The position numbers and the translations under genes were made by a program. From positions 1 through 46,884 of the forward strand of contig JAJYSJ010000019.1 in assembly GCA_021793645.1 (NCBI GenBank): DNA of 46,884 bases, given 5' to 3'. This document shows, piece after piece, positions 1-46,884 of this stretch. The DNA comes from Bacillota bacterium. GTDB lineage: Bacteria; Bacillota; Sulfobacillia; JAJZYS01; JAJYTV01. A model generated the notes under the pieces. The model worked only from the letters and a program-made list of their open reading frames with translations. It was not told the origin of the DNA and did no database searches. Positions within the stretch are counted from its first letter, which is position 1, and each line of letters starts with the position of its first letter.

Positions 1-2
1 GG

Positions 3-86
3 CCAGGCGTCTTCCTGGTGCCGAAACGGATCAAGTATCGCCGTCCGGTTCCCCTCAAGGGAACCTCAAGGCGTAGTTGCGGCTGA
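3..86 (+). pseudogene. tnpB: TnpB (IS200/IS605 OrfB) C-terminal tail, cut by window edge
   Basis: The reading frame entering from the left edge codes for 27 residues beginning PGVFLVPKRI and ending in a TGA at 84-86. It is identical in protein sequence to the tail of the zinc-ribbon TnpB protein encoded on the minus strand at the right end of the window, so it is the last part of a TnpB RNA-guided nuclease gene. Only the tail is visible, and whether the gene upstream is intact cannot be judged. The nucleotide match to the right-end copy runs on past the stop into the element's right end. Confidence 0.85.
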
Positions 87-212
87 ACCCCGCCAAAGTT
101 GCCGCTGGGACAACCGGGACCAGTCAGGAGAACTACTCCCAGGGTCTTTGCACCCGTGACACATTCCCCGGGCTTCCCTTCGGAATCTCCGCCCTTCAGG
201 GCGGGGAGGTTC
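87..212 (+). mobile_element. IS200/IS605-type right end with terminal hairpin (possible omega-RNA region)
   Basis: The 126 bases after the tnpB stop match, with a few differences, the minus-strand sequence at 46430-46558. They end in a GC-rich palindrome (CCGCCCTTCAGGGCGG at 190-205) followed by AGGTTCAAGA. After that point the two copies diverge completely, so the element boundary lies at about 210-213. A subterminal hairpin and absence of terminal inverted repeats are typical of IS200/IS605 elements. In this family the 3' part of tnpB plus the right end is transcribed as the guide (omega) RNA, with the adjacent flank as guide. That role here is inference. Confidence 0.75.
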
Positions 213-654
213 AAGAGCCGCCGGGCCCCGTTTGCAGCGGTCTTGGAAGCACGTAGATGGTGCCGCTGATCCGCCGCACCTCGGCGACGCCGGACACCTG
301 CGCCAGGTGGCCGCACAATGCTTCTGGGTCTTCCGCCTGACCGTCGAGGCGGTAGAAGCCCTGCCTTGCCAGGCCATGGCGGACAAGGAGGCCCGGCACC
401 TTGCAAAGTTCGTCTGCGAGGGCCTCGAGCGGCCCAAGGGGCAGGGGCCCCAAGACCACGATGACCGGCTCTCCCAGCTCGGTCCGGGATGTCGCGACGA
501 GGTGACGCAGGAACCGCTCGGCGACAGCGCAGTCTGTCTCGGCCAACAGCGCGACAAGCCTGTGCAGGATGTCCCGCTGGGCTGGCACGTCGAGATCCCA
601 GCCCAGGGCTGCCGACCGTTGCGCCGCTTGCAAGGGATAGGCGGGATCAAGCAT
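211..654 (-). CDS. Unrecognised protein, probably truncated by the IS insertion
   Basis: This is a 147-residue reading frame starting at ATG 654, preceded by a good ribosome site (GAGGAG, seven bases upstream). I do not recognise the family. The N-terminal part is predicted helical (AQRDILHRLVALLAETDCA). A hydrophobic strand (EPVIVVLGPLPLG) follows. The C-terminal part (VAEVRRISGTIYVLP) resembles the last strands of a small alpha/beta domain such as ACT, but this is weak. The stop codon (TCA at 211-213 on the plus strand) lies in the terminal TTCAAGA of the IS end, so the original protein was probably longer. It is divergent from the ATPase gene at 1008. Confidence 0.55.
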   Translation of the reverse strand: MLDPAYPLQAAQRSAALGWDLDVPAQRDILHRLVALLAETDCAVAERFLRHLVATSRTELGEPVIVVLGPLPLGPLEALADELCKVPGLLVRHGLARQGFYRLDGQAEDPEALCGHLAQVSGVAEVRRISGTIYVLPRPLQTGPGGS

Positions 655-1007
655 CGGCGATCTCCTCTCCGTCGTCTGCCGCATGCTGCGCGGATGCGCC
701 TCTGGTCTAGCCGCACTGCACGAGCCAGGCGGCTGGCCAGCTGCGATCGCACCGTGGTCGCCCCCAGGATGAAGGGAGCGGGCGCGCGGAAGGGAGGAGG
801 CTGCGCGCCCTGATCAGAGTAGAGCGGCATGGGCATGTTTACAGTCCCGCCTGGGGTATCGGCCGTTCGACGAGGCCGTGCGAAGATGCGGACGCTGTCC
901 TTTCCCCGCGATACTTGTCGGCGTCCACTCGACAGGTATCCCGATGCAGCGCCGCCCAGGATTGCGATGATCAGGACAAGCATCGTTGAGGCGGGAGGCG
1001 AACAGCC
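655..1007. promoter_or_regulatory. Divergent intergenic region, 353 bp
   Basis: This gap separates the divergent genes at 654 (minus) and 1008 (plus), so it should hold both promoters. I could not pick out a convincing -35/-10 pair by eye. Short reading frames on both strands lack ribosome sites or recognisable content. Confidence 0.3.
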
Positions 1008-2963
1008 GTGGCCCTTGAGCAAGCCTTCGTGGCCATCGAGTCGCAGCTCTACGCCGGCCGTGTCGCGCAGCGGCGAGCGCTGCTCGACATGCTGAGGCTC
1101 TCGGCCCAAAGCCCCATAGCGGTCTACATCTACGGACCGCGCGATGTGGGCAAGTCCGCTCTGCTTCGCGCCTTTTTGCGCGACGCCAAGCGACCGTCCG
1201 TCCTACTGCGCGGTGCGGAGGCCGCCGAGGGTGCACAAGCGATCCTCCAGCTGCTCGCGGTGCGGCTCACCGCCGTCGGCGTCCCGACCGACCAAACCTT
1301 GGCTTCGGTGCGGACAGGGCTGCAAAAGGCAGCACGCCGCAGCGGCCTCGTCGTGGCCGTCGACGGCTACGACGACCTGGGTGCCGCGGAACGCTGGCTG
1401 CGCGAGGAGATCCTCTACCACATTGGAGCTGGAGCGATGCTCGTGCTGTGCGGCAGGAGTGCCCCCGCGCAGCTATGGCCAGGTGAACGCGTCTGGCGTG
1501 CATTCGTCCGCCTGCTGCCGCTGGCGGAACTGCCCGAGCAGGAGGCGGATGAACTCCTGCTCCGCCAGGGAGTCGCGCAGGAAAGTCTGCGCAGAGCCGC
1601 CTACGGCACCGTCGGGGGCTGGCCGCGCAGCCTCCTGGCAGCAGCCGATGCCCTGCAGGCGTCCCATGCCTGCAGTCCCATGGAGGTGGCGGGCCGGGTA
1701 CTCGAGCAGATCCTGCATCCGGGCTCCCGGCGTCGCCAGTGGCGGGCGGGCGGCAGTCCCGGCGATGAACTCATCGCGGCTGCCGCGGTGCTGCCGACTG
1801 TGCGAAGGGACGTCCTGCGTGTCGCCGTGGGCGGCAGTGTGCTCGACCAGGGCTGGGAGCTGCTGATGCGCATCGCCCACCCTGGTACGGACGGCTACGC
1901 CATTCCGGAGCGCCTGGGCGCCGCGCTGGAGCGCCATGTCCTGCGTGTCCGCCCCTGGCAGGCCCAGCACTGGCGCGATGCGGCGCTGCATGCCGCGATC
2001 GGACGGCTGCGCGCGCGCCGCGGCATGCCACTGCAGCTGCAGGATTGGCGGGAGATCGCCGTCCTCTGGCGCAACGCTCCCTGGCATGCGGCGCTGCACC
2101 CTGGCGCAGAGAAGAGCGGGCACTGGCGAGTCGAGCGGGCAGACCTGCAGCAGGAGGAGATCGCGGGGCTCCCCGGCGCGTCCCCCGATGCAGCCAAGCT
2201 CTGCATGACGCTCCTGGAGCAGGCCCCTGAATCGATCATCACGCTGCGCGACGACTCGGGACAGCTGCTGGCATGGCTCCTCCTGGTGCCCGCTGCGGCG
2301 CGCGGCGGGCTGCTCGCGGACCACCCACGCTGGAGTTCTCTGCCGTCTGGATCCGGCTTCGGGCACCATGCGCTGCATATGGTGCTGGCCGCAGCGGGGG
2401 AATCCCGGGCAGCTCCGGGCGGTGTCGCCGTCCTGGTGCGTGAAACCGTGCCGGATTGGCTTTCTGCGCGGCGCGTCTTCGCCGAAACAGGCTCCTTGCA
2501 AGGTGCGAACGGTGAGGATCTGCTGCAGGCGCTCGGCTTTCGCCCGATCCCGCCGCTCTTCGCGTGGAGCGAGTTCGAGGTTCCGGGTCAGGCGCACCAA
2601 CTGGTGGAGCGCCTGCCGGCGGGAGCGCGGGTTTCTTCGCCGCCAGAGCGCGAGCGTGCTCTGGCGGTGAAAGAGGCGCTCGGGCGGCTGTTCGACGGCG
2701 ATCTCTCCGGAACGGCGATCGCCCGCTTCCTGCAAGCGCGTGACGGCGAAGGCGCTGATGCGGCCGCCTATGTGCGCGACGCCCTGCTGTCTGCCGACCT
2801 CGGCAAACCGGCCAGCACGGGCCGCGAGATCCTGCGGCTCTACTACGTCGAGCGTCTCGGCTCGCACGAAACCGTCGCTGATCGACTGGAACTGCCGCGC
2901 GCCACCTACTTCCGCCTGCACAAACAGGCGATCGCGCGCCTTTCGTCCGCACTCTGCAACTGA
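1008..2963 (+). CDS. P-loop (STAND/AAA-like) ATPase with C-terminal sigma-region-4-like HTH
   Basis: The 651-residue protein starts at GTG 1008, with GGGAGG about nine bases upstream. Residues 43-50 form a Walker A motif (GPRDVGKS), and GLVVAVDGYDDL near residue 119 is a Walker B-like strand. The arrangement resembles the ATPase module of STAND regulators (NACHT/NB-ARC relatives). The middle is helical and unassigned. The last 60 residues (SHETVADRLELPRATYFRLH, then KQAIARL) look like a DNA-binding HTH of the sigma-70 region 4 type, with the text 'ATYFRLHKQA' as the recognition helix. It is therefore probably a signal-responsive transcription regulator, although the ligand is unknown. A decayed paralogue lies at 32625-33267. 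The exported-protein gene follows 20 bp downstream and is probably co-transcribed. Confidence 0.8.
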   Translation: MALEQAFVAIESQLYAGRVAQRRALLDMLRLSAQSPIAVYIYGPRDVGKSALLRAFLRDAKRPSVLLRGAEAAEGAQAILQLLAVRLTAVGVPTDQTLASVRTGLQKAARRSGLVVAVDGYDDLGAAERWLREEILYHIGAGAMLVLCGRSAPAQLWPGERVWRAFVRLLPLAELPEQEADELLLRQGVAQESLRRAAYGTVGGWPRSLLAAADALQASHACSPMEVAGRVLEQILHPGSRRRQWRAGGSPGDELIAAAAVLPTVRRDVLRVAVGGSVLDQGWELLMRIAHPGTDGYAIPERLGAALERHVLRVRPWQAQHWRDAALHAAIGRLRARRGMPLQLQDWREIAVLWRNAPWHAALHPGAEKSGHWRVERADLQQEEIAGLPGASPDAAKLCMTLLEQAPESIITLRDDSGQLLAWLLLVPAAARGGLLADHPRWSSLPSGSGFGHHALHMVLAAAGESRAAPGGVAVLVRETVPDWLSARRVFAETGSLQGANGEDLLQALGFRPIPPLFAWSEFEVPGQAHQLVERLPAGARVSSPPERERALAVKEALGRLFDGDLSGTAIARFLQARDGEGADAAAYVRDALLSADLGKPASTGREILRLYYVERLGSHETVADRLELPRATYFRLHKQAIARLSSALCN

Positions 2964-2983
2964 TCTTTGAAGGAGACGCACAC

Positions 2984-3508
2984 ATGACCCGTATGAAGCG
3001 GCGTGCACACCGCCGCGCCCTCTGGCGCGGCGGCCTCATGGCGTTCCTGCTCGTTCTGCCGTTCGGCGTACCGGCGGCAGCCGGCAGCTCGCAGAGCCTT
3101 TCTCTCAGCGTGAGCGCGGGTGCGCGCATTGGCAGCGAACGGGTATACACCGCGAACGTCGGCAGATTGTCGGCGGACATACAGGACGTCGTTCTCTACG
3201 AGGGCTCGGGGGCGGATGCGGTGCCTCTCGCAAACCAGACCTGCGTTCGTGCGCCCGGTGCGTCGTGGGAGTGCCTTTTCACACTCACGTCCAAGGAGCG
3301 CTCTGGAACGGCGTCCGTCTTCGCCCTCGCATTCCGGCCAAGCGTCCTGCAGACTCCCATGGCGGCGGATGCGGCAAGTGGGAGCGTTCGGGTTGAAGGC
3401 AGTGCTGCGGCGCCGGCGGCGCCGCTCGCACAAATCTTGCCGATTGCCTTCCTCGGCGTGCTACTCGCCGGATTTCGCATCGTTCAGCAACACAAGGTCC
3501 GCTTTTAA
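2984..3508 (+). CDS. Exported, membrane-anchored protein of unknown function
   Basis: The 174-residue protein starts at ATG 2984 behind a strong ribosome site (GAAGGAGA). The N-terminus is Arg-rich, then hydrophobic (LMAFLLVLPFGVPAAAG), a signal peptide with probable cleavage after AAAG. The mature part is Ser/Ala-rich with two cysteines (residues around 81 and 90) that could pair outside the cell. Near the C-terminus a second hydrophobic stretch (ILPIAFLGVLLAGF) is followed by basic residues, as expected for a membrane anchor. I do not recognise the family. It sits between the ATPase regulator and HtrA, so a surface-sensing or quality-control role is possible but unproven. Confidence 0.75.
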   Translation: MTRMKRRAHRRALWRGGLMAFLLVLPFGVPAAAGSSQSLSLSVSAGARIGSERVYTANVGRLSADIQDVVLYEGSGADAVPLANQTCVRAPGASWECLFTLTSKERSGTASVFALAFRPSVLQTPMAADAASGSVRVEGSAAAPAAPLAQILPIAFLGVLLAGFRIVQQHKVRF

Positions 3509-3581
3509 GCCATTCCTTAGCTTGCGGTGTTACGGTGCAAGTGTCGCAAGAGCTTTCTGAGGGCAAAAGGAGGTATCGCCC

Positions 3582-4685
3582 TTGCACCGCAAGATTATCG
3601 TGCCGCTCGTGGTCGTAGCCGTCATGAGTTCGCTCGCGACCGTCGCGGCGACATCGATCATCGGCAACGGTACGCCGGCGCCTGTCGTCTCGGCGCAAAG
3701 CGTGCAGCCGCAGCCCATTACGACTGCAACCGTTCCGGACATGGTCGCGCGCGTGAACTCCGCCGTTGTGCAGATCAACGCGACGCAGACCCAGCAGGTT
3801 TCTTCGGGCTTCTCCGGATTCCCGGGCTTCAGCGCGCCGACGACTCAGAATGTCGGCGTGCTCGGATCCGGGTTTCTGGTCACATCGACGGGCGAGATCG
3901 TCACGAACGATCATGTCGTGAACGGAGCGCACAACATCGAGGTGACAGTTCTCGGCTACAACAACCCGTTCCCGGCCAAGGTGATCGGATCGGACTACAA
4001 CCTCGACCTCGCGGTGCTGCAGATCCAGGCGCCGAAGCCGCTGCCGTACCTGACATTCGCGGACTCGGCGGGTACGGTGATTGGTGAGCCGGTCGTCGCG
4101 ATCGGCATGCCGTACGGCCTCAGCCACACCGTGACGACCGGTGTCGTCTCGGCGCTCGGCCGTCCGCTGACGATCGGGAACCGCACGTACCGAAACCTGC
4201 TCCAGACGGACGCGGCCATCAACCCTGGGAACTCGGGCGGACCTTTGCTCAACTACCAAGGACAGGTCCTTGGCGTCAACACCGCCGTTTCTACCCAGGG
4301 TCAAGGGATCGGCTTTGCCATCCCGACGAGCACGGTGACGCAGGCGCTGCCGGCCCTGGCGAAGGGGCAGACGCCGCCGGAGCCATGGATGGGTCTCAGC
4401 ATCACCGACATCCAGGGGGCCCAGCAGGTTCCGCAGGGCTACACCTCGCAAGATGGCGTTCTCGTGGAGCAGGTCGTTTCCGGCGGCCCCGCGGCGAAGG
4501 CAGGCATTCAGCCCGGCGACGTGATCCTCTCCTTCAACGGGCAGCCGACGCAGACGGCGGACCAGCTGATCGAAGATGAGGTCACAACGCAAGTTGGCCA
4601 GAAGGTAACGCTTACGGTGTGGCGCAACGGCACCACCATCACGGTGAACATCGTGCTCGGCAAGATGCCCGCGACTGGCGGCTAA
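3582..4685 (+). CDS. htrA: HtrA/DegP-family trypsin-like serine protease with PDZ domain
   Basis: The start is TTG 3582, chosen because a near-perfect AAGGAGGT sits seven bases upstream and the signal anchor begins there. Residues 7-27 form an N-terminal membrane segment. The trypsin fold carries the full catalytic triad: His111 (TNDHVVNG), Asp142 (NLDLAVL) and Ser218 (NPGNSGGPL). A PDZ domain covers roughly residues 270-360 (GVLVEQVVSGGPAAKAGIQP, then GDVILSFNG). At 367 residues the length is normal for the HhoA/HtrA type with one PDZ. It should act outside the membrane as a protease/chaperone on misfolded exported proteins, perhaps including the neighbour at 2984. The serine, glycine and PDZ motifs are intact, so it is probably active. 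Confidence 0.95.
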   Translation: MHRKIIVPLVVVAVMSSLATVAATSIIGNGTPAPVVSAQSVQPQPITTATVPDMVARVNSAVVQINATQTQQVSSGFSGFPGFSAPTTQNVGVLGSGFLVTSTGEIVTNDHVVNGAHNIEVTVLGYNNPFPAKVIGSDYNLDLAVLQIQAPKPLPYLTFADSAGTVIGEPVVAIGMPYGLSHTVTTGVVSALGRPLTIGNRTYRNLLQTDAAINPGNSGGPLLNYQGQVLGVNTAVSTQGQGIGFAIPTSTVTQALPALAKGQTPPEPWMGLSITDIQGAQQVPQGYTSQDGVLVEQVVSGGPAAKAGIQPGDVILSFNGQPTQTADQLIEDEVTTQVGQKVTLTVWRNGTTITVNIVLGKMPATGG

Positions 4686-4691
4686 CCGCAG

Positions 4692-4735
4692 CACACCAAG
4701 GGAGGACGGCCGTGCGGCCGTCCTCCCTTGGTGTG
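4692..4735 (+). terminator. 44-base perfect palindrome after htrA
   Basis: A 21-bp perfect stem (4692-4712 with 4715-4735, two bases between) begins seven bases after the htrA stop. There is no run of T after it. It probably ends or stabilises the htrA message. Confidence 0.7.
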
Positions 4736-4883
4736 AGCTATCCGCTAGCGGGCGGGAGGCACACGGCATCTCCTTGGCTGCTGCGAACAGCAAAGCGGGA
4801 GATGGCGAAGGGCCTGAGCGCAGATGCGTCCGCGCGCCCACGACACCTGCCGCCTGAGCAGGACGCGGCACGCGCCTCAGAGA

Positions 4884-5660
4884 ATGGACCGGATGCTCCA
4901 GTTAGGGGGAGATGCATTGCGCGACGTCTTCGCGTCATGGAGCAGGGTGCTGCGTAGGAGGCCAACCGTGATCGTTCAGATGGCGGTGCCGTACGCCGTG
5001 CTGCTGCTCACCGCATTCTTGGCAGGCATCGGGACGGTTTTTTCCGGCGTGGCTGCCGTGCTGGTCGAGACGGTCCTGATCGCAGTGGTGCTGGCGCTCC
5101 TGGCGTTCGCCCTCGGCGCTGCATTCGGAGCGATCGGCGAGGCGGTGCGCGGAGATGCACCCAGCCCATACTTCGAGCGCGCGCGCAGTTTCTTTTGGCG
5201 AACACTGGGGACCTTCCTCTTGGCGCTCCTTGCAGCCGTTCCCGCCCTGATCGTCGGAGCATTCGGCTTTCTTCTAGCCATGGCGACGGTCGTCGGTGCA
5301 TTGATGACCCCCAGCGCGACCGCGGGACCGCTCTATTTATCGCTTGGCATCATCGTCGTCTTCTTCGCCCTGGCGATTGCCACCGTACCGTTCGTCTACA
5401 GCCTCGAGGCGGGCGTGTTCGTGGCGGGGCGCACCGTGCCCGAGTCCTTCCGCGCCGCCTTCTCTGAGGCATACCGCGGTGGCCGCCTGTGGCGCTGGGT
5501 CCTCATTGCGTTGATCGTTTCGGCGCTTGGTCTTCTCGGCGATCTGCTGCGCGCCATCCCGGGTGTAGTCGGCGTCGCGCTCGGACTCATCGTCTCGGTT
5601 GCAACACTTTGGGCAGGCACCACGCTGGCGTTCGTCAACTGGCAAGCGAACCGGAGCTAG
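4884..5660 (+). CDS. Polytopic membrane protein, paralogue of the one at 41625
   Basis: This protein of about 258 residues has roughly six hydrophobic segments (for example VPYAVLLLTAFLAGIGTVF and ALIVSALGLLGDLL). I place the start at ATG 4884 because the upstream extension is Arg-rich and not hydrophobic. ATG 4893 is the alternative. The stretch AFGAIGEAVRGDAPSPYF, between segments, matches AYGAIGEATWGNAPTPYF in the protein encoded at 41625, so the two are paralogues. The family resembles DUF4013-like or similar uncharacterised integral membrane proteins. No catalytic motif is visible. The last 30 codons reappear fused to an ATPase pseudogene at 33150-33267. Confidence 0.75.
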   Translation: MDRMLQLGGDALRDVFASWSRVLRRRPTVIVQMAVPYAVLLLTAFLAGIGTVFSGVAAVLVETVLIAVVLALLAFALGAAFGAIGEAVRGDAPSPYFERARSFFWRTLGTFLLALLAAVPALIVGAFGFLLAMATVVGALMTPSATAGPLYLSLGIIVVFFALAIATVPFVYSLEAGVFVAGRTVPESFRAAFSEAYRGGRLWRWVLIALIVSALGLLGDLLRAIPGVVGVALGLIVSVATLWAGTTLAFVNWQANRS

Positions 5661-5742
5661 CCGCGGCCTGTTCAAATGCGTGCAACACGTCCGCCGCAGA
5701 GCGGTGTTCGATGGCTGAGGCCAGCATCGGGAGGCGGGAGTG

Positions 5743-5868
5743 ATGATCAAGCGGCGTCGCAGCGAGCGGGCGCCGATGGCCTTTTGGCTGCGCCTGCGCG
5801 CGTTGACGGGCATAGTGCTCGCGTCAACACTGCTTGCAGCGTGCGGCACCGCAGCGATGAAGCCGTAG
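5743..5868 (+). pseudogene. Lipoprotein signal-peptide stub (41 codons)
   Basis: A short frame starts at ATG 5743 with GGGAGGCGGGAG just upstream. It codes for a basic N-terminus, a hydrophobic core (LTGIVLASTLLAAC) and a clear lipobox (LAAC, Cys34), then stops after seven more residues. About 18 bases later begins a fragment homologous to the 3' end of the GH18 gene at 34999, in the opposite direction. The most likely reading is a lipoprotein gene that lost its body when the GH18 fragment arrived. A genuine tiny lipoprotein cannot be excluded. Confidence 0.5.
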
Positions 5869-5885
5869 CCACGGCCGCCCTGTGC

Positions 5886-6040
5886 TTCGTTCCAGTTGCG
5901 CGGCCGCTCTTCGTGCCGATCGGACGATGGGTGATGGGCTTTGCACCCTTCTTCTTGTGGGTGAAGGCCGCACTGGACGCAGTGGAGTTGGTGGCGCCCG
6001 CCTGCAGGGAGGCGGCGTCTACGGTCACCTTCAGCAGTTC
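5886..6040 (-). pseudogene. 3' fragment of a GH18-like lipoprotein gene
   Basis: On the minus strand this region codes for DAASLQAGATNSTASSAAF, THKKKGAKPITHRPIGTKSG and a short tail. It is almost the same as the C-terminus of the GH18-like protein at 34999-36747 (DAASLQAGATNSTAPSAAY, THKKKGAKPITHRPIGTKSG). The match stops about 15 residues further upstream, so only the tail is present. This is the third copy of this segment in the window and the most diverged. Confidence 0.75.
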
Positions 6041-6185
6041 GAGAGACGTCGCCATCGCCGCACGGCGCAACGCCGCGATCCTTGCGCGCATCATCAGTGC
6101 GGAAGGGCCAAGGGTCTCGGGGCATGCGAAGGTCGGCAGGGCCTGACGCCCGACCGACCGCTCTGGCTGCTCTGCGCGGTATGGC

Positions 6186-6908
6186 TCAGTGTCCCCCGAC
6201 TCCGAAATAGGCTTGACGCACGGCGTCGTTCGCCTCGAGTTCGACGACGCTGCCAGCGAAGGAGATGCGCCCGCCGTCCAAGACATAGGCGCGGTCCGCG
6301 ATTTCGAGGAACTTCACGTTCTGTTCCGCGATCAGCATCGTGATACCGTCCTCGTGCAGGCCCCGCAAGGTTGCGACCACCTCGCTGACGTAGCGCGGCG
6401 AGAGCCCGGCCGAGGGTTCATCCATCAAGAGGAGGCGCGGCGGCACGACGATGGCCTTGGCCACTCCGAGCATCTTGCGCTGTCCGCCTGAGAGGCTCGC
6501 CGCCGGCGCCCCGTGCAGGCGTCCAAGGTCCGGGAAGGTCTCATAGAGATTGCCGATGCGTTGCCTGAGATCGTGGTGGTGCAGGCCTAAGCCGCCCACC
6601 TGCAGGTTCTCGTCCACGCTGAGGTTCGGGAAGACGCCGAGTTCGGTCATGTAGTGGATGCCCCGCTGCACGCGCAGGTCGGTGCGCAGGTGCTCCATGT
6701 GCTGGCCAGCCAGCAGGATCTCGCCCTGGAGCACGGGCCGCAGGCCCAGAAGGGCCTTGAGCAGGGTGGTCTTGCCCGCGCCGTTCGAGCCGAGCAGAAC
6801 GGCGGACTCGCCTTCGCGGAGCTCGAGGTCGACGCCCCAGAGAACCTGCAGCCTGCCGTAGCTCGCCTCGATGCCGTGCGCCACGAAGAAGGGCTCCATA
6901 GGCATCAT
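6186..6908 (-). CDS. livF: Branched-chain amino-acid ABC transporter ATPase, LivF-like
   Basis: The 240-residue protein has a Walker A motif (GSNGAGKTT), the ABC signature LSGGQRK, Walker B LLLMDEPSAGLS and the switch His region (IAEQNVKF). Length and text match LivF, the second ATPase of the high-affinity branched-chain amino-acid importer. The ATG (6906-6908) directly abuts the stop of the upstream livK-livG fusion. The gene itself looks intact, but no intact LivH, LivM, LivG or LivK is present in the window. It is therefore probably an orphan unless it serves permeases elsewhere. Confidence 0.9.
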   Translation of the reverse strand: MMPMEPFFVAHGIEASYGRLQVLWGVDLELREGESAVLLGSNGAGKTTLLKALLGLRPVLQGEILLAGQHMEHLRTDLRVQRGIHYMTELGVFPNLSVDENLQVGGLGLHHHDLRQRIGNLYETFPDLGRLHGAPAASLSGGQRKMLGVAKAIVVPPRLLLMDEPSAGLSPRYVSEVVATLRGLHEDGITMLIAEQNVKFLEIADRAYVLDGGRISFAGSVVELEANDAVRQAYFGVGGH

Positions 6909-7766
6909 CTAGCCTCCCAGGAAGACCTCGACCACCTTGGGGTCCTTGGCCGCGGTCTCGAGTTTGCCGACGAAGATCTCAGCGCCGGCGTTCATCACGA
7001 CGACTTCCTCGGTAACCTTGCCGAGGAAGCCCATCAAGTGCTCGACGATGAGCATCGTGATGCCTTCCTGGCGTAGGGCGTTCAGCTTTGCGGCCACGAG
7101 GTCGAGATCGGCCGGGCCCAAGCCAGCGCCCAATTCGTCGATCAGCAGGAGATGGGGGTCGGTCGCGAGCGCCCGCCCGAGGTCAAGGAGCTTCTGCTGG
7201 GCGGTGTTGAGGGAGTCCGCCGGGCGACCGGCGAGCATTTGCAGGCCGACAAATGCGAGGATGTCGTCCGTCTTGCGTTGGCTTCGCCGGCTGTACATGC
7301 GGGCCACGTCGATGTTCTGACGCACGGTGAGCGAGCCGAAGGGCTTCGGCACCTGGAAGGTGCGGTTGACGCCGTGGTGGCTGAGGTGGTGCGGCGGCTT
7401 GCCCGTGACGTCCACGCCCTGCAGCTCCACCTTGCCGGCGTTCGGCCGGTAGATGCCGGAGATGATGTTGATCAAGGTTGTCTTGCCCGACCCGTTCGGT
7501 CCGACAAGACCGAGCGCCCCGCCCTTGGCCAGTTTGAGGTTCACGCCCTTGAGGGCCTGAGCATTCACTTGGCTTGCCCAGAATTTGAGGCCGGCAAGTT
7601 CCGGCTGCGAGGACGTGGCATATGCCCCCGAGCCAGCGTAGAGCGTCCCGATCGTGATCGCCTTCGGCACAACCGGCGCGGACGAGCTGGGTGTGGAGCC
7701 GCAGCCCGCGGCTAGGAGGCCCGCCGCCGCAGCCAGTACGAACGCGTAGCGCCTGAGATGCATCAT
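6909..7766 (-). pseudogene. Chimeric gene: livK 5' part fused in frame to livG ATPase
   Basis: The start is ATG 7766 (two Met codons in tandem). Residues 1-22 are a lipoprotein signal with lipobox LAAGC, followed by the first 45 residues of a LivK-type binding protein (KAITIGTLYAGSGAYA). Near residue 70 the text switches to the ATPase LivG (LKGVNLKLAKGGALGLVGPN, then GSGKTT at about 92-97, and LLLIDELGAGL as Walker B). The first LivG residues, the rest of LivK, and LivH and LivM are missing. The ABC signature is LNTAQQK. An in-frame deletion of about 3 kb would explain this. A lipoprotein signal on a cytoplasmic ATPase makes function unlikely, although the frame is open throughout. Confidence 0.85.
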
Positions 7767-7859
7767 CACCAATCCTGTCGCCTCCTCAGCAAATTGCTCA
7801 CCGGCGATGAGCGCGTAGAGCATGGGGGCCATCCTTTCGGCATCCGCCGGGTATCGAAT

Positions 7860-7892
7860 CGGTTGGCCCGGCTCGGGGCGCCGGGCCAACCG
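7860..7892 (-). terminator. 13-bp hairpin between livK remnant and livK-livG fusion
   Basis: A perfect 13-bp stem (7860-7872 with 7880-7892, loop of seven) lies after the stop of the livK C-terminal remnant on the minus strand. It is placed as a terminator for that gene. There is no T-run. Confidence 0.6.
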
Positions 7893-7920
7893 GAACGCAG
7901 GGTCCGCGGGCGGCCGTTTG

Positions 7921-8250
7921 TTACTGGCCGGGCGGCGTCACAGCCGAACCGGTCGCGACAGAGGACGGGTAGACGATGACGGTCTTGAGGCCGCTGCCAC
8001 TCGGCTGGAGCTGGGCAACCGGCAGCTGCTCGCCGAGTTGGGCGCCTTCGCTGTTGATCTTGAACTGGCCATCGAGCGTGAACATCGAGATCTTGCCTGC
8101 GGCCGCACGCAGGTCGAGCTGCGAGAGCGACTTGGCGGTCTCAAGCGTCTTCTGAATGGCAAGACCCGTGTTGTAGCCGGCGACGTCGAGAAAGTTCGGT
8201 GCTGAGCCGGTGCTGGACTGGAAGGCCTGGCTGAATGCGGAAAGCGTCAT
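7921..8250 (-). pseudogene. C-terminal remnant of a LivK-type substrate-binding protein
   Basis: About 109 residues match the C-terminus of periplasmic branched-chain amino-acid binding proteins: the helix NTGLAIQKTLETAKSLSQ, the typical DLRAAAGKISMFTLDGQFKI and the strand VIVYP before the end. The usual protein is about 400 residues, so three quarters are absent. Upstream of 8250 the frame soon meets a stop and no binding-protein sequence is seen. Together with the fusion at 6909-7766 this shows that two livK copies once stood in tandem or that a segment was rearranged. Confidence 0.8.
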
Positions 8251-8538
8251 TGAACGTGGTGGGGGCCTACATCAAGGGCGTGCCAGGCGCAAGGTAGATA
8301 ACCTGGGGCAGGCGTTGCGCTTGCAGGCGTAGGCAACCTCGACGCAGAGGCGCGGGGCAGACCCAAAGGATCGAACCCGCAGCAGGCAAAAAGTACGGGC
8401 CATGACCTGGGCCGAAGGAACTACCTTAGTCGGCTCGGCTCCGCACGGCGACGAATGCAGCACGAGCCCAGGCGAGAGACGCCGGACGCGCCCGTCCCGC
8501 AGGCAGTCCCGCCGAACCACGCCGTGCGGTGAGTCGGA

Positions 8539-8671
8539 CTAGTTCCGTTGGCAATCGACGACATACTTGCCGCTGCCGCGGCCGGCGGCGAGCAGCTGAT
8601 GGACGGCAGGGACCTCCTCGAGCAAGGGGACCTCGGTGACCGCGACGTCCAGCCGTCCCTCGCCCAACAAT
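8539..8671 (-). pseudogene. C-terminal remnant of an MDR/zinc-type alcohol dehydrogenase
   Basis: In one minus-strand frame the text LLGEGRLDVAVTEVPLLEEV, followed by PAVHQLLAAGRGSGKYVVDC and a stop at 8539-8541, matches the final 45 residues of medium-chain dehydrogenases/quinone reductases (hydrophobic, LEEvpeaHqlle, GKiVl). No upstream part of the enzyme could be followed in any frame. The rest of 8251-9016 holds nothing else I recognise. Confidence 0.6.
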
Positions 8672-8943
8672 GGCGTGCGCCTCGGTTACGCCGCAGCGCA
8701 GAATGCAGGATTCGCACGCACCGTTTGGCCACGACGGATGAGCTGAAGGCAGACGTCGTGGCTAGTAGATTTAGGTGTGGTCGACGCAGCGCATTGGCAC
8801 AGTACGCCACCATGGACAATGCTGGAATTGCGCCCGCTTTAGTGTAACCAATTTGTGGGTAAGGGAACTGTGGATTTGGCATTGGCGTGCAGGTACATCG
8901 ACACGAGGCCCGCCGTCGTAACCAACTGGTAGGTAGACGCGCC

Positions 8944-8990
8944 TTGATTTGTATAAATCTGGAATGTACGCTTCGATGAGAGCATGCTCT
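8944..8990 (+). promoter_or_regulatory. Candidate promoter and palindromic operator of the RiPP locus
   Basis: TTGATT (8944-8949) and TACGCT (8967-8972) are 17 bases apart and could be a weak -35/-10 pair. A perfect 12-base palindrome AGAGCATGCTCT (8979-8990) lies just downstream, where a repressor could bind. The local sequence is AT-richer than its surroundings. This is assigned by eye only. Confidence 0.35.
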
Positions 8991-9016
8991 ATTTTCCCTG
9001 AAAAGGAGGTTACTAC

Positions 9017-9106
9017 ATGTACGAAGCCCCATACCTCCTCGACATCGAGGAGTTAGCCGGCACGGTGACCGGCGACTGTGGAGGTTGCAGCACTGGCGGA
9101 AGCTGA
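9017..9106 (+). CDS. RiPP precursor peptide, 29 residues
   Basis: ATG 9017 stands seven bases after a near-perfect AAAAGGAGGT. The 29-residue product starts MYEAPYLLDIEEL, an acidic, hydrophobic leader-like part. It ends in DCGGCSTGGS, a Gly/Ser-rich segment with two cysteines spaced C-G-G-C. It directly precedes a PqqD-like protein and a radical SAM/SPASM enzyme, which in known systems bind a leader and modify a core. I infer that YLLDIEELA is the recognition part and that the Cys/Gly segment is the core. The exact leader/core border is not visible. The stop lies 13 bases before a hairpin that would favour expression of this gene over those downstream. Confidence 0.75.
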   Translation: MYEAPYLLDIEELAGTVTGDCGGCSTGGS

Positions 9107-9119
9107 TCCAGCGGGAGCA

Positions 9120-9171
9120 GGCAACGGCAAGCGGCGGGGCAACCTGCCGCTTGCGGTTGCCGCTCCGTTTT
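9120..9171 (+). terminator. Attenuator-like hairpin after the precursor gene
   Basis: A 16-bp stem with one mismatch (9120-9135 with 9146-9161, 10-base loop) is followed by GCTCCGTTTT. It resembles a leaky intrinsic terminator placed between precursor and enzyme genes, a usual way to make excess peptide. Confidence 0.65.
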
Positions 9172-9187
9172 ACAGAGGTGAAAGTTG

Positions 9188-9592
9188 ATGACGGTGTCAG
9201 TTGGGAGGACGCGCGACATTCTTGAACGCGAAAACTACACGGTCTATGTGGACATCCTTCCAGGTGATGGTGGTTTCGCGGGACGAAAGATTTATATCTC
9301 CCACTCAACTCCTGTCTTGATCCCCGAACCGGCTCACCATCACGCCGGTTTCGATCACGTGTTCATCTTGGTTCGGGGCAAGGCTCAGTTGGCCACGGAA
9401 CAAGGGGCCAGGGTGGAAGTCGTTGAGATGAGTCCGGTCTTCCAATATCGAGTAAGTGGGGCGGTGTTACATCAACTCCGGCTTGAGCCAGATTCGATCG
9501 TGGAGAGCCTGTTCGACAAGCAGGCGTGGATGAATGCGAACATCGTGGTGGAACACACCCTCTTCCCGGCTACGGGAGGTGATCCCGCATGA
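9188..9592 (+). CDS. Cupin-domain protein of the RiPP locus
   Basis: The 134-residue single-domain protein starts at ATG 9188 with GAGGTGAAAG upstream. The in-frame TTG three bases before is a weaker choice. The segment HHHAGFDHVFILVRGKAQL (about residues 50-68) resembles the metal-binding first cupin motif (H-x-H...VL-x-G). VLHQL at about 94-98 would supply the second-motif His. Cupins of this size act as small metal enzymes (isomerases, epimerases, dioxygenases) or sensors. Its place directly after the precursor suggests it handles the peptide or its product, but no substrate can be read from sequence. The stop overlaps the next gene's ATG (ATGA). Confidence 0.75.
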   Translation: MTVSVGRTRDILERENYTVYVDILPGDGGFAGRKIYISHSTPVLIPEPAHHHAGFDHVFILVRGKAQLATEQGARVEVVEMSPVFQYRVSGAVLHQLRLEPDSIVESLFDKQAWMNANIVVEHTLFPATGGDPA

Positions 9593-9858
9593 GGGCACTT
9601 GAGATGATAGTCGATGAGCAGCCAGGTGGTGTTTACACCCTCCGCGTGCCGGAAATAGCGAGCGTCTTTGTTACTAACCAGTTGGGCGTCGACATCGTTG
9701 GGAAGCTCGTCGACGCCGACCTCTCTGCCGATGAGGTTGTTGCCTGGGTGCGCGTCAAGTACCCGGACGTGCCTGCCGCGCGCGCGGAGAGCGATGTGCG
9801 GGCGTTTCTGTCGAGAGCACGGGAGAAGGGCGTGGTACTATCCGATGATGCCGATTGA
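9589..9858 (+). CDS. PqqD-like RiPP recognition element (RRE) protein
   Basis: The 89-residue protein starts at ATG 9589, inside the ATGA shared with the cupin gene, with GGGAGGTGAT upstream. The order of a short N-terminal beta part (GGVYTLRVPEIASVFVTN), a helix (GVDIVGKLVDA) and two further helices (SADEVVAWVRVKYP and AESDVRAFLSRAREKGVVL) is that of PqqD/RRE winged-helix proteins. In PQQ, mycofactocin and many radical SAM RiPP pathways this protein binds the leader and presents it to the radical SAM enzyme. The gene overlaps the radical SAM start by 11 to 14 bases, as expected for partners. Confidence 0.8.
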   Translation: MRALEMIVDEQPGGVYTLRVPEIASVFVTNQLGVDIVGKLVDADLSADEVVAWVRVKYPDVPAARAESDVRAFLSRAREKGVVLSDDAD

Positions 9859-11014
9859 GCTGATCGGCAAAGAGGCTAAGCAGTTCCGTCCAACGGTTTA
9901 CTGGTACCTGAGTTTTCGCTGTAATCTGGAGTGTGTGCATTGCTGGGTCAACTCATCTCCACATGTGGACACGTCCACGGACCTCGATGAGGAAGGCGCT
10001 CTTACCACGGCCAAGAAGATCGCCAGCTTTAACCCGACGGCTGTAACCCTCTCTGGTGGCGAACCCCTGCTCCGACGAGATGCTCCGGTGATCATCTCCA
10101 CCCTTCTCGATGACGGGGTGAACGATCTCCGTATCGAGACCAACGGTATGCTTGCCCGTCCGGCGGTAATGAAGCCTCTCGTTGAAGCCAACGAACGAGG
10201 AGTGCACATCGTTATCGCTGGTAGTCTCGACGGAGGTACGGCTGCAGCGCACCAAGCGATGCGCGGTGAGGGCACGTTCGAGATCGCCTTGCGGGGCTAC
10301 CGGCGTTTTCTTGACGCCGGGCTGTGGACAGAGCTTCAGTGTGTGGTAACACGTTTCAATATCCACTCCATACCTGCACTCTTGGATGTCGCCCTTGAGT
10401 TGGGAATCAACCGGCTAAAGTTCGTGTTCGTCAACCCGGTAGGACGAGCGGCCGACCACTTCGACGATCTGTCGATCCCTCATCGCGAGTACGGTGCTGC
10501 TCTTGAGTTCCTGGCCGACTCCGCTGAGGCGTATCCGAGCCTCCTGCGGGTCAAGAGCCCACCCGCCGCGATTCCGCCTCATCTTCTGACCCGCCTTACG
10601 TCCCTGGCTGCGCAGCGGGAAGCCTTTTCCGGCTGTGGCTTTCCTCTGTTGGGTGTCCTGCCCGACGGATCCGTCACGATCTGCGGCCTAACCCGCGACA
10701 ATGCGGACCTGAGACTCGGACACATCCTCGAAGATGAACTGGCGGACCTATGGCGTAAGGGACAAGGTGCGCGGCTTCGGGAGATGTACATGCGTGCCGA
10801 GCTCACCGGCATCTGTGGTGATTGCGTATTCCGCACCAGTTGCAAAGGAGCATGTCGGGCCCACGCGTTCGGTGAGGGGGACTCGTGGAGCGCCCCCTAC
10901 CCCATGTGCGCCGATCTTGAGCGGGAGGGACTGTTCCCCAACGTCTACCGAGCGAGTTTCTTCCGCCGGATTAACCCAGAAACTGCTCCCATCCCTAGCA
11001 GCCGCGATGCTTAG
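9848..11014 (+). CDS. Radical SAM enzyme with full seven-Cys SPASM domain
   Basis: The 388-residue protein starts at ATG 9848 (ATG 9845 is equally possible), overlapping the PqqD-like gene. The radical SAM cluster is CNLECVHC (Cys25, 29, 32). The SAM-binding GGEP motif is at 70-73. The C-terminal SPASM domain has the complete pattern: Cys263, GxxxxC ending at Cys279, then Cys323-x2-Cys326-x5-Cys332-x3-Cys336, and Cys354. It therefore should carry two auxiliary 4Fe-4S clusters, as do PqqE, AnSME and sactipeptide maturases. With the PqqD-like partner it is expected to form a carbon-carbon or carbon-heteroatom bond in the precursor. The chemistry on the Cys/Gly core is unknown. Its stop overlaps the MFS start. 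Confidence 0.9.
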   Translation: MPIELIGKEAKQFRPTVYWYLSFRCNLECVHCWVNSSPHVDTSTDLDEEGALTTAKKIASFNPTAVTLSGGEPLLRRDAPVIISTLLDDGVNDLRIETNGMLARPAVMKPLVEANERGVHIVIAGSLDGGTAAAHQAMRGEGTFEIALRGYRRFLDAGLWTELQCVVTRFNIHSIPALLDVALELGINRLKFVFVNPVGRAADHFDDLSIPHREYGAALEFLADSAEAYPSLLRVKSPPAAIPPHLLTRLTSLAAQREAFSGCGFPLLGVLPDGSVTICGLTRDNADLRLGHILEDELADLWRKGQGARLREMYMRAELTGICGDCVFRTSCKGACRAHAFGEGDSWSAPYPMCADLEREGLFPNVYRASFFRRINPETAPIPSSRDA

Positions 11015-12224
11015 GCCACTTCGATCGGCCCCGTTTGCCTATCTGGTCGCCGGACAATCGCTGTCGCAGCTCGGAGACACGCTTCTCTTTGTCGGTGGGT
11101 TATGGTTCCTTCAGTCCGTGTCGCCCTGGCTGCTCGGCGTTGCGGGGATCGTAATCGCCATCCCGTCGTTTGTCTCTTACCTGGGTGGCGGCTTGGCAGA
11201 TAGCTTGGGCGCTCGTGACCTAATGCGATGGACGGAAGTCGCGCGGGGCATCATCATTGTTGCAGCTGGCGTCACGGCCCTCATGGTGCCTGCGGCCGCA
11301 GCTGTCCTCATCCTGTTGGCCCTTGCCGTATCGGCTTTCGGGGACTCGCTGTTCGTGCCCGCCCAGATCTCATTGGTGCCTCGCCTCCTTAAGGGGGATG
11401 AGGATCTTAATTCCGGAAACGGCATCCTCTCTGGATTGACACGACTCGCTGATATGGTCGGGCGGTTAGTCGGTGGCCTGTCCAGTCTGGCGTTTGGCGT
11501 ATTCGGCTTACTCGCCTTTGATGGCCTAACATTCCTCGGCAGCGCGGTATGCGTGGGCCGCTTGCCCGCTGACGCCCCACCCCCAGGCTCGTCGAACCGG
11601 CGGCGCTTGGCTTGGTCCGACCTCAAAGCTGGATTTGACTACAGTCGTAGCGTCGGGTGGTTCTTCAAGATCGTCCCACCCGCGGTCCTCATCAACCTTG
11701 CGCTGTCCGGAGCTCTGCTCACGCTCCCGATCCTCGTCCAACGAGGTCTGCATCAGGGAGCCGCTACCTACGGTGTCCTCCTTGCCATCTGGTCGGCGGG
11801 CCAGTTTGTGGGTTCCACATCGGCCGCAGTTATGAGGTCTAAGCCCCCTCGGGTTGTATGCGGGACAGCGGCAATAGTGCAAGGTCTTTCGTTGCTCGCC
11901 CTTGCTCTGACCGGTTCCATCTGGATCGCAGCGGTGGCCCTTGGGGTCGCATCCACCGCCAACGGGATCAGCAACGTGTCCCGGACGACGCTGATGCAAC
12001 GGCTCGTCCCAAGCGAGTTCCGCGGTCGGGTATTCGGCTTGCAGAGCACTTTGGTTAGCATGGCAAATCCTTTCGGCCCGTTGCTGGCAACAGCCCTGGC
12101 CCTCAGTGTCTTCCCTGGGGCAATCTGGCTCCTTGTCGCCGCTCCGACACTTTGGTTGGCCATTCTCTACTGGACCTTGCCGGGCTTCCGGTTTAGTCCG
12201 GATGCCCCCGGGGTGCGAGCATGA
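11007..12224 (+). CDS. MFS exporter of the RiPP locus
   Basis: The 405-residue protein starts at ATG 11007, overlapping the radical SAM stop by eight bases. It has about 12 membrane segments in two halves and an MFS-like loop after segment 2 (GGGLADSLGARDLMRW). The second half carries TLMQRLVPSEFRGRVFGLQS, characteristic of the MFS_3/enterobactin-exporter-like group. In this setting it most likely exports the mature peptide or a small product of it, or confers self-resistance. No peptidase-containing ABC exporter is present, so leader removal must be done by another protein, probably the next gene. The following gene overlaps by four bases (ATGA). Confidence 0.85.
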   Translation: MLRPLRSAPFAYLVAGQSLSQLGDTLLFVGGLWFLQSVSPWLLGVAGIVIAIPSFVSYLGGGLADSLGARDLMRWTEVARGIIIVAAGVTALMVPAAAAVLILLALAVSAFGDSLFVPAQISLVPRLLKGDEDLNSGNGILSGLTRLADMVGRLVGGLSSLAFGVFGLLAFDGLTFLGSAVCVGRLPADAPPPGSSNRRRLAWSDLKAGFDYSRSVGWFFKIVPPAVLINLALSGALLTLPILVQRGLHQGAATYGVLLAIWSAGQFVGSTSAAVMRSKPPRVVCGTAAIVQGLSLLALALTGSIWIAAVALGVASTANGISNVSRTTLMQRLVPSEFRGRVFGLQSTLVSMANPFGPLLATALALSVFPGAIWLLVAAPTLWLAILYWTLPGFRFSPDAPGVRA

Positions 12225-12652
12225 ATCTGTCCCGTGCCGTCATCCCTGACCATCCAGCTGTCGTCGCTCTAAGTGAGCGGTCCCCTCGTCGGATTGAGAC
12301 GCTTGCTGACCTCGGGCTGACCGCCGACCAATACCGTGGTTGTCGCGGAATAGAAGCCGCCGTTCAGTCGGGACGGGTGAATTGCATCGACCTTGCCAAC
12401 CTTGTCTGTTCCGTCATGCGACATCGCGGGTGGCGCTCGGATCAAGTCTACGCAGTCCTCGGCGTGCCAATCGCAATGCAAAATGGTGCTCACGCGGTAG
12501 CGGTGTGGCGGGAAGATGACCGATGGCTTTGCGCGGACGTTCAGAATGGGTCAGACCTCCGGGGTGCGCTACCGGAAGGGAAGTGGTTGGTTGCGTACAA
12601 CGACTTGGTAATGAGGGGCTTCCATGAAATCGAGCCCGAGGTGGTACGGTGA
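12221..12652 (+). CDS. Transglutaminase-like cysteine protease (lasso-B2-like)
   Basis: The 143-residue protein starts at ATG 12221 (ATGA overlap with the exporter). A Cys-His-Asp triad is visible: Cys55 in VNCIDLANLVCSVMRHRG, His91 in NGAHAVAVWRE and Asp106 in LCADVQNG. Spacing and flanking text suit the small transglutaminase-like fold used by lasso-peptide B2 leader peptidases. It is therefore the best candidate for removing the leader of the 29-residue precursor. It could also be a different acyl-transfer enzyme. The stop overlaps the next gene's GTG (GTGA). Confidence 0.7.
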   Translation: MNLSRAVIPDHPAVVALSERSPRRIETLADLGLTADQYRGCRGIEAAVQSGRVNCIDLANLVCSVMRHRGWRSDQVYAVLGVPIAMQNGAHAVAVWREDDRWLCADVQNGSDLRGALPEGKWLVAYNDLVMRGFHEIEPEVVR

Positions 12653-13350
12653 TCATCTGGATGGGTACGTTCCAACCCGTGCTGAAGGAGCTTTTTACCC
12701 TCTGGGTGTCTGGCGCGCCGCTGTCCGACATCCAGATGACGATCCTGACTCGGAACGGTCTGGCGTCGTCCGAAGGGCTAGGTCCACGGGTCAATGTGGT
12801 CGGAGATGAGCTTTGGGATCGGATGAGAAGTATCGCGCGCACCCACACCTATGAGGCCAGCCGGTGGCTAGCGGATCTGAACGATCGATTGAAAGGGGAG
12901 TTAGAACCTGGCCCCCGCCTTCTGGCTCTCCTTGCTTTCGGTTTGGACCTTGGATGGGGCGAGCACAGTGATGCGCCAATCGGACAGGATCTGGTCGTTC
13001 ACGTCCTTCCGGATCATGAGGCCGATTTCGGTGTCAACGCTGACTGGAAGGGGAAATTCGGTTACCTTTGGTCCCGGCAGATACGACGGCCTGGCGAGCC
13101 CGCTCCAGGAGGCCGTACGATCCCTCTCGAAGATCCCCAAGGGATCCGCCTAGTGGAGATCGGACGAGAGATTGCCAACCACCTGCCTCCCCAACCGACG
13201 TCATGGTTGGAAGGCGCTGATGCACATCTTATGCGCCGTGTTGCGATGCTCGAAATGGCGTCCCAGATTAACCTTGGGGAGGTGCCCCTCTATCAGGACG
13301 ATGCTACTTGGACCTGGGAGGTGGATTTGCCGTGGCGCCATCTGAGATGA
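12649..13350 (+). CDS. Unrecognised protein of the RiPP locus
   Basis: The 233-residue protein starts at GTG 12649, inside GTGA shared with the protease stop. It is conserved in position within a tightly overlapped operon, so it is a real gene. No family is recognised. The N-terminal third is helical, the centre has a hydrophobic part (GPRLLALLAFGLDLGWG), and the region GQDLVVHVLPDHEADFGVNA is rich in His/Asp that might bind a metal. It has only scattered Trp (13) and no Cys. It may be a tailoring enzyme or an immunity factor. Its stop overlaps the SDR start. Confidence 0.65.
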   Translation: MIIWMGTFQPVLKELFTLWVSGAPLSDIQMTILTRNGLASSEGLGPRVNVVGDELWDRMRSIARTHTYEASRWLADLNDRLKGELEPGPRLLALLAFGLDLGWGEHSDAPIGQDLVVHVLPDHEADFGVNADWKGKFGYLWSRQIRRPGEPAPGGRTIPLEDPQGIRLVEIGREIANHLPPQPTSWLEGADAHLMRRVAMLEMASQINLGEVPLYQDDATWTWEVDLPWRHLR

Positions 13351-14075
13351 TTGCCGTGGTGACTGGATCCTCGTCCGGCCTCGGTCGTGCCATCTGCGAG
13401 CGTTGGCGTGACACAAACCGCCGCTGCTGGGGAATCGACCTTCGCCCGGGAGAGTACACTGACTTGGTGGGCGACGTCCAGGATGATACATTCTTGAAAC
13501 AGGCTTTCGAGTGTGTCGCCCAGCTCGGGCATGTCGACGCCGTCTTTCTCTGCGCCGGCGTGTTAGGAGCAAGATTCCCTGATGACTTGGCTTCAGCCCC
13601 CGAGGTCCTGAGTGTGAACGTCGTTGGGGCATATGCGTCCTTCAGGACCTTTCTTCCACTTCTCGCAAGCGCACCGCGGGGTGGTGCGGCCGTGTTTATC
13701 TCATCGATCTCAGGATCGCGGGGCTCACCATCGCATCCGATCTATGCAGCCTCCAAGGCCGGCGTGGAAGCGATGGTGGGTTCGCTTGCGCCGCAAGCTG
13801 GCAGGCAGGGGGTCAGGGTTGTTGGCCTCAGTCCCGGGTCCATCTTTGGGACACGGTTCAGTGCGGAGAGTACGTCGGTCGACTTGAAGTTGAACCTGCT
13901 CGCTACCAATTCGCTTCCAGCTTTGCTTGGTCCGGAGGGGGTTGCACAGGTGGCAATAACCCTTGCCGGGCCGACGTTTTCCGGGCTCACCGGGACAACA
14001 GTGACCCTAGACTGTGGGGAAAGCTTGGCCCGGGTCGTGCCACAGACGGGAGCATCGGACAGTACCCGAACCTAG
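13347..14075 (+). CDS. Short-chain dehydrogenase/reductase of the RiPP locus
   Basis: The 242-residue protein starts at ATG 13347 (ATGA overlap). It has the nucleotide-binding TGSSSGLG (residues 6-13), the structural CAG motif (residues 69-71), the catalytic Ser in FISSIS and the YAASK pair (Tyr133, Lys137). It should be an active NAD(P)-dependent oxidoreductase. As the last gene of the RiPP operon it may reduce or oxidise a carbonyl or alcohol produced in the peptide or in a released amino-acid-derived product, much as in pathways that trim a RiPP to a small molecule. Confidence 0.8.
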   Translation: MIAVVTGSSSGLGRAICERWRDTNRRCWGIDLRPGEYTDLVGDVQDDTFLKQAFECVAQLGHVDAVFLCAGVLGARFPDDLASAPEVLSVNVVGAYASFRTFLPLLASAPRGGAAVFISSISGSRGSPSHPIYAASKAGVEAMVGSLAPQAGRQGVRVVGLSPGSIFGTRFSAESTSVDLKLNLLATNSLPALLGPEGVAQVAITLAGPTFSGLTGTTVTLDCGESLARVVPQTGASDSTRT

Positions 14076-14520
14076 AACCTAAGATTACTCCGTAGTCGCG
14101 AAAGATGGCGTTCTTGCAGTTCTCTTCAGACCTAATCCGCGGTGCCGAGCGCCTTTAGGAGAACGGCTGGGATTCTCGCGTATCCTGACCCACGGATGGG
14201 TCAGGATACGCCGAAAATGTCCTCGCACCCCTCTTTGGCCGCCGAATAGAGCGTATTCGTAGTCATAATGAGGCACGGCTTTGCTGGAACAGGTCGGCAC
14301 GTAGGTTCGTTCGGTGGTCGGCCGGTTCCGTCCTCTGACCTTGGATACTGAATCGTGTTACTCCTGAGGAGAGGGTCAACAGACGTAAAGTTGCACTCAC
14401 GGTTGCCAAGTGGCGGCCCGTACATCTCGGCTGTACGGGGCGTCTTTCTCTTTGCGAGGTGACTGCGCAATGCCCGAGGCCCCAGGTGGACGCGACCCGT
14501 TTTTCGCACCCCTGGGTATG
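14076..14520. other. Gene-free spacer between RiPP locus and IS3 element
   Basis: Apart from the hairpin at 14178-14211, I see nothing identifiable in these 445 bases. No frame shows convincing protein features. Confidence 0.5.
14178..14211 (+). terminator. Hairpin at the end of the RiPP locus
   Basis: A perfect 15-bp stem (14178-14192 with 14197-14211) with a CGGA tetraloop lies 103 bases after the SDR stop. There is no T-run. It is probably the operon terminator. Confidence 0.6.
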
Positions 14521-14559
14521 TGGAGTTGCCCCGGTTTCGTGGACAGGTCAAGAGCTTGG

Positions 14560-15513
14560 TCACGAAGCGCGTGATTCCTGCCCGGTCGTCTCTCCGGGGC
14601 AGCACCTCCTCTCAAACTCTGCAGGGCTGATCTGGCCAAGCGTGGAGTGACGACGCCAGCGGTTGTAGAACGCCTCGATGTACTCGAAGATGGCAGACTG
14701 CAGCGCCCTGCGCGTCGGCCAAGTACGACGGTCGAAGAGCTCGGTCTGCAGCGTCGCCCAGAAACTCTCGGCGGCAGCATTGTCGAGGGCGTCTCCTACG
14801 GTGCCCATGGAGCCGAGGATGCCAGCCTCGCTGAGGCGCTGGCCGAAGGCGAGCGCGGTGTACTGGGCGCCGTGACCGGAATGGTGCACGAGGCCGGGAG
14901 CCGGCTTGCGGTTGAAGATGGCCATGTTCAAGGCCTGGATGACGAGGTCTGAGCGCAGATGATCGGCCATGGCCCGGCCGACGACGCGGCGCGAGAACAG
15001 GTCAAGCACCGCGGCCAGGTAGAGCCAGCCTTCGGCGGTCGGATGCTGCGTGATGTCGGCCACCCAGACCTGGTTCGGTGCCGAGGCGGTGAATTGCCGC
15101 TGCACGAGGTCGGGGGACGGCGTCCGGCGTGGATCACGCCGCGTCGTGCCAGTTGTCTTCCTGCGGCTGATGCCGGCAATCCCGGCGCTGCGCATGAGTC
15201 TCGCCACCCGCTTGCGCGAGCAACGCACTCCGTCGCCGATCTGGAGTTCTGCGTGCACCCGCGGTGCGCCGTAGGTCCCGCGGCTCTCGCGATGGATCTG
15301 CCGGATCCGCTGTGCCAGATGCCTGTCGGCCTGCTCCCGCCGCGAGGGCCCGCGCTTGCGCCACGCATAGTACCCGCTGGGGGAAACGCCGACCACGCGG
15401 CAGAGGATGATCACGCTGTGCGACGCCTTCTCCGCGTCAACGAAGCGGAACGCCGCTACGGGTTCCGGCTCTGCTCCTTGGCGAAGAAGGCTGCGGCTTT
15501 TTTTGGATTTCAC
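14560..15513 (-). pseudogene. IS3-family transposase OrfB, catalytic residue lost and out of frame
   Basis: The frame contains the helical IS3 region (YGAPRVHAELQIG), the first catalytic Asp (NQVWVADITQHPT) and the Glu motif (NAAAESFWATLQTE), ending FYNRWRRHSTLGQISPAEFE. The second catalytic Asp, normally in HHSDRGSQY, is replaced: the text is HHSGHGAQY. In addition, the -1 frame entered from orfA at the A7 run gives KKAAAFFAKEQSRNP and then stops. OrfB continues only in a third frame, indicating a one-base deletion near 15462. Both defects argue for an inactive transposase. Confidence 0.85.
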
Positions 15514-15751
15514 GCTCTTCCCGCAGAACTCGGTTCTCTCGCCACAGGCGCCTGAGCTCGTCGCGCTCCGCCTCCGTCAGGCCCTCACGCTTGCCTTCTT
15601 CGACCTCAGCTCGCTGTATCCACTGGCGCAAGGACTCCACGGACACCCCGAGGTCCCTCGCCACCGCCGCCATCGGCTTCCCGTGCTCCCGAACCAGCCG
15701 TACGGCCTCCTCCCGGAACTCCGGAGGATATGGCCTTCTCGAACTCGGCAT
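15437..15751 (-). CDS. IS3-family transposase OrfA (HTH protein)
   Basis: The 104-residue protein begins MPSSRRPYPPEFREEAVRLV and shows the classic OrfA helix-turn-helix (AAVARDLGVSVESLRQWI) and a leucine-rich stretch. Near its end the message holds seven A followed by G (minus strand, around 15498), the usual A-AAA-AAG slippery site for -1 frameshifting into OrfB. The downstream orfB is broken, so the fusion transposase cannot be made. Confidence 0.85.
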   Translation of the reverse strand: MPSSRRPYPPEFREEAVRLVREHGKPMAAVARDLGVSVESLRQWIQRAEVEEGKREGLTEAERDELRRLWRENRVLREEREIQKKPQPSSPRSRAGTRSGVPLR

Positions 15752-15793
15752 CCGGACTGCCTCCTACCCGAGGGCTATTACCCCCTAGTGCCA

Positions 15794-17359
15794 GCCCGTC
15801 CACCGAACCGGGTCAACCTCGCCGGGAGGTGCTGTTCCAACCAGTCCCGGTCGTACTGCAGAAGCCATTTGTAGAGCGCATGTGCCACGTACCGGAGCCT
15901 GGTCCGACTTGCATGTGGGTTGGCTGAGCACACCTCTATCCAGCGTCGCCGTTGGTCTTCGACGCGGAACCGCGGTCCAGTAGCTGGGGACTGGCGCCGG
16001 CTCGGCGCTGGGAGGTGCTGTTCCAACCAGTCCCGATCGTGATGCCAAAGCCAATAGTAGAGCGTGTATGCCACCTCCCTGAGCCTGGTCCGATTTGCAC
16101 CTGGGTTCGTCGAGCACACCTCGACCCAGCGCCGCCGTTGGTCTTCAAGGCGGAGGCGCGGTCCAGTAGCTGGGGACTGGCGCCGGCCCGGCGCTGGGAG
16201 GTGCTGTTCCAACCAGTCCCGATCGTGATGCCAAAGCCAGTAGTAGAGCGCACACGCCATCTCCCTGAGCCTGGTCCGCGTCGCATTTGGGTTGGCTGAA
16301 CAAACCTCGATCCAGCGCCGCCGTTGGCCGTCAACCCGGAAGTGCGGACTGGCGCCCGGGCCCAGGCGCGGCGGAAGATGTTGTTCCAACCAGTCCCGGT
16401 CATGCTTCCAAAGCCAATCGAAGAGGGCTGGCGCAGCGCGCCTCAGGAGCTGTCGACTTGCATTTGGGTTGGTTGAGCACACCTCGATCCATCTCTGCCG
16501 TTGATCTTCCATGCGGAGACGAGTCGCGGTGGTCTCGGCGCGCCGTGTCTGCTGCACAACGTCTAGTCCCATACGGGCGTGCCGAGACTCTGTTGGCAAG
16601 TAGGCAGAAACGCCGCATGGCGAGCCCAGGACGCCAACGTCTAGTCCCAAAAAGTCTAGCAACACCAGGTGAAGCACTGGAGATTTTGCAAGTAAGGTGG
16701 TAGCCAAATCCGCCCACGCGGGTGTCTGCGAGCCGCGCGTGCTTCTGGTCAGCCACTCCCCTGCGCCAGCGGGCAGCCACGCATCGATGGCTGCAGAAAG
16801 TTCGGATCGGGCGATGTGCTCGTCTTCCGTGGCGAATCCCCTGGTTGCCAGCTCAATCCGGTACCGTTCCGAAACAGAGCGGAGGCCCGCAGGTCGTTGC
16901 GAATGATCTAGGAGTTCGCGACCGCAGGGCGTATCGAAGCAGGAACTGATCCAGAGGATTGTCCTCAACGATAGGGCGCGACGGCGGTACCGTTTCTACG
17001 GCTTGAGCGGCCGACACCACGGAGTAGCGCCAGTGCTGCAAGGGCAACGACGATGCGCACAAGTGCACTCGATGCTGAGGGCACACGACGACTCCGGGAG
17101 CTTGATGCAGCCTGTGCCAGTATGGAAAGCCAAGTATCCGCGTTTCATTGATTGCGCACTCTCCTGCGGGACGCGTTAGGCGAAATCGCACAAAGACAGA
17201 GCTATTCGCTAAGACCATGCACCCTTTGCCTAGCGAACACACGTAGCACTGCCACCGGGCAGTTGCTACCCTCTTGTTTGCGTTTCCAACAAACTCTTGA
17301 AACAAAGGATTGGCATAACAATCTGTTACCGATACGTTGCATACGGGATTTTGGGGCAA
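15794..17359 (-). pseudogene. TnsD/TniQ-like transposition protein, frameshifted and IS-truncated
   Basis: The N-terminal frame (from 17359) contains GFPYWHRLHQAPGVVVCPQH, the hallmark of the TniQ domain of TnsD, the Tn7-type target-selection protein. The usual zinc-ribbon cysteines upstream (CYVC) are partly visible. A frameshift near 16925 passes the reading into the second frame (RSRELLDHSQRPAGLRSVSE-type text). The C-terminal part has four repeats of WIEVCSxNPxAxRTRLR with YxWLWxHDRDWLEQHLP. The IS3 element cuts off its end at 15793. TnsB/TnsC partners are not in the window. Confidence 0.8.
15826..16510 (-). repeat. Four in-frame repeats of about 186 bp in the tnsD-like gene
   Basis: GTTCCAACCAGTCCC recurs at about 15834, 16020, 16206 and 16383, so the period is about 186 bp (62 codons), with one 177-bp unit. 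Each repeat codes for a small helical, Trp-rich unit. The two central units are nearly identical in DNA, indicating recent tandem duplication. Confidence 0.8.
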
Positions 17360-17683
17360 GTGAGAACGTCCCTTCGGACCACCAGACCCTTTGGCGGCCT
17401 ATGGCCGCAGGCCCAAAGCCACGGCCGGGCCTGCGGCAAGCGCCAAGGCATGTCCTGCCGTGGCCCTGCATAGCGATGGCTACACCGTGCGGTGAGGCCG
17501 AAAAACGCCACCTTTTCCGGCAGGAGCGCCATTTGCTCTGTCGAAATAAAGCATTTAGGAAATTAGGACATACGGCGTGAGAATGCCGCAAAGGGGGGGA
17601 CGCCGGCAGGAACCAGGAACTTGGTTCGGCGCGGTGTCTGGCCTACTCTCCTTGCAGTGTTTCGCAGTCTGGAGGTGCCCCGA
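17360..17683. promoter_or_regulatory. Intergenic region upstream of the peptide-transport operon
   Basis: The 324 bases hold an 11-bp perfect stem (17404-17414 with 17427-17437, GCCGCAGGCCC) and an AT-rich stretch (about 17541-17570) where the operon promoter probably lies. No gene is supported. Confidence 0.4.
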
Positions 17684-19291
17684 GTGAAAGCGAACTGGCA
17701 ACGTGTCCTGACCTTGGCGGTGGCCGTGCTCGTGCTCGGTGCCGCGGGGTGCGGCAGTCAGACGACCGCGCCGCAGTCGAAGGGCCCCGTAGAGGGCGGT
17801 ACGCTCTCGATCGAGGTCTCCGCCGACCCTGTCGGCCTGGATCCGGCGAACACGCTCGACAACGACTCCGGTTACGTGCTCGGCACGCTCTACGACGGCC
17901 TCACGGCCTACGGCGTGGGCAACACCACGGTGAAGCCGGGGCTCGCCAAGAGCTGGCAGATCACGAACGGTGGCAAGACCTACATCTTCGATCTCCGCCA
18001 GGGTGTCAAGTTCTCGGACGGCGCGCCCTTCAACGCGCAGGCCGTCGCCTTCTGGGTCGATCACCTGATCAATCCGAAGAACCCAGACTACTACGCCAAC
18101 CTCAAGGGAGCCGAGACGTTCGTGCCCTTCACTTGGGGCAACGTCACCGGCACGCAGATCCTCGGTCCGTACAAGATCGCCATCAACATGAGTCAGCCGA
18201 ACGGTGAGTTCCTCGCCGACCTCGCCATGGTCTGGAACGGCGTGACGAGCCCCAAGATGCTCAAGACCTATGGTACGGACGCCTGGCAGCACCCGGCCGG
18301 AACGGGTCCGTTCGAGTTCGTGCGCTGGGTTAAGGGCCAGTACGTCGAGGTCAAGGCGAACCCGGACTACTGGGGCGGCAAGCCGCACCTCTCCGAGATC
18401 CTGTTCAAGATCATCCCGGACCAGTCGGCGCAGTTGCTGTCGCTCAAGACGGGCGCCATCAACATCCTCACCGACGTGGCACCGAGCGAGATCCCGACCA
18501 TCAAGGGCGACAAGAGCCTCAGGCTTCTGGCCGAGCCCGGTCTTGACGACAACTACGTGTCGCTTCCCGTGCAAACCGGCCCGTTCAAGAGCCTGCTGGT
18601 GCGTCAGGCCGTCAACTACGCGGTCGACAAGCAGGCCATCGACCAGAGCCTCTACGGTGGCTATGCTCAGGTGATGAACTCGCCCCTGCCGACTGTGGCT
18701 TTCGGCTACGACCCGAACATCCCGGCCTACTCCTACAACCTGCAGAAGGCGAAGCAGCTGATGCAGCAGGCGGGCTACGGCAAGGGCTTCACCTTCACCA
18801 TCGACGTCTACAACAACGCCCGCGGCTACAACCCGATCGGCGGGCCGGAGCTCGCGGTGGCGATCCAGAACGACCTCGCCAAGATCGGCATCACACTGAA
18901 GCTGAACGTGCTGGACCCCGCGACCTGGCTCGCCGAGGCGCGCTCCACAAGCTTCAACAAGATGTCGCTGGCCGGCTGGACCGGTGATAATGGCGACCCC
19001 GACGACATGATCTCGCCGCTCTTCAACGGCAACGCCTTCACCACGGGCAACTTCTCGCACTACAACAACGCGACGGTCAACCAGGACTTCGCTAAAGCCC
19101 TTCTGACGTCGAATCCGACGCAGCGCGCCGCGATCTACGACCAGGTGCAGAAGACCATCATGAAGGACGCGCCTGCGATCTTCCTCAACTACACGAACCT
19201 GATGCGCGCGGAAAGCACGAGCGTACACGGCTTTGTGCCGAACCCCACCTTCTTCTACGTCAACATGAACCAGGTCTGGCTCTCTAAGTAG
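17684..19291 (+). CDS. Peptide/nickel-type ABC substrate-binding lipoprotein (DppA/OppA family)
   Basis: GTG 17684 is chosen because GGAGGTG lies six bases upstream and the signal peptide begins there. The hydrophobic core TLAVAVLVLGAAGC ends in a lipobox (GAAGC). The 535-residue length and text such as GGTLSIEVSADPVGLDPANT and PAGTGPFEFVRWVKGQYVEV are typical of SBP_bac_5 proteins, which bind oligopeptides, dipeptides or related ligands outside the membrane. It leads an operon with two permeases and several hydrolases. The ligand is therefore likely peptide-like or N-acylated. The matching ATPases are absent from the window. Confidence 0.93.
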   Translation: MKANWQRVLTLAVAVLVLGAAGCGSQTTAPQSKGPVEGGTLSIEVSADPVGLDPANTLDNDSGYVLGTLYDGLTAYGVGNTTVKPGLAKSWQITNGGKTYIFDLRQGVKFSDGAPFNAQAVAFWVDHLINPKNPDYYANLKGAETFVPFTWGNVTGTQILGPYKIAINMSQPNGEFLADLAMVWNGVTSPKMLKTYGTDAWQHPAGTGPFEFVRWVKGQYVEVKANPDYWGGKPHLSEILFKIIPDQSAQLLSLKTGAINILTDVAPSEIPTIKGDKSLRLLAEPGLDDNYVSLPVQTGPFKSLLVRQAVNYAVDKQAIDQSLYGGYAQVMNSPLPTVAFGYDPNIPAYSYNLQKAKQLMQQAGYGKGFTFTIDVYNNARGYNPIGGPELAVAIQNDLAKIGITLKLNVLDPATWLAEARSTSFNKMSLAGWTGDNGDPDDMISPLFNGNAFTTGNFSHYNNATVNQDFAKALLTSNPTQRAAIYDQVQKTIMKDAPAIFLNYTNLMRAESTSVHGFVPNPTFFYVNMNQVWLSK

Positions 19292-19304
19292 CCGGCTAAG
19301 AAGC

Positions 19305-19344
19305 GAGGAGGGCGGCTGGACCGCCCCCCTCGCCGAGGGGGGGC
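19305..19344 (+). promoter_or_regulatory. Overlapping hairpins between binding-protein and permease genes
   Basis: An 11-bp stem (19305-19315 with 19321-19331, one mismatch) overlaps a second possible stem (CCCCCCTCG with CGAGGGGGG, about 19324-19342). The two cannot form together. The second would cover the purine-rich ribosome site before the permease start at 19352. Confidence 0.45.
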
Positions 19345-19351
19345 GCGGAGC

Positions 19352-20356
19352 ATGCTCACCTATGTCGTCCAACGGCTTCTCTGGGCGATCCCGGTCCTGC
19401 TCGGCGTGCTGATCGCGGTCTTCATCGGCCTGCATGTCGTGCCCGGCAACGTCGCCCAGTCGATCGCAGGCGCGCACGCGACCGCGGCGCAGATCCGGCT
19501 CCTGACGCACCAGCTCGGCCTCGACAAACCCCTCTGGGTGCAGTTCTGGGCCTACTTCACGCAGATCGTGCAGGGCCACTTCGGCACCTCGCTGCAATAC
19601 CACAACCCTGTCGCCCAGGACATCGGCCAGGCCTTCCCGATCACACTGCAGTTGACGATCGCGGCCTTCCTGATCGCGAGCGTGGTCGGCATTCTCAGCG
19701 GCGTCGCGGCGGCCGTCTACCGTAACACATGGTTTGACAGCCTGATCATGGTGCTGGTGCTGATCGGCATCTCGATGCCGATCTTCTGGACCGGCGTCAT
19801 GCTCATCCTGGCCTTCGGCGTCGACCTGCCGCTCTTCCCCTTCTCGAGCGTCCTGACCGCCGGCACGGTGGTGGCGCACATCACCGGCATGCCGATCCTC
19901 GACGCCATCCTGAGCGGCAACTGGAGCGCTGCGGGCGATGCCGTGGGCCACCTCGTGCTGCCAGCGATCACCCTTGCCACCTACCCTGTGGCTTTCATCA
20001 CGCGCATGACGCGCAGCGCCATGATCGAGGTGCTCTCCCAGGACTACCTGCGTACTGCCCGGGCCAAGGGCCTGCGCGAGCGCGTGGTCGTCTGGAAGCA
20101 CGCCCTGCGCAACGCGTCTCTGCCCATCGTGACCGTGCTGGGCGTTCAGGTGGGGGCCCTGCTGTCGGGCGCCGTCCTCACCGAGACGATCTTCTCCATC
20201 CCCGGCATCGGGCGACTGATGATCCAGGCCATCCTCTTCCGCGACTACCCGGTGGTGCAGGGTGTCGTCATCCTGGCCGCCAGCGTCTTCGTACTTGTCA
20301 ACCTGCTCGTGGACCTCCTCTACGCGCGTCTCGACCCGCGCATCCACTACAGCTAG
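19352..20356 (+). CDS. Peptide ABC transporter permease, DppB-like
   Basis: The 334-residue protein starts at ATG 19352. It begins MLTYVVQRLLWAIPVLLGVL, the characteristic first membrane segment of DppB/OppB permeases, and contains the EAA-like cytoplasmic loop (DYLRTARAKGLRERVVVWKH). About six membrane segments are present, and the C-terminal DLLYARLDPRIHYS is typical. It forms half of the membrane channel with the next gene, 11 bases downstream. Confidence 0.93.
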   Translation: MLTYVVQRLLWAIPVLLGVLIAVFIGLHVVPGNVAQSIAGAHATAAQIRLLTHQLGLDKPLWVQFWAYFTQIVQGHFGTSLQYHNPVAQDIGQAFPITLQLTIAAFLIASVVGILSGVAAAVYRNTWFDSLIMVLVLIGISMPIFWTGVMLILAFGVDLPLFPFSSVLTAGTVVAHITGMPILDAILSGNWSAAGDAVGHLVLPAITLATYPVAFITRMTRSAMIEVLSQDYLRTARAKGLRERVVVWKHALRNASLPIVTVLGVQVGALLSGAVLTETIFSIPGIGRLMIQAILFRDYPVVQGVVILAASVFVLVNLLVDLLYARLDPRIHYS

Positions 20357-20367
20357 GGGGGAGTCCC

Positions 20368-21267
20368 ATGGCCCTGCCGATCGCGCCGACGCCGGTGGAG
20401 GAGATCAAGGAGGCTCCCCTGACCAGCGAGGGATTACGCGCCTGGCGCCATTTCCGCCGCAACCGCGGCGCCGTCGTCGCCCTCTGGGTGCTGGTGGTCG
20501 TCATCCTTGCCGCCATCCTTGCCCCGCTTCTGAGCCATCAGAGCCCTGTCGCGCAGAACCTCTCCCAGGCGCTGCAGCCGCCGTCGCCGGCCCACCTCCT
20601 GGGCACGGACGAATACGGGCGCGACGAGTTTGCCCGCGTCCTCTTCGGCGCCCGCACGGCACTCGAGACCGGGCTCATCATCGTGGCTATCTCGCTCTCG
20701 ATCGGCACGCTTTGGGGCCTTCTCACCGCCTACTACGGCGGCATCTGGGACATGGTCCTGATGCGTGTGGCCGACATCTTCATGGCTTTCCCGTTCCTGC
20801 TGCTCGCGCTGATGATCGTGGCCGCGCTCGGTCCCGGGCTCGTGCAGGCCGAGATCGCCATCGCCATCACCTACCTGCCCGTCTACGCTCGCCTCGTGCG
20901 TTCGGTCGGACTTGGCATCAAACAGCTCGAGTTCGTGCAGGCGGCGAAGTCCTTGGGGGCGCGCGACGCGCTGATTATCCGGCGCCACTTTCTGCCGAAC
21001 CTCCTGCCGACACTGCTCGTGCAGGCGACCCTCAACGTCGGCACGGCCATCATCGACGTGGCGGGCCTTTCCTTCCTCGGCATGGGCGTGCAGCCGCCCA
21101 CCGCCGACTGGGGCGCCATGCTTTCCGACGGCCAGAACTTCATCCTGCTGTCTCCGTGGCTGGTGCTGGCCCCGGGCATCGCGATCCTGATCGTCGTACT
21201 CGCGAGCAACCTCGTCGGCGACGGCCTGCGCGAGGCACTGGACCCTCGCAGCCGGCATCAAGCATGA
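20368..21267 (+). CDS. Peptide ABC transporter permease, DppC-like
   Basis: The 299-residue protein starts at ATG 20368 after GGGGGGAG. It has the DppC N-terminal extension, the GTDEYGRDEFARVLFGART motif that marks this family, and the EAA loop (EFVQAAKSLGARDALIIRRH). The end (LVGDGLREALDPR) is typical. With the DppB-like protein it makes the heterodimeric pore. No DppD/DppF ATPase follows, so ATPases must be supplied from elsewhere or have been lost. Confidence 0.93.
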   Translation: MALPIAPTPVEEIKEAPLTSEGLRAWRHFRRNRGAVVALWVLVVVILAAILAPLLSHQSPVAQNLSQALQPPSPAHLLGTDEYGRDEFARVLFGARTALETGLIIVAISLSIGTLWGLLTAYYGGIWDMVLMRVADIFMAFPFLLLALMIVAALGPGLVQAEIAIAITYLPVYARLVRSVGLGIKQLEFVQAAKSLGARDALIIRRHFLPNLLPTLLVQATLNVGTAIIDVAGLSFLGMGVQPPTADWGAMLSDGQNFILLSPWLVLAPGIAILIVVLASNLVGDGLREALDPRSRHQA

Positions 21268-21301
21268 GGGGCGGCTGCCCCTTGCGAAGGAGCTGAATCT
21301 C

Positions 21302-22072
21302 TTGTCCGGGAGCTTTGAGAGGCGCAAGGCATTCATCACCGGTGCCGCGCACGGCATAGGCCGCGCCGTCGCCGTGGAACTGGCCCGCCGCGGCGCCGAG
21401 ATCGTCGCGACGGACGTGCTGACGTCGGAGCTCGAGGAGACAAAGGCCGCCGTGGCGGCCGTGGGCGGTCGGGTCGAGATCCGGGCGCTCGACGTGACCC
21501 AGAGTGCCCAGGTCGCCGAGGCGATGGCCGATGCGGCGCGGGACGGCCTCGACATCCTCGTCAATGTCGCGGGTGGCGTGCTGGGTCAGGTCGGGCGGCC
21601 GATCGAGGAGGTCACGGACGAGGAGTTCCTGGCCATCGTGCGGGTCAACCTGCAGGGCGTCTTCCACACGACCCGCGCCGCAGCGCCGTTCATGAAGGCC
21701 AAGGGCTACGGGCGGATCGTCAACATCTCCTCAGGCGCCGGTCGCGGCGTCAGCCTCACGGGCATCCAGGCCTATGCCTCGGCCAAGGCGGGTCAGATCG
21801 GCTTCACGCGCCAGATGGCGCACGAGCTGGGTCCCTTTGGTATCACCGTCAACAACGTGGCTCCGGGCTTCGTGCGCTCGAACCCGACGACGGAGCGCCA
21901 GTGGCAGACCTATGGCGAGGAGGGCCAGCAAAGCCTTCTCGCCGCGATCCCTGTGCGCCGGCTAGGTCGGGCTGAGGACATTGCCTATGCGGTGTGCTTC
22001 TTCGCCGCCGAGGAGGCGGGCTGGATCACCGGCCAGACGCTCAGCGTCGACGGCGGCAAATGGATGCAGTAG
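21302..22072 (+). CDS. Short-chain dehydrogenase/reductase, FabG-like
   Basis: The start is TTG 21302 with GAAGGAGC eight bases before. The 256-residue protein shows TGAAHGIG (cofactor binding), NVAGG, the catalytic Ser in NISSG and YASAKAG (Tyr and Lys). The C-terminus (WITGQTLSVDGGKW) is the classical SDR end. It is an NAD(P)H-dependent oxidoreductase of unknown substrate. Lying between the permeases and an M28 peptidase, it probably acts on a metabolite of the imported compound rather than in fatty-acid synthesis. Confidence 0.9.
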   Translation: MSGSFERRKAFITGAAHGIGRAVAVELARRGAEIVATDVLTSELEETKAAVAAVGGRVEIRALDVTQSAQVAEAMADAARDGLDILVNVAGGVLGQVGRPIEEVTDEEFLAIVRVNLQGVFHTTRAAAPFMKAKGYGRIVNISSGAGRGVSLTGIQAYASAKAGQIGFTRQMAHELGPFGITVNNVAPGFVRSNPTTERQWQTYGEEGQQSLLAAIPVRRLGRAEDIAYAVCFFAAEEAGWITGQTLSVDGGKWMQ

Positions 22073-22085
22073 GGAGTCTTGACAG

Positions 22086-23795
22086 GTGCGGCTCGACGGC
22101 TATCTCGAACGCCTGCTTTCAGAGGTGGACGAGGGGCGACTGATGGCGGAGTGCCGGGAGGTCAGCCAAGAGGTGCGCCTCTCCGGCAGCCCCGAGGAGG
22201 AGCGGGCCTTCCGCTACGTCGCCCGGCGGCTGGAGGAGATTGGCTTCGCGGTGCGCCTGGGGCACCATCCCGGCTACGTCAGCTGGCCGGGGCCGGCCGC
22301 GCTCGAGGTCTCAGGCCTGGGCGCCCTGCCCTGCATCACCCATGCCATGGCGCAGCCCTGCGCGGCGCTCGAGGGGGAGATCCTCGACCTCGGCGCCATG
22401 CGCGCCGAGGAGGTGCGGCGCCAGCAGATCTCGGGCAGGATCGCGCTGCTCGACGGCGTGGCCAATCCCCAGAGCGTCCAGGCGGCCGAGGCCGGCGGGG
22501 CGATCGCCGAGATCTTCGTCAGCGGCAATAAGCGCCACGAGATGATCGTCTCGCCCGTCTGGGGCAGCCCGGGCCTCGACGACCTCGCTCGCCTGCCCAG
22601 GACCCCCTCCGTCTCGATCGATGTCGCTGCGGGCGAGCGCCTGAGGCTCCGGCTGCGCGGAGGCAAAGTGACGGCGCGGATGTGGGCAGAAGTGGACACG
22701 CGCTGGCGCGAACTGCCCCTGCTGGAGGCGGACCTGCCGGCACCCGGCGGCGACGGCAGCTTCGTCCTCTTCTCTGGCCACATCGATTCCTGGTACCTGG
22801 GCGCCATGGACAACGGCAGCGCCAACGCGTTGATGCTGGAGCTGGCGCGTATCCTCCAGCCCCGTCAGGGCGCCCTCGCGCGCGGGCTGCGGCTCTGCTT
22901 CTGGTCAGGGCACTCGCACGGGCGCTACGCTGGCTCGGCGTATTACGCGGATCTCCACCACTTCGAACTCAGCGACCACTGCGTCGTGCACGTCAACGTG
23001 GACTCGCCCGGCGGACAGGGCGCTGTGGACCTCGGCCACGCGATCGCAAGCGCGGAGCTGCGCTCCCTCGGCGGCCAGGCGATCGCGCCGGAGAGCGAGG
23101 AGCCGTACGAGGGTACGCCACCGCTGCGTGCGGGCGACGAATCCTTCCTCGGCTTCGGCGTGCCGGCGCTCTTCATGGAGGTCTCGGAGCAGCCCTTCGC
23201 CGGCGAGGGGAACTCAGGCGTCTCTGCCGGCGGGGGGCTCGGCTGGTGGTGGCACACGCCCGAGGACACGCTCGATAAGCTGGATTCCGCCTTCCTGGCG
23301 CGCGATGCGCGCATCTACTTGCGCGCCATCTGGCACCTCCTTATCGAGCCGGTGCTGCCCATGCGGGCGGCGGACGCTGCGGCGGAGGTGCTGCTTATGC
23401 TCAAGGCCCGTCAGGCGCAGGCCGGGCGGCGCCTGGATCTTGGCGAGGCGATCCTGCATGCCCAGCGCCTCGTCCAGCGCGCCGAGCGCGTTGATCTCGA
23501 AGCCGACCGGCTGCGGGCTACGGGCGATGCGGCCAACCCTCGGCAGGTGCGGAGGGCGAACGGACGCCTGATGGCTCTCTCGCGGGCTCTCGGTCCGATC
23601 CGCTACAGCCGCATCGGGCCGTTCGGCCAGGATCCGGCCCTGCCGCAGGGAATTCTGCCGGGCCTCGAACGGGTCGCTGCGCTCGCCGCACTGGCGGACG
23701 GCGATCCCTTGATCCGGCATCTGCAGGTTGATCTCGTGCGCGAGCGCAACCGGATCGTCGCGGGGCTCGCGGCGGCCCGGGCGGCGTTGCGTTGA
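22086..23795 (+). CDS. M28-family (aminopeptidase-like) metallopeptidase
   Basis: The 569-residue protein starts at GTG 22086, 13 bases after the SDR stop. The zinc-site text SGHIDSWYLGAMDNGSAN gives His232 and Asp242, as in M28 peptidases (GHxDS...DNxSG). The preceding 100 residues resemble a PA-like insert (GRIALLDGVANPQSVQAAEA). No signal peptide is visible, so it acts in the cytoplasm. The C-terminal 130 residues are a helical extension not seen in basic M28 enzymes. It probably trims imported peptides or amides. Confidence 0.8.
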   Translation: MRLDGYLERLLSEVDEGRLMAECREVSQEVRLSGSPEEERAFRYVARRLEEIGFAVRLGHHPGYVSWPGPAALEVSGLGALPCITHAMAQPCAALEGEILDLGAMRAEEVRRQQISGRIALLDGVANPQSVQAAEAGGAIAEIFVSGNKRHEMIVSPVWGSPGLDDLARLPRTPSVSIDVAAGERLRLRLRGGKVTARMWAEVDTRWRELPLLEADLPAPGGDGSFVLFSGHIDSWYLGAMDNGSANALMLELARILQPRQGALARGLRLCFWSGHSHGRYAGSAYYADLHHFELSDHCVVHVNVDSPGGQGAVDLGHAIASAELRSLGGQAIAPESEEPYEGTPPLRAGDESFLGFGVPALFMEVSEQPFAGEGNSGVSAGGGLGWWWHTPEDTLDKLDSAFLARDARIYLRAIWHLLIEPVLPMRAADAAAEVLLMLKARQAQAGRRLDLGEAILHAQRLVQRAERVDLEADRLRATGDAANPRQVRRANGRLMALSRALGPIRYSRIGPFGQDPALPQGILPGLERVAALAALADGDPLIRHLQVDLVRERNRIVAGLAAARAALR

Positions 23796-23809
23796 AGGAG
23801 GGTGCCAGG

Positions 23810-24829
23810 GTGCGTTATCTCGTGGTGGGCGCGGGAGCGATCGGCGGCAGCATCGGAGCCTACATGGCACGCGCCGGCGAGGACGTGGTCTTCACCGACC
23901 AGGATGTGGAGCATGTCGTCGCGATGCAGCGGCACGGACTGACGATTCGCGGCTATGATGAGACCGTCACTGTCCCCGTGCAGGCCGTGCGGCTCGAGGA
24001 GCTCCCCGGACTCGCCGCGCCGGACTTCTTGCTGCTCGCGGTCAAGGCCCAGCATACGCGCGAGGCGCTCGCGGGCGTGCTCTCCTCGGTGGGGCCGAAG
24101 ACTGCGGTCGTCTCGCTGCAGAACGGGCTCAACGAGCGCACCATCGCCGAAATGGTCGGGGGGGAGCGCACGATCGGGTGTTTCGTCAACTTCTCGGCCG
24201 ACTACCTCGGCCCAGGCCTCGTGCACTACGGCTCGGAGGGTGCCCTTTACGTCGGCGAGCTGGACGGGCGGAATAGCGGCCGCCTCGAGGCCCTCGCGCG
24301 GGCGATGGAGCACTTCGGCACGGTGCACCGCACCGACAACATCTGGGGCTACCTCTGGGCAAAGCTCGGCTACGCCACCATGCTCTTCGCGACGGCCCTC
24401 GCCGACGAGCGGATGGGCGACGTTGTGGACCGCTACCGTACGCTGATGGTGGAGCTGGCTTGCGAGGTGTACGACGTGGCGGATCGGGAGGGGGTGCGCC
24501 TGATGCCCTTCGACACCATCACGCCGGCTCTCTACTGGCCGCGCGAGCGCCAGGACTGGGCCCTTCTCGATCTGGCCCTCGACCGCATGGTGCGTTGGCA
24601 GCTCGCCAGTGAGAAGACGAAGAGCGGCATCTGGCGGGACATCAAGGTGCGCCACCGCACGACCGAAGTGGACGAGCAGCCGGGCAGGGTGCTGGCGATC
24701 GGCCGCGGGCACGGCCTCAGGCTGCCCCTGACCCAGAAGCTCGTCGCGATGATCCACGAGCTCGAGCGGGGTGAGCGGGAGATGTCCTGGCAGAACCTCG
24801 AAGAGCTCGAGGCGCTCCGCGGCGGCTAG
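23810..24829 (+). CDS. Ketopantoate reductase-family (PanE/ApbA) oxidoreductase
   Basis: GTG 23810 is chosen because GAAGGAGGG is six bases upstream and the Rossmann strand starts at once (VRYLVVGAGAIGGSIGAYMA). The central Lys/Asn text (LLAVKAQHTRE, VVSLQNGLNE) and the C-terminal helical domain are those of PanE-like enzymes. At 339 residues it is slightly longer than PanE (about 300). Its place in a catabolic operon argues for a paralogue acting on another 2-keto or 2-hydroxy acid rather than for pantothenate synthesis. Confidence 0.85.
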   Translation: MRYLVVGAGAIGGSIGAYMARAGEDVVFTDQDVEHVVAMQRHGLTIRGYDETVTVPVQAVRLEELPGLAAPDFLLLAVKAQHTREALAGVLSSVGPKTAVVSLQNGLNERTIAEMVGGERTIGCFVNFSADYLGPGLVHYGSEGALYVGELDGRNSGRLEALARAMEHFGTVHRTDNIWGYLWAKLGYATMLFATALADERMGDVVDRYRTLMVELACEVYDVADREGVRLMPFDTITPALYWPRERQDWALLDLALDRMVRWQLASEKTKSGIWRDIKVRHRTTEVDEQPGRVLAIGRGHGLRLPLTQKLVAMIHELERGEREMSWQNLEELEALRGG

Positions 24830-24871
24830 GATCCCGGAGGCCGGAACGGAGCAACGAAGGGGGACCCTGGC

Positions 24872-26287
24872 GTGCTAGAATCCCTGGAGGGCTATCTGCA
24901 GGCGGAGCGCGGGCGGCAGCTCGAGGAACTGCTGGACTTCCTGCGCATCGAGAGTGTCAGCGCGCAAAGCGCACACGGGCAGGACATGGCGCGGGCGGCC
25001 GGTTTCGTGGCGGCTGACTTGCGTCGCACCGGCTTTGATCGCGTGGAGGTGCTGGCAACAGGCGGCCATCCCGTCGTCTGGGCTGAGCACCTGCCCCAGC
25101 CCGGTGGACCGACCGTGCTGATCTACGGCCACTACGACGTCCAGCCGCCGGACCCCCTGGAGCGCTGGCATACGCCCCCCTTCGTGCCGGACCTGCGTGA
25201 AGGACGCATCTACGCCCGCGGCGCGAGCGATGACAAGGGCCCGCTGTTCATCGCCCTCAAGGCACTCGAAGCCTTGCGGCGGACGGCGGGAGAGCTGCCG
25301 CTCAACGTGCGCTGCCTGATCGAGGGCGAGGAAGAGCTCGGCAGCATCCACCTCGAACCGTTTGTCGCGGCGCACCACGAGATGCTGCAGGCGGATCTCG
25401 TCCTCAGCGCCGATGGCGCCATGTGGCGGGCGAGCGAGCCATCCCTGACGCTTGCCGCCAAGGGCCTCTGCGGGGTCGAGGTAAGGCTTTGGACGGCGAA
25501 CCAGGACCTCCACTCCGGCCGGCACGGAGGCGGCGTGCCGAATGCCCTGCATGTCCTCGCGGAACTCGTGGCGGGCCTACACGACGCACTCGGCCGGGTG
25601 ACCGTGGAGGGCTTCTACGACCGGGTGCGAAACCTCACGGCGGCCGAGCGGACAGAGATCGCAACCCTCGACTTCGACGAGGAGGCCTACCGCGGCGTCC
25701 TGGGGCTGGGAGAGCTTTGGGGTGAAGAGGGCTACTCGACGCTCGAGCGCCAGTGGGCGCGCCCGACGCTCGAGCTGAACGGCATGGGCGGCGGTTACCA
25801 GGGCGAGGGTGGTAAGACGGTCGTGCCGAGCGAGGCGATGGCCAAGATCACCTGCCGGATCGTGCCCGATCAGGATCCGGACGAGATCCGTTCGCTGCTG
25901 CAGGAGACTCTGCTCCGGCGTACTCCGCCCTACGCTCGCATCGAGGTCGCGGCGCAGGGTGGCAGCTCCAACTGGTACCGCATGCCCCCGGACCATCCGG
26001 TGCTCGCTCTCGCGGGGGAGGTGCTGCAGGAGGTAACGGGACGTGGTCCCGTGCGGGTGCGCATGGGCGGCACCGAGCCGTGCGCGGACCTCTTCCAGCG
26101 GGAACTCGGCGTTTCGACCCTGTTCTACTCCTTCTCCACCGCGGACGAGCAGTATCATGCACCGAACGAATTCTTCCGCCTTGAGCGCTTCGATCAGGGT
26201 CTGCGGGCCTGGGCGATCCTGCTTGCGCACCTGCCCGAGGTGCTCGGGGCGACGGACGGTATATCGCGCGAGGAGGGCAGCCGCTGA
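24872..26287 (+). CDS. M20-family dipeptidase/deacylase
   Basis: The 471-residue protein starts at GTG 24872, with GAAGGGGGA upstream. Metal-binding and catalytic motifs are plain: IYGHYDVQPPD, ARGASDDKG and the catalytic Glu pair in IEGEEELGS. RMGGTEPCADLF lies in the C-terminal half. The M20 lid domain occupies the middle. Members hydrolyse dipeptides, N-acyl or N-carbamoyl amino acids. It overlaps the next gene by one base. It is expected to act on products of the M28 enzyme or on the imported compound directly. Confidence 0.92.
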   Translation: MLESLEGYLQAERGRQLEELLDFLRIESVSAQSAHGQDMARAAGFVAADLRRTGFDRVEVLATGGHPVVWAEHLPQPGGPTVLIYGHYDVQPPDPLERWHTPPFVPDLREGRIYARGASDDKGPLFIALKALEALRRTAGELPLNVRCLIEGEEELGSIHLEPFVAAHHEMLQADLVLSADGAMWRASEPSLTLAAKGLCGVEVRLWTANQDLHSGRHGGGVPNALHVLAELVAGLHDALGRVTVEGFYDRVRNLTAAERTEIATLDFDEEAYRGVLGLGELWGEEGYSTLERQWARPTLELNGMGGGYQGEGGKTVVPSEAMAKITCRIVPDQDPDEIRSLLQETLLRRTPPYARIEVAAQGGSSNWYRMPPDHPVLALAGEVLQEVTGRGPVRVRMGGTEPCADLFQRELGVSTLFYSFSTADEQYHAPNEFFRLERFDQGLRAWAILLAHLPEVLGATDGISREEGSR

Positions 26288-27222
26288 TGGCCAAAACGCA
26301 GGGAACGCTTGCGGGCCGCAAGCTCCGTGGGTTCTTCGATGTGCCCGGCACGGAGGTCTCGATCCCCTATACCGACGTGCGAGGTGCGGCTGACGGCCCG
26401 ACGCTCCTGCTGTCGGGCGGGGTGCACGGGGGGGAATACCCCGGCATCGCCGCCGCCATCGAGATCGCGCGGCGCCTCGAACCCGGCGAGATCAAAGGGC
26501 GTGTGATCGTGCTGCACCTGACCAATCCCCCGGCCTTCTGGGGCCGGAGCCAGTATTATAACCCGCTCGACGGCAAGAACCTCAACCGCTGCTTTCCCGG
26601 GGACGCCGCAGGCTCGGCCTCGGAGCGCATGGCCGCCCGCGTGATCGCGGTGCTGCGCGAGGCGGACTATTGGATCGACATGCACGGCGGCGACATTCAC
26701 GAGGCGCTCGTGCCCTTCACCATCTTCTCCGACTACGGCAAGGAGGAGGTGCGCCGCACGGCCCAGGCGATGGCCGAGGCCTACGGCATTCCGCGCCTGA
26801 TCCGCTCGGCGAGCGTCGCCGGGGGCAGCTACGCGGCGGCGGCGGAACTCGGCGTGCCTGCCATCCTGCCGGAAGCAGGGCAGTTAGGCCAGCTGGACCC
26901 GTGCAACCAGGGGATCCACGAGCAGGGCGTCCTGAACGTCCTGCGCCTGCTCGGCATGCTGTCGGGGAGCACCACCTTGCATCTCTCGCCGCAGATCTAC
27001 ACGCGCTTCGTCTGGAGCCGCGCCCCGCAGGCGGGCTTCTGGCGCAGCCGGGTGCATCCAGGCGAGCGGGTGGAGGCGGGGGCCATCGGCGGCGTGCTGC
27101 ATGACGTCTACGGCGACTTGCTGCATGAGATCGCGGTGCCCGAGACGGGCGAGGTGCTGTTCGCCGCGAGCTCCTTTGCGATCGGCGCGGACGATCCGCT
27201 GTTCGCGGTGGCGGCGCCCTGA
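26287..27222 (+). CDS. Succinylglutamate desuccinylase/aspartoacylase-family hydrolase
   Basis: The 311-residue protein starts at ATG 26287, sharing a base with the M20 stop. Zinc ligands are seen in SGGVHGGEYPG (His and Glu, near residues 49-52) and in IDMHGGD. PLDGKNLNRCFPG is also typical of the AstE/AspA branch of the M14-like zinc hydrolases. These remove an acyl group from an N-acyl amino acid. With the M20 and M28 genes this suggests stepwise breakdown of an N-acylated peptide or amino acid. Confidence 0.88.
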   Translation: MAKTQGTLAGRKLRGFFDVPGTEVSIPYTDVRGAADGPTLLLSGGVHGGEYPGIAAAIEIARRLEPGEIKGRVIVLHLTNPPAFWGRSQYYNPLDGKNLNRCFPGDAAGSASERMAARVIAVLREADYWIDMHGGDIHEALVPFTIFSDYGKEEVRRTAQAMAEAYGIPRLIRSASVAGGSYAAAAELGVPAILPEAGQLGQLDPCNQGIHEQGVLNVLRLLGMLSGSTTLHLSPQIYTRFVWSRAPQAGFWRSRVHPGERVEAGAIGGVLHDVYGDLLHEIAVPETGEVLFAASSFAIGADDPLFAVAAP

Positions 27223-27255
27223 ATTGCTAGGCCGCAGGTGCAGAGGGGTAAGGAC

Positions 27256-27927
27256 ATGATCAAGACGGTCGTCGAACAGATCCGCCTCGAGCTACGTCGG
27301 CGCGTGCTGGTCGGGACATGGAGCCTCGGTACGCGCCTCTTCGAGGAGGAGATTGCGCAGGACTTCGACGTCAGCCGCAGCGCTGTGCGGGAGGCCGTGC
27401 GCCTGCTGGAGCAGGAGGGACTCCTGGTACGCACGCCGCACCGCGGACTCTACGTTGCGAGTCCGTCGGGGCGTGACACCCTGGAGGTGGCGCAGATGCG
27501 CGCCATTCTCGAGGCCAGCGCCGTGCGCTACAGTCCACCGCCCACTGCGGCAACCCTGCGCGAGCTCGAACGCATCTGCCAGCGGTTTGACGTCATCCGA
27601 GATTCGGACCACCTCGAGGCGGTCAACCTCGACCGCACATTCCACGGCCTGATTGCGGCGGAATCGGTGAACCGTCTGCTCCTGCTCAAGTTCCACGAGC
27701 TCGACGGGCACATCGCGATCTTCTTCCACTGGGTGACGGCGCACGTGCCGGGCCGCCTGGAAGACATCGGGGCCCGCCACCGGGCCCTCATGGACGCCTA
27801 TGCCCAGGGCGACCCGGAGATCTTCCGGGGGGCCGTGACGCAGCACTACGAGGAGGCTGCGGCGGAACTCGTGCGCCACCTGCCCCACGAGGGACAGGTG
27901 GCGCGGGGTGAGGGACAGCCCGGCTAG
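27256..27927 (+). CDS. GntR-family transcription regulator (FadR/FCD type)
   Basis: The start is ATG 27256, with GAGGGGTAAG before it. The first 75 residues are the GntR winged helix (RLFEEEIAQDFDVSRSAVRE, AVRLLEQEGLLV). The rest is a helical FCD ligand domain with His residues that normally bind a metal (DRTFHGLI, EDIGARHRALMDAY). The protein of about 223 residues is of usual size. As last gene of the operon it probably controls the transport and hydrolase genes in response to an acid intermediate. Operator sites were not identified. Confidence 0.9.
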   Translation: MIKTVVEQIRLELRRRVLVGTWSLGTRLFEEEIAQDFDVSRSAVREAVRLLEQEGLLVRTPHRGLYVASPSGRDTLEVAQMRAILEASAVRYSPPPTAATLRELERICQRFDVIRDSDHLEAVNLDRTFHGLIAAESVNRLLLLKFHELDGHIAIFFHWVTAHVPGRLEDIGARHRALMDAYAQGDPEIFRGAVTQHYEEAAAELVRHLPHEGQVARGEGQPG

Positions 27928-27935
27928 AGCCAGGG

Positions 27936-28646
27936 TCAGTCGTTCCAGGGGCCCTCGAGGGCGGCGTGGGTCTCCGCGACGCCCTCGGCCCATATCTCGA
28001 GCATCTCCGCGTCGGGCCTTTGGTAGCGCCCACCGTAGTTGCCGTCGACGAGGTAGGCGCGCACCTCGCGGGGGTTGAGCAGGCTTAGATGCACGGGATC
28101 CGAGAGGGGCTTCTCCCCGTCGGGCAGCCTGACGTTGGCAAGGCGTGTCCAGGGGAAGTTCTCCATCCAGGACGCGTGGGAGAAGTGCGGGTCGAAGGAG
28201 CGCACCTTCGCGATCGTGCGGGGTGCGTTCCACCAGTTGTAGAAGCGCACGCGTGCGTCCAGGTGGTCCGCCATCCACTCGCCCGCGAGTGATCCCGCCG
28301 GCTGGTTGCCGCCGTGGCCGTTGACGAGCAGGATGCGGCGGAAGCCCGTGCCGTAGAGGGCGTCTAAAAGGTCGCGGATGACATGGACATAGGTGTCGAC
28401 GCGCAGGCTGAGGCTACCGGGGAAGTCGCGGAAGTACGGCGTCACGCCGTAGGGCTGGGCGGGGTAGACGGGGATGCCGAGGGGCTCTGCCGCCTCGACG
28501 GCCACGCGCTCGGAGAGCAGGGCGTCCACGCCGAGGCTGAGATATCCGTGCTGCTCGACGGAGCCGAGTGGCAAAGCCACCCGGTCGTCGTGGCTGAGGT
28601 ATTCCTCGACCTGCATCCAGTTCATGTCGATGATGCGCACTGCCAT
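27936..28646 (-). CDS. Creatininase-family amidohydrolase
   Basis: The protein (about 236 residues) contains ALPLGSVEQHGYLSLGVDAL (metal-binding Glu and His), PYGVTPYF and LLVNGHGGN, the three creatininase signatures. The start may be ATG 28646, or GTG 28640, which has better spacing to GGGAGG. The frame extends upstream but only by non-homologous sequence. The family opens cyclic or linear amides such as creatinine and formamides of cofactor precursors. It converges with the GntR gene, eight bases apart. A role in the same catabolic theme is likely; the substrate is unknown. Confidence 0.88.
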   Translation of the reverse strand: MAVRIIDMNWMQVEEYLSHDDRVALPLGSVEQHGYLSLGVDALLSERVAVEAAEPLGIPVYPAQPYGVTPYFRDFPGSLSLRVDTYVHVIRDLLDALYGTGFRRILLVNGHGGNQPAGSLAGEWMADHLDARVRFYNWWNAPRTIAKVRSFDPHFSHASWMENFPWTRLANVRLPDGEKPLSDPVHLSLLNPREVRAYLVDGNYGGRYQRPDAEMLEIWAEGVAETHAALEGPWND

Positions 28647-28686
28647 TCCTCCCATGACGACGGCCAAGACGGAACGAAGGGACGGC

Positions 28687-29313
28687 TCAGGCGGATGCCG
28701 AGGGCGCCTTGCGCAGGGCGGTCTCAAGCCAGGAGAGGTCTTCGCCCTGCTCAATCGCGCGCCGCGTGCGCTCGTTATCCGCGAGCACGGCCTTTGCCCG
28801 CGCCAGGATGTCTCGGGCCTCCTGGCGCGGCACGAGGACGATGCCGTCCTCGTCGGCAAGCACGAGGTCCTTAGGCTTGATGCGCAGACCCAGCAGATCC
28901 ACCGACTGCCCGAGGGATAGGAAGTCCTGCCGGCGGGGCTTGCGCGGACAGGTGCCGCGGGCGAAGACGGGCAGGGCGAGAGCCCTGGCGTCGCGGGCGA
29001 AACCGTCGACGACGATGCCGACCGCGCCGCGCACCTTGGCCCGCAGCGACAGCAGTTCGCCGACAAGCGCACACTCCTCGCCGCCGCCGACGGCTACGAT
29101 CACGTCCCCCGGCTGCGCGCGCGTGGCGGCGGCCTGCAGGCCGAGGTTGTCTCCGGGACTCAGGTGCACCGTTAGGGCGTAGCCGCAGAGGCGCTCGCCT
29201 CCCCCGACCGCGTAGAGCCCGCACGGCAGGGCTGTCGCACCTGCATCGTAGGCGTCGCTCGACCCGAGCGCCGCGAAGGCCGCCCGCAGTTTCTCGTCCC
29301 CTGCCTCGGTCAC
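28687..29313 (-). CDS. RraA-family protein (HMG/CHA-aldolase-like)
   Basis: The 208-residue protein starts at GTG 29313 after AAGGAG. The Gly-rich central part (GDVIVAVGGGEECALVGELL) and GAVGIVVDGFARDARAL fit the RraA fold, whose Arg-Asp pair (here ARD) belongs to the active site of 4-hydroxy-4-methyl-2-oxoglutarate and related aldolases/decarboxylases. It is upstream of the creatininase gene in the same direction, 41 bases apart, so probably one transcript. A catabolic lyase is more likely than a role in RNase E control. Confidence 0.85.
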   Translation of the reverse strand: MTEAGDEKLRAAFAALGSSDAYDAGATALPCGLYAVGGGERLCGYALTVHLSPGDNLGLQAAATRAQPGDVIVAVGGGEECALVGELLSLRAKVRGAVGIVVDGFARDARALALPVFARGTCPRKPRRQDFLSLGQSVDLLGLRIKPKDLVLADEDGIVLVPRQEARDILARAKAVLADNERTRRAIEQGEDLSWLETALRKAPSASA

Positions 29314-29426
29314 AAGACATCGCTCCTTGCGGTACTGAATTACTCATTTCGGAATTTCGACAGAATTCCTGCGCCGGCCTACCGCCGTCTGCGCGAAAAG
29401 TGGCAAGGTCCGCTCTAGCGACATCT

Positions 29427-29935
29427 TTACCTGGACGACGGCTCACCGCAGCATCCGCGCGGATGGCGACTGCCCGCCGGACAGGCCCGAACCGCACCCA
29501 GCCGCACGCGAGCCCTAAACCCCTGGTCGTCGACGAGGAGGCCCCGCTCGAGCAGCAGTGTCGCGAGCGCGACGCCGACGTGCCCGGCCAGGTGGTCGTA
29601 GCAGGAGCGGGCGTAGCGGCAGTGGCCTCGCGCAGCAAGCGCACCGACGTCGTAGGCGCAATCCTCGATAGGGCTTCCACCGCCTCCGCCACCTCGGAGG
29701 CTACCAGGCGATACCAGCCCTGACGGCCCGTCCGCTCGCTGGTGAGGACTGTGGCATCCACGAGCTTTGCGTAAGTGCTGGCTGGCAAGCGAGGGGCTGA
29801 CCCCCGCGAGCTGCGCCAGTTCTCCGGCGCTCAGGGAGCGGCGGGAGAGAAGCAGGGTGACGAAACTGGCTCTGGTGGGATCGCCCAGGAGGGCGGCGAC
29901 CGCAGCGACATCCGCGTCTCCGCGCGAATTTCAAC
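29427..29935 (-). pseudogene. ArsR-family regulator with at least two frameshifts
   Basis: On the minus strand three frames in turn give one ArsR protein: first VAALLGDPTRASFVTLLLSR and SAGELAQLAGVSPSLASQHL, then (shift near 29766) KLVDATVLTSERTGRQGWYR, then (shift near 29613) RYARSCYDHLAGHVGVALAT and LLLERGLLVDDQG to a TAA at 29427. The HTH and the CYDHLAG segment are typical of an ArsR subgroup with a C-terminal extension. The start codon is also unclear. It is not expected to be functional. Confidence 0.8.
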
Positions 29936-30020
29936 CTCCGCTAAATTGTTTGCGTCTACCCTGGACGTATGACAGGTGGGTCCGGCCGGTAAGGTGAACT
30001 GGCGGAGGGAGAGGGCGCGG

Positions 30021-30276
30021 TTGGACGACCGGAACTACAGTGAGCGGGACCTTGCGTACGCATCCACGTTCGCGGAACTCGAGGCGCTGTACGCAGCGAC
30101 GGGGCGAAGCGCATCGGACGTCGGAGCGCGATCGGCGCAGGCCTCCTGCCACAGCCCGCGTACACCGGGGGCGGGAAGGATTGGGTACCCGTAGACTACT
30201 TCGCCCTACTCGATGCGGCGGGACGGGAGCCGGGGAGCCTGCGCGACGAGTTCCTGCGGCGCTATGCCGAGCCGTA
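30021..30276 (+). pseudogene. Small unrecognised gene with a frameshift
   Basis: A first frame from TTG 30021 reads LDDRNYSERDLAYASTFAEL and EALYAAT. After about 30120 a different frame reads IGAGLLPQPAYTGGGKDWVP and VDYFALLDAAGREPGSLRDE to a TAA at 30274. Together they look like one protein of about 85 residues, possibly of the DUF6058 type, broken by a one-base change. The family call is weak. Confidence 0.45.
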
Positions 30277-30485
30277 ACCTAAGTACCGACAAAAGCGAAC
30301 CTCGGGTGTCAGACGCACGCGAGGCATGCGACCATCCATACGCACAATCCGGGGGTCCGTCCCATCATTGACGTGATCTTCAAGGGCGAACATGACCACT
30401 CGTAGGCACTTTGCAGTGGTGGGTACAGCCGTGTAAGGATCGTGAGGGCTGGCGCCAGGGCGGCAGCCTGCTTCTGCGCAAGCGA
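30277..30485. other. Gene-free spacer
   Basis: Nothing was identified in this short stretch between two pseudogenes. Confidence 0.5.
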
Positions 30486-30518
30486 GGCGGCGGGTGAGAT
30501 GACACTCGCCCCGCCGCC
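30486..30518 (-). terminator. Hairpin after the GH18 paralogue remnant
   Basis: GGCGGCGGG pairs with CCCGCCGCC, with short extra pairing (GAG/CTC). It lies 16 bases beyond the stop of the minus-strand GH18 remnant. Confidence 0.55.
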
Positions 30519-30533
30519 CCGTCGCTGTTGAGA

Positions 30534-31151
30534 TTACTTCGTTCCGCGCTTCGTACCGCTCTGGCTGCGGGAGGTTCCGCTGTGCGTCGCCGTGCCCTTG
30601 CCCTTCGTGCCGGCGCGGCCGCTCTTCGTTCCGATCGGCCGGTGGGTGATGGGCTTTGCGCCCTTCTTCTTGTGGGTGTAGGCCGCGCTGGGTGCAGTGG
30701 AGTTGGTGGCGCCCGCCTGCAGGGAGGCGGCGTCTCCGTTCACCTTCAGCAGTTCCTGCCAGTAAGCCTGGTTCTCGTAGCCGACCTTCCAGATCGCGAT
30801 GCCGTAGAGTTTGTTCTGCTTCGCGATCGCGACTTTGTCGGCGAGGGCCTGCCGACCGCCGTAGTAGGCGATGTGCTGCTTGCCGTTCTTTGTGTAGGCC
30901 ACCTTAACTTCCTTGGTGACGGGGTTGTACGACTTCTCCGACGCCGGGGCCGTCGTCGCGACCTTCTGCGGGATGGTGATGGCCGTCTTTGCGCTTGTGT
31001 TCCAGTCGTAGCCGTAGTCGTTTACCCCGAGCACGATTTTGTTCGCGGGGACACCGGCGCTCAGGGCATGCTTTAGCGCGTTCACGACCCAGGCGTGCGG
31101 CGAAACGGGACCTGGGGCACTCGTGTTGTCGTGGTGATCGTAGGTCATCAG
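30534..31151 (-). pseudogene. 5'-truncated paralogue of the GH18-like lipoprotein gene
   Basis: This frame codes for the second half of the GH18-like protein at 34999 (LMTYDHHDNTSAPGPVSPHA onwards) and then its own C-terminus (HSGTSRSQSGTKRGTK instead of NNPAATRTGTRGTTG). The 567 bases at 30585-31151 match 35062-35628 almost perfectly. Upstream of 31151 the match stops abruptly and unrelated AT-rich sequence begins. Signal peptide, linker and the first half of the GH18 domain are missing. It is thus a broken paralogue with its own tail, made similar to the intact copy by recent duplication or gene conversion. Confidence 0.85.
30585..31151. repeat. 567-bp direct repeat, copy 1
   Basis: It is aligned without gaps to 35062-35628 (offset 4,477), with only a handful of differences seen by eye. 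Homologous recombination between the copies would delete about 4.5 kb. Confidence 0.9.
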
Positions 31152-31249
31152 GATGAACTGAAAACCAATACATACAATGGGTTCCATGCTCAATGCAGTT
31201 GCTTACCCTCATGCTCGACTGAATTCGACTACCAAGATATACTAAAAGC

Positions 31250-31863
31250 ATGCTAGTGCTGATGGACGAGTCAGGCGACACAGGCTTCAAGATCGGCAGC
31301 GGATCAAGTAGCCACTTTGTCATTATGCTGATATTGATTAGAGGTGTTGGCCAAGCCGAACTAGCCAACACTTATATGCAGGATGTACGGAAAGAGAGAG
31401 GATGGTCAAAGGAATTTCACTTCGTTCATGCTTCAGACAAAATAAGAATTGCGTTTCTATCGAAGATGGCAAAGGTTAAATTGTTGTATCGGGTTATTGT
31501 GTCTGATAAGAATGTGATATATTCTGAATTCCTTAAGGCGGACGGGGATAGCTTTTATAACTACCTAACATGATACTTGAGCATGATAATGGTTCGATTG
31601 AAGATGCGACTCTATTTCTTGACAAGCGCGGAGACAAAGGTTGGCGACATGCGTTTGCAAGTTACCTAAGGAAGACGGTAAATATGAATCCAGAAGGTGT
31701 GCGTAAAATAAGGGAGATTAAACTGAAGGATTGGCAAGAGAATAGTCTTGTTCAAATAGCAGACATGTATTCAGGTGCCGTGTATCGAATGGTTACAGAA
31801 GGGGATGATCGATTTTACAAGCTTATCAAGAAGCAGGAACAGGACTTCTGGAATTTTCGGTAG
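31250..31863 (+). pseudogene. DUF3800-family protein gene split by a frameshift, AT-rich
   Basis: A first frame (31250-31573) starts MLVLMDESGDTGFKIGSGSS, the acidic N-terminal signature of DUF3800 (DESGD), and ends SFYNYLT. A second (31570-31863) reads MILEHDNGSIEDATLFLDKR and later LVQIADMYSGAVYRM, the typical second half (LDKRGD, Q-ADM). The two overlap in ATGA and join smoothly as one protein of about 200 residues, so a one-base deletion is likely. Codon use is AT-rich and unlike all neighbours, indicating recent acquisition. DUF3800 proteins have an RNase H-like fold and often occur in mobile or defence settings. Confidence 0.75.
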
Positions 31864-31871
31864 ACAAAAAA

Positions 31872-31898
31872 GCACGGAAGCATCAAAAGCTTCCGTGC
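31872..31898 (-). terminator. Terminator hairpin of the AT-rich island
   Basis: GCACGGAAGC (31872-31881) pairs perfectly with GCTTCCGTGC (31889-31898). A run of six A on the plus strand just before it becomes a T-run on the minus strand, so it ends minus-strand transcription best. Confidence 0.7.
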
Positions 31899-32186
31899 CC
31901 GAGCGACTCAACTAGACCTCCATGGGCCACGCGCACATACTGAGTGACTATTCGCTGAGACGCTCTCGGTGACATGAGTATACCCACGTTGTCAAAAGTT
32001 AGTCAATACCATAATGCGGAAGACTTGCTTGAGGCTTGGGTATCAGCGCGCTACGACGCCCGGTCTGGATGCATTGCTGTTCAAGTATTCTAGGCTCGCT
32101 ACCGATTCCGGTGGTGTCGATCCACTGGGGCTGGTGATCTGGCATGCGCTTCTACCCTCCCTTCATCTGACCTTCCCTGATCTTAG
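31899..32186. other. Gene-free sequence, mixed base composition
   Basis: No coding frame, repeat or RNA gene was recognised here. GC rises from the AT-rich island back to genome level along this stretch. Confidence 0.5.
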
Positions 32187-32487
32187 CTAGTCTGGGTGCT
32201 TTAGGTCAAACGAGTTCTCGGGGAATGCGGTGGGAAAGATGGGCGAAGGGGCGCCAGTTAACACCGACCTGAGCGCCCTGAGGGTCTCGATCAAGCGCTC
32301 GCCATCTCCAGCACCTCGACCTCCGCCCCCAGGCCCACGCTCTCGGCGAACATCTCCTCTCCCGACGCGGGCGAGCAGGGTGGCGACGGGCAGGGTAGCC
32401 GTGGCATTATCCAAGCCAGCAGGGAGGCCGGCGCCGTCCGCGTCGGTGAACTCCGGACACATCGATCACCTCGATGCTCATGTCCAG
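32187..32487 (-). pseudogene. Possible decayed small gene, family unknown
   Basis: Minus-strand frames give MSIEVIDVSG, then in another frame FTDADGAGLPAGLDNATATL and PVATLLARVG, then EEMFAESVGLGAEVEVLEMA. These short sensible stretches in different frames suggest a decayed protein gene, but I cannot assign a family. Confidence 0.3.
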
Positions 32488-32624
32488 TGAGATTCCGTCT
32501 CCGCTGCATCCAGCCACGTCACCATCTCCCCGAACGTCGCCGCGCGGGCCAGGGCGGCTTCGACGCGCTGGTGCGAGGGGTTGGGCCAGCCGGAGGACGT
32601 GGGGGCGAGGGAGTCGGGGGCCGT

Positions 32625-33267
32625 GGGATCGGCGTCGCGGTCCTCGTGCGCGAGTCGATCCCGGACTGGGTCGCGGCGCGGCGCGTCTACGCCCGCGCGG
32701 GCAGCCTGCGCGGGGCAGGCGCGAGGACCTCCTGCAGCTGCTCGGGTTCAGGCTGCTCGGCGCGCAGGGCGAGTGGGGCGCGTTCGAAGCGCCGGGCCAG
32801 CCGCACCAGCTGCTGGAGCGGCTCCCCGCGATGGAACGCATCCCTGCCCCGCCGAAGTGCGAACGTTTCTCGCCGTGAAGGAGGCGCTCTCGCGCCTTTC
32901 GGTGGGTGAGGACCTCTCTGGCACAGTGCTCGAGAACTACGTGCAGGCGCTCGAAGGCGACGCGACCGATGCCGCGAGCTTTCTGCGCGACGCCCTGCTC
33001 TCAGCGGACGTTGGCAAGCCGGCGGGCGCCGGCGGCGAGATCCTAAGGCTCTCCTACGTGGAGCGGATCGGCGGACACGAGGCCATCGCCGACCGGCGCG
33101 ACCTCCCGTGAGCGACCTACTTCCGCCTGCACAAGCAGGCGCTCGCGCGGCTCGGGAGGGCACTGGGGGTCCTCGGCGTGGCGCTCGGGCTGATCGCCTC
33201 CGTGGCCGCGCTGTGGCTCGGCATCTCGCTCGCGTTCGTGAACTGGCAGGCGAACCAGACGCAGTGA
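32625..33267 (+). pseudogene. Decayed paralogue of the 1008 ATPase fused to the tail of the 4884 membrane protein
   Basis: Three frames in turn match the C-terminal half of the ATPase: VAVLVRESIPDWVAARRVYA, then EDLLQLLGFRLLGAQGEWGA, then FLAVKEALSRLSVGEDLSGT to ADRRDLP. An in-frame TGA (33109-33111) replaces an Arg codon before ATYFRLHKQA. Directly after LARLGRALG the frame goes on into GVALGLIASVAALWLGISLA and FVNWQANQTQ, the last residues of the membrane protein at 4884-5660. A deletion thus joined the two genes, which also stand close together in the intact locus at the left of the window. Confidence 0.85.
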
Positions 33268-33359
33268 CACGCAGTTGGAGCGAAGGTGTTCGTTCGGCAG
33301 GGGATCACAAGACGCCTTCGGGGGCAGATCTTGCATAGGGAACTGCGGAGGTGAGGCGG

Positions 33360-34196
33360 TTGAAGAGCACAGCTCTCGCGTTCGGCGCACTTGCGCTCTT
33401 CGCGCTCGCAGGCTCTGCGTTGCTCGCGCCCCGGCCGCTGCCGGCGCGGGCACCCCTGCGCTCGTCAGCTCCTCTTGGGAAGCCGGCGGCGCCTGCCGTT
33501 GCGCTCGCCGCGATCCCTGTGTCGCCTCCTTTGGGGGCCGTGCCAAGCCCGGTGGCGGTGACGCCCTTTCAGCGTCCCGCGTCCCCCTACCTACAGATCA
33601 AGGCCGAGAGCTACGACGTGGCGATGACGCCGCAGGAGATCTACGACTACTACCTGCCGCTCCTTGCAAAGCTCGGTTTCAGCGCCAACATCACGGGAGA
33701 GTCCTGCGGCCCGGGCGCGCCGTGCGGCTCCGACTGGGGCTTTTCGCGGGGCCAGTTCGAGACGTTCCTTCTGACGGTGCAGCCCCGGGGATCCGGCGCG
33801 AGCCGCTACTCGGCCGCTGACGACCTGATCGTTCCGCCCGCACGGCCCAAGGACAGCTTCGTTCCCGCCGACGTGCAGTCTGTCGAGGTTTCGGTGCTGA
33901 CGGGGATGAACAGCGCCTGGGTCTCGCGGACATTCACCGCGCGCGCCTTCTGGGAACCCCTGCGCACGATGGTCAACGGCCTTGCAGTCGACACGCGCGG
34001 CGCCCACGGCTGCCTCGCGGACTTCGGCGCCAGTGCGGTCGTGCGCTTCCAGGCGCAAGGCCGCACCTACACCTTCGAGATGAACCCCGCGTGCGCAAGC
34101 GTCACCGGCCCGGGCCACACAGGACTTTTGTCCGGCTTCCAGCTCTGGGACGCCCTGGTGCGCGCGTCGGGCGTCGCGAACCCATACCACGGCTAG
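33360..34196 (+). CDS. Exported protein of unknown function
   Basis: TTG 33360 is preferred because GGAGGTG is six bases upstream. GTG 33351 is possible but overlaps that site. The N-terminus (LKSTALAFGALALFALAGSA) is a signal peptide or anchor, followed by a Pro/Ala-rich linker to residue 70. The mature domain has a conserved motif MTPQEIYDYYLPLLAKLGF and four or more cysteines (ESCGPGAPCG, HGCLADF, NPACAS), suggesting disulphides outside the cell. I do not recognise the family. A decayed copy lies immediately downstream, so this is a tandem pair. Confidence 0.75.
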   Translation: MKSTALAFGALALFALAGSALLAPRPLPARAPLRSSAPLGKPAAPAVALAAIPVSPPLGAVPSPVAVTPFQRPASPYLQIKAESYDVAMTPQEIYDYYLPLLAKLGFSANITGESCGPGAPCGSDWGFSRGQFETFLLTVQPRGSGASRYSAADDLIVPPARPKDSFVPADVQSVEVSVLTGMNSAWVSRTFTARAFWEPLRTMVNGLAVDTRGAHGCLADFGASAVVRFQAQGRTYTFEMNPACASVTGPGHTGLLSGFQLWDALVRASGVANPYHG

Positions 34197-34292
34197 ACCG
34201 AACCCCGGAGTGCCGGTTACCCGGACTCCGGGCGAACGCCAGAACCCTTCCCAAGCGATTCGGGAGAACCGCGGCTGTGGGAGGAGGGCTTG

Positions 34293-34760
34293 AACGTGCG
34301 GACAGTCGCGTCATGGCTTGCGGGGGTGCTGCTGCTCGCGTCCGCGGGAGTCGGGTCGGCGGGATCGGCACGTCTGCCGCAGTTGCCGGTCCCTGGGCGG
34401 CGGCCTACTCGTCGCCGCGCAGCGAAGGCGCGGACATCCCCGTGCCCGTGATCCCCAGCGCGGTGCCGCAAGCCGCTGCCTGCCGGAGAGACCCTCGGCT
34501 TGCAGTACCTGCACATGCAGGTGCATACGTACGAGGCGCAGTTGACACCCCAGGAGATCTACGCCTACTACGCACCGCGCCTCACAGCGCAAGGGTTCTC
34601 CCCTGGGATGCCCTCCGAGTACTGCGGGCAGACGCCGGCGTGCTGGCAGTCCTGGGAAGTTTTCCTGCAGCCAACTGGAGCTCTTCATCCTCAGCACGCG
34701 GCCGCTGGGCGCGCATGACAGCAGGTTCTCGCTCACCATGGAGCGCATCATCGTAGTTGC
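34293..34760 (+). pseudogene. Decayed tandem copy of the exported protein
   Basis: From GTG 34293 the frame gives a signal-like VRTVASWLAGVLLLASAGVG and ends at a TGA at about 34450. A second frame then continues with LTPQEIYAYYAPRLTAQGFS and a SEYCGQTPACWQ segment, which matches the Cys region of the gene at 33360. At least one more shift follows near 34670. It is a frameshifted paralogue, not a separate gene. Confidence 0.75.
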
Positions 34761-34944
34761 CGGTCAGTGTCGAGTCCTGGGAAGAGGCGGCAGGTCGGGC
34801 TTCCTGCGCTCCACTCGATGGTCGCGAGCGTGCCAGGTTGACGTCGTCGGTGATCGCGGGGAGCCCGTCGGGACCGTCCGAGTACTGACGGATGAGATCG
34901 CGTACGTGTAGCTCGGATCGAGCCGGTCGGGCCTTGCGGCCACA

Positions 34945-34991
34945 CAACGAACGGCGGCGGACGGGATTGCCCCGTTCGCTGCCGTTCGTTG
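34945..34991 (-). terminator. Imperfect long hairpin after the GH18-like gene
   Basis: CAACGAACGGC...CGGG pairs with CCCG...GCCGTTCGTTG, a stem of about 21 bp with two or three mismatches. It lies eight bases beyond the stop of the minus-strand gene. Confidence 0.6.
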
Positions 34992-34998
34992 ATCTTGC

Positions 34999-36747
34999 CT
35001 ACCGTGTCCGGGTCGTACCGGTGGTTCCGCGGGTCCCGGTCCGCGTGGCCGCGGGGTTGTTCGTCGCCGTGCCCTTGCCCTTCGTGCCGGCGCGGCCGCT
35101 CTTCGTTCCGATCGGCCGGTGGGTGATGGGCTTTGCGCCCTTCTTCTTGTGGGTGTAGGCCGCGCTGGGTGCAGTGGAGTTGGTGGCGCCCGCCTGCAGG
35201 GAGGCGGCGTCTCCGTTCACCTTCAGCAGTTCCTGCCAGTAAGCCTGGTTCTCGTAGCCGACCTTCCAGATCGCGATGCCGTAGAGTTTGTTCTGCTTCG
35301 CGATCGCGACTTTGTCGGCGAGGGCCTGCCGACCGCCGTAGTAGGCGATGTGCTGCTTGCCGTTCTTTGTGTAGGCCACCTTAACTTCCTTGGTGACGGG
35401 GTTGTACGACTTCTCCGACGCCGGGGCCGTCGTCGCGACCTTCTGCGGGATGGTGATGGCCGTCTTTGCGCTTGTGTTCCAGTCGTAGCCGTAGTCGTTT
35501 ACCCCGAGCACGATTTTGTTCGCGGGGACACCGGCGCTCAGCGTGTGCTTTAGCGCGTTCACGACCCAGGCGTGCGGCGAAACGGGACCTGGGGCACTCG
35601 TGTTGTCGTGGTGGTCGTAGGTCATCAGCACAAGCTGGTCGGCGTAGTGCGATAGCGTCACTTCGTCGTATGCGCCGCCGGAGCCGGTCTGGGCCTGCGT
35701 CGGAATGATGTCGACTGCGACCAGTTTGTTGTGCGCGTGCAGCGTGTGCGAGAGGTCGTCGACGAACGCGTTCAGACCGCTGCGCGCAGTGGACGGAAGG
35801 CCCTGGAAGTCCACGTTGATGCCTGCGTAGTTGTTCTTCAGCACTTCGCTCACGATGTTGCTGACCGCCGCCTGCATCGCGGTGTTGCTCGTCAGTACCG
35901 CCGACTGGCCGCCGTTTGTCACGAGCGGCATCACAGGCAGGTTATGGGCCTTCACCCATGAGCGCGTAGCCGCAGTCGACGAGTTCTTGACGCTCCCGTC
36001 TGCGTGCAGCGTATACCACCACGGAGATAGGTAGGAGAGCGCCTTCGGGTCGCGGCCAAGCGCTGTGAGGCCCCTGCTGGATGCGTCCTCCGTGAAGAAT
36101 CCGATGACGTGCAGCGGTGTGCCCGTCGTCCCGCCAGCGGCCGTACGGGTCCTGCTGGCTGCGGTGGAACCCGCTTTGCCCCCGCCCGCCATGATGCCGG
36201 TTGCGGGGGTGCGGCCCTTCTTTCCGACCTTCATCGTACCGGTGGTTCCGCCCATGCCGCCCTTGCTGGCCGACATCGAGCCGCCGCTTACACCCTTGCC
36301 CGCTCCGGTCGTCCCGCCGAGGGCCCCCCAGAGGTTTCCGGAGCGCGTTGACGCTGCACCGGTCGCGCCGCGGCCGGAGGTAACGCCGGTACCGGTCATC
36401 CGGTTCGCGCCGAGGCCGTTCGTCGTGCCCCTGCCGGTGTAGCCGGTGTTGGTCGTGATCCCCCTGCGCCCGGTCATCGTCCCCGTGCCCATGCGGTTCG
36501 AGGTGCGGGTGCCGCTCGATGAGAACAAACCGAACAGTCCGCCGCGGTTCTTCGTCGTAGTGCTGGTGCCGCCGCGCGCCGTAGAACCGCGAATCATGCG
36601 GTCCGTGCCGCGCGTCACGGTCGAAGCGCTCTTGCGCAGCGGCTCAGCCGCCGTGCCGCTCTTGTTCGGCGCGGCCGTCGGATTGCAGCCGCCCAGCACC
36701 ACGGCGAGGCTGACCGCCGCTGCGATCTTCGTCCATCGCCCTGACAT
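34999..36747 (-). CDS. GH18-like lipoprotein with low-complexity linker; catalytic Glu replaced by Gln
   Basis: The 582-residue protein starts at ATG 36747. Lipobox VLGGC puts the lipid on Cys21. Residues 30-210 are a Gly/Thr/Arg/Ser-rich linker of low complexity. The domain from 211 to about 515 is a GH18 barrel of the YaaH type (spore cortex and germination proteins): WWYTLHADGS, YAGINVDFQGL, LVLMTYDHHD, VPANKIVLGVNDYGYDWN and YGIAIWKVGYE. In active enzymes the motif is DxxDxDxE; here position 315 is Gln. It may thus bind cell-wall glycan without cutting. The C-terminal tail is again basic and Thr-rich. It is divergent from the FemAB pair. Confidence 0.88.
   Translation of the reverse strand: MSGRWTKIAAAVSLAVVLGGCNPTAAPNKSGTAAEPLRKSASTVTRGTDRMIRGSTARGGTSTTTKNRGGLFGLFSSSGTRTSNRMGTGTMTGRRGITTNTGYTGRGTTNGLGANRMTGTGVTSGRGATGAASTRSGNLWGALGGTTGAGKGVSGGSMSASKGGMGGTTGTMKVGKKGRTPATGIMAGGGKAGSTAASRTRTAAGGTTGTPLHVIGFFTEDASSRGLTALGRDPKALSYLSPWWYTLHADGSVKNSSTAATRSWVKAHNLPVMPLVTNGGQSAVLTSNTAMQAAVSNIVSEVLKNNYAGINVDFQGLPSTARSGLNAFVDDLSHTLHAHNKLVAVDIIPTQAQTGSGGAYDEVTLSHYADQLVLMTYDHHDNTSAPGPVSPHAWVVNALKHTLSAGVPANKIVLGVNDYGYDWNTSAKTAITIPQKVATTAPASEKSYNPVTKEVKVAYTKNGKQHIAYYGGRQALADKVAIAKQNKLYGIAIWKVGYENQAYWQELLKVNGDAASLQAGATNSTAPSAAYTHKKKGAKPITHRPIGTKSGRAGTKGKGTATNNPAATRTGTRGTTGTTRTR
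35062..35628. repeat. 567-bp direct repeat, copy 2
   Basis: This is the part of the intact GH18-like gene that is duplicated at 30585-31151. Only a few scattered changes (for example near 35540 and 35612) separate the copies. Confidence 0.9.
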
Positions 36748-36884
36748 GCCGTCACTCCTCCCTTGATCGGTCAGGAGTTACGGTCTGCCGGAGCGTGCAG
36801 GGCTAGCCAAAAGATTGTTGGCAGGATAGGCGTGTTTGTGCAACCGAAAAGCCGCGCGCGGATCGTCCGGGTCCGGGGCGTGCG
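36748..36884. promoter_or_regulatory. Divergent promoter region, GH18-like gene and FemAB pair
   Basis: The 137 bases separate divergent genes and should hold both promoters. GGGAGG just before ATG 36747 (minus) is a good ribosome site. No -35/-10 pair stands out. Confidence 0.4.
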
Positions 36885-37982
36885 GTGCGCATTCGACTCT
36901 CTGCGCTCGGACAGACTGCGCCGGGGGGGAAGCAGTTGGAGATCGAGGAGATTCCCGAGCAGCGCCGCGCGGAATTCGACGCGTTCGTCGGCGCGCACAT
37001 TTGGGGAGACGTGCTGCAGGGCTGGACGTGGGGCGAAGTCAAAGGAGCCTTCGGTTGGCGTCCGCACCGATTTCTTCTGCACGAGTACGGGCAGATCGTC
37101 GGTGCGGTCTCGGTGCTCAGGCGAGAGGTGCCGCTCTTTGGCGAAATTCTCTACGCACCGCGCGGTCCCGTGCTGGATCCCGCGAAGCGCGGTCAATGGC
37201 GCGAGCTCTCGCGCCTTCTTAGGCGCCGCTTTCCGCGCGCGATTGCCTTCATCTGCGAGCCGCGCATCGACGAGACTGCGAAGCGCCCGCCAGGGTTCTG
37301 GCGCGGCCGCCGGCGCGGGCTCTTCCAGGGCATCCAGCCGCGGATCGTCGCCGAAATCCCTCTGAGCGGCGACCTTGCGCAGGATTTTGGTCGGCTTCAT
37401 TCCAAGTGCCGCTACAACCTGCGGCTCTCGGAGCGCCGCGGCGTAAAGACCCGAACGGGCGAGCCTCCCGACCGGGCGACCTTTCTGCGACTCTTGCAGA
37501 TCACCGCGCGCAGAGACGGCTTCGGTCTGCGCGCACCGCGCTTCTATAGCGCTGTGCTGCGCGCGTTCAGCGACGCTGGACAGGGCGCCCTCCTCCTCGC
37601 CGGACGGGGCGAGGAGGACTACGCCGGGGTCTTCGCCGTGCGGCTGGGCCGCCACGCCATCTACCTCTACGGCGCGTCGGATGACGCAACACGGCGGGAC
37701 ATGGCGGCCTACGCCTGCCAGTGGGCGGCGATCTCCTGGGCCGCGAATGGCGGCGCAGAGCGCTACGACATGACAGGCATGGCGCCTTCGTCCAGACAGA
37801 GTCATCCCCTGAGCGGCCTGCGACGATTCAAGATGCAGTGGGGTGCTGTGGAACGGCGCTACCTTGGCCCCTTGGATGTGCCGCTGCGCCTGCCGCTCTA
37901 CCTTGTCTACCGCGTTGCCGAGCCGATCTTTGCCCGCATTTCCTTGTGGCGTACGAGGTTCGTGGCGAGACCGGCGCAATGA
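36885..37982 (+). CDS. FemAB/FemX-type aminoacyltransferase (peptidoglycan bridge), first copy
   Basis: The frame starts at GTG 36885. TTG 36936 (LEIEEIPEQRRAEFDAFVGA) is also likely because homologous proteins begin about there and GGGGGGAA precedes it. Residues after QGWTWGEVKGAFGWRPHRF match the first FemAB domain, and YNLRLSERRGVK with YLYGASDD and YDMTGMAP the second. In characterised relatives these enzymes add amino acids from tRNA to lipid II. At 350-365 residues the size is normal. It overlaps the next, homologous gene by four bases (ATGA). Confidence 0.9.
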   Translation: MRIRLSALGQTAPGGKQLEIEEIPEQRRAEFDAFVGAHIWGDVLQGWTWGEVKGAFGWRPHRFLLHEYGQIVGAVSVLRREVPLFGEILYAPRGPVLDPAKRGQWRELSRLLRRRFPRAIAFICEPRIDETAKRPPGFWRGRRRGLFQGIQPRIVAEIPLSGDLAQDFGRLHSKCRYNLRLSERRGVKTRTGEPPDRATFLRLLQITARRDGFGLRAPRFYSAVLRAFSDAGQGALLLAGRGEEDYAGVFAVRLGRHAIYLYGASDDATRRDMAAYACQWAAISWAANGGAERYDMTGMAPSSRQSHPLSGLRRFKMQWGAVERRYLGPLDVPLRLPLYLVYRVAEPIFARISLWRTRFVARPAQ

Positions 37983-39040
37983 CCTGGACCGAATGCCTGC
38001 GCCCAGCCTGGGCCTTCGACGAGGCGGCAGCGGAGCTCGGTGGGGACATCCTGCAGTCTGCGGCGTGGGGGCGCCTCAAGGAACAGTTCGGCTGGCAGCC
38101 TTGGCGGTTTTGGCATACGGCGCGCGGCGGCGTCGACCAGACTGCTCTCATCCTTGTGCGCGAGCTCTGGCCCGGACTGCGCATCGGCTATCTTCCGCGG
38201 GGACCAGTCGGGGTGGGAGCGGGCGGGTATGCAGAGTTCGCGCAGTTCGCCAAGGCGGTCGGCCGGCGTCTGGGGTGCTTTTTGTGGCGCATCGACCCAG
38301 ACCTCCCGGAAGGTTGCCTGCCGCCTGCAGCGCTGCGATCAGAGGGGTTTCGGCTGCGCCAGGACACGGGGGAATTCGGCGGGACTCAGCCGCGCCTCGT
38401 CTTCCGGCGCAAACTGGGGGAAGCTGCGCCAACCCCCGGAGCAGACCTGCGCCGCAAGCTGCGCCGCGCACAGGAGGCCGGCGCTTGCCAAGTCGAGGGG
38501 CATGAGGGCCTTTCGGACCTGTTGGAGCTTCTCTTGGACACCAAAAGCCGTCAGGGTATCGAGCTGCGGGCTGAGAGCTATTACCGTGAACTGTGGCGCA
38601 TCCTCAAGGCACACGGCTATGGAGAGCTTCTCGTCGTGCGCCGCGCGGGGAAGGCCACGGCTGCGGGCATCGTCGCACGCTTCGGCAAGCGGGCGACCTA
38701 CCTCATCGGTGCGTCGTCGAGCGAAGAGCGTGCGCACCTACCCGGATACCGCCTGCAAGAGGGCATGATCGACTGGGCGACCGGGGCGGGCTGCACGGAG
38801 TATGACCTGCGCGGCGGCTCTCTCTACAACCGGGACTACGGGCTGAACCGCTTCAAGCGCCAGTTCGGCGAGGAGACGCGGCTTGCCGGAGAACGCGACC
38901 TGCCGCTGCGCATGCCATACCTCCTTTTCCGAGCCGCAGAGGCAGTGCGCCCGCGCATCATCCCCTGGCTGCGCGGGCATGGCGCGTGGCCCGCGCAGGG
39001 ACGGCTGCTGCCGGAGCCTGGCGGCGGTGGAACCCCGTAA
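37979..39040 (+). CDS. FemAB/FemX-type aminoacyltransferase, second copy
   Basis: ATG 37979 lies inside ATGA shared with the first copy. The 353-residue protein shows LQSAAWGRLKEQFGWQPWRF, the GYLPRGPV turn, LRRKLRRAQEAG, YLIGASSSE and YDLRGGSLYNRDYGLNRFKR, all FemAB features, and is clearly a tandem paralogue of its neighbour. The two may add successive residues to the interpeptide bridge, as FemA and FemB do. A good terminator follows. Confidence 0.9.
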   Translation: MTWTECLRPAWAFDEAAAELGGDILQSAAWGRLKEQFGWQPWRFWHTARGGVDQTALILVRELWPGLRIGYLPRGPVGVGAGGYAEFAQFAKAVGRRLGCFLWRIDPDLPEGCLPPAALRSEGFRLRQDTGEFGGTQPRLVFRRKLGEAAPTPGADLRRKLRRAQEAGACQVEGHEGLSDLLELLLDTKSRQGIELRAESYYRELWRILKAHGYGELLVVRRAGKATAAGIVARFGKRATYLIGASSSEERAHLPGYRLQEGMIDWATGAGCTEYDLRGGSLYNRDYGLNRFKRQFGEETRLAGERDLPLRMPYLLFRAAEAVRPRIIPWLRGHGAWPAQGRLLPEPGGGGTP

Positions 39041-39119
39041 TCTTGCCCCGCCGGCAAGTGGTGCTGGACGGCGCGCCTGGCACGCGAGCAGAAGCGGCAG
39101 GCGCTCGAAGCCGCAGGGA

Positions 39120-39153
39120 AGCCCCCCGCGGACAGCATCCGCGGAGGGCTTTT
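39120..39153 (+). terminator. Intrinsic terminator after the FemAB pair
   Basis: A 13-bp stem with one mismatch (39120-39132 with 39138-39150) is followed by TTTTAT. It probably also serves the minus-strand MMPL remnant. Confidence 0.85.
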
Positions 39154-39162
39154 ATAACGATG

Positions 39163-40030
39163 TCAGTCTGCCGGACTCGCCGCTTCGCGACGGTACCGGA
39201 ACGGCCAGCGCAGCCCCTCGCCGACGATCGCCGTAGCGGCCGGGACGAACAGGCCAAGCAGCACGGCCGCGTAGAGGAAGAGGCCGATCACGACGGCGAC
39301 GCCGTTCTCGACGAGTGCGGCGACCCCGGAGAGCGCCATCGAGCCGATGGTGCCAGCCATGATCACGACGGCGGAAAAGATCACGCCGCCCATCCGCTCC
39401 ATCGCTTCACGGATGGCGTCCTCTGGGGATTTCCCTTGCGCCAGGATCTCCTTGAAGCGGGACATCAGGAAGATGGAGTAGTCGACACCCAGCGCAACGA
39501 GCAGCAGCAGGGTGAAGAACGCTCCACTCCACGCCGCCTCGGTGCAGGAAGTGTACGAACACCTCCTGCACGATGCCCATCGCGACGAAGTAGGTGGCGA
39601 GGAGAGAGGCGAGGATGTAGAGCGGCGAGATGATGCTGCGCAGGAAGATAGTAAGCAGCAGGAAGATCGCCACCAGCACGAGCGCGATCGTCCGCGTGAA
39701 GTCGGAGTTGGACGTCGCGGCGAGGTCGGCCTGCTGGCCGGGGATGCCGCCGGTGTAGAGGCGGCCGCCGGGAACCAGACTGGAGGCAAGCGCCGCCTGG
39801 GCGCGCGACTTGAGAAGGTGCGAAGGCCGGTCTGCAGCTTCGTTGCGCCCAGGGCCTCCGCTGCGCTCCCTTGCGCGAGGCCCTGCGCGCCGCTCGCGAG
39901 CTGCTGCGCACCAGTCGAGATCTGCGCGAGGGCGCCGCCCTCCGCACCTGCTGCCTATGCGACCTGGGCTGCGCCGGGAGCAGTCTTTTGTAGACCGGAT
40001 GCGAGCGTCAAGGTCTGGGGCGGCAGGGAA
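39163..40030 (-). pseudogene. C-terminal remnant of an MMPL/RND-type membrane transporter
   Basis: Minus-strand frames give LALVLVAIFLLLTIFLRSII-like text (SDFTRTIALVLVAIFLLLTI, SPLYILASLLATYFVAMGIV), then, after a shift near 39520, FFTLLLLVALGVDYSIFLMS and RFKEILAQGKSPEDAIREAM to the stop at 39163. This is the second membrane domain of MMPL proteins, including the GVDYSIFL signature. Farther upstream ASGLQKTAPGAAQVA and ISTGAQQLASGAQGLAQGSA represent the helical extracytoplasmic loop, in different frames. The N-terminal half is missing where the next gene begins. Confidence 0.85.
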
Positions 40031-40042
40031 CCGCAGCACCGC

Positions 40043-40597
40043 ATGACGAACCGGATGGCGATGGTTACGTATGGGATCCTGCTGCTGCCTGCCCTCTCGC
40101 TCGACACGCTGCTTGTGGCGATGGCGCTTGCGCGCCATGGTCCGCCGCTGCGCACTGTTCTCTCCCTGACCCTTGCGGAGGCGCTGGCGCCGCTCGTCGG
40201 CTACGGGCTGGGAGCACTCTTCCTGGGGATCGCGCCGCACCTTGGAGACCTGCTCGCTGCCGTGCTGCTCTTGCTGCTCGGGGTGCACCTGCTGCGCGAG
40301 GCGCGGGAAGGAGGGGAGGCGCCGGGGGAGCTGCTCTCCCGCGGCACCACGATCCTAGGGATGGCCGCCGTCGCGCTCGATGAACTTGGGGTGGGCGTCA
40401 CACTGCCGGCGCTGCATGTCAGCCCGCTGCCCGCTGTCCTCTGGCTTCTCGTGCAGGCGCCCGTGATGGCGCTTTTGGGGCTTTGGCTCGGGCTGCGGAT
40501 CTCTGCTTGGGAGCCGCTGCGGTACGTGTCGGGCGGACTCATCCTCGCACTGGGTGTCGTGCAGGCGGTGCAGGCGGCGTTGGCCCTTGCACATTGA
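40043..40597 (+). CDS. MntP-like membrane protein
   Basis: The 184-residue protein starts at ATG 40043. It has six hydrophobic segments, and LLLPALSLDTLLVAMALA at the start matches the acidic first segment of the MntP (DUF204) manganese-efflux family (SxDAFAVAxxxG). The second acidic motif is ALDELGVGVTLPAL. It could therefore export a divalent cation, but the Asp pattern differs from Escherichia coli MntP and the substrate is uncertain. No ribosome site of good quality was found, because the gene starts at the break of the MMPL remnant. Confidence 0.7.
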   Translation: MTNRMAMVTYGILLLPALSLDTLLVAMALARHGPPLRTVLSLTLAEALAPLVGYGLGALFLGIAPHLGDLLAAVLLLLLGVHLLREAREGGEAPGELLSRGTTILGMAAVALDELGVGVTLPALHVSPLPAVLWLLVQAPVMALLGLWLGLRISAWEPLRYVSGGLILALGVVQAVQAALALAH

Positions 40598-40621
40598 GGT
40601 TGCGAAGACGTGCGATAATAT
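40594..40621 (+). promoter_or_regulatory. Candidate promoter of the LysR gene
   Basis: TTGAGG (40594-40599), a 16-base spacer and TAATAT (40616-40621) lie about 40 bases before the start at 40661. Confidence 0.4.
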
Positions 40622-40660
40622 GTCGATCGGCCGAAGAACAGCGACTGGAGGCGAATCGCG

Positions 40661-41569
40661 GTGGACCTTCGCGTGCTGCGTACGTTCGTCTCGGCGGCGC
40701 ATCTGCAGAACTTCCGCGAGACGGCGGAACGCCTCTCGCTCAGCCAGCCGACGGTCAGCGCACAGATCCGGGAGCTGGAAGCGGAGATCGGCGAGCCGCT
40801 CTTCGACCGGGCTGGACGCCGCGTGCGGCTGAACCCGGCGGGAGAGATGTTCCTGCCTCATGCGGAGGAGATCCTGCGCGACTATTCCGCCGCCCTTCAG
40901 GACCTCAGCCAGCAGCGTCGGGGGGAGGTCGAGCGGGTGGCGATCGCCGTCTCGCCCGAGCCTGCGCGCAGCCTTTTGCCGCGTGCTTTGCGCCACCTGC
41001 TGGCGGCGCGACCCTCGGCCATGGTCTCGGTCGAGGTTGTGCCTTCGCGCGAGGTGGGCGGGATCGTGGCCAGCGGGGAGGCCGACGTCGGCATCGCCCA
41101 GGCGCCCGCGGACCCGAGCCAGAGCCGGCTGCGCTGCCGCGAACTGATGCGCGATCGCGTCGTGCTGGCAGCCCGGCACGACGGTCACGACCACGATCAG
41201 GCCCCGGCCTACTGGCGCCAGCTGCTCGACGAGCAGATTCTGATCAGCCATGGCCATCCAGGATACTGGAACGATCTGCTGCAGCGGCTGGAGGATGAGG
41301 GCATCCACCCGCGAACGATGCCGGTAACCCAGGTGGAACTCACGAAGCGTTTCGTCGAGGAGGGGCTCGGCGTCTCGTTCCTGCCGGAGCGCTCGGTCCG
41401 TCGCGAGCTGCTGGAAGGCAGGCTGATGGAGGTTCCCGCCCCAGGACTTTCGCTGCCGGACGCCGTAACGTTCCTGCTGGTGCCGGATGCACCGCTGCCC
41501 GAGTCGGTGCGTCAGTTCATCGAAGCGGTGCGCGACACACTGCACCTGCGGGGCGAGCTCGCGGAGTAG
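40661..41569 (+). CDS. LysR-family transcription regulator
   Basis: The start is GTG 40661 with GGAGGCGA before it. The first 60 residues are the LysR winged helix (NFRETAERLSLSQPTVSAQI, RELEAEIGEPLFDRAGRRVR). The rest is the two-lobed effector domain, ending at 302 residues, the usual size. It follows the MntP-like gene in the same direction, but with its own candidate promoter. Its targets could be MntP-like or the membrane protein at 41625; sequence alone does not decide. Confidence 0.93.
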   Translation: MDLRVLRTFVSAAHLQNFRETAERLSLSQPTVSAQIRELEAEIGEPLFDRAGRRVRLNPAGEMFLPHAEEILRDYSAALQDLSQQRRGEVERVAIAVSPEPARSLLPRALRHLLAARPSAMVSVEVVPSREVGGIVASGEADVGIAQAPADPSQSRLRCRELMRDRVVLAARHDGHDHDQAPAYWRQLLDEQILISHGHPGYWNDLLQRLEDEGIHPRTMPVTQVELTKRFVEEGLGVSFLPERSVRRELLEGRLMEVPAPGLSLPDAVTFLLVPDAPLPESVRQFIEAVRDTLHLRGELAE

Positions 41570-41624
41570 CAGACTGGTCGGTCGATGGGTGTGAGGCGGG
41601 ACAACTGGTGCCGAGTGCAGAGGG

Positions 41625-42482
41625 GTGTGTGTGTTGCGCGAAGTGTTTTCTGAGGCCTGGCGCATCATGGCGAGGCGCAAGAACGTGATCTGGCAGTTCC
41701 TGGCCCTGATCCCGGCAATATTCATCGTCGTACTCGTTGGGGTCCTGATCGCGATGGCCACAGGCAGCTCTGGGCTCGCCATCTTCCTGAGCTTTTTGCT
41801 GATGCTCTTTGGAATCATCTTCATCTTCGGTGCAGCCTACGGTGCGATCGGGGAGGCCACCTGGGGGAATGCGCCGACGCCGTACTTTTTGCGCGGCTGG
41901 CATCTCTTCGGCAAGACCGCTGCCTATCTCGGAACAGGGGTCGTCGCTGGACTGGCCGTCCTCCTCGTGGCGGACGCTCTTTCTGGCGCACTGTTCGGTG
42001 CCACAATGTCGCAGACCGCCCTCTTGCATCAGCTGACGCCCGGCGCCAACCCCGCACAGGCCATGTCCGCCATGCTCGGCGTACTGGTCAGGGTAGGCAT
42101 CGTGACGCTCGTCGTCAGCGTTGCGGTCTTCCCGTTGCTATATGGCCTGGCCGCAGGGCTCTTCGCAGGCCGCATGACCTACAGCGCCGCCTTCGACTCC
42201 GCGGGTCAGGAGTATGTCCACGGCCGCTTCCCGCAGTGGCTTTTGGTGTGGGCCATCTACACCGTCGGCATTGCCATCTACGAGGGGGCCTACCTCTTCA
42301 GCATTACCCTGCTCATTCCGGGCAATGCGGGCGGCTTCGCGCTGTTCGAGTTGATCTCGGTCGTCTTCGTATTGCTGCTTGGCTGGTACATTACCGCGCT
42401 TGCCTTCGCTCTTTGGTCGTCGCACCAGCCGAAGCAGGCGGTCGCCACCGACAATGGGCCGGTGTCTGAGCCCGCGTACTAA
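41625..42482 (+). CDS. Polytopic membrane protein, paralogue of the one at 4884
   Basis: The 285-residue protein may start at GTG 41625, GTG 41631 or TTG 41634. It has six or seven hydrophobic segments (FLALIPAIFIVVLVGVLIAM; LISVVFVLLLGWYITALAFA) and shares AYGAIGEATWGNAPTPYF with the protein at 4884. The C-terminal tail (SSHQPKQAVATDNGPVSEPA) is soluble. No enzymatic motif is visible. Two paralogues beside regulators and envelope genes suggest a structural or transport role at the membrane. Confidence 0.75.
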   Translation: MCVLREVFSEAWRIMARRKNVIWQFLALIPAIFIVVLVGVLIAMATGSSGLAIFLSFLLMLFGIIFIFGAAYGAIGEATWGNAPTPYFLRGWHLFGKTAAYLGTGVVAGLAVLLVADALSGALFGATMSQTALLHQLTPGANPAQAMSAMLGVLVRVGIVTLVVSVAVFPLLYGLAAGLFAGRMTYSAAFDSAGQEYVHGRFPQWLLVWAIYTVGIAIYEGAYLFSITLLIPGNAGGFALFELISVVFVLLLGWYITALAFALWSSHQPKQAVATDNGPVSEPAY

Positions 42483-42493
42483 TCCAATGCGCG

Positions 42494-42529
42494 AGAGGCC
42501 GCCCGCCATCAGGCGGGCGGCCTCTTTTT
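42494..42529 (+). terminator. Intrinsic terminator, bidirectional
   Basis: A perfect 14-bp stem (42494-42507 with 42512-42525) is followed by a T-run (42525-42529). The stop codon of the minus-strand transglutaminase gene (42509-42511) lies in the ATCA loop. Confidence 0.93.
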
Positions 42530-44389
42530 GCGCCCAGGGCGGTCCACGCGACGAATGGCGCGAAGCGCCTGTTCGGCTTCGGCGACGTCCCGCTCAGTTG
42601 GCGGATATCGCCCATAGCGGGCCTGTTCGAGTAGCAGCAGCACCGGCATGAGCGATTGACGCAGAGCGGGGGACTGCGCAAGCAGTCGTTCGCGCAGAGT
42701 CGGCGGAATGCGTCGTTCGAGTGGGCAGAGTCTTGAGAAGCCATTTTCCAGGTGCTGGATGCGGGAGCGCAGACTTGGCGGGCGGCGCCAGACGATGAAG
42801 CCGATGGCGGCCAGTGCGAGCACCAAGAGCGTTGCGAGGCTGTCGCCTCGCGGGTGTCCTTGTGCGGGCGGATGCGCCGGCGGCTTCGGTGTCGGCTGCG
42901 GTGGCGCAAGCGCGGAAGGTGTCGGGTCGATGGGCACCCACCCGTACGGTGCCACATCGATCTCCGCCCAGGAGTGCGCGTCCTTCGCCAGCAGCGTCTC
43001 GCTGTGGCTTTGCGCATCGTAGGGGCCCGGCGCGAACCCGACAACCCAGCGGGCGGGCAGCCCGTCGAGGCGGGCCAGCATGATGAACGCGGTCGAGAAC
43101 TGGTCGCAGTAGCCGAGGTGCGTGCGCAGGAGGAAGCGCCCAATCGGGTCGTCCCGACGGCTCGGCGAGAAGTTCGGATCGTAGGCCTCGTGGCTGTTAA
43201 GATAGTCTCGGATATGCGCCGCAAGCTGCCAAGGAGTGCTTGTGCCGGCCTGCAGGCTCCTCGCCAACGGCCCGATCTCATGGCTGAGGCTTTCCGGAAC
43301 CATCAGGTCCGCCGGCGGTACGTCTGTCGCAGGCAGGTAGCGCGCAGTCTCCAGCGCCTGCGCGGTGAAGGTCGGGACAGACAGCGTCAGGCTGTAGGAG
43401 GAGACGCCCGGAAGGTAGAGGGCGCGGGCAGCCGGTACCTCGTAGGGAGGTCCACCGTCCGACTGCAGACCAAGGGGCGTGCCGGCATAGATGACCGGCC
43501 CAATGCTGCCGGGGACGAACTGGGTTACCCGCACATGCCACGTCGATGTGGGGATGCCGGTGGCGGACGGCGGCAGCAAGGGCGCAGTCAGCGGCAGCGG
43601 CGTGCGTGCCCCGGGCGGTGCAAGCCATGCGTCCCCGTTGAACTGGTTGTAGATCGCCTCCTGCCAGTAGGACGGGCGCGGTACGCCCGCGATGGCAAGC
43701 AAGGGCGTGCTGGGGAGCGACACCGGCTGGTTGATGTTGACTTGGCTTGGCAGGTTCTCCGGCGTCACGGCGACGCGCAGCCCCGCGAGGTTCAGGGCCC
43801 GCGTGTTCTGCGCGGGCAGCGTCGTCGGCACCGCTGGTGCGGCCAGCAGTCCCACGAACGCGCCGGCGAGCGGCAGGAGCGAGGCGAGCGCGATCGGCAT
43901 GCGAATCTGCTCGTCTTCCGGTATGCCCAGCAAGAAGAGTCCGATGCCGATGTACGCGAGCGTTGGGATGTCTGCGGCGACGCCCCAGAAGCGGTGGTTG
44001 ATGCCCAGCACCACCGCGCCCATCAGCCAGAGCCACAGCAGGCGCGTGCGCGATATCGCGTCGCGGAATACCTGCCAGCCGAGCAGTGCTGTGAACCAGA
44101 GCAGCACCGACGTCACGAAGGAGGTGAGTACTTGCGGGTCTTGTGCAGTCAGGAGGTGGTGCACACCGGGGATGGAGAGCGTCTGCAGGCTTGCGACGCT
44201 GCCTAATAGGAGCGCTGCCGCGATGCGCACCGCGAACCGCACAAGGCCGTCACCGAATAGAAGCGCCAGCACTGCAGGCAGCGCGGCGAGCGCGAGTGGA
44301 CGCGGTACGCCGCTTGCCACGGCGTAGGGCCACACAAGCAGACCCAGCCAGATGCCGCGCAGCAGCAGGAGGTTGCGCGCGCGGCTCAT
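42509..44389 (-). CDS. TgpA-like membrane transglutaminase
   Basis: The 626-residue protein starts at ATG 44389. The N-terminal 200 residues hold five or six membrane segments. An extracytoplasmic region follows, and the transglutaminase core near residues 410-490 has the full triad: Cys in LGYCDQFSTAFIMLARLDGL, His in KDAHSWAEIDV and Asp in VPIDPTPS. A last membrane segment (LATLLVLALAAIGFIVW) and a basic cytoplasmic tail complete the TgpA/DUF3488 layout. It is in one operon with DUF58 and MoxR genes (ATGA overlap), as in many bacteria, and is expected to act at the cell surface. Confidence 0.92.
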   Translation of the reverse strand: MSRARNLLLLRGIWLGLLVWPYAVASGVPRPLALAALPAVLALLFGDGLVRFAVRIAAALLLGSVASLQTLSIPGVHHLLTAQDPQVLTSFVTSVLLWFTALLGWQVFRDAISRTRLLWLWLMGAVVLGINHRFWGVAADIPTLAYIGIGLFLLGIPEDEQIRMPIALASLLPLAGAFVGLLAAPAVPTTLPAQNTRALNLAGLRVAVTPENLPSQVNINQPVSLPSTPLLAIAGVPRPSYWQEAIYNQFNGDAWLAPPGARTPLPLTAPLLPPSATGIPTSTWHVRVTQFVPGSIGPVIYAGTPLGLQSDGGPPYEVPAARALYLPGVSSYSLTLSVPTFTAQALETARYLPATDVPPADLMVPESLSHEIGPLARSLQAGTSTPWQLAAHIRDYLNSHEAYDPNFSPSRRDDPIGRFLLRTHLGYCDQFSTAFIMLARLDGLPARWVVGFAPGPYDAQSHSETLLAKDAHSWAEIDVAPYGWVPIDPTPSALAPPQPTPKPPAHPPAQGHPRGDSLATLLVLALAAIGFIVWRRPPSLRSRIQHLENGFSRLCPLERRIPPTLRERLLAQSPALRQSLMPVLLLLEQARYGRYPPTERDVAEAEQALRAIRRVDRPGRKKRPPA

Positions 44390-45438
44390 GGGGAGAGCCT
44401 CGCGAGATGCGCCGGGAGGTCCTCAAGGCGCAAGAGGGCGCCATCGCCGGCAGCCTCGCCGACCCGCAGCACGCGCACTGCGCCGAACATCGGCACGTCG
44501 GGCCGCGTCGACAAAAGCCAGAGGTCGCCGCGCTCTGTGATGCGCGGCAAGGCGTCGGCAGAGAGTTCTTGCGGGGATAGCGCCGAGAGGCGCGCAAGGA
44601 GCCTACGCTCCTGTTCTTGTCCCCGCAGAGGCGCGAGGGTCCGGTCGGCAGCGCCTGCAGCGATCAGTCCGACTGCCTCGCCAGCAAAGAGCCAGCTCGC
44701 CGCAAGCGACGCGGCGCAGGAGAGCAAAAGCTCCACACAGAGCTCCTCCGCGTCTGGCGCCCACAGGAGGAGGACGCGCGGCCGATTGCCGATCCGCTCG
44801 AACTCGCGGACCTGCGGAAAGCCGCGCTGCGCCGTGCGGGCCGCATGCAGCCGGCCTGGCGCATCGCCTGGCTGGAAGTCGCGGGTGCCGCGCGGCAGGC
44901 GGTCTGACGCCTCCGGCCCTCCAAGCGGTGGCGGGGGTTCGAGTGGAACGCGCTGTGGGTATACGAGCAGTTCGCCAGGACATGGGAGCATCATCCTGCG
45001 CTGCGCGAACAAAAGCGCGTCACCCGCAGAAAGCGAGACCTCGCTGAAGCGATGCAGCCCGCGCGGTACGGCCCGCAGTGTGTAGGAGAAGACAAGGCGA
45101 CGCCTGAAGCCCGCGAGGACGCGCAGCGCAGGCGTCTGCCCAAGCACTTCGGGCACAACGTCGCGCAGCGAGAGCACGAGCAGGGGCCAAAGGCGCGGCA
45201 GGTCGACCTCCACCGCTACGGTCACGTCGCGGCCGGCTTCGATGGGGTGATCCGGCAAGGAACGCTGGGCACGGCCATGGCGAGCGCGCAGGCTGCCGAG
45301 GGCCCCTGATGCTCCCAGCAGCAATATCAGCGCGACGACCCCGCCGATCGCCGCACCGATGCGCCCGCCCGCGGCGAACGCAGCTGCGGTGAGCGCGAGG
45401 ATGGGCACAATGCCCGGGAGACGAGGCGGGATCTTCAT
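44386..45438 (-). CDS. DUF58 protein (MoxR-associated)
   Basis: The 350-residue protein starts at ATG 45438 and overlaps both neighbours by four bases. Two hydrophobic segments at the N-terminus (IVPILALTAAAFAAGGRIGA and IGGVVALILLLGASGALG) anchor it. The DUF58 motif is seen as RGTRDFQPGDAPGRLHAART, and the VWA-like fold follows (RVLLLWAPDAEELCVELLLS). DUF58 proteins accompany MoxR ATPases and are thought to be their partners in assembling or activating protein complexes. Confidence 0.9.
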   Translation of the reverse strand: MKIPPRLPGIVPILALTAAAFAAGGRIGAAIGGVVALILLLGASGALGSLRARHGRAQRSLPDHPIEAGRDVTVAVEVDLPRLWPLLVLSLRDVVPEVLGQTPALRVLAGFRRRLVFSYTLRAVPRGLHRFSEVSLSAGDALLFAQRRMMLPCPGELLVYPQRVPLEPPPPLGGPEASDRLPRGTRDFQPGDAPGRLHAARTAQRGFPQVREFERIGNRPRVLLLWAPDAEELCVELLLSCAASLAASWLFAGEAVGLIAAGAADRTLAPLRGQEQERRLLARLSALSPQELSADALPRITERGDLWLLSTRPDVPMFGAVRVLRVGEAAGDGALLRLEDLPAHLARLSP

Positions 45439-46382
45439 GCGCGGCTTTCACGCGGCACGGGCAGGGAGGCGAGCACATCATCGAGGCAGGCCTCAGGCCG
45501 CCCGCTGCGGACGTGCAGCCGATGCGCGAGCGCATCATGCGCCAAATCCCGGATGTCGTCAGGGAGTACATGGCCGCGACCGTGAAGCCGAGCCCAGACC
45601 TTCGCCGCGCGAAGGAGCGCCACGCCCGCACGGGGGCTCGCGCCCAGTAGAGCCTCGGGATGCACGCGGGTGGCGCGTGCGATCTCCTGGACGTAGGAGA
45701 GGACAGGTTGGGAGACGTGGGTCGCGAGCGCCTCGCGCCGCAGCGAGAGGACGTCCTGCCGCGTGATCGCCGCCGTGAGCGGCTGAGGCCGTATTTCCGA
45801 CGACATCCGGCGCAGGAGTTCTTCCTCCTCACGCGGCTGTGGGTAATCCAGGTGCAGCTTGAAGAGGAAGCGGTCCAGCTGCGAACTCGGCAGCGCATAC
45901 GTACCCTCGTGCTCGGCGGGATTCTGCGTCGCGAGCACTGTGAAGGTGTCCGAGAGCGGATAGGTGTGTCCCTCCGCAGTCACCTGGCCCTCTTCCATCG
46001 CCTCGAGCAGCGCGGATTGGGCGCGAGGCGACGCGCGGTTTATTTCGTCGACGAGCACGATTTCGGCGAAGACCGGACCCGGCCGGAAGTCGAACTCCTG
46101 TCTGGAAGGATCGTAGATGTGCACGCCGACGATGTCTGACGGCAGGAGATCTGACGTCGCCTGAATACGCGAAAAGCGCAGGTCGAGGGAGCTCGCAAGC
46201 GACTTGGCGAGCAGCGTCTTGCCGACGCCTGGCACATCCTCGAGGAGCACATGGCCTCCCGCGACGACCGCGCAGAGGATGCGCAGCGCCGCATCGTGCT
46301 TGCCTACGACCTGACGCGATACTTCGTACAGAACGCGCTCGACGCGCGGATCAAGCTGACTGGATCGCTCGCGTTCTGCCAT
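45435..46382 (-). CDS. MoxR-family AAA+ ATPase
   Basis: ATG 46382 is taken as the start because GGGAGG precedes it and [20 protein letters not shown] fits the family N-terminus. The frame runs on upstream into the IS end, but that part is not MoxR. Of about 315 residues, [18 protein letters not shown] is Walker [21 protein letters not shown] Walker B with the MoxR NRA motif, and [20 protein letters not shown] sensor 1. It forms an operon with DUF58 and TgpA-like genes. The IS right end begins 48 bases upstream of the start, so the native promoter may have been displaced. Confidence 0.95.
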
Positions 46383-46429
46383 GGGCGCCTCCCGAAGGTC
46401 AGTCTCGAAACATCCCGCATCGACGATAT

Positions 46430-46558
46430 CTTGAACCTTCCCGCCCTGAAGGGCGGAGATTCCGAAGGGAAGCCCGGGGAATGTGTCACGGGTGCAAAGA
46501 CCCTGGGAGTAGATCTCCTGACTGGTCCCGGTTATCCCAGCGGCAACTTTGGCGGGGT
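46430..46558 (-). mobile_element. IS200/IS605-type right end, second copy (possible omega-RNA region)
   Basis: This is the inverted counterpart of bases 87-212. It contains the terminal palindrome CCGCCCTGAAGGGCGG and ends at TTGAACCTTC next to CGACGATATC. The few mismatches against the left copy (for example near 46510) show that they are separate elements and not the same end read twice. Confidence 0.75.
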
Positions 46559-46884
46559 TCAGCCGCAACTACGCCTTGAGGTTCCCTTGAGGGGAACCGG
46601 ACGGCGATACTTGATCCGTTTCGGCACCAGGAAGACGCCTGGCCGGATCTCACCGCCGTGGACGCCCTTACTGAGGATGTTCACGGATCCTACCGCATCG
46701 CGGTGTGCTTTGTATCCGCACGACCGACAGCGGTAGGTTCTTCCCGCCACCCTGCTAAGGTGGCCACAGTGCGGGCAGGTCTGCGAAGTGTACGCTTCGC
46801 TCCCTTTGGTCAGGGTGATGCCGTAACGGCCCAGTTTATAGCCAAGGTAGCCGAGCAGACGACCAAACTCCATGACCCCGATCT
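46559..46884 (-). CDS. tnpB: TnpB (IS200/IS605 OrfB), C-terminal part, cut by window edge
   Basis: The last 107 residues of TnpB are present and read off the right edge. The zinc ribbon is complete (CPHCGHLSRVAGRTYRCRSC), and the third RuvC acidic residue lies in KAHRDAVGSVNIL. Beyond this the tail SKGVHGGEIRPGVFLVPKRI matches the fragment at the left edge. TnpB is the RNA-guided DNA nuclease of these elements. The frame shows no damage in the visible part, so the complete gene may be active. Confidence 0.9.
   Translation of the reverse strand, partial: IGVMEFGRLLGYLGYKLGRYGITLTKGSEAYTSQTCPHCGHLSRVAGRTYRCRSCGYKAHRDAVGSVNILSKGVHGGEIRPGVFLVPKRIKYRRPVPLKGTSRRSCG

Follow-up and report, generated by a model that had tools for sequence, protein, structure and literature searches.

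Do the eight genes at 9017-14075 (+) of a 46,884-nucleotide stretch of DNA from a Bacillota bacterium (referred to here as the window) form a RiPP locus, and if so, does that locus belong to a class that has already been described? A sequence-only reading had taken them for a compact RiPP locus of undescribed type. Analysis of the encoded proteins, and comparison with related loci in other genomes, suggests that this is probably a RiPP cluster of the radical SAM/SPASM type, lying outside any described class that could be found here.

Organization of the gene cluster

All eight frames are present on one strand, and six stop/start junctions overlap from the cupin-like gene on, as the sequence-only reading had it. 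The cluster opens with a precursor peptide gene (9017-9106, +; 29 aa, MYEAPYLLDIEELAGTVTGDCGGCSTGGS, ATG start), which is preceded by a strong Shine-Dalgarno sequence, AAAAGGAGG (9001-9009, +), and followed, in the gap before the enzyme genes, by a stem-loop (9114-9166, +; z −6.4) that is a probable attenuator. The next frames encode a cupin-like protein of 134 aa (9188-9592, +), a discrete PqqD-type RRE of 89 aa (9589-9858, +; PF05402, E 1.8e-8), a radical SAM/SPASM maturase (rSAM) of 388 aa (9848-11014, +; Pfam Radical_SAM and SPASM) and an MFS exporter of 405 aa (11007-12224, +; PF07690 (MFS_1), E 4.6e-25). A transglutaminase-like protein of 143 aa, a probable leader protease (12221-12652, +; PF01841 (Transglut_core), E 7e-5, 0.4 bits above the cut-off), an unknown protein of 233 aa with a GTG start (12649-13350, +) and a short-chain dehydrogenase (SDR) of 242 aa (13347-14075, +; Pfam adh_short, with TGxxxGxG and YxxxK motifs) complete the set. 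The most likely start of the rSAM is ATG 9848, ATG 9845 being also possible, and that of the SDR is ATG 13347.

Pfam thus confirms the labels given earlier to the RRE, the rSAM with its SPASM domain, the MFS, the transglutaminase-like protein and the SDR, whereas the precursor peptide, the cupin-like protein and the 233-aa protein have no match among Pfam or NCBIfam models. The rSAM carries an intact CX3CX2C motif (C25, C29, C32) plus seven SPASM cysteines, which bears out the complete seven-Cys SPASM domain read earlier.

Distribution of the radical SAM maturase and its partners

Searches with the rSAM covered 398 genomes of the phylum and 154 of the class, and five places outside the window's own genome stood clear of background; the other matches were weaker, and most of L010-L035 were left out on score. 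Four of the five places belong to four genomes of three families, and their rSAMs are of the same clade as that of the window, with identities of 41% (G171), 42% (G518), 41% (G515) and 31% (G056). At each of these, as in the window, a discrete PqqD-type RRE, which aligns with that of the window, adjoins the rSAM, and a precursor gene lies upstream. Precursor, RRE and rSAM are constant across the five intact loci (window, G171, G518, G515 and G056), the only intact ones found.

The fifth place, in G158 (L036 ∼2800-5000, −), is a decayed locus, whose rSAM, also of this clade (52% identity), is present as two pieces that overlap, lie in different frames and include a stop, while its MFS gene is intact; no RRE was found adjoining the decayed rSAM. 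An IS-like transposase remnant and a CSTGGY-stop frame (L036 ∼4947, −) lie upstream of this rSAM, and the frame, a possible precursor remnant, was excluded from the evidence.

No further same-clade rSAM came from alignment searches in the G056 and G171 classes or from two more classes, and two additional searches of the phylum, made on largely the same genome draw, added no member. None was found in the genome contig or viral contig collections with the rSAM or its alignment as query, and tblastn against plasmids returned distant enzymes only, mostly of the TIGR04053/TIGR04347 types. The gene set is sparse and scattered, as expected for a horizontally moved natural-product cluster. Among the few rejected matches whose surroundings were read, L062 lies in a group of heme-synthesis genes and L047 is an rSAM of another kind. 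The PADLOC matches of the rSAM are viperins and reflect the common fold. In G514 (L055 / L047), a 38-residue frame ending MTNCGCL stands ahead of an rSAM of 476 aa that is extended at its N terminus; this looks like a different rSAM RiPP. The window's own genome holds two rSAM/SPASM-like proteins of 30-31% identity lying 27 kb apart (G000:C28 178890-179927 and 206777-207787; L002, L003).

The precursor peptide and its core

Precursors of the relatives have 29-36 residues and occur as one or two copies per locus, upstream of the RRE gene. They are MMKKYEKPILVALHEVASDCGICNTGGQAVA in G171, MKKWQTPILVDLEDVAADCGICATSGTTNNNNKIQ in G518 (GTG start), the tandem pair MYQKPVLIDLMEMENAACDWCVCVTGGSL and MYVKPILVDLEEMNGAACDWCVCVTGGSL in G515 (GTG starts), and MKNKEYEKPVLISLDDVLVDGICITGGGSNQERSPK in G056. 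Alignment with the window peptide reveals invariant M1, P5, L7, C24, T26 and G28 and a Y or W at position 2, giving a [Y/W]xxPxL leader and a Cys24-x-Thr26-[Gly/Ser]-Gly core in all six precursors (Cys24-x-Thr26-Gly-Gly in the window). The 29-residue frame, whose conservation had been set beforehand as a point on which the earlier proposal could fall, is therefore kept by related loci in four other genomes, well beyond chance. The CGGC core proposed with it is not conserved, since the G056 precursor lacks Cys21 and has a single Cys. An Asp stands four residues ahead of Cys24 (D-x3-C) in five of the six precursors, the spacing failing in G056.

In a six-frame scan of 668 kb of fetched DNA, a regular expression of the precursor layout had no match beyond these loci; being built from the same peptides, it shows specificity and not an independent discovery rate. 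The stem-loop behind the precursor gene also recurs in G171, G515 and G518 (z −4.9, −4.3 and −3.0), at the same place as in the window and with a differing sequence each time, and is unconvincing in G056 (z −1.6); it is thus seen at four of the five loci.

The SDR, the orphan protein and the accessory genes

An SDR was found in all five intact loci. In each of G518, G515 and G056, no SDR matches that of G171 as well as the cluster copy does, and the margin is clear, whereas the window SDR is the seventh-best match to the relatives' SDR within its own genome and is not specifically close. Directly 3′ of the rSAM in G171, G518, G515 and G056 lies a gene for an orphan protein of 312-342 aa with no Pfam or NCBIfam match, and the four proteins align clearly (24-41% identity to the first). 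The 233-aa protein of the window sits further downstream, and its similarity to these proteins is collinear and weak (hhalign E 0.0045; 2 of 500 shuffles reach the score obtained against L054). Their homology is graded as weak because HMMER, run with a profile of the four relatives' proteins, missed the window copy; the single-sequence structure prediction of the 233-aa protein was too poor for use. With the window copy included in the profile, strong matches in 398 genomes were confined to these loci, and two marginal ones lay elsewhere. The rank of the SDR and the weak similarity of the 233-aa protein suggest that the window may be a divergent member, or subtype, of the family.

The remaining genes differ from locus to locus. 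The cupin-like gene was seen only in the window, and the name cupin could not be confirmed: it was taken from the His-rich motif HHHAGFDH, the protein matches nothing in Pfam, NCBIfam or the PDB, and its single-sequence fold prediction was too poor. No transglutaminase-like gene was found in the relatives' loci either; the window protein has a possible C55/H91/D106 triad. Among the relatives only G158 shares the MFS, which there follows the rSAM; G171, G518 and G056 have an ABC-2 exporter and a CPBP protease (PF02517), and an X-Pro dipeptidyl peptidase lies downstream in G515. An exporter, MFS or ABC-2, is thus present at all but one of the five intact loci and at the decayed G158. Judged by gene content, the cupin-like, MFS and transglutaminase-like genes are accessory, exporter and protease varying between loci. 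Downstream of the G518 cluster (L053 12716-15853) is a long frame that by eye has the look of a cobalamin-type radical SAM.

The earlier view of a defining eight-gene combination therefore stands as far as the RiPP locus itself goes, and narrows to a set of precursor, RRE, rSAM and SDR, with the orphan protein, clear in the relatives, as a further part.

Flanking regions

The G+C content of the cluster is about 58-62%, as compared to about 66% upstream. The upstream region (6909-8250, −) holds a chimeric or decayed ABC transporter of the branched-chain type, in which the start of a binding protein runs on in frame into an ABC ATPase and the C-terminal part of the binding protein lies in a separate frame. 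Downstream, an IS3-type transposase pair lies beside a C-terminal TnsD remnant (15778-16968, − and 14560-15751, −), the latter being a protein of five C-terminal TnsD (Tn7-like) repeats (PF15978, E 2.5e-51). The decay formerly ascribed to the neighbours on both sides is thus seen in part, as transporter pieces on one side and as an IS3 element with a TnsD remnant on the other. Together with the G+C contrast, these features suggest, without proving, a horizontal arrival of the cluster, and the TnsD-repeat protein and the IS3 pair are a possible trace of how it moved.

Comparison with described systems

Among the best 25 of 70 NCBIfam model matches, the rSAM stays far below each cut-off. The best of these is ScmF of the SynChlorMet cassette (TIGR04251; 165 bits, cut-off 400), a cut-off reached by none of 20 relatives' rSAMs, followed by the mycofactocin (TIGR03962; 102 bits, cut-off 265), StsB (NF045574; 86 bits, cut-off 625) and PqqE (TIGR02109; 64 bits, cut-off 381) models. 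The SynChlorMet cassette also resembles the present loci in its PqqD-type partner (ScmD, TIGR04248), and no paper on it was found in the open literature. No description of the full gene combination was found in the open-licence papers searched. As the rSAM lies below the NCBIfam cut-offs and none of these papers holds the combination, the loci are put forward as a possible new family among rSAM RiPPs that depend on an RRE; the earlier claim of an undescribed class is upheld to this extent, that is, within NCBIfam, Pfam and open-licence papers.

The same genes could instead encode a diverged sactipeptide or ranthipeptide pathway resembling StsABC or PapB, in which the thioether would be of a familiar kind and the accessory genes ordinary, a reading that we consider unlikely. 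The StsA/StsB/StsC system shares the discrete PqqD-type RRE, the W/YxxP leader and the rSAM/SPASM maturase, and its RRE, StsC, requires a WxxP leader (PMC12710340); the sactisynthase SkfB, along with PqqE, is also the nearest solved structure to the rSAM by sequence. PapB, for its part, forms Cys-Asp thioethers at CX3D (PMC9413430), and Cys and Asp stand four residues apart here too as possible cross-link partners. However, the StsB model matches far under its cut-off, and the present core has one invariant Cys and, in place of the six CX3D sites, a single D-x3-C in reversed order. Moreover, no counterpart of the conserved SDR and orphan protein was found in those systems.

The presence of an SDR beside a PqqD-type RRE and an rSAM/SPASM recalls mycofactocin and PQQ, and the mycofactocin model does match the rSAM, so that a peptide-derived redox cofactor with the SDR as its user or maker was considered. 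This is very improbable: the model score is far under its cut-off, the core differs and lacks the PQQ or mycofactocin residues, the distribution is scattered, and exporters stand beside most of the loci. Still less credible is a lasso-type or linear-phosphopeptide (LPP) pathway that acquired an rSAM. Discrete RREs of the lasso and LPP pathways bind [Y/W]xxPx[L/V/I/F/A] leaders (PMC13381572), a leader of that type stands with a discrete RRE here, and with the transglutaminase-like protease of the window the YxxPxL leader and RRE resemble lasso A/B1/B2. On the other hand, the constant partner and maturase is the rSAM, and no transglutaminase-like gene was found in the relatives. Neither a cyclase nor an HprK-like kinase nor an archaeal-type signal peptidase was seen in the neighbourhood, and no macrolactam synthetase is among the eight of the window, each of which was either identified or without a match.

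Proposed pathway and its significance

An rSAM RiPP cluster that is probably outside these classes thus accounts best for the observations. A conserved precursor beside an RRE and an rSAM predicts peptide modification by an RRE-dependent radical-SAM RiPP pathway. The RRE would bind the [Y/W]xxPxL leader and pass the peptide to the rSAM, a prediction that is well founded because all six precursors carry the published RRE-binding motif. The rSAM would then act on the short C-terminal core around Cys24-x-Thr26-[Gly/Ser]-Gly. Because a single Cys is invariant, with x-Thr-[Gly/Ser]-Gly behind it and, in most precursors, an Asp four residues ahead, the leading guess at the reaction is a thioether that links Cys24 to a carbon of some nearby residue, Asp20 being the best candidate partner; the chance of this is put somewhat short of even.

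On family knowledge, the SDR and the orphan protein may tailor the product, e.g. by redox change at a hydroxyl or carbonyl group; the leader would be cut off by the transglutaminase-like protease, a role possibly taken by CPBP or X-Pro peptidases elsewhere, and the MFS, or ABC-2 elsewhere, would export the product. The hairpin 3′ of the precursor gene would let the precursor exceed the enzymes in amount. A bolder version, in which the loci form a new RiPP class whose RRE-guided rSAM/SPASM builds an unprecedented structure on the Cys-x-Thr-Gly-Gly core, with a dedicated SDR and orphan protein and interchangeable protease and exporter, is possible and remains rather doubtful.

The substrate-enzyme set is very small, consisting of a 29-residue peptide, an 89-aa RRE and a 388-aa rSAM, and comes with four divergent natural comparators; its chemistry is therefore directly testable by co-expression. 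The family would combine a leader code of the lasso type with radical chemistry, and it brings in a protein family, of 312-342 aa in the relatives, that no Pfam or NCBIfam model covers. It is a lead to new natural-product chemistry that can be put to the test.

Follow-up and report, generated by a model that had tools for sequence, protein, structure and literature searches.

A 29-codon gene as probable precursor of an apparently undescribed, small radical SAM RiPP family in Bacillota

In lasso peptide pathways discrete RREs bind a leader motif, [Y/W]xxPx[L/V/I/A/F/Y], which has been reported for PQQ precursors too (PMC13381572). The lasso B2 peptidases, which act with the RRE (B1), are transglutaminase homologues and prefer Thr at position -2 (PMC10368454). 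The PQQ pathway (PqqA/PqqD/PqqE) has a discrete PqqD and a separate SPASM enzyme (PMC8326336). In sactipeptides and ranthipeptides a SPASM radical SAM enzyme lies beside a Cys-containing core, and an RRE fused to the N-terminus of the maturase, typical of CteB and SkfB, is usual, not universal. Mycofactocin loci combine a short precursor, a PqqD-like protein and a SPASM enzyme with a short-chain dehydrogenase/reductase (SDR) nearby, and SynChlorMet systems include the PqqD-like ScmD and ScmF.

The locus described here lies in a 46,884-nucleotide stretch of DNA from a Bacillota bacterium, called the window below (Table 1). Its YxxPxL leader and stand-alone PqqD-like RRE resemble those of lasso pathways. 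Two further likenesses belong to the window cluster only, a transglutaminase-like protein and, tentatively, a Thr two residues before D-C-G-G-C. The leader is present in all precursors of the family; a Thr at -2 can be placed in the window peptide alone, where it would be set by GTVTG, extra residues that no other precursor has. A radical SAM enzyme stands instead of the asparagine-synthetase-like cyclase of lasso pathways, and no such cyclase was found among the cluster proteins scanned (9017-14075). As in PQQ synthesis, PqqD and the SPASM enzyme are separate and the leader motif is lasso-like, but there is no Glu/Tyr core, and scores stay below the curated cut-offs of the PQQ equivalogs (PqqD 27.2 of 46; radical SAM enzyme 64.4 of 381). 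Unlike the usual sactipeptide or ranthipeptide maturase, the enzyme has no fused RRE, its radical SAM Cys motif beginning at residue 25, and the core has a single invariant Cys with no CX3D repeats. The short precursor, PqqD-like protein, SPASM enzyme and nearby SDR are shared with mycofactocin, but the Val-Tyr C-terminus is missing, an exporter is present, and the mycofactocin models score 102 bits against a cut-off of 265 for the radical SAM enzyme and 81.6 against 300 for the SDR. No NCBIfam model reached its cut-off with the radical SAM protein; the nearest was ScmF (TIGR04251, 164.7 of 400 bits), and the PqqD-like protein gave 19.6 of 100 bits with ScmD. A literature search outside subscription papers found no description of this architecture. 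The family is best read as small, apparently undescribed and of a known kind, the radical SAM RiPPs, in which the leader would guide modification through a discrete RRE.

Table 1. Features of the window cluster and the homologous short frames of its relatives.
Feature	Position	Strand	Basis or sequence
Shine-Dalgarno AGGAGG	9004..9009	+	7 nt before ATG; perfect AGGAGG match, read from sequence
Precursor peptide gene	9017-9106	+	ATG 9017 to stop 9106; 29 aa MYEAPYLLDIEELAGTVTGDCGGCSTGGS
Putative RRE-binding leader motif YEAPYL (YxxPxL)	9020..9037	+	Alignment; motif definition PMC13381572
Invariant core C-S-T-G-G (C-x-T-[G/S]-G)	9086..9100	+	Alignment; synonymous core changes in G097 tandem copies
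Strong RNA hairpin separating the precursor gene from the enzyme genes	9114..9166	+	Fold energy against shuffles
Cupin-like protein, 134 aa	9188..9592	+	Cupin call by eye from sequence
PqqD-like discrete RRE	9589..9858	+	PF05402 E 1.8e-8, above cut-off; alignment
Radical SAM maturase, CX3CX2C and seven-Cys SPASM	9848..11014	+	PF04055, PF13186
MFS exporter	11007..12224	+	PF07690 E 4.6e-25, TIGR00900 E 7.9e-37
Transglutaminase-like protein, candidate leader peptidase	12221..12652	+	PF01841 E 7.3e-5; relative in related radical SAM/PqqD cluster
Protein D	12649..13350	+	Alignment and co-occurrence; 233 aa vs 312-342 aa in relatives
SDR	13332..14075	+	PF13561, PF00106; TGxxxGxG and S-Y-K intact
G066 short frame	upstream of pqqD		ends ...KKWQTPILVDLEDVAADCGICATSGTTNNNNKIQ
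G319 short frame	upstream of pqqD		MMKKYEKPILVALHEVASDCGICNTGGQAVA
G097 short frames, tandem pair	upstream of pqqD		MYQKPVLIDLMEMENAACDWCVCVTGGSL and MYVKPILVDLEEMNGAACDWCVCVTGGSL
G207 short frame	upstream of pqqD		MKNKEYEKPVLISLDDVLVDGICITGGGSNQERSPK

An earlier note, made from the window's letters, had read the short frame as a 29-residue precursor with a leader-like, acidic N-terminus and a Cys/Gly/Ser core, preceded by a strong ribosome site. The translation is as it had said, the ribosome site is present (gaaaAGGAGGttactacATG), and the division into leader and core, with PqqD and a SPASM maturase nearby, is supported. A profile of five peptides from other genomes was searched against the 1145 stop-to-stop frames of the window and gave the precursor frame as its single significant match (E 5.8e-6; next 0.34). 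The same held-out test, in which the profile is made without the peptide or peptides of one genome and then searched for that genome's own, placed the own peptide at the top in every case (E 5.8e-6 for the window; 6.5e-10, 1.7e-12, 1.2e-6 and 1.6e-6 for the others), and the best non-precursor frame reached E 0.28 or worse. A leader-plus-core pattern, P.L..[LI].[ED]-(3-12)-C.T[GS]G, matched precursor peptides only in 1.09 Mb of locus DNA, a total in which overlapping loci are included repeatedly; 2.8 Mb of sequence simulated with the dinucleotide statistics of the window gave no match. As the pattern was derived from these same peptides, the held-out profile test is the stronger evidence. The frame at 9017-9106 is a real gene overlooked by normal annotation.

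Relatives were located using the window radical SAM protein as query. The cluster was found in six scattered Bacillota genomes, intact in five of them (the window included) and decayed in one. Radical SAM identity to the window is 42% in G066, 40-41% in G097 (a Symbiobacteriaceae bin), 40% in G319 (contig JAMCQP010000103) and 30% in G207, a closed genome. In the sixth, G020, the radical SAM protein is 52% identical over the best segment; its reading frame is broken, a transposase-like fragment lies upstream and the leader and core motif is absent. This decayed gene (G020:C150, L107:2787-3955, minus strand) adjoins an MFS gene. All four intact relatives have a short homologous frame immediately upstream of pqqD, and a purine-rich (G-rich) ribosome site precedes every one, the weakest being that of the second G097 copy. 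Among 398 genomes of the phylum, convincing matches to the precursor profile occurred only in three, which also have the intact radical SAM enzyme and protein D. Wider searches in the classes of G207 and G319 yielded no further cluster members, and a plasmid collection gave only generic radical SAM proteins, below 30% identity, among the matches listed. Five intact clusters make for a thin core alignment. A long frame (L105:10716-13853) lies downstream of the G066 cluster, and its second half resembles, by eye, a cobalamin-binding radical SAM enzyme of the type known from RiPP clusters. The region downstream of the G097 cluster (L106:10545-17490) holds an S15-type peptidase (PF02129), a Rce1/CPBP protein and apparent aldehyde-dehydrogenase-like and ThDP-enzyme genes.

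Alignment of the six precursors gave [Y/W]xxPxLxx[L/I]x[E/D] as the conserved leader and C-x-T-[G/S]-G as the conserved core, in which a single Cys is invariant; the RRE leader motif is present in 6/6. The YLLDIEEL string, expected to be conserved, is not kept as such, the leader being conserved in the form YxxPxLxx[L/I]x[E/D]. The CGGC proposed as conserved core did not hold and is ruled out: the first Cys is absent from G207 (DGICITGGG) and the spacing is altered in G097 (CDWCVCVTGG), so a Cys-Cys relation cannot be the universal product. The other five precursors have CxxC (window, G066, G319) or CxxCxC (both G097 copies). The two tandem copies of G097 differ in 15 codons. All six changes in the core (A17 to L29) are synonymous, with no nonsynonymous ones, and the leader has three synonymous and six nonsynonymous changes. 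By this comparison the core codons are under purifying selection. Both points on which the earlier note had staked its reading, a frame at homologous loci and selection on its codons, were thus found.

The frame does precede a hairpin, as had been said, but it does not lie directly before the maturation genes, since the cupin-like gene intervenes before pqqD. An 82-nt stretch covering the hairpin folds at -51.8 kcal/mol (z -6.5 against 200 shuffles), and hairpins occur at the equivalent position in G319, G097 and G207. The hairpin is likely to be an attenuator or stabiliser, which would let the cell produce more precursor than enzyme. From the cupin-like frame through the SDR the genes overlap or lie almost end to end, as they would in a single operon; a scan for promoter and terminator consensus sequences detected nothing. 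The cupin-like protein has no Pfam or NCBIfam match, a PDB sequence search returned none, and no such gene was seen in the other clusters. An IS3-like transposase pair lies directly downstream of the RiPP cluster (window 14560-15751, minus strand). On its other side (window 6909-8250, minus strand), ABC genes of the branched-chain-amino-acid type appear rearranged: a lipoprotein signal and the start of a binding protein continue directly into a LivG-like ATPase, with a C-terminal binding-protein fragment alongside, which is either a real deletion or an assembly error.

In the five-member alignment the radical SAM cluster cysteines (25, 29, 32) and the SPASM cysteines (263, 279, 323, 326, 332, 336, 354) are invariant, and from the latter seven two auxiliary clusters are expected. 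The SDRs of the intact clusters keep their cofactor and catalytic motifs, and within each genome no protein matches the window SDR better than the cluster's own; the genes are orthologous and linked in 5/5, and in the three relatives with a next match listed the cluster SDR leads it by about 9-11 orders of magnitude. Protein D was found only where the cluster occurs, bar two weak partial matches, among the 398 phylum genomes. It has no family match; its AlphaFold model (mean pLDDT 67) had no Foldseek match below E 0.25, and a second structure comparison gave a best Z of 5.5, with weak winged-helix-like matches to residues 11-77. The window PqqD (26-32% identity) and the shorter window protein D (19-25%) are distant from their relatives, which leaves room for functional divergence. 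The window carries an MFS pump and a transglutaminase-like protein in place of ABC-2 export genes, seen in G066 by Pfam match and in G319 and G207 by sequence inspection, and of a Rce1/CPBP-family membrane protein, present in G319, G097 and G207. Putative exporter genes, MFS or ABC-2, accompany four intact clusters out of five; in G097 none was identified. The transglutaminase-like gene had no homologue in 100 relatives, nor was one seen in any of the four intact clusters outside the window; its predicted structure (pLDDT 39) is too low for use. A role as leader peptidase is a suggestion by family only.

Frames with a YxxP leader were also found near about 90 other radical SAM loci; most appear to be chance and three look real and different. 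A distinct related cluster (G087:C8, L136:7450-9512, minus strand) has a precursor ending ...PNWQQPALLDLECLAKDCKCGCCFIVGQAEKKK, PqqD, a radical SAM enzyme and a transglutaminase-like protein, the last related to that of the window (E 6e-6 in pairwise comparison) and followed by two ABC-transporter-like genes. Two short frames lie upstream of radical SAM genes and have a YxxPxL leader: MEEKLSYEAPKLITYSNDDILDEVGPAQACAPTPCPVGNV (L044:4921, plus strand), with two Cys, and MEKELMKKPYEKPALILDNTDTEADKADPADVAPIITGVAIIASAVFAKYC (L018:969, plus strand).

At this locus a gene-encoded peptide made up of leader and core is linked to genes for maturation enzymes, and the cluster includes a PqqD-like protein, features expected of a RiPP and of RRE dependence. 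What is established here is that the gene is real, conserved and linked, and that the enzyme families have intact cluster ligands. We consider the frame to be probably the RiPP precursor of the adjoining PqqD/radical SAM pair (probability about 0.85). That it is a chance open frame might be argued from its 29 codons and from the lack of any Pfam or NCBIfam match; the held-out profile test, the codon selection, the conserved position and the ribosome sites contradict this, and the chance is negligible. It is very improbable, too, that the peptide stays unmodified and chelates metal through CxxC while the radical SAM enzyme has another substrate. Five of six precursors do have CxxC or CxxCxC, but G207 retains the whole cluster with one Cys, and the leader motif linked to an RRE points to presentation to an enzyme.

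For a precursor of the PqqD/radical SAM pair, the likeliest course would be as follows. The N-terminal YxxPxL leader would bind the stand-alone PqqD-like RRE, which would present the C-terminal core to the SPASM enzyme; the modification would fall on the invariant Cys of C-x-T-[G/S]-G or close to it. The most likely single product may be a thioether from Cys to a nearby carbon. This is our leading guess, held tentatively, as there is no conserved acceptor except the Thr and Gly beside the Cys and the sequence does not force a thioether. Oxidation of the Cys to a carbonyl is unlikely, and the remaining probability falls to other kinds of radical chemistry, C-C bond formation and epimerisation among them. 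Protein D and the SDR may modify the product further or assist the maturase. Removal of the leader would be the task, in the window, probably of the transglutaminase-like protein; in relatives the Rce1/CPBP protein may do this. The short peptide may then be exported by the MFS pump or, in relatives, by ABC-2 transporters.

Two other readings keep the precursor and change its fate. The SPASM enzyme might work like an anaerobic sulfatase maturase (anSME) and oxidise the invariant Cys to the formylglycine or thioaldehyde level, the SDR then reducing or tailoring the carbonyl. Three things agree with this: a short motif opens with a single invariant Cys, every intact cluster has an SDR, a carbonyl enzyme, whose motifs are intact, and anSMEs are among the nearest relatives of known structure for the radical SAM protein (1.1e-16). 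In that search, however, SkfB and PqqE gave higher scores. Known anSME substrates carry a C-x-P/A-x-R motif, which is absent here, and we give this reading a minor chance. Less probable still is a small cofactor of the PQQ or mycofactocin type, for which the core would be modified, most of the peptide discarded and the cofactor used by the SDR. The PQQ-like separation of PqqD and SPASM enzyme, the strongly conserved core and the constant SDR are in its favour; against it are the linked putative exporters, the absence of conserved C-terminal residues among the precursors, an SDR far under the mycofactocin-coupled models, and no further linked oxidoreductase set.

Returning to the leader-guided radical SAM RiPP, a new class, in which a lasso-type RRE hands the core to a SPASM enzyme acting at a single Cys, SDR and protein D tailor it and a product with an unseen linkage is exported, is a speculative possibility, against which the odds lean. 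New chemistry is plausible since protein D could be assigned neither to a known family nor, with confidence, to a fold, and since no clear role for an SDR exists in the radical SAM RiPP classes compared. A conserved enzyme set here probably has as its substrate the product of a 29-codon frame below gene-calling limits, and the C-x-T-[G/S]-G core motif with its leader is what reconstitution of the reaction needs. The locus brings together leader recognition of the lasso type and the chemistry of radical SAM enzymes, and it would be more than a small new radical SAM RiPP family if the linkage in the product or the step of the SDR and protein D proves new.
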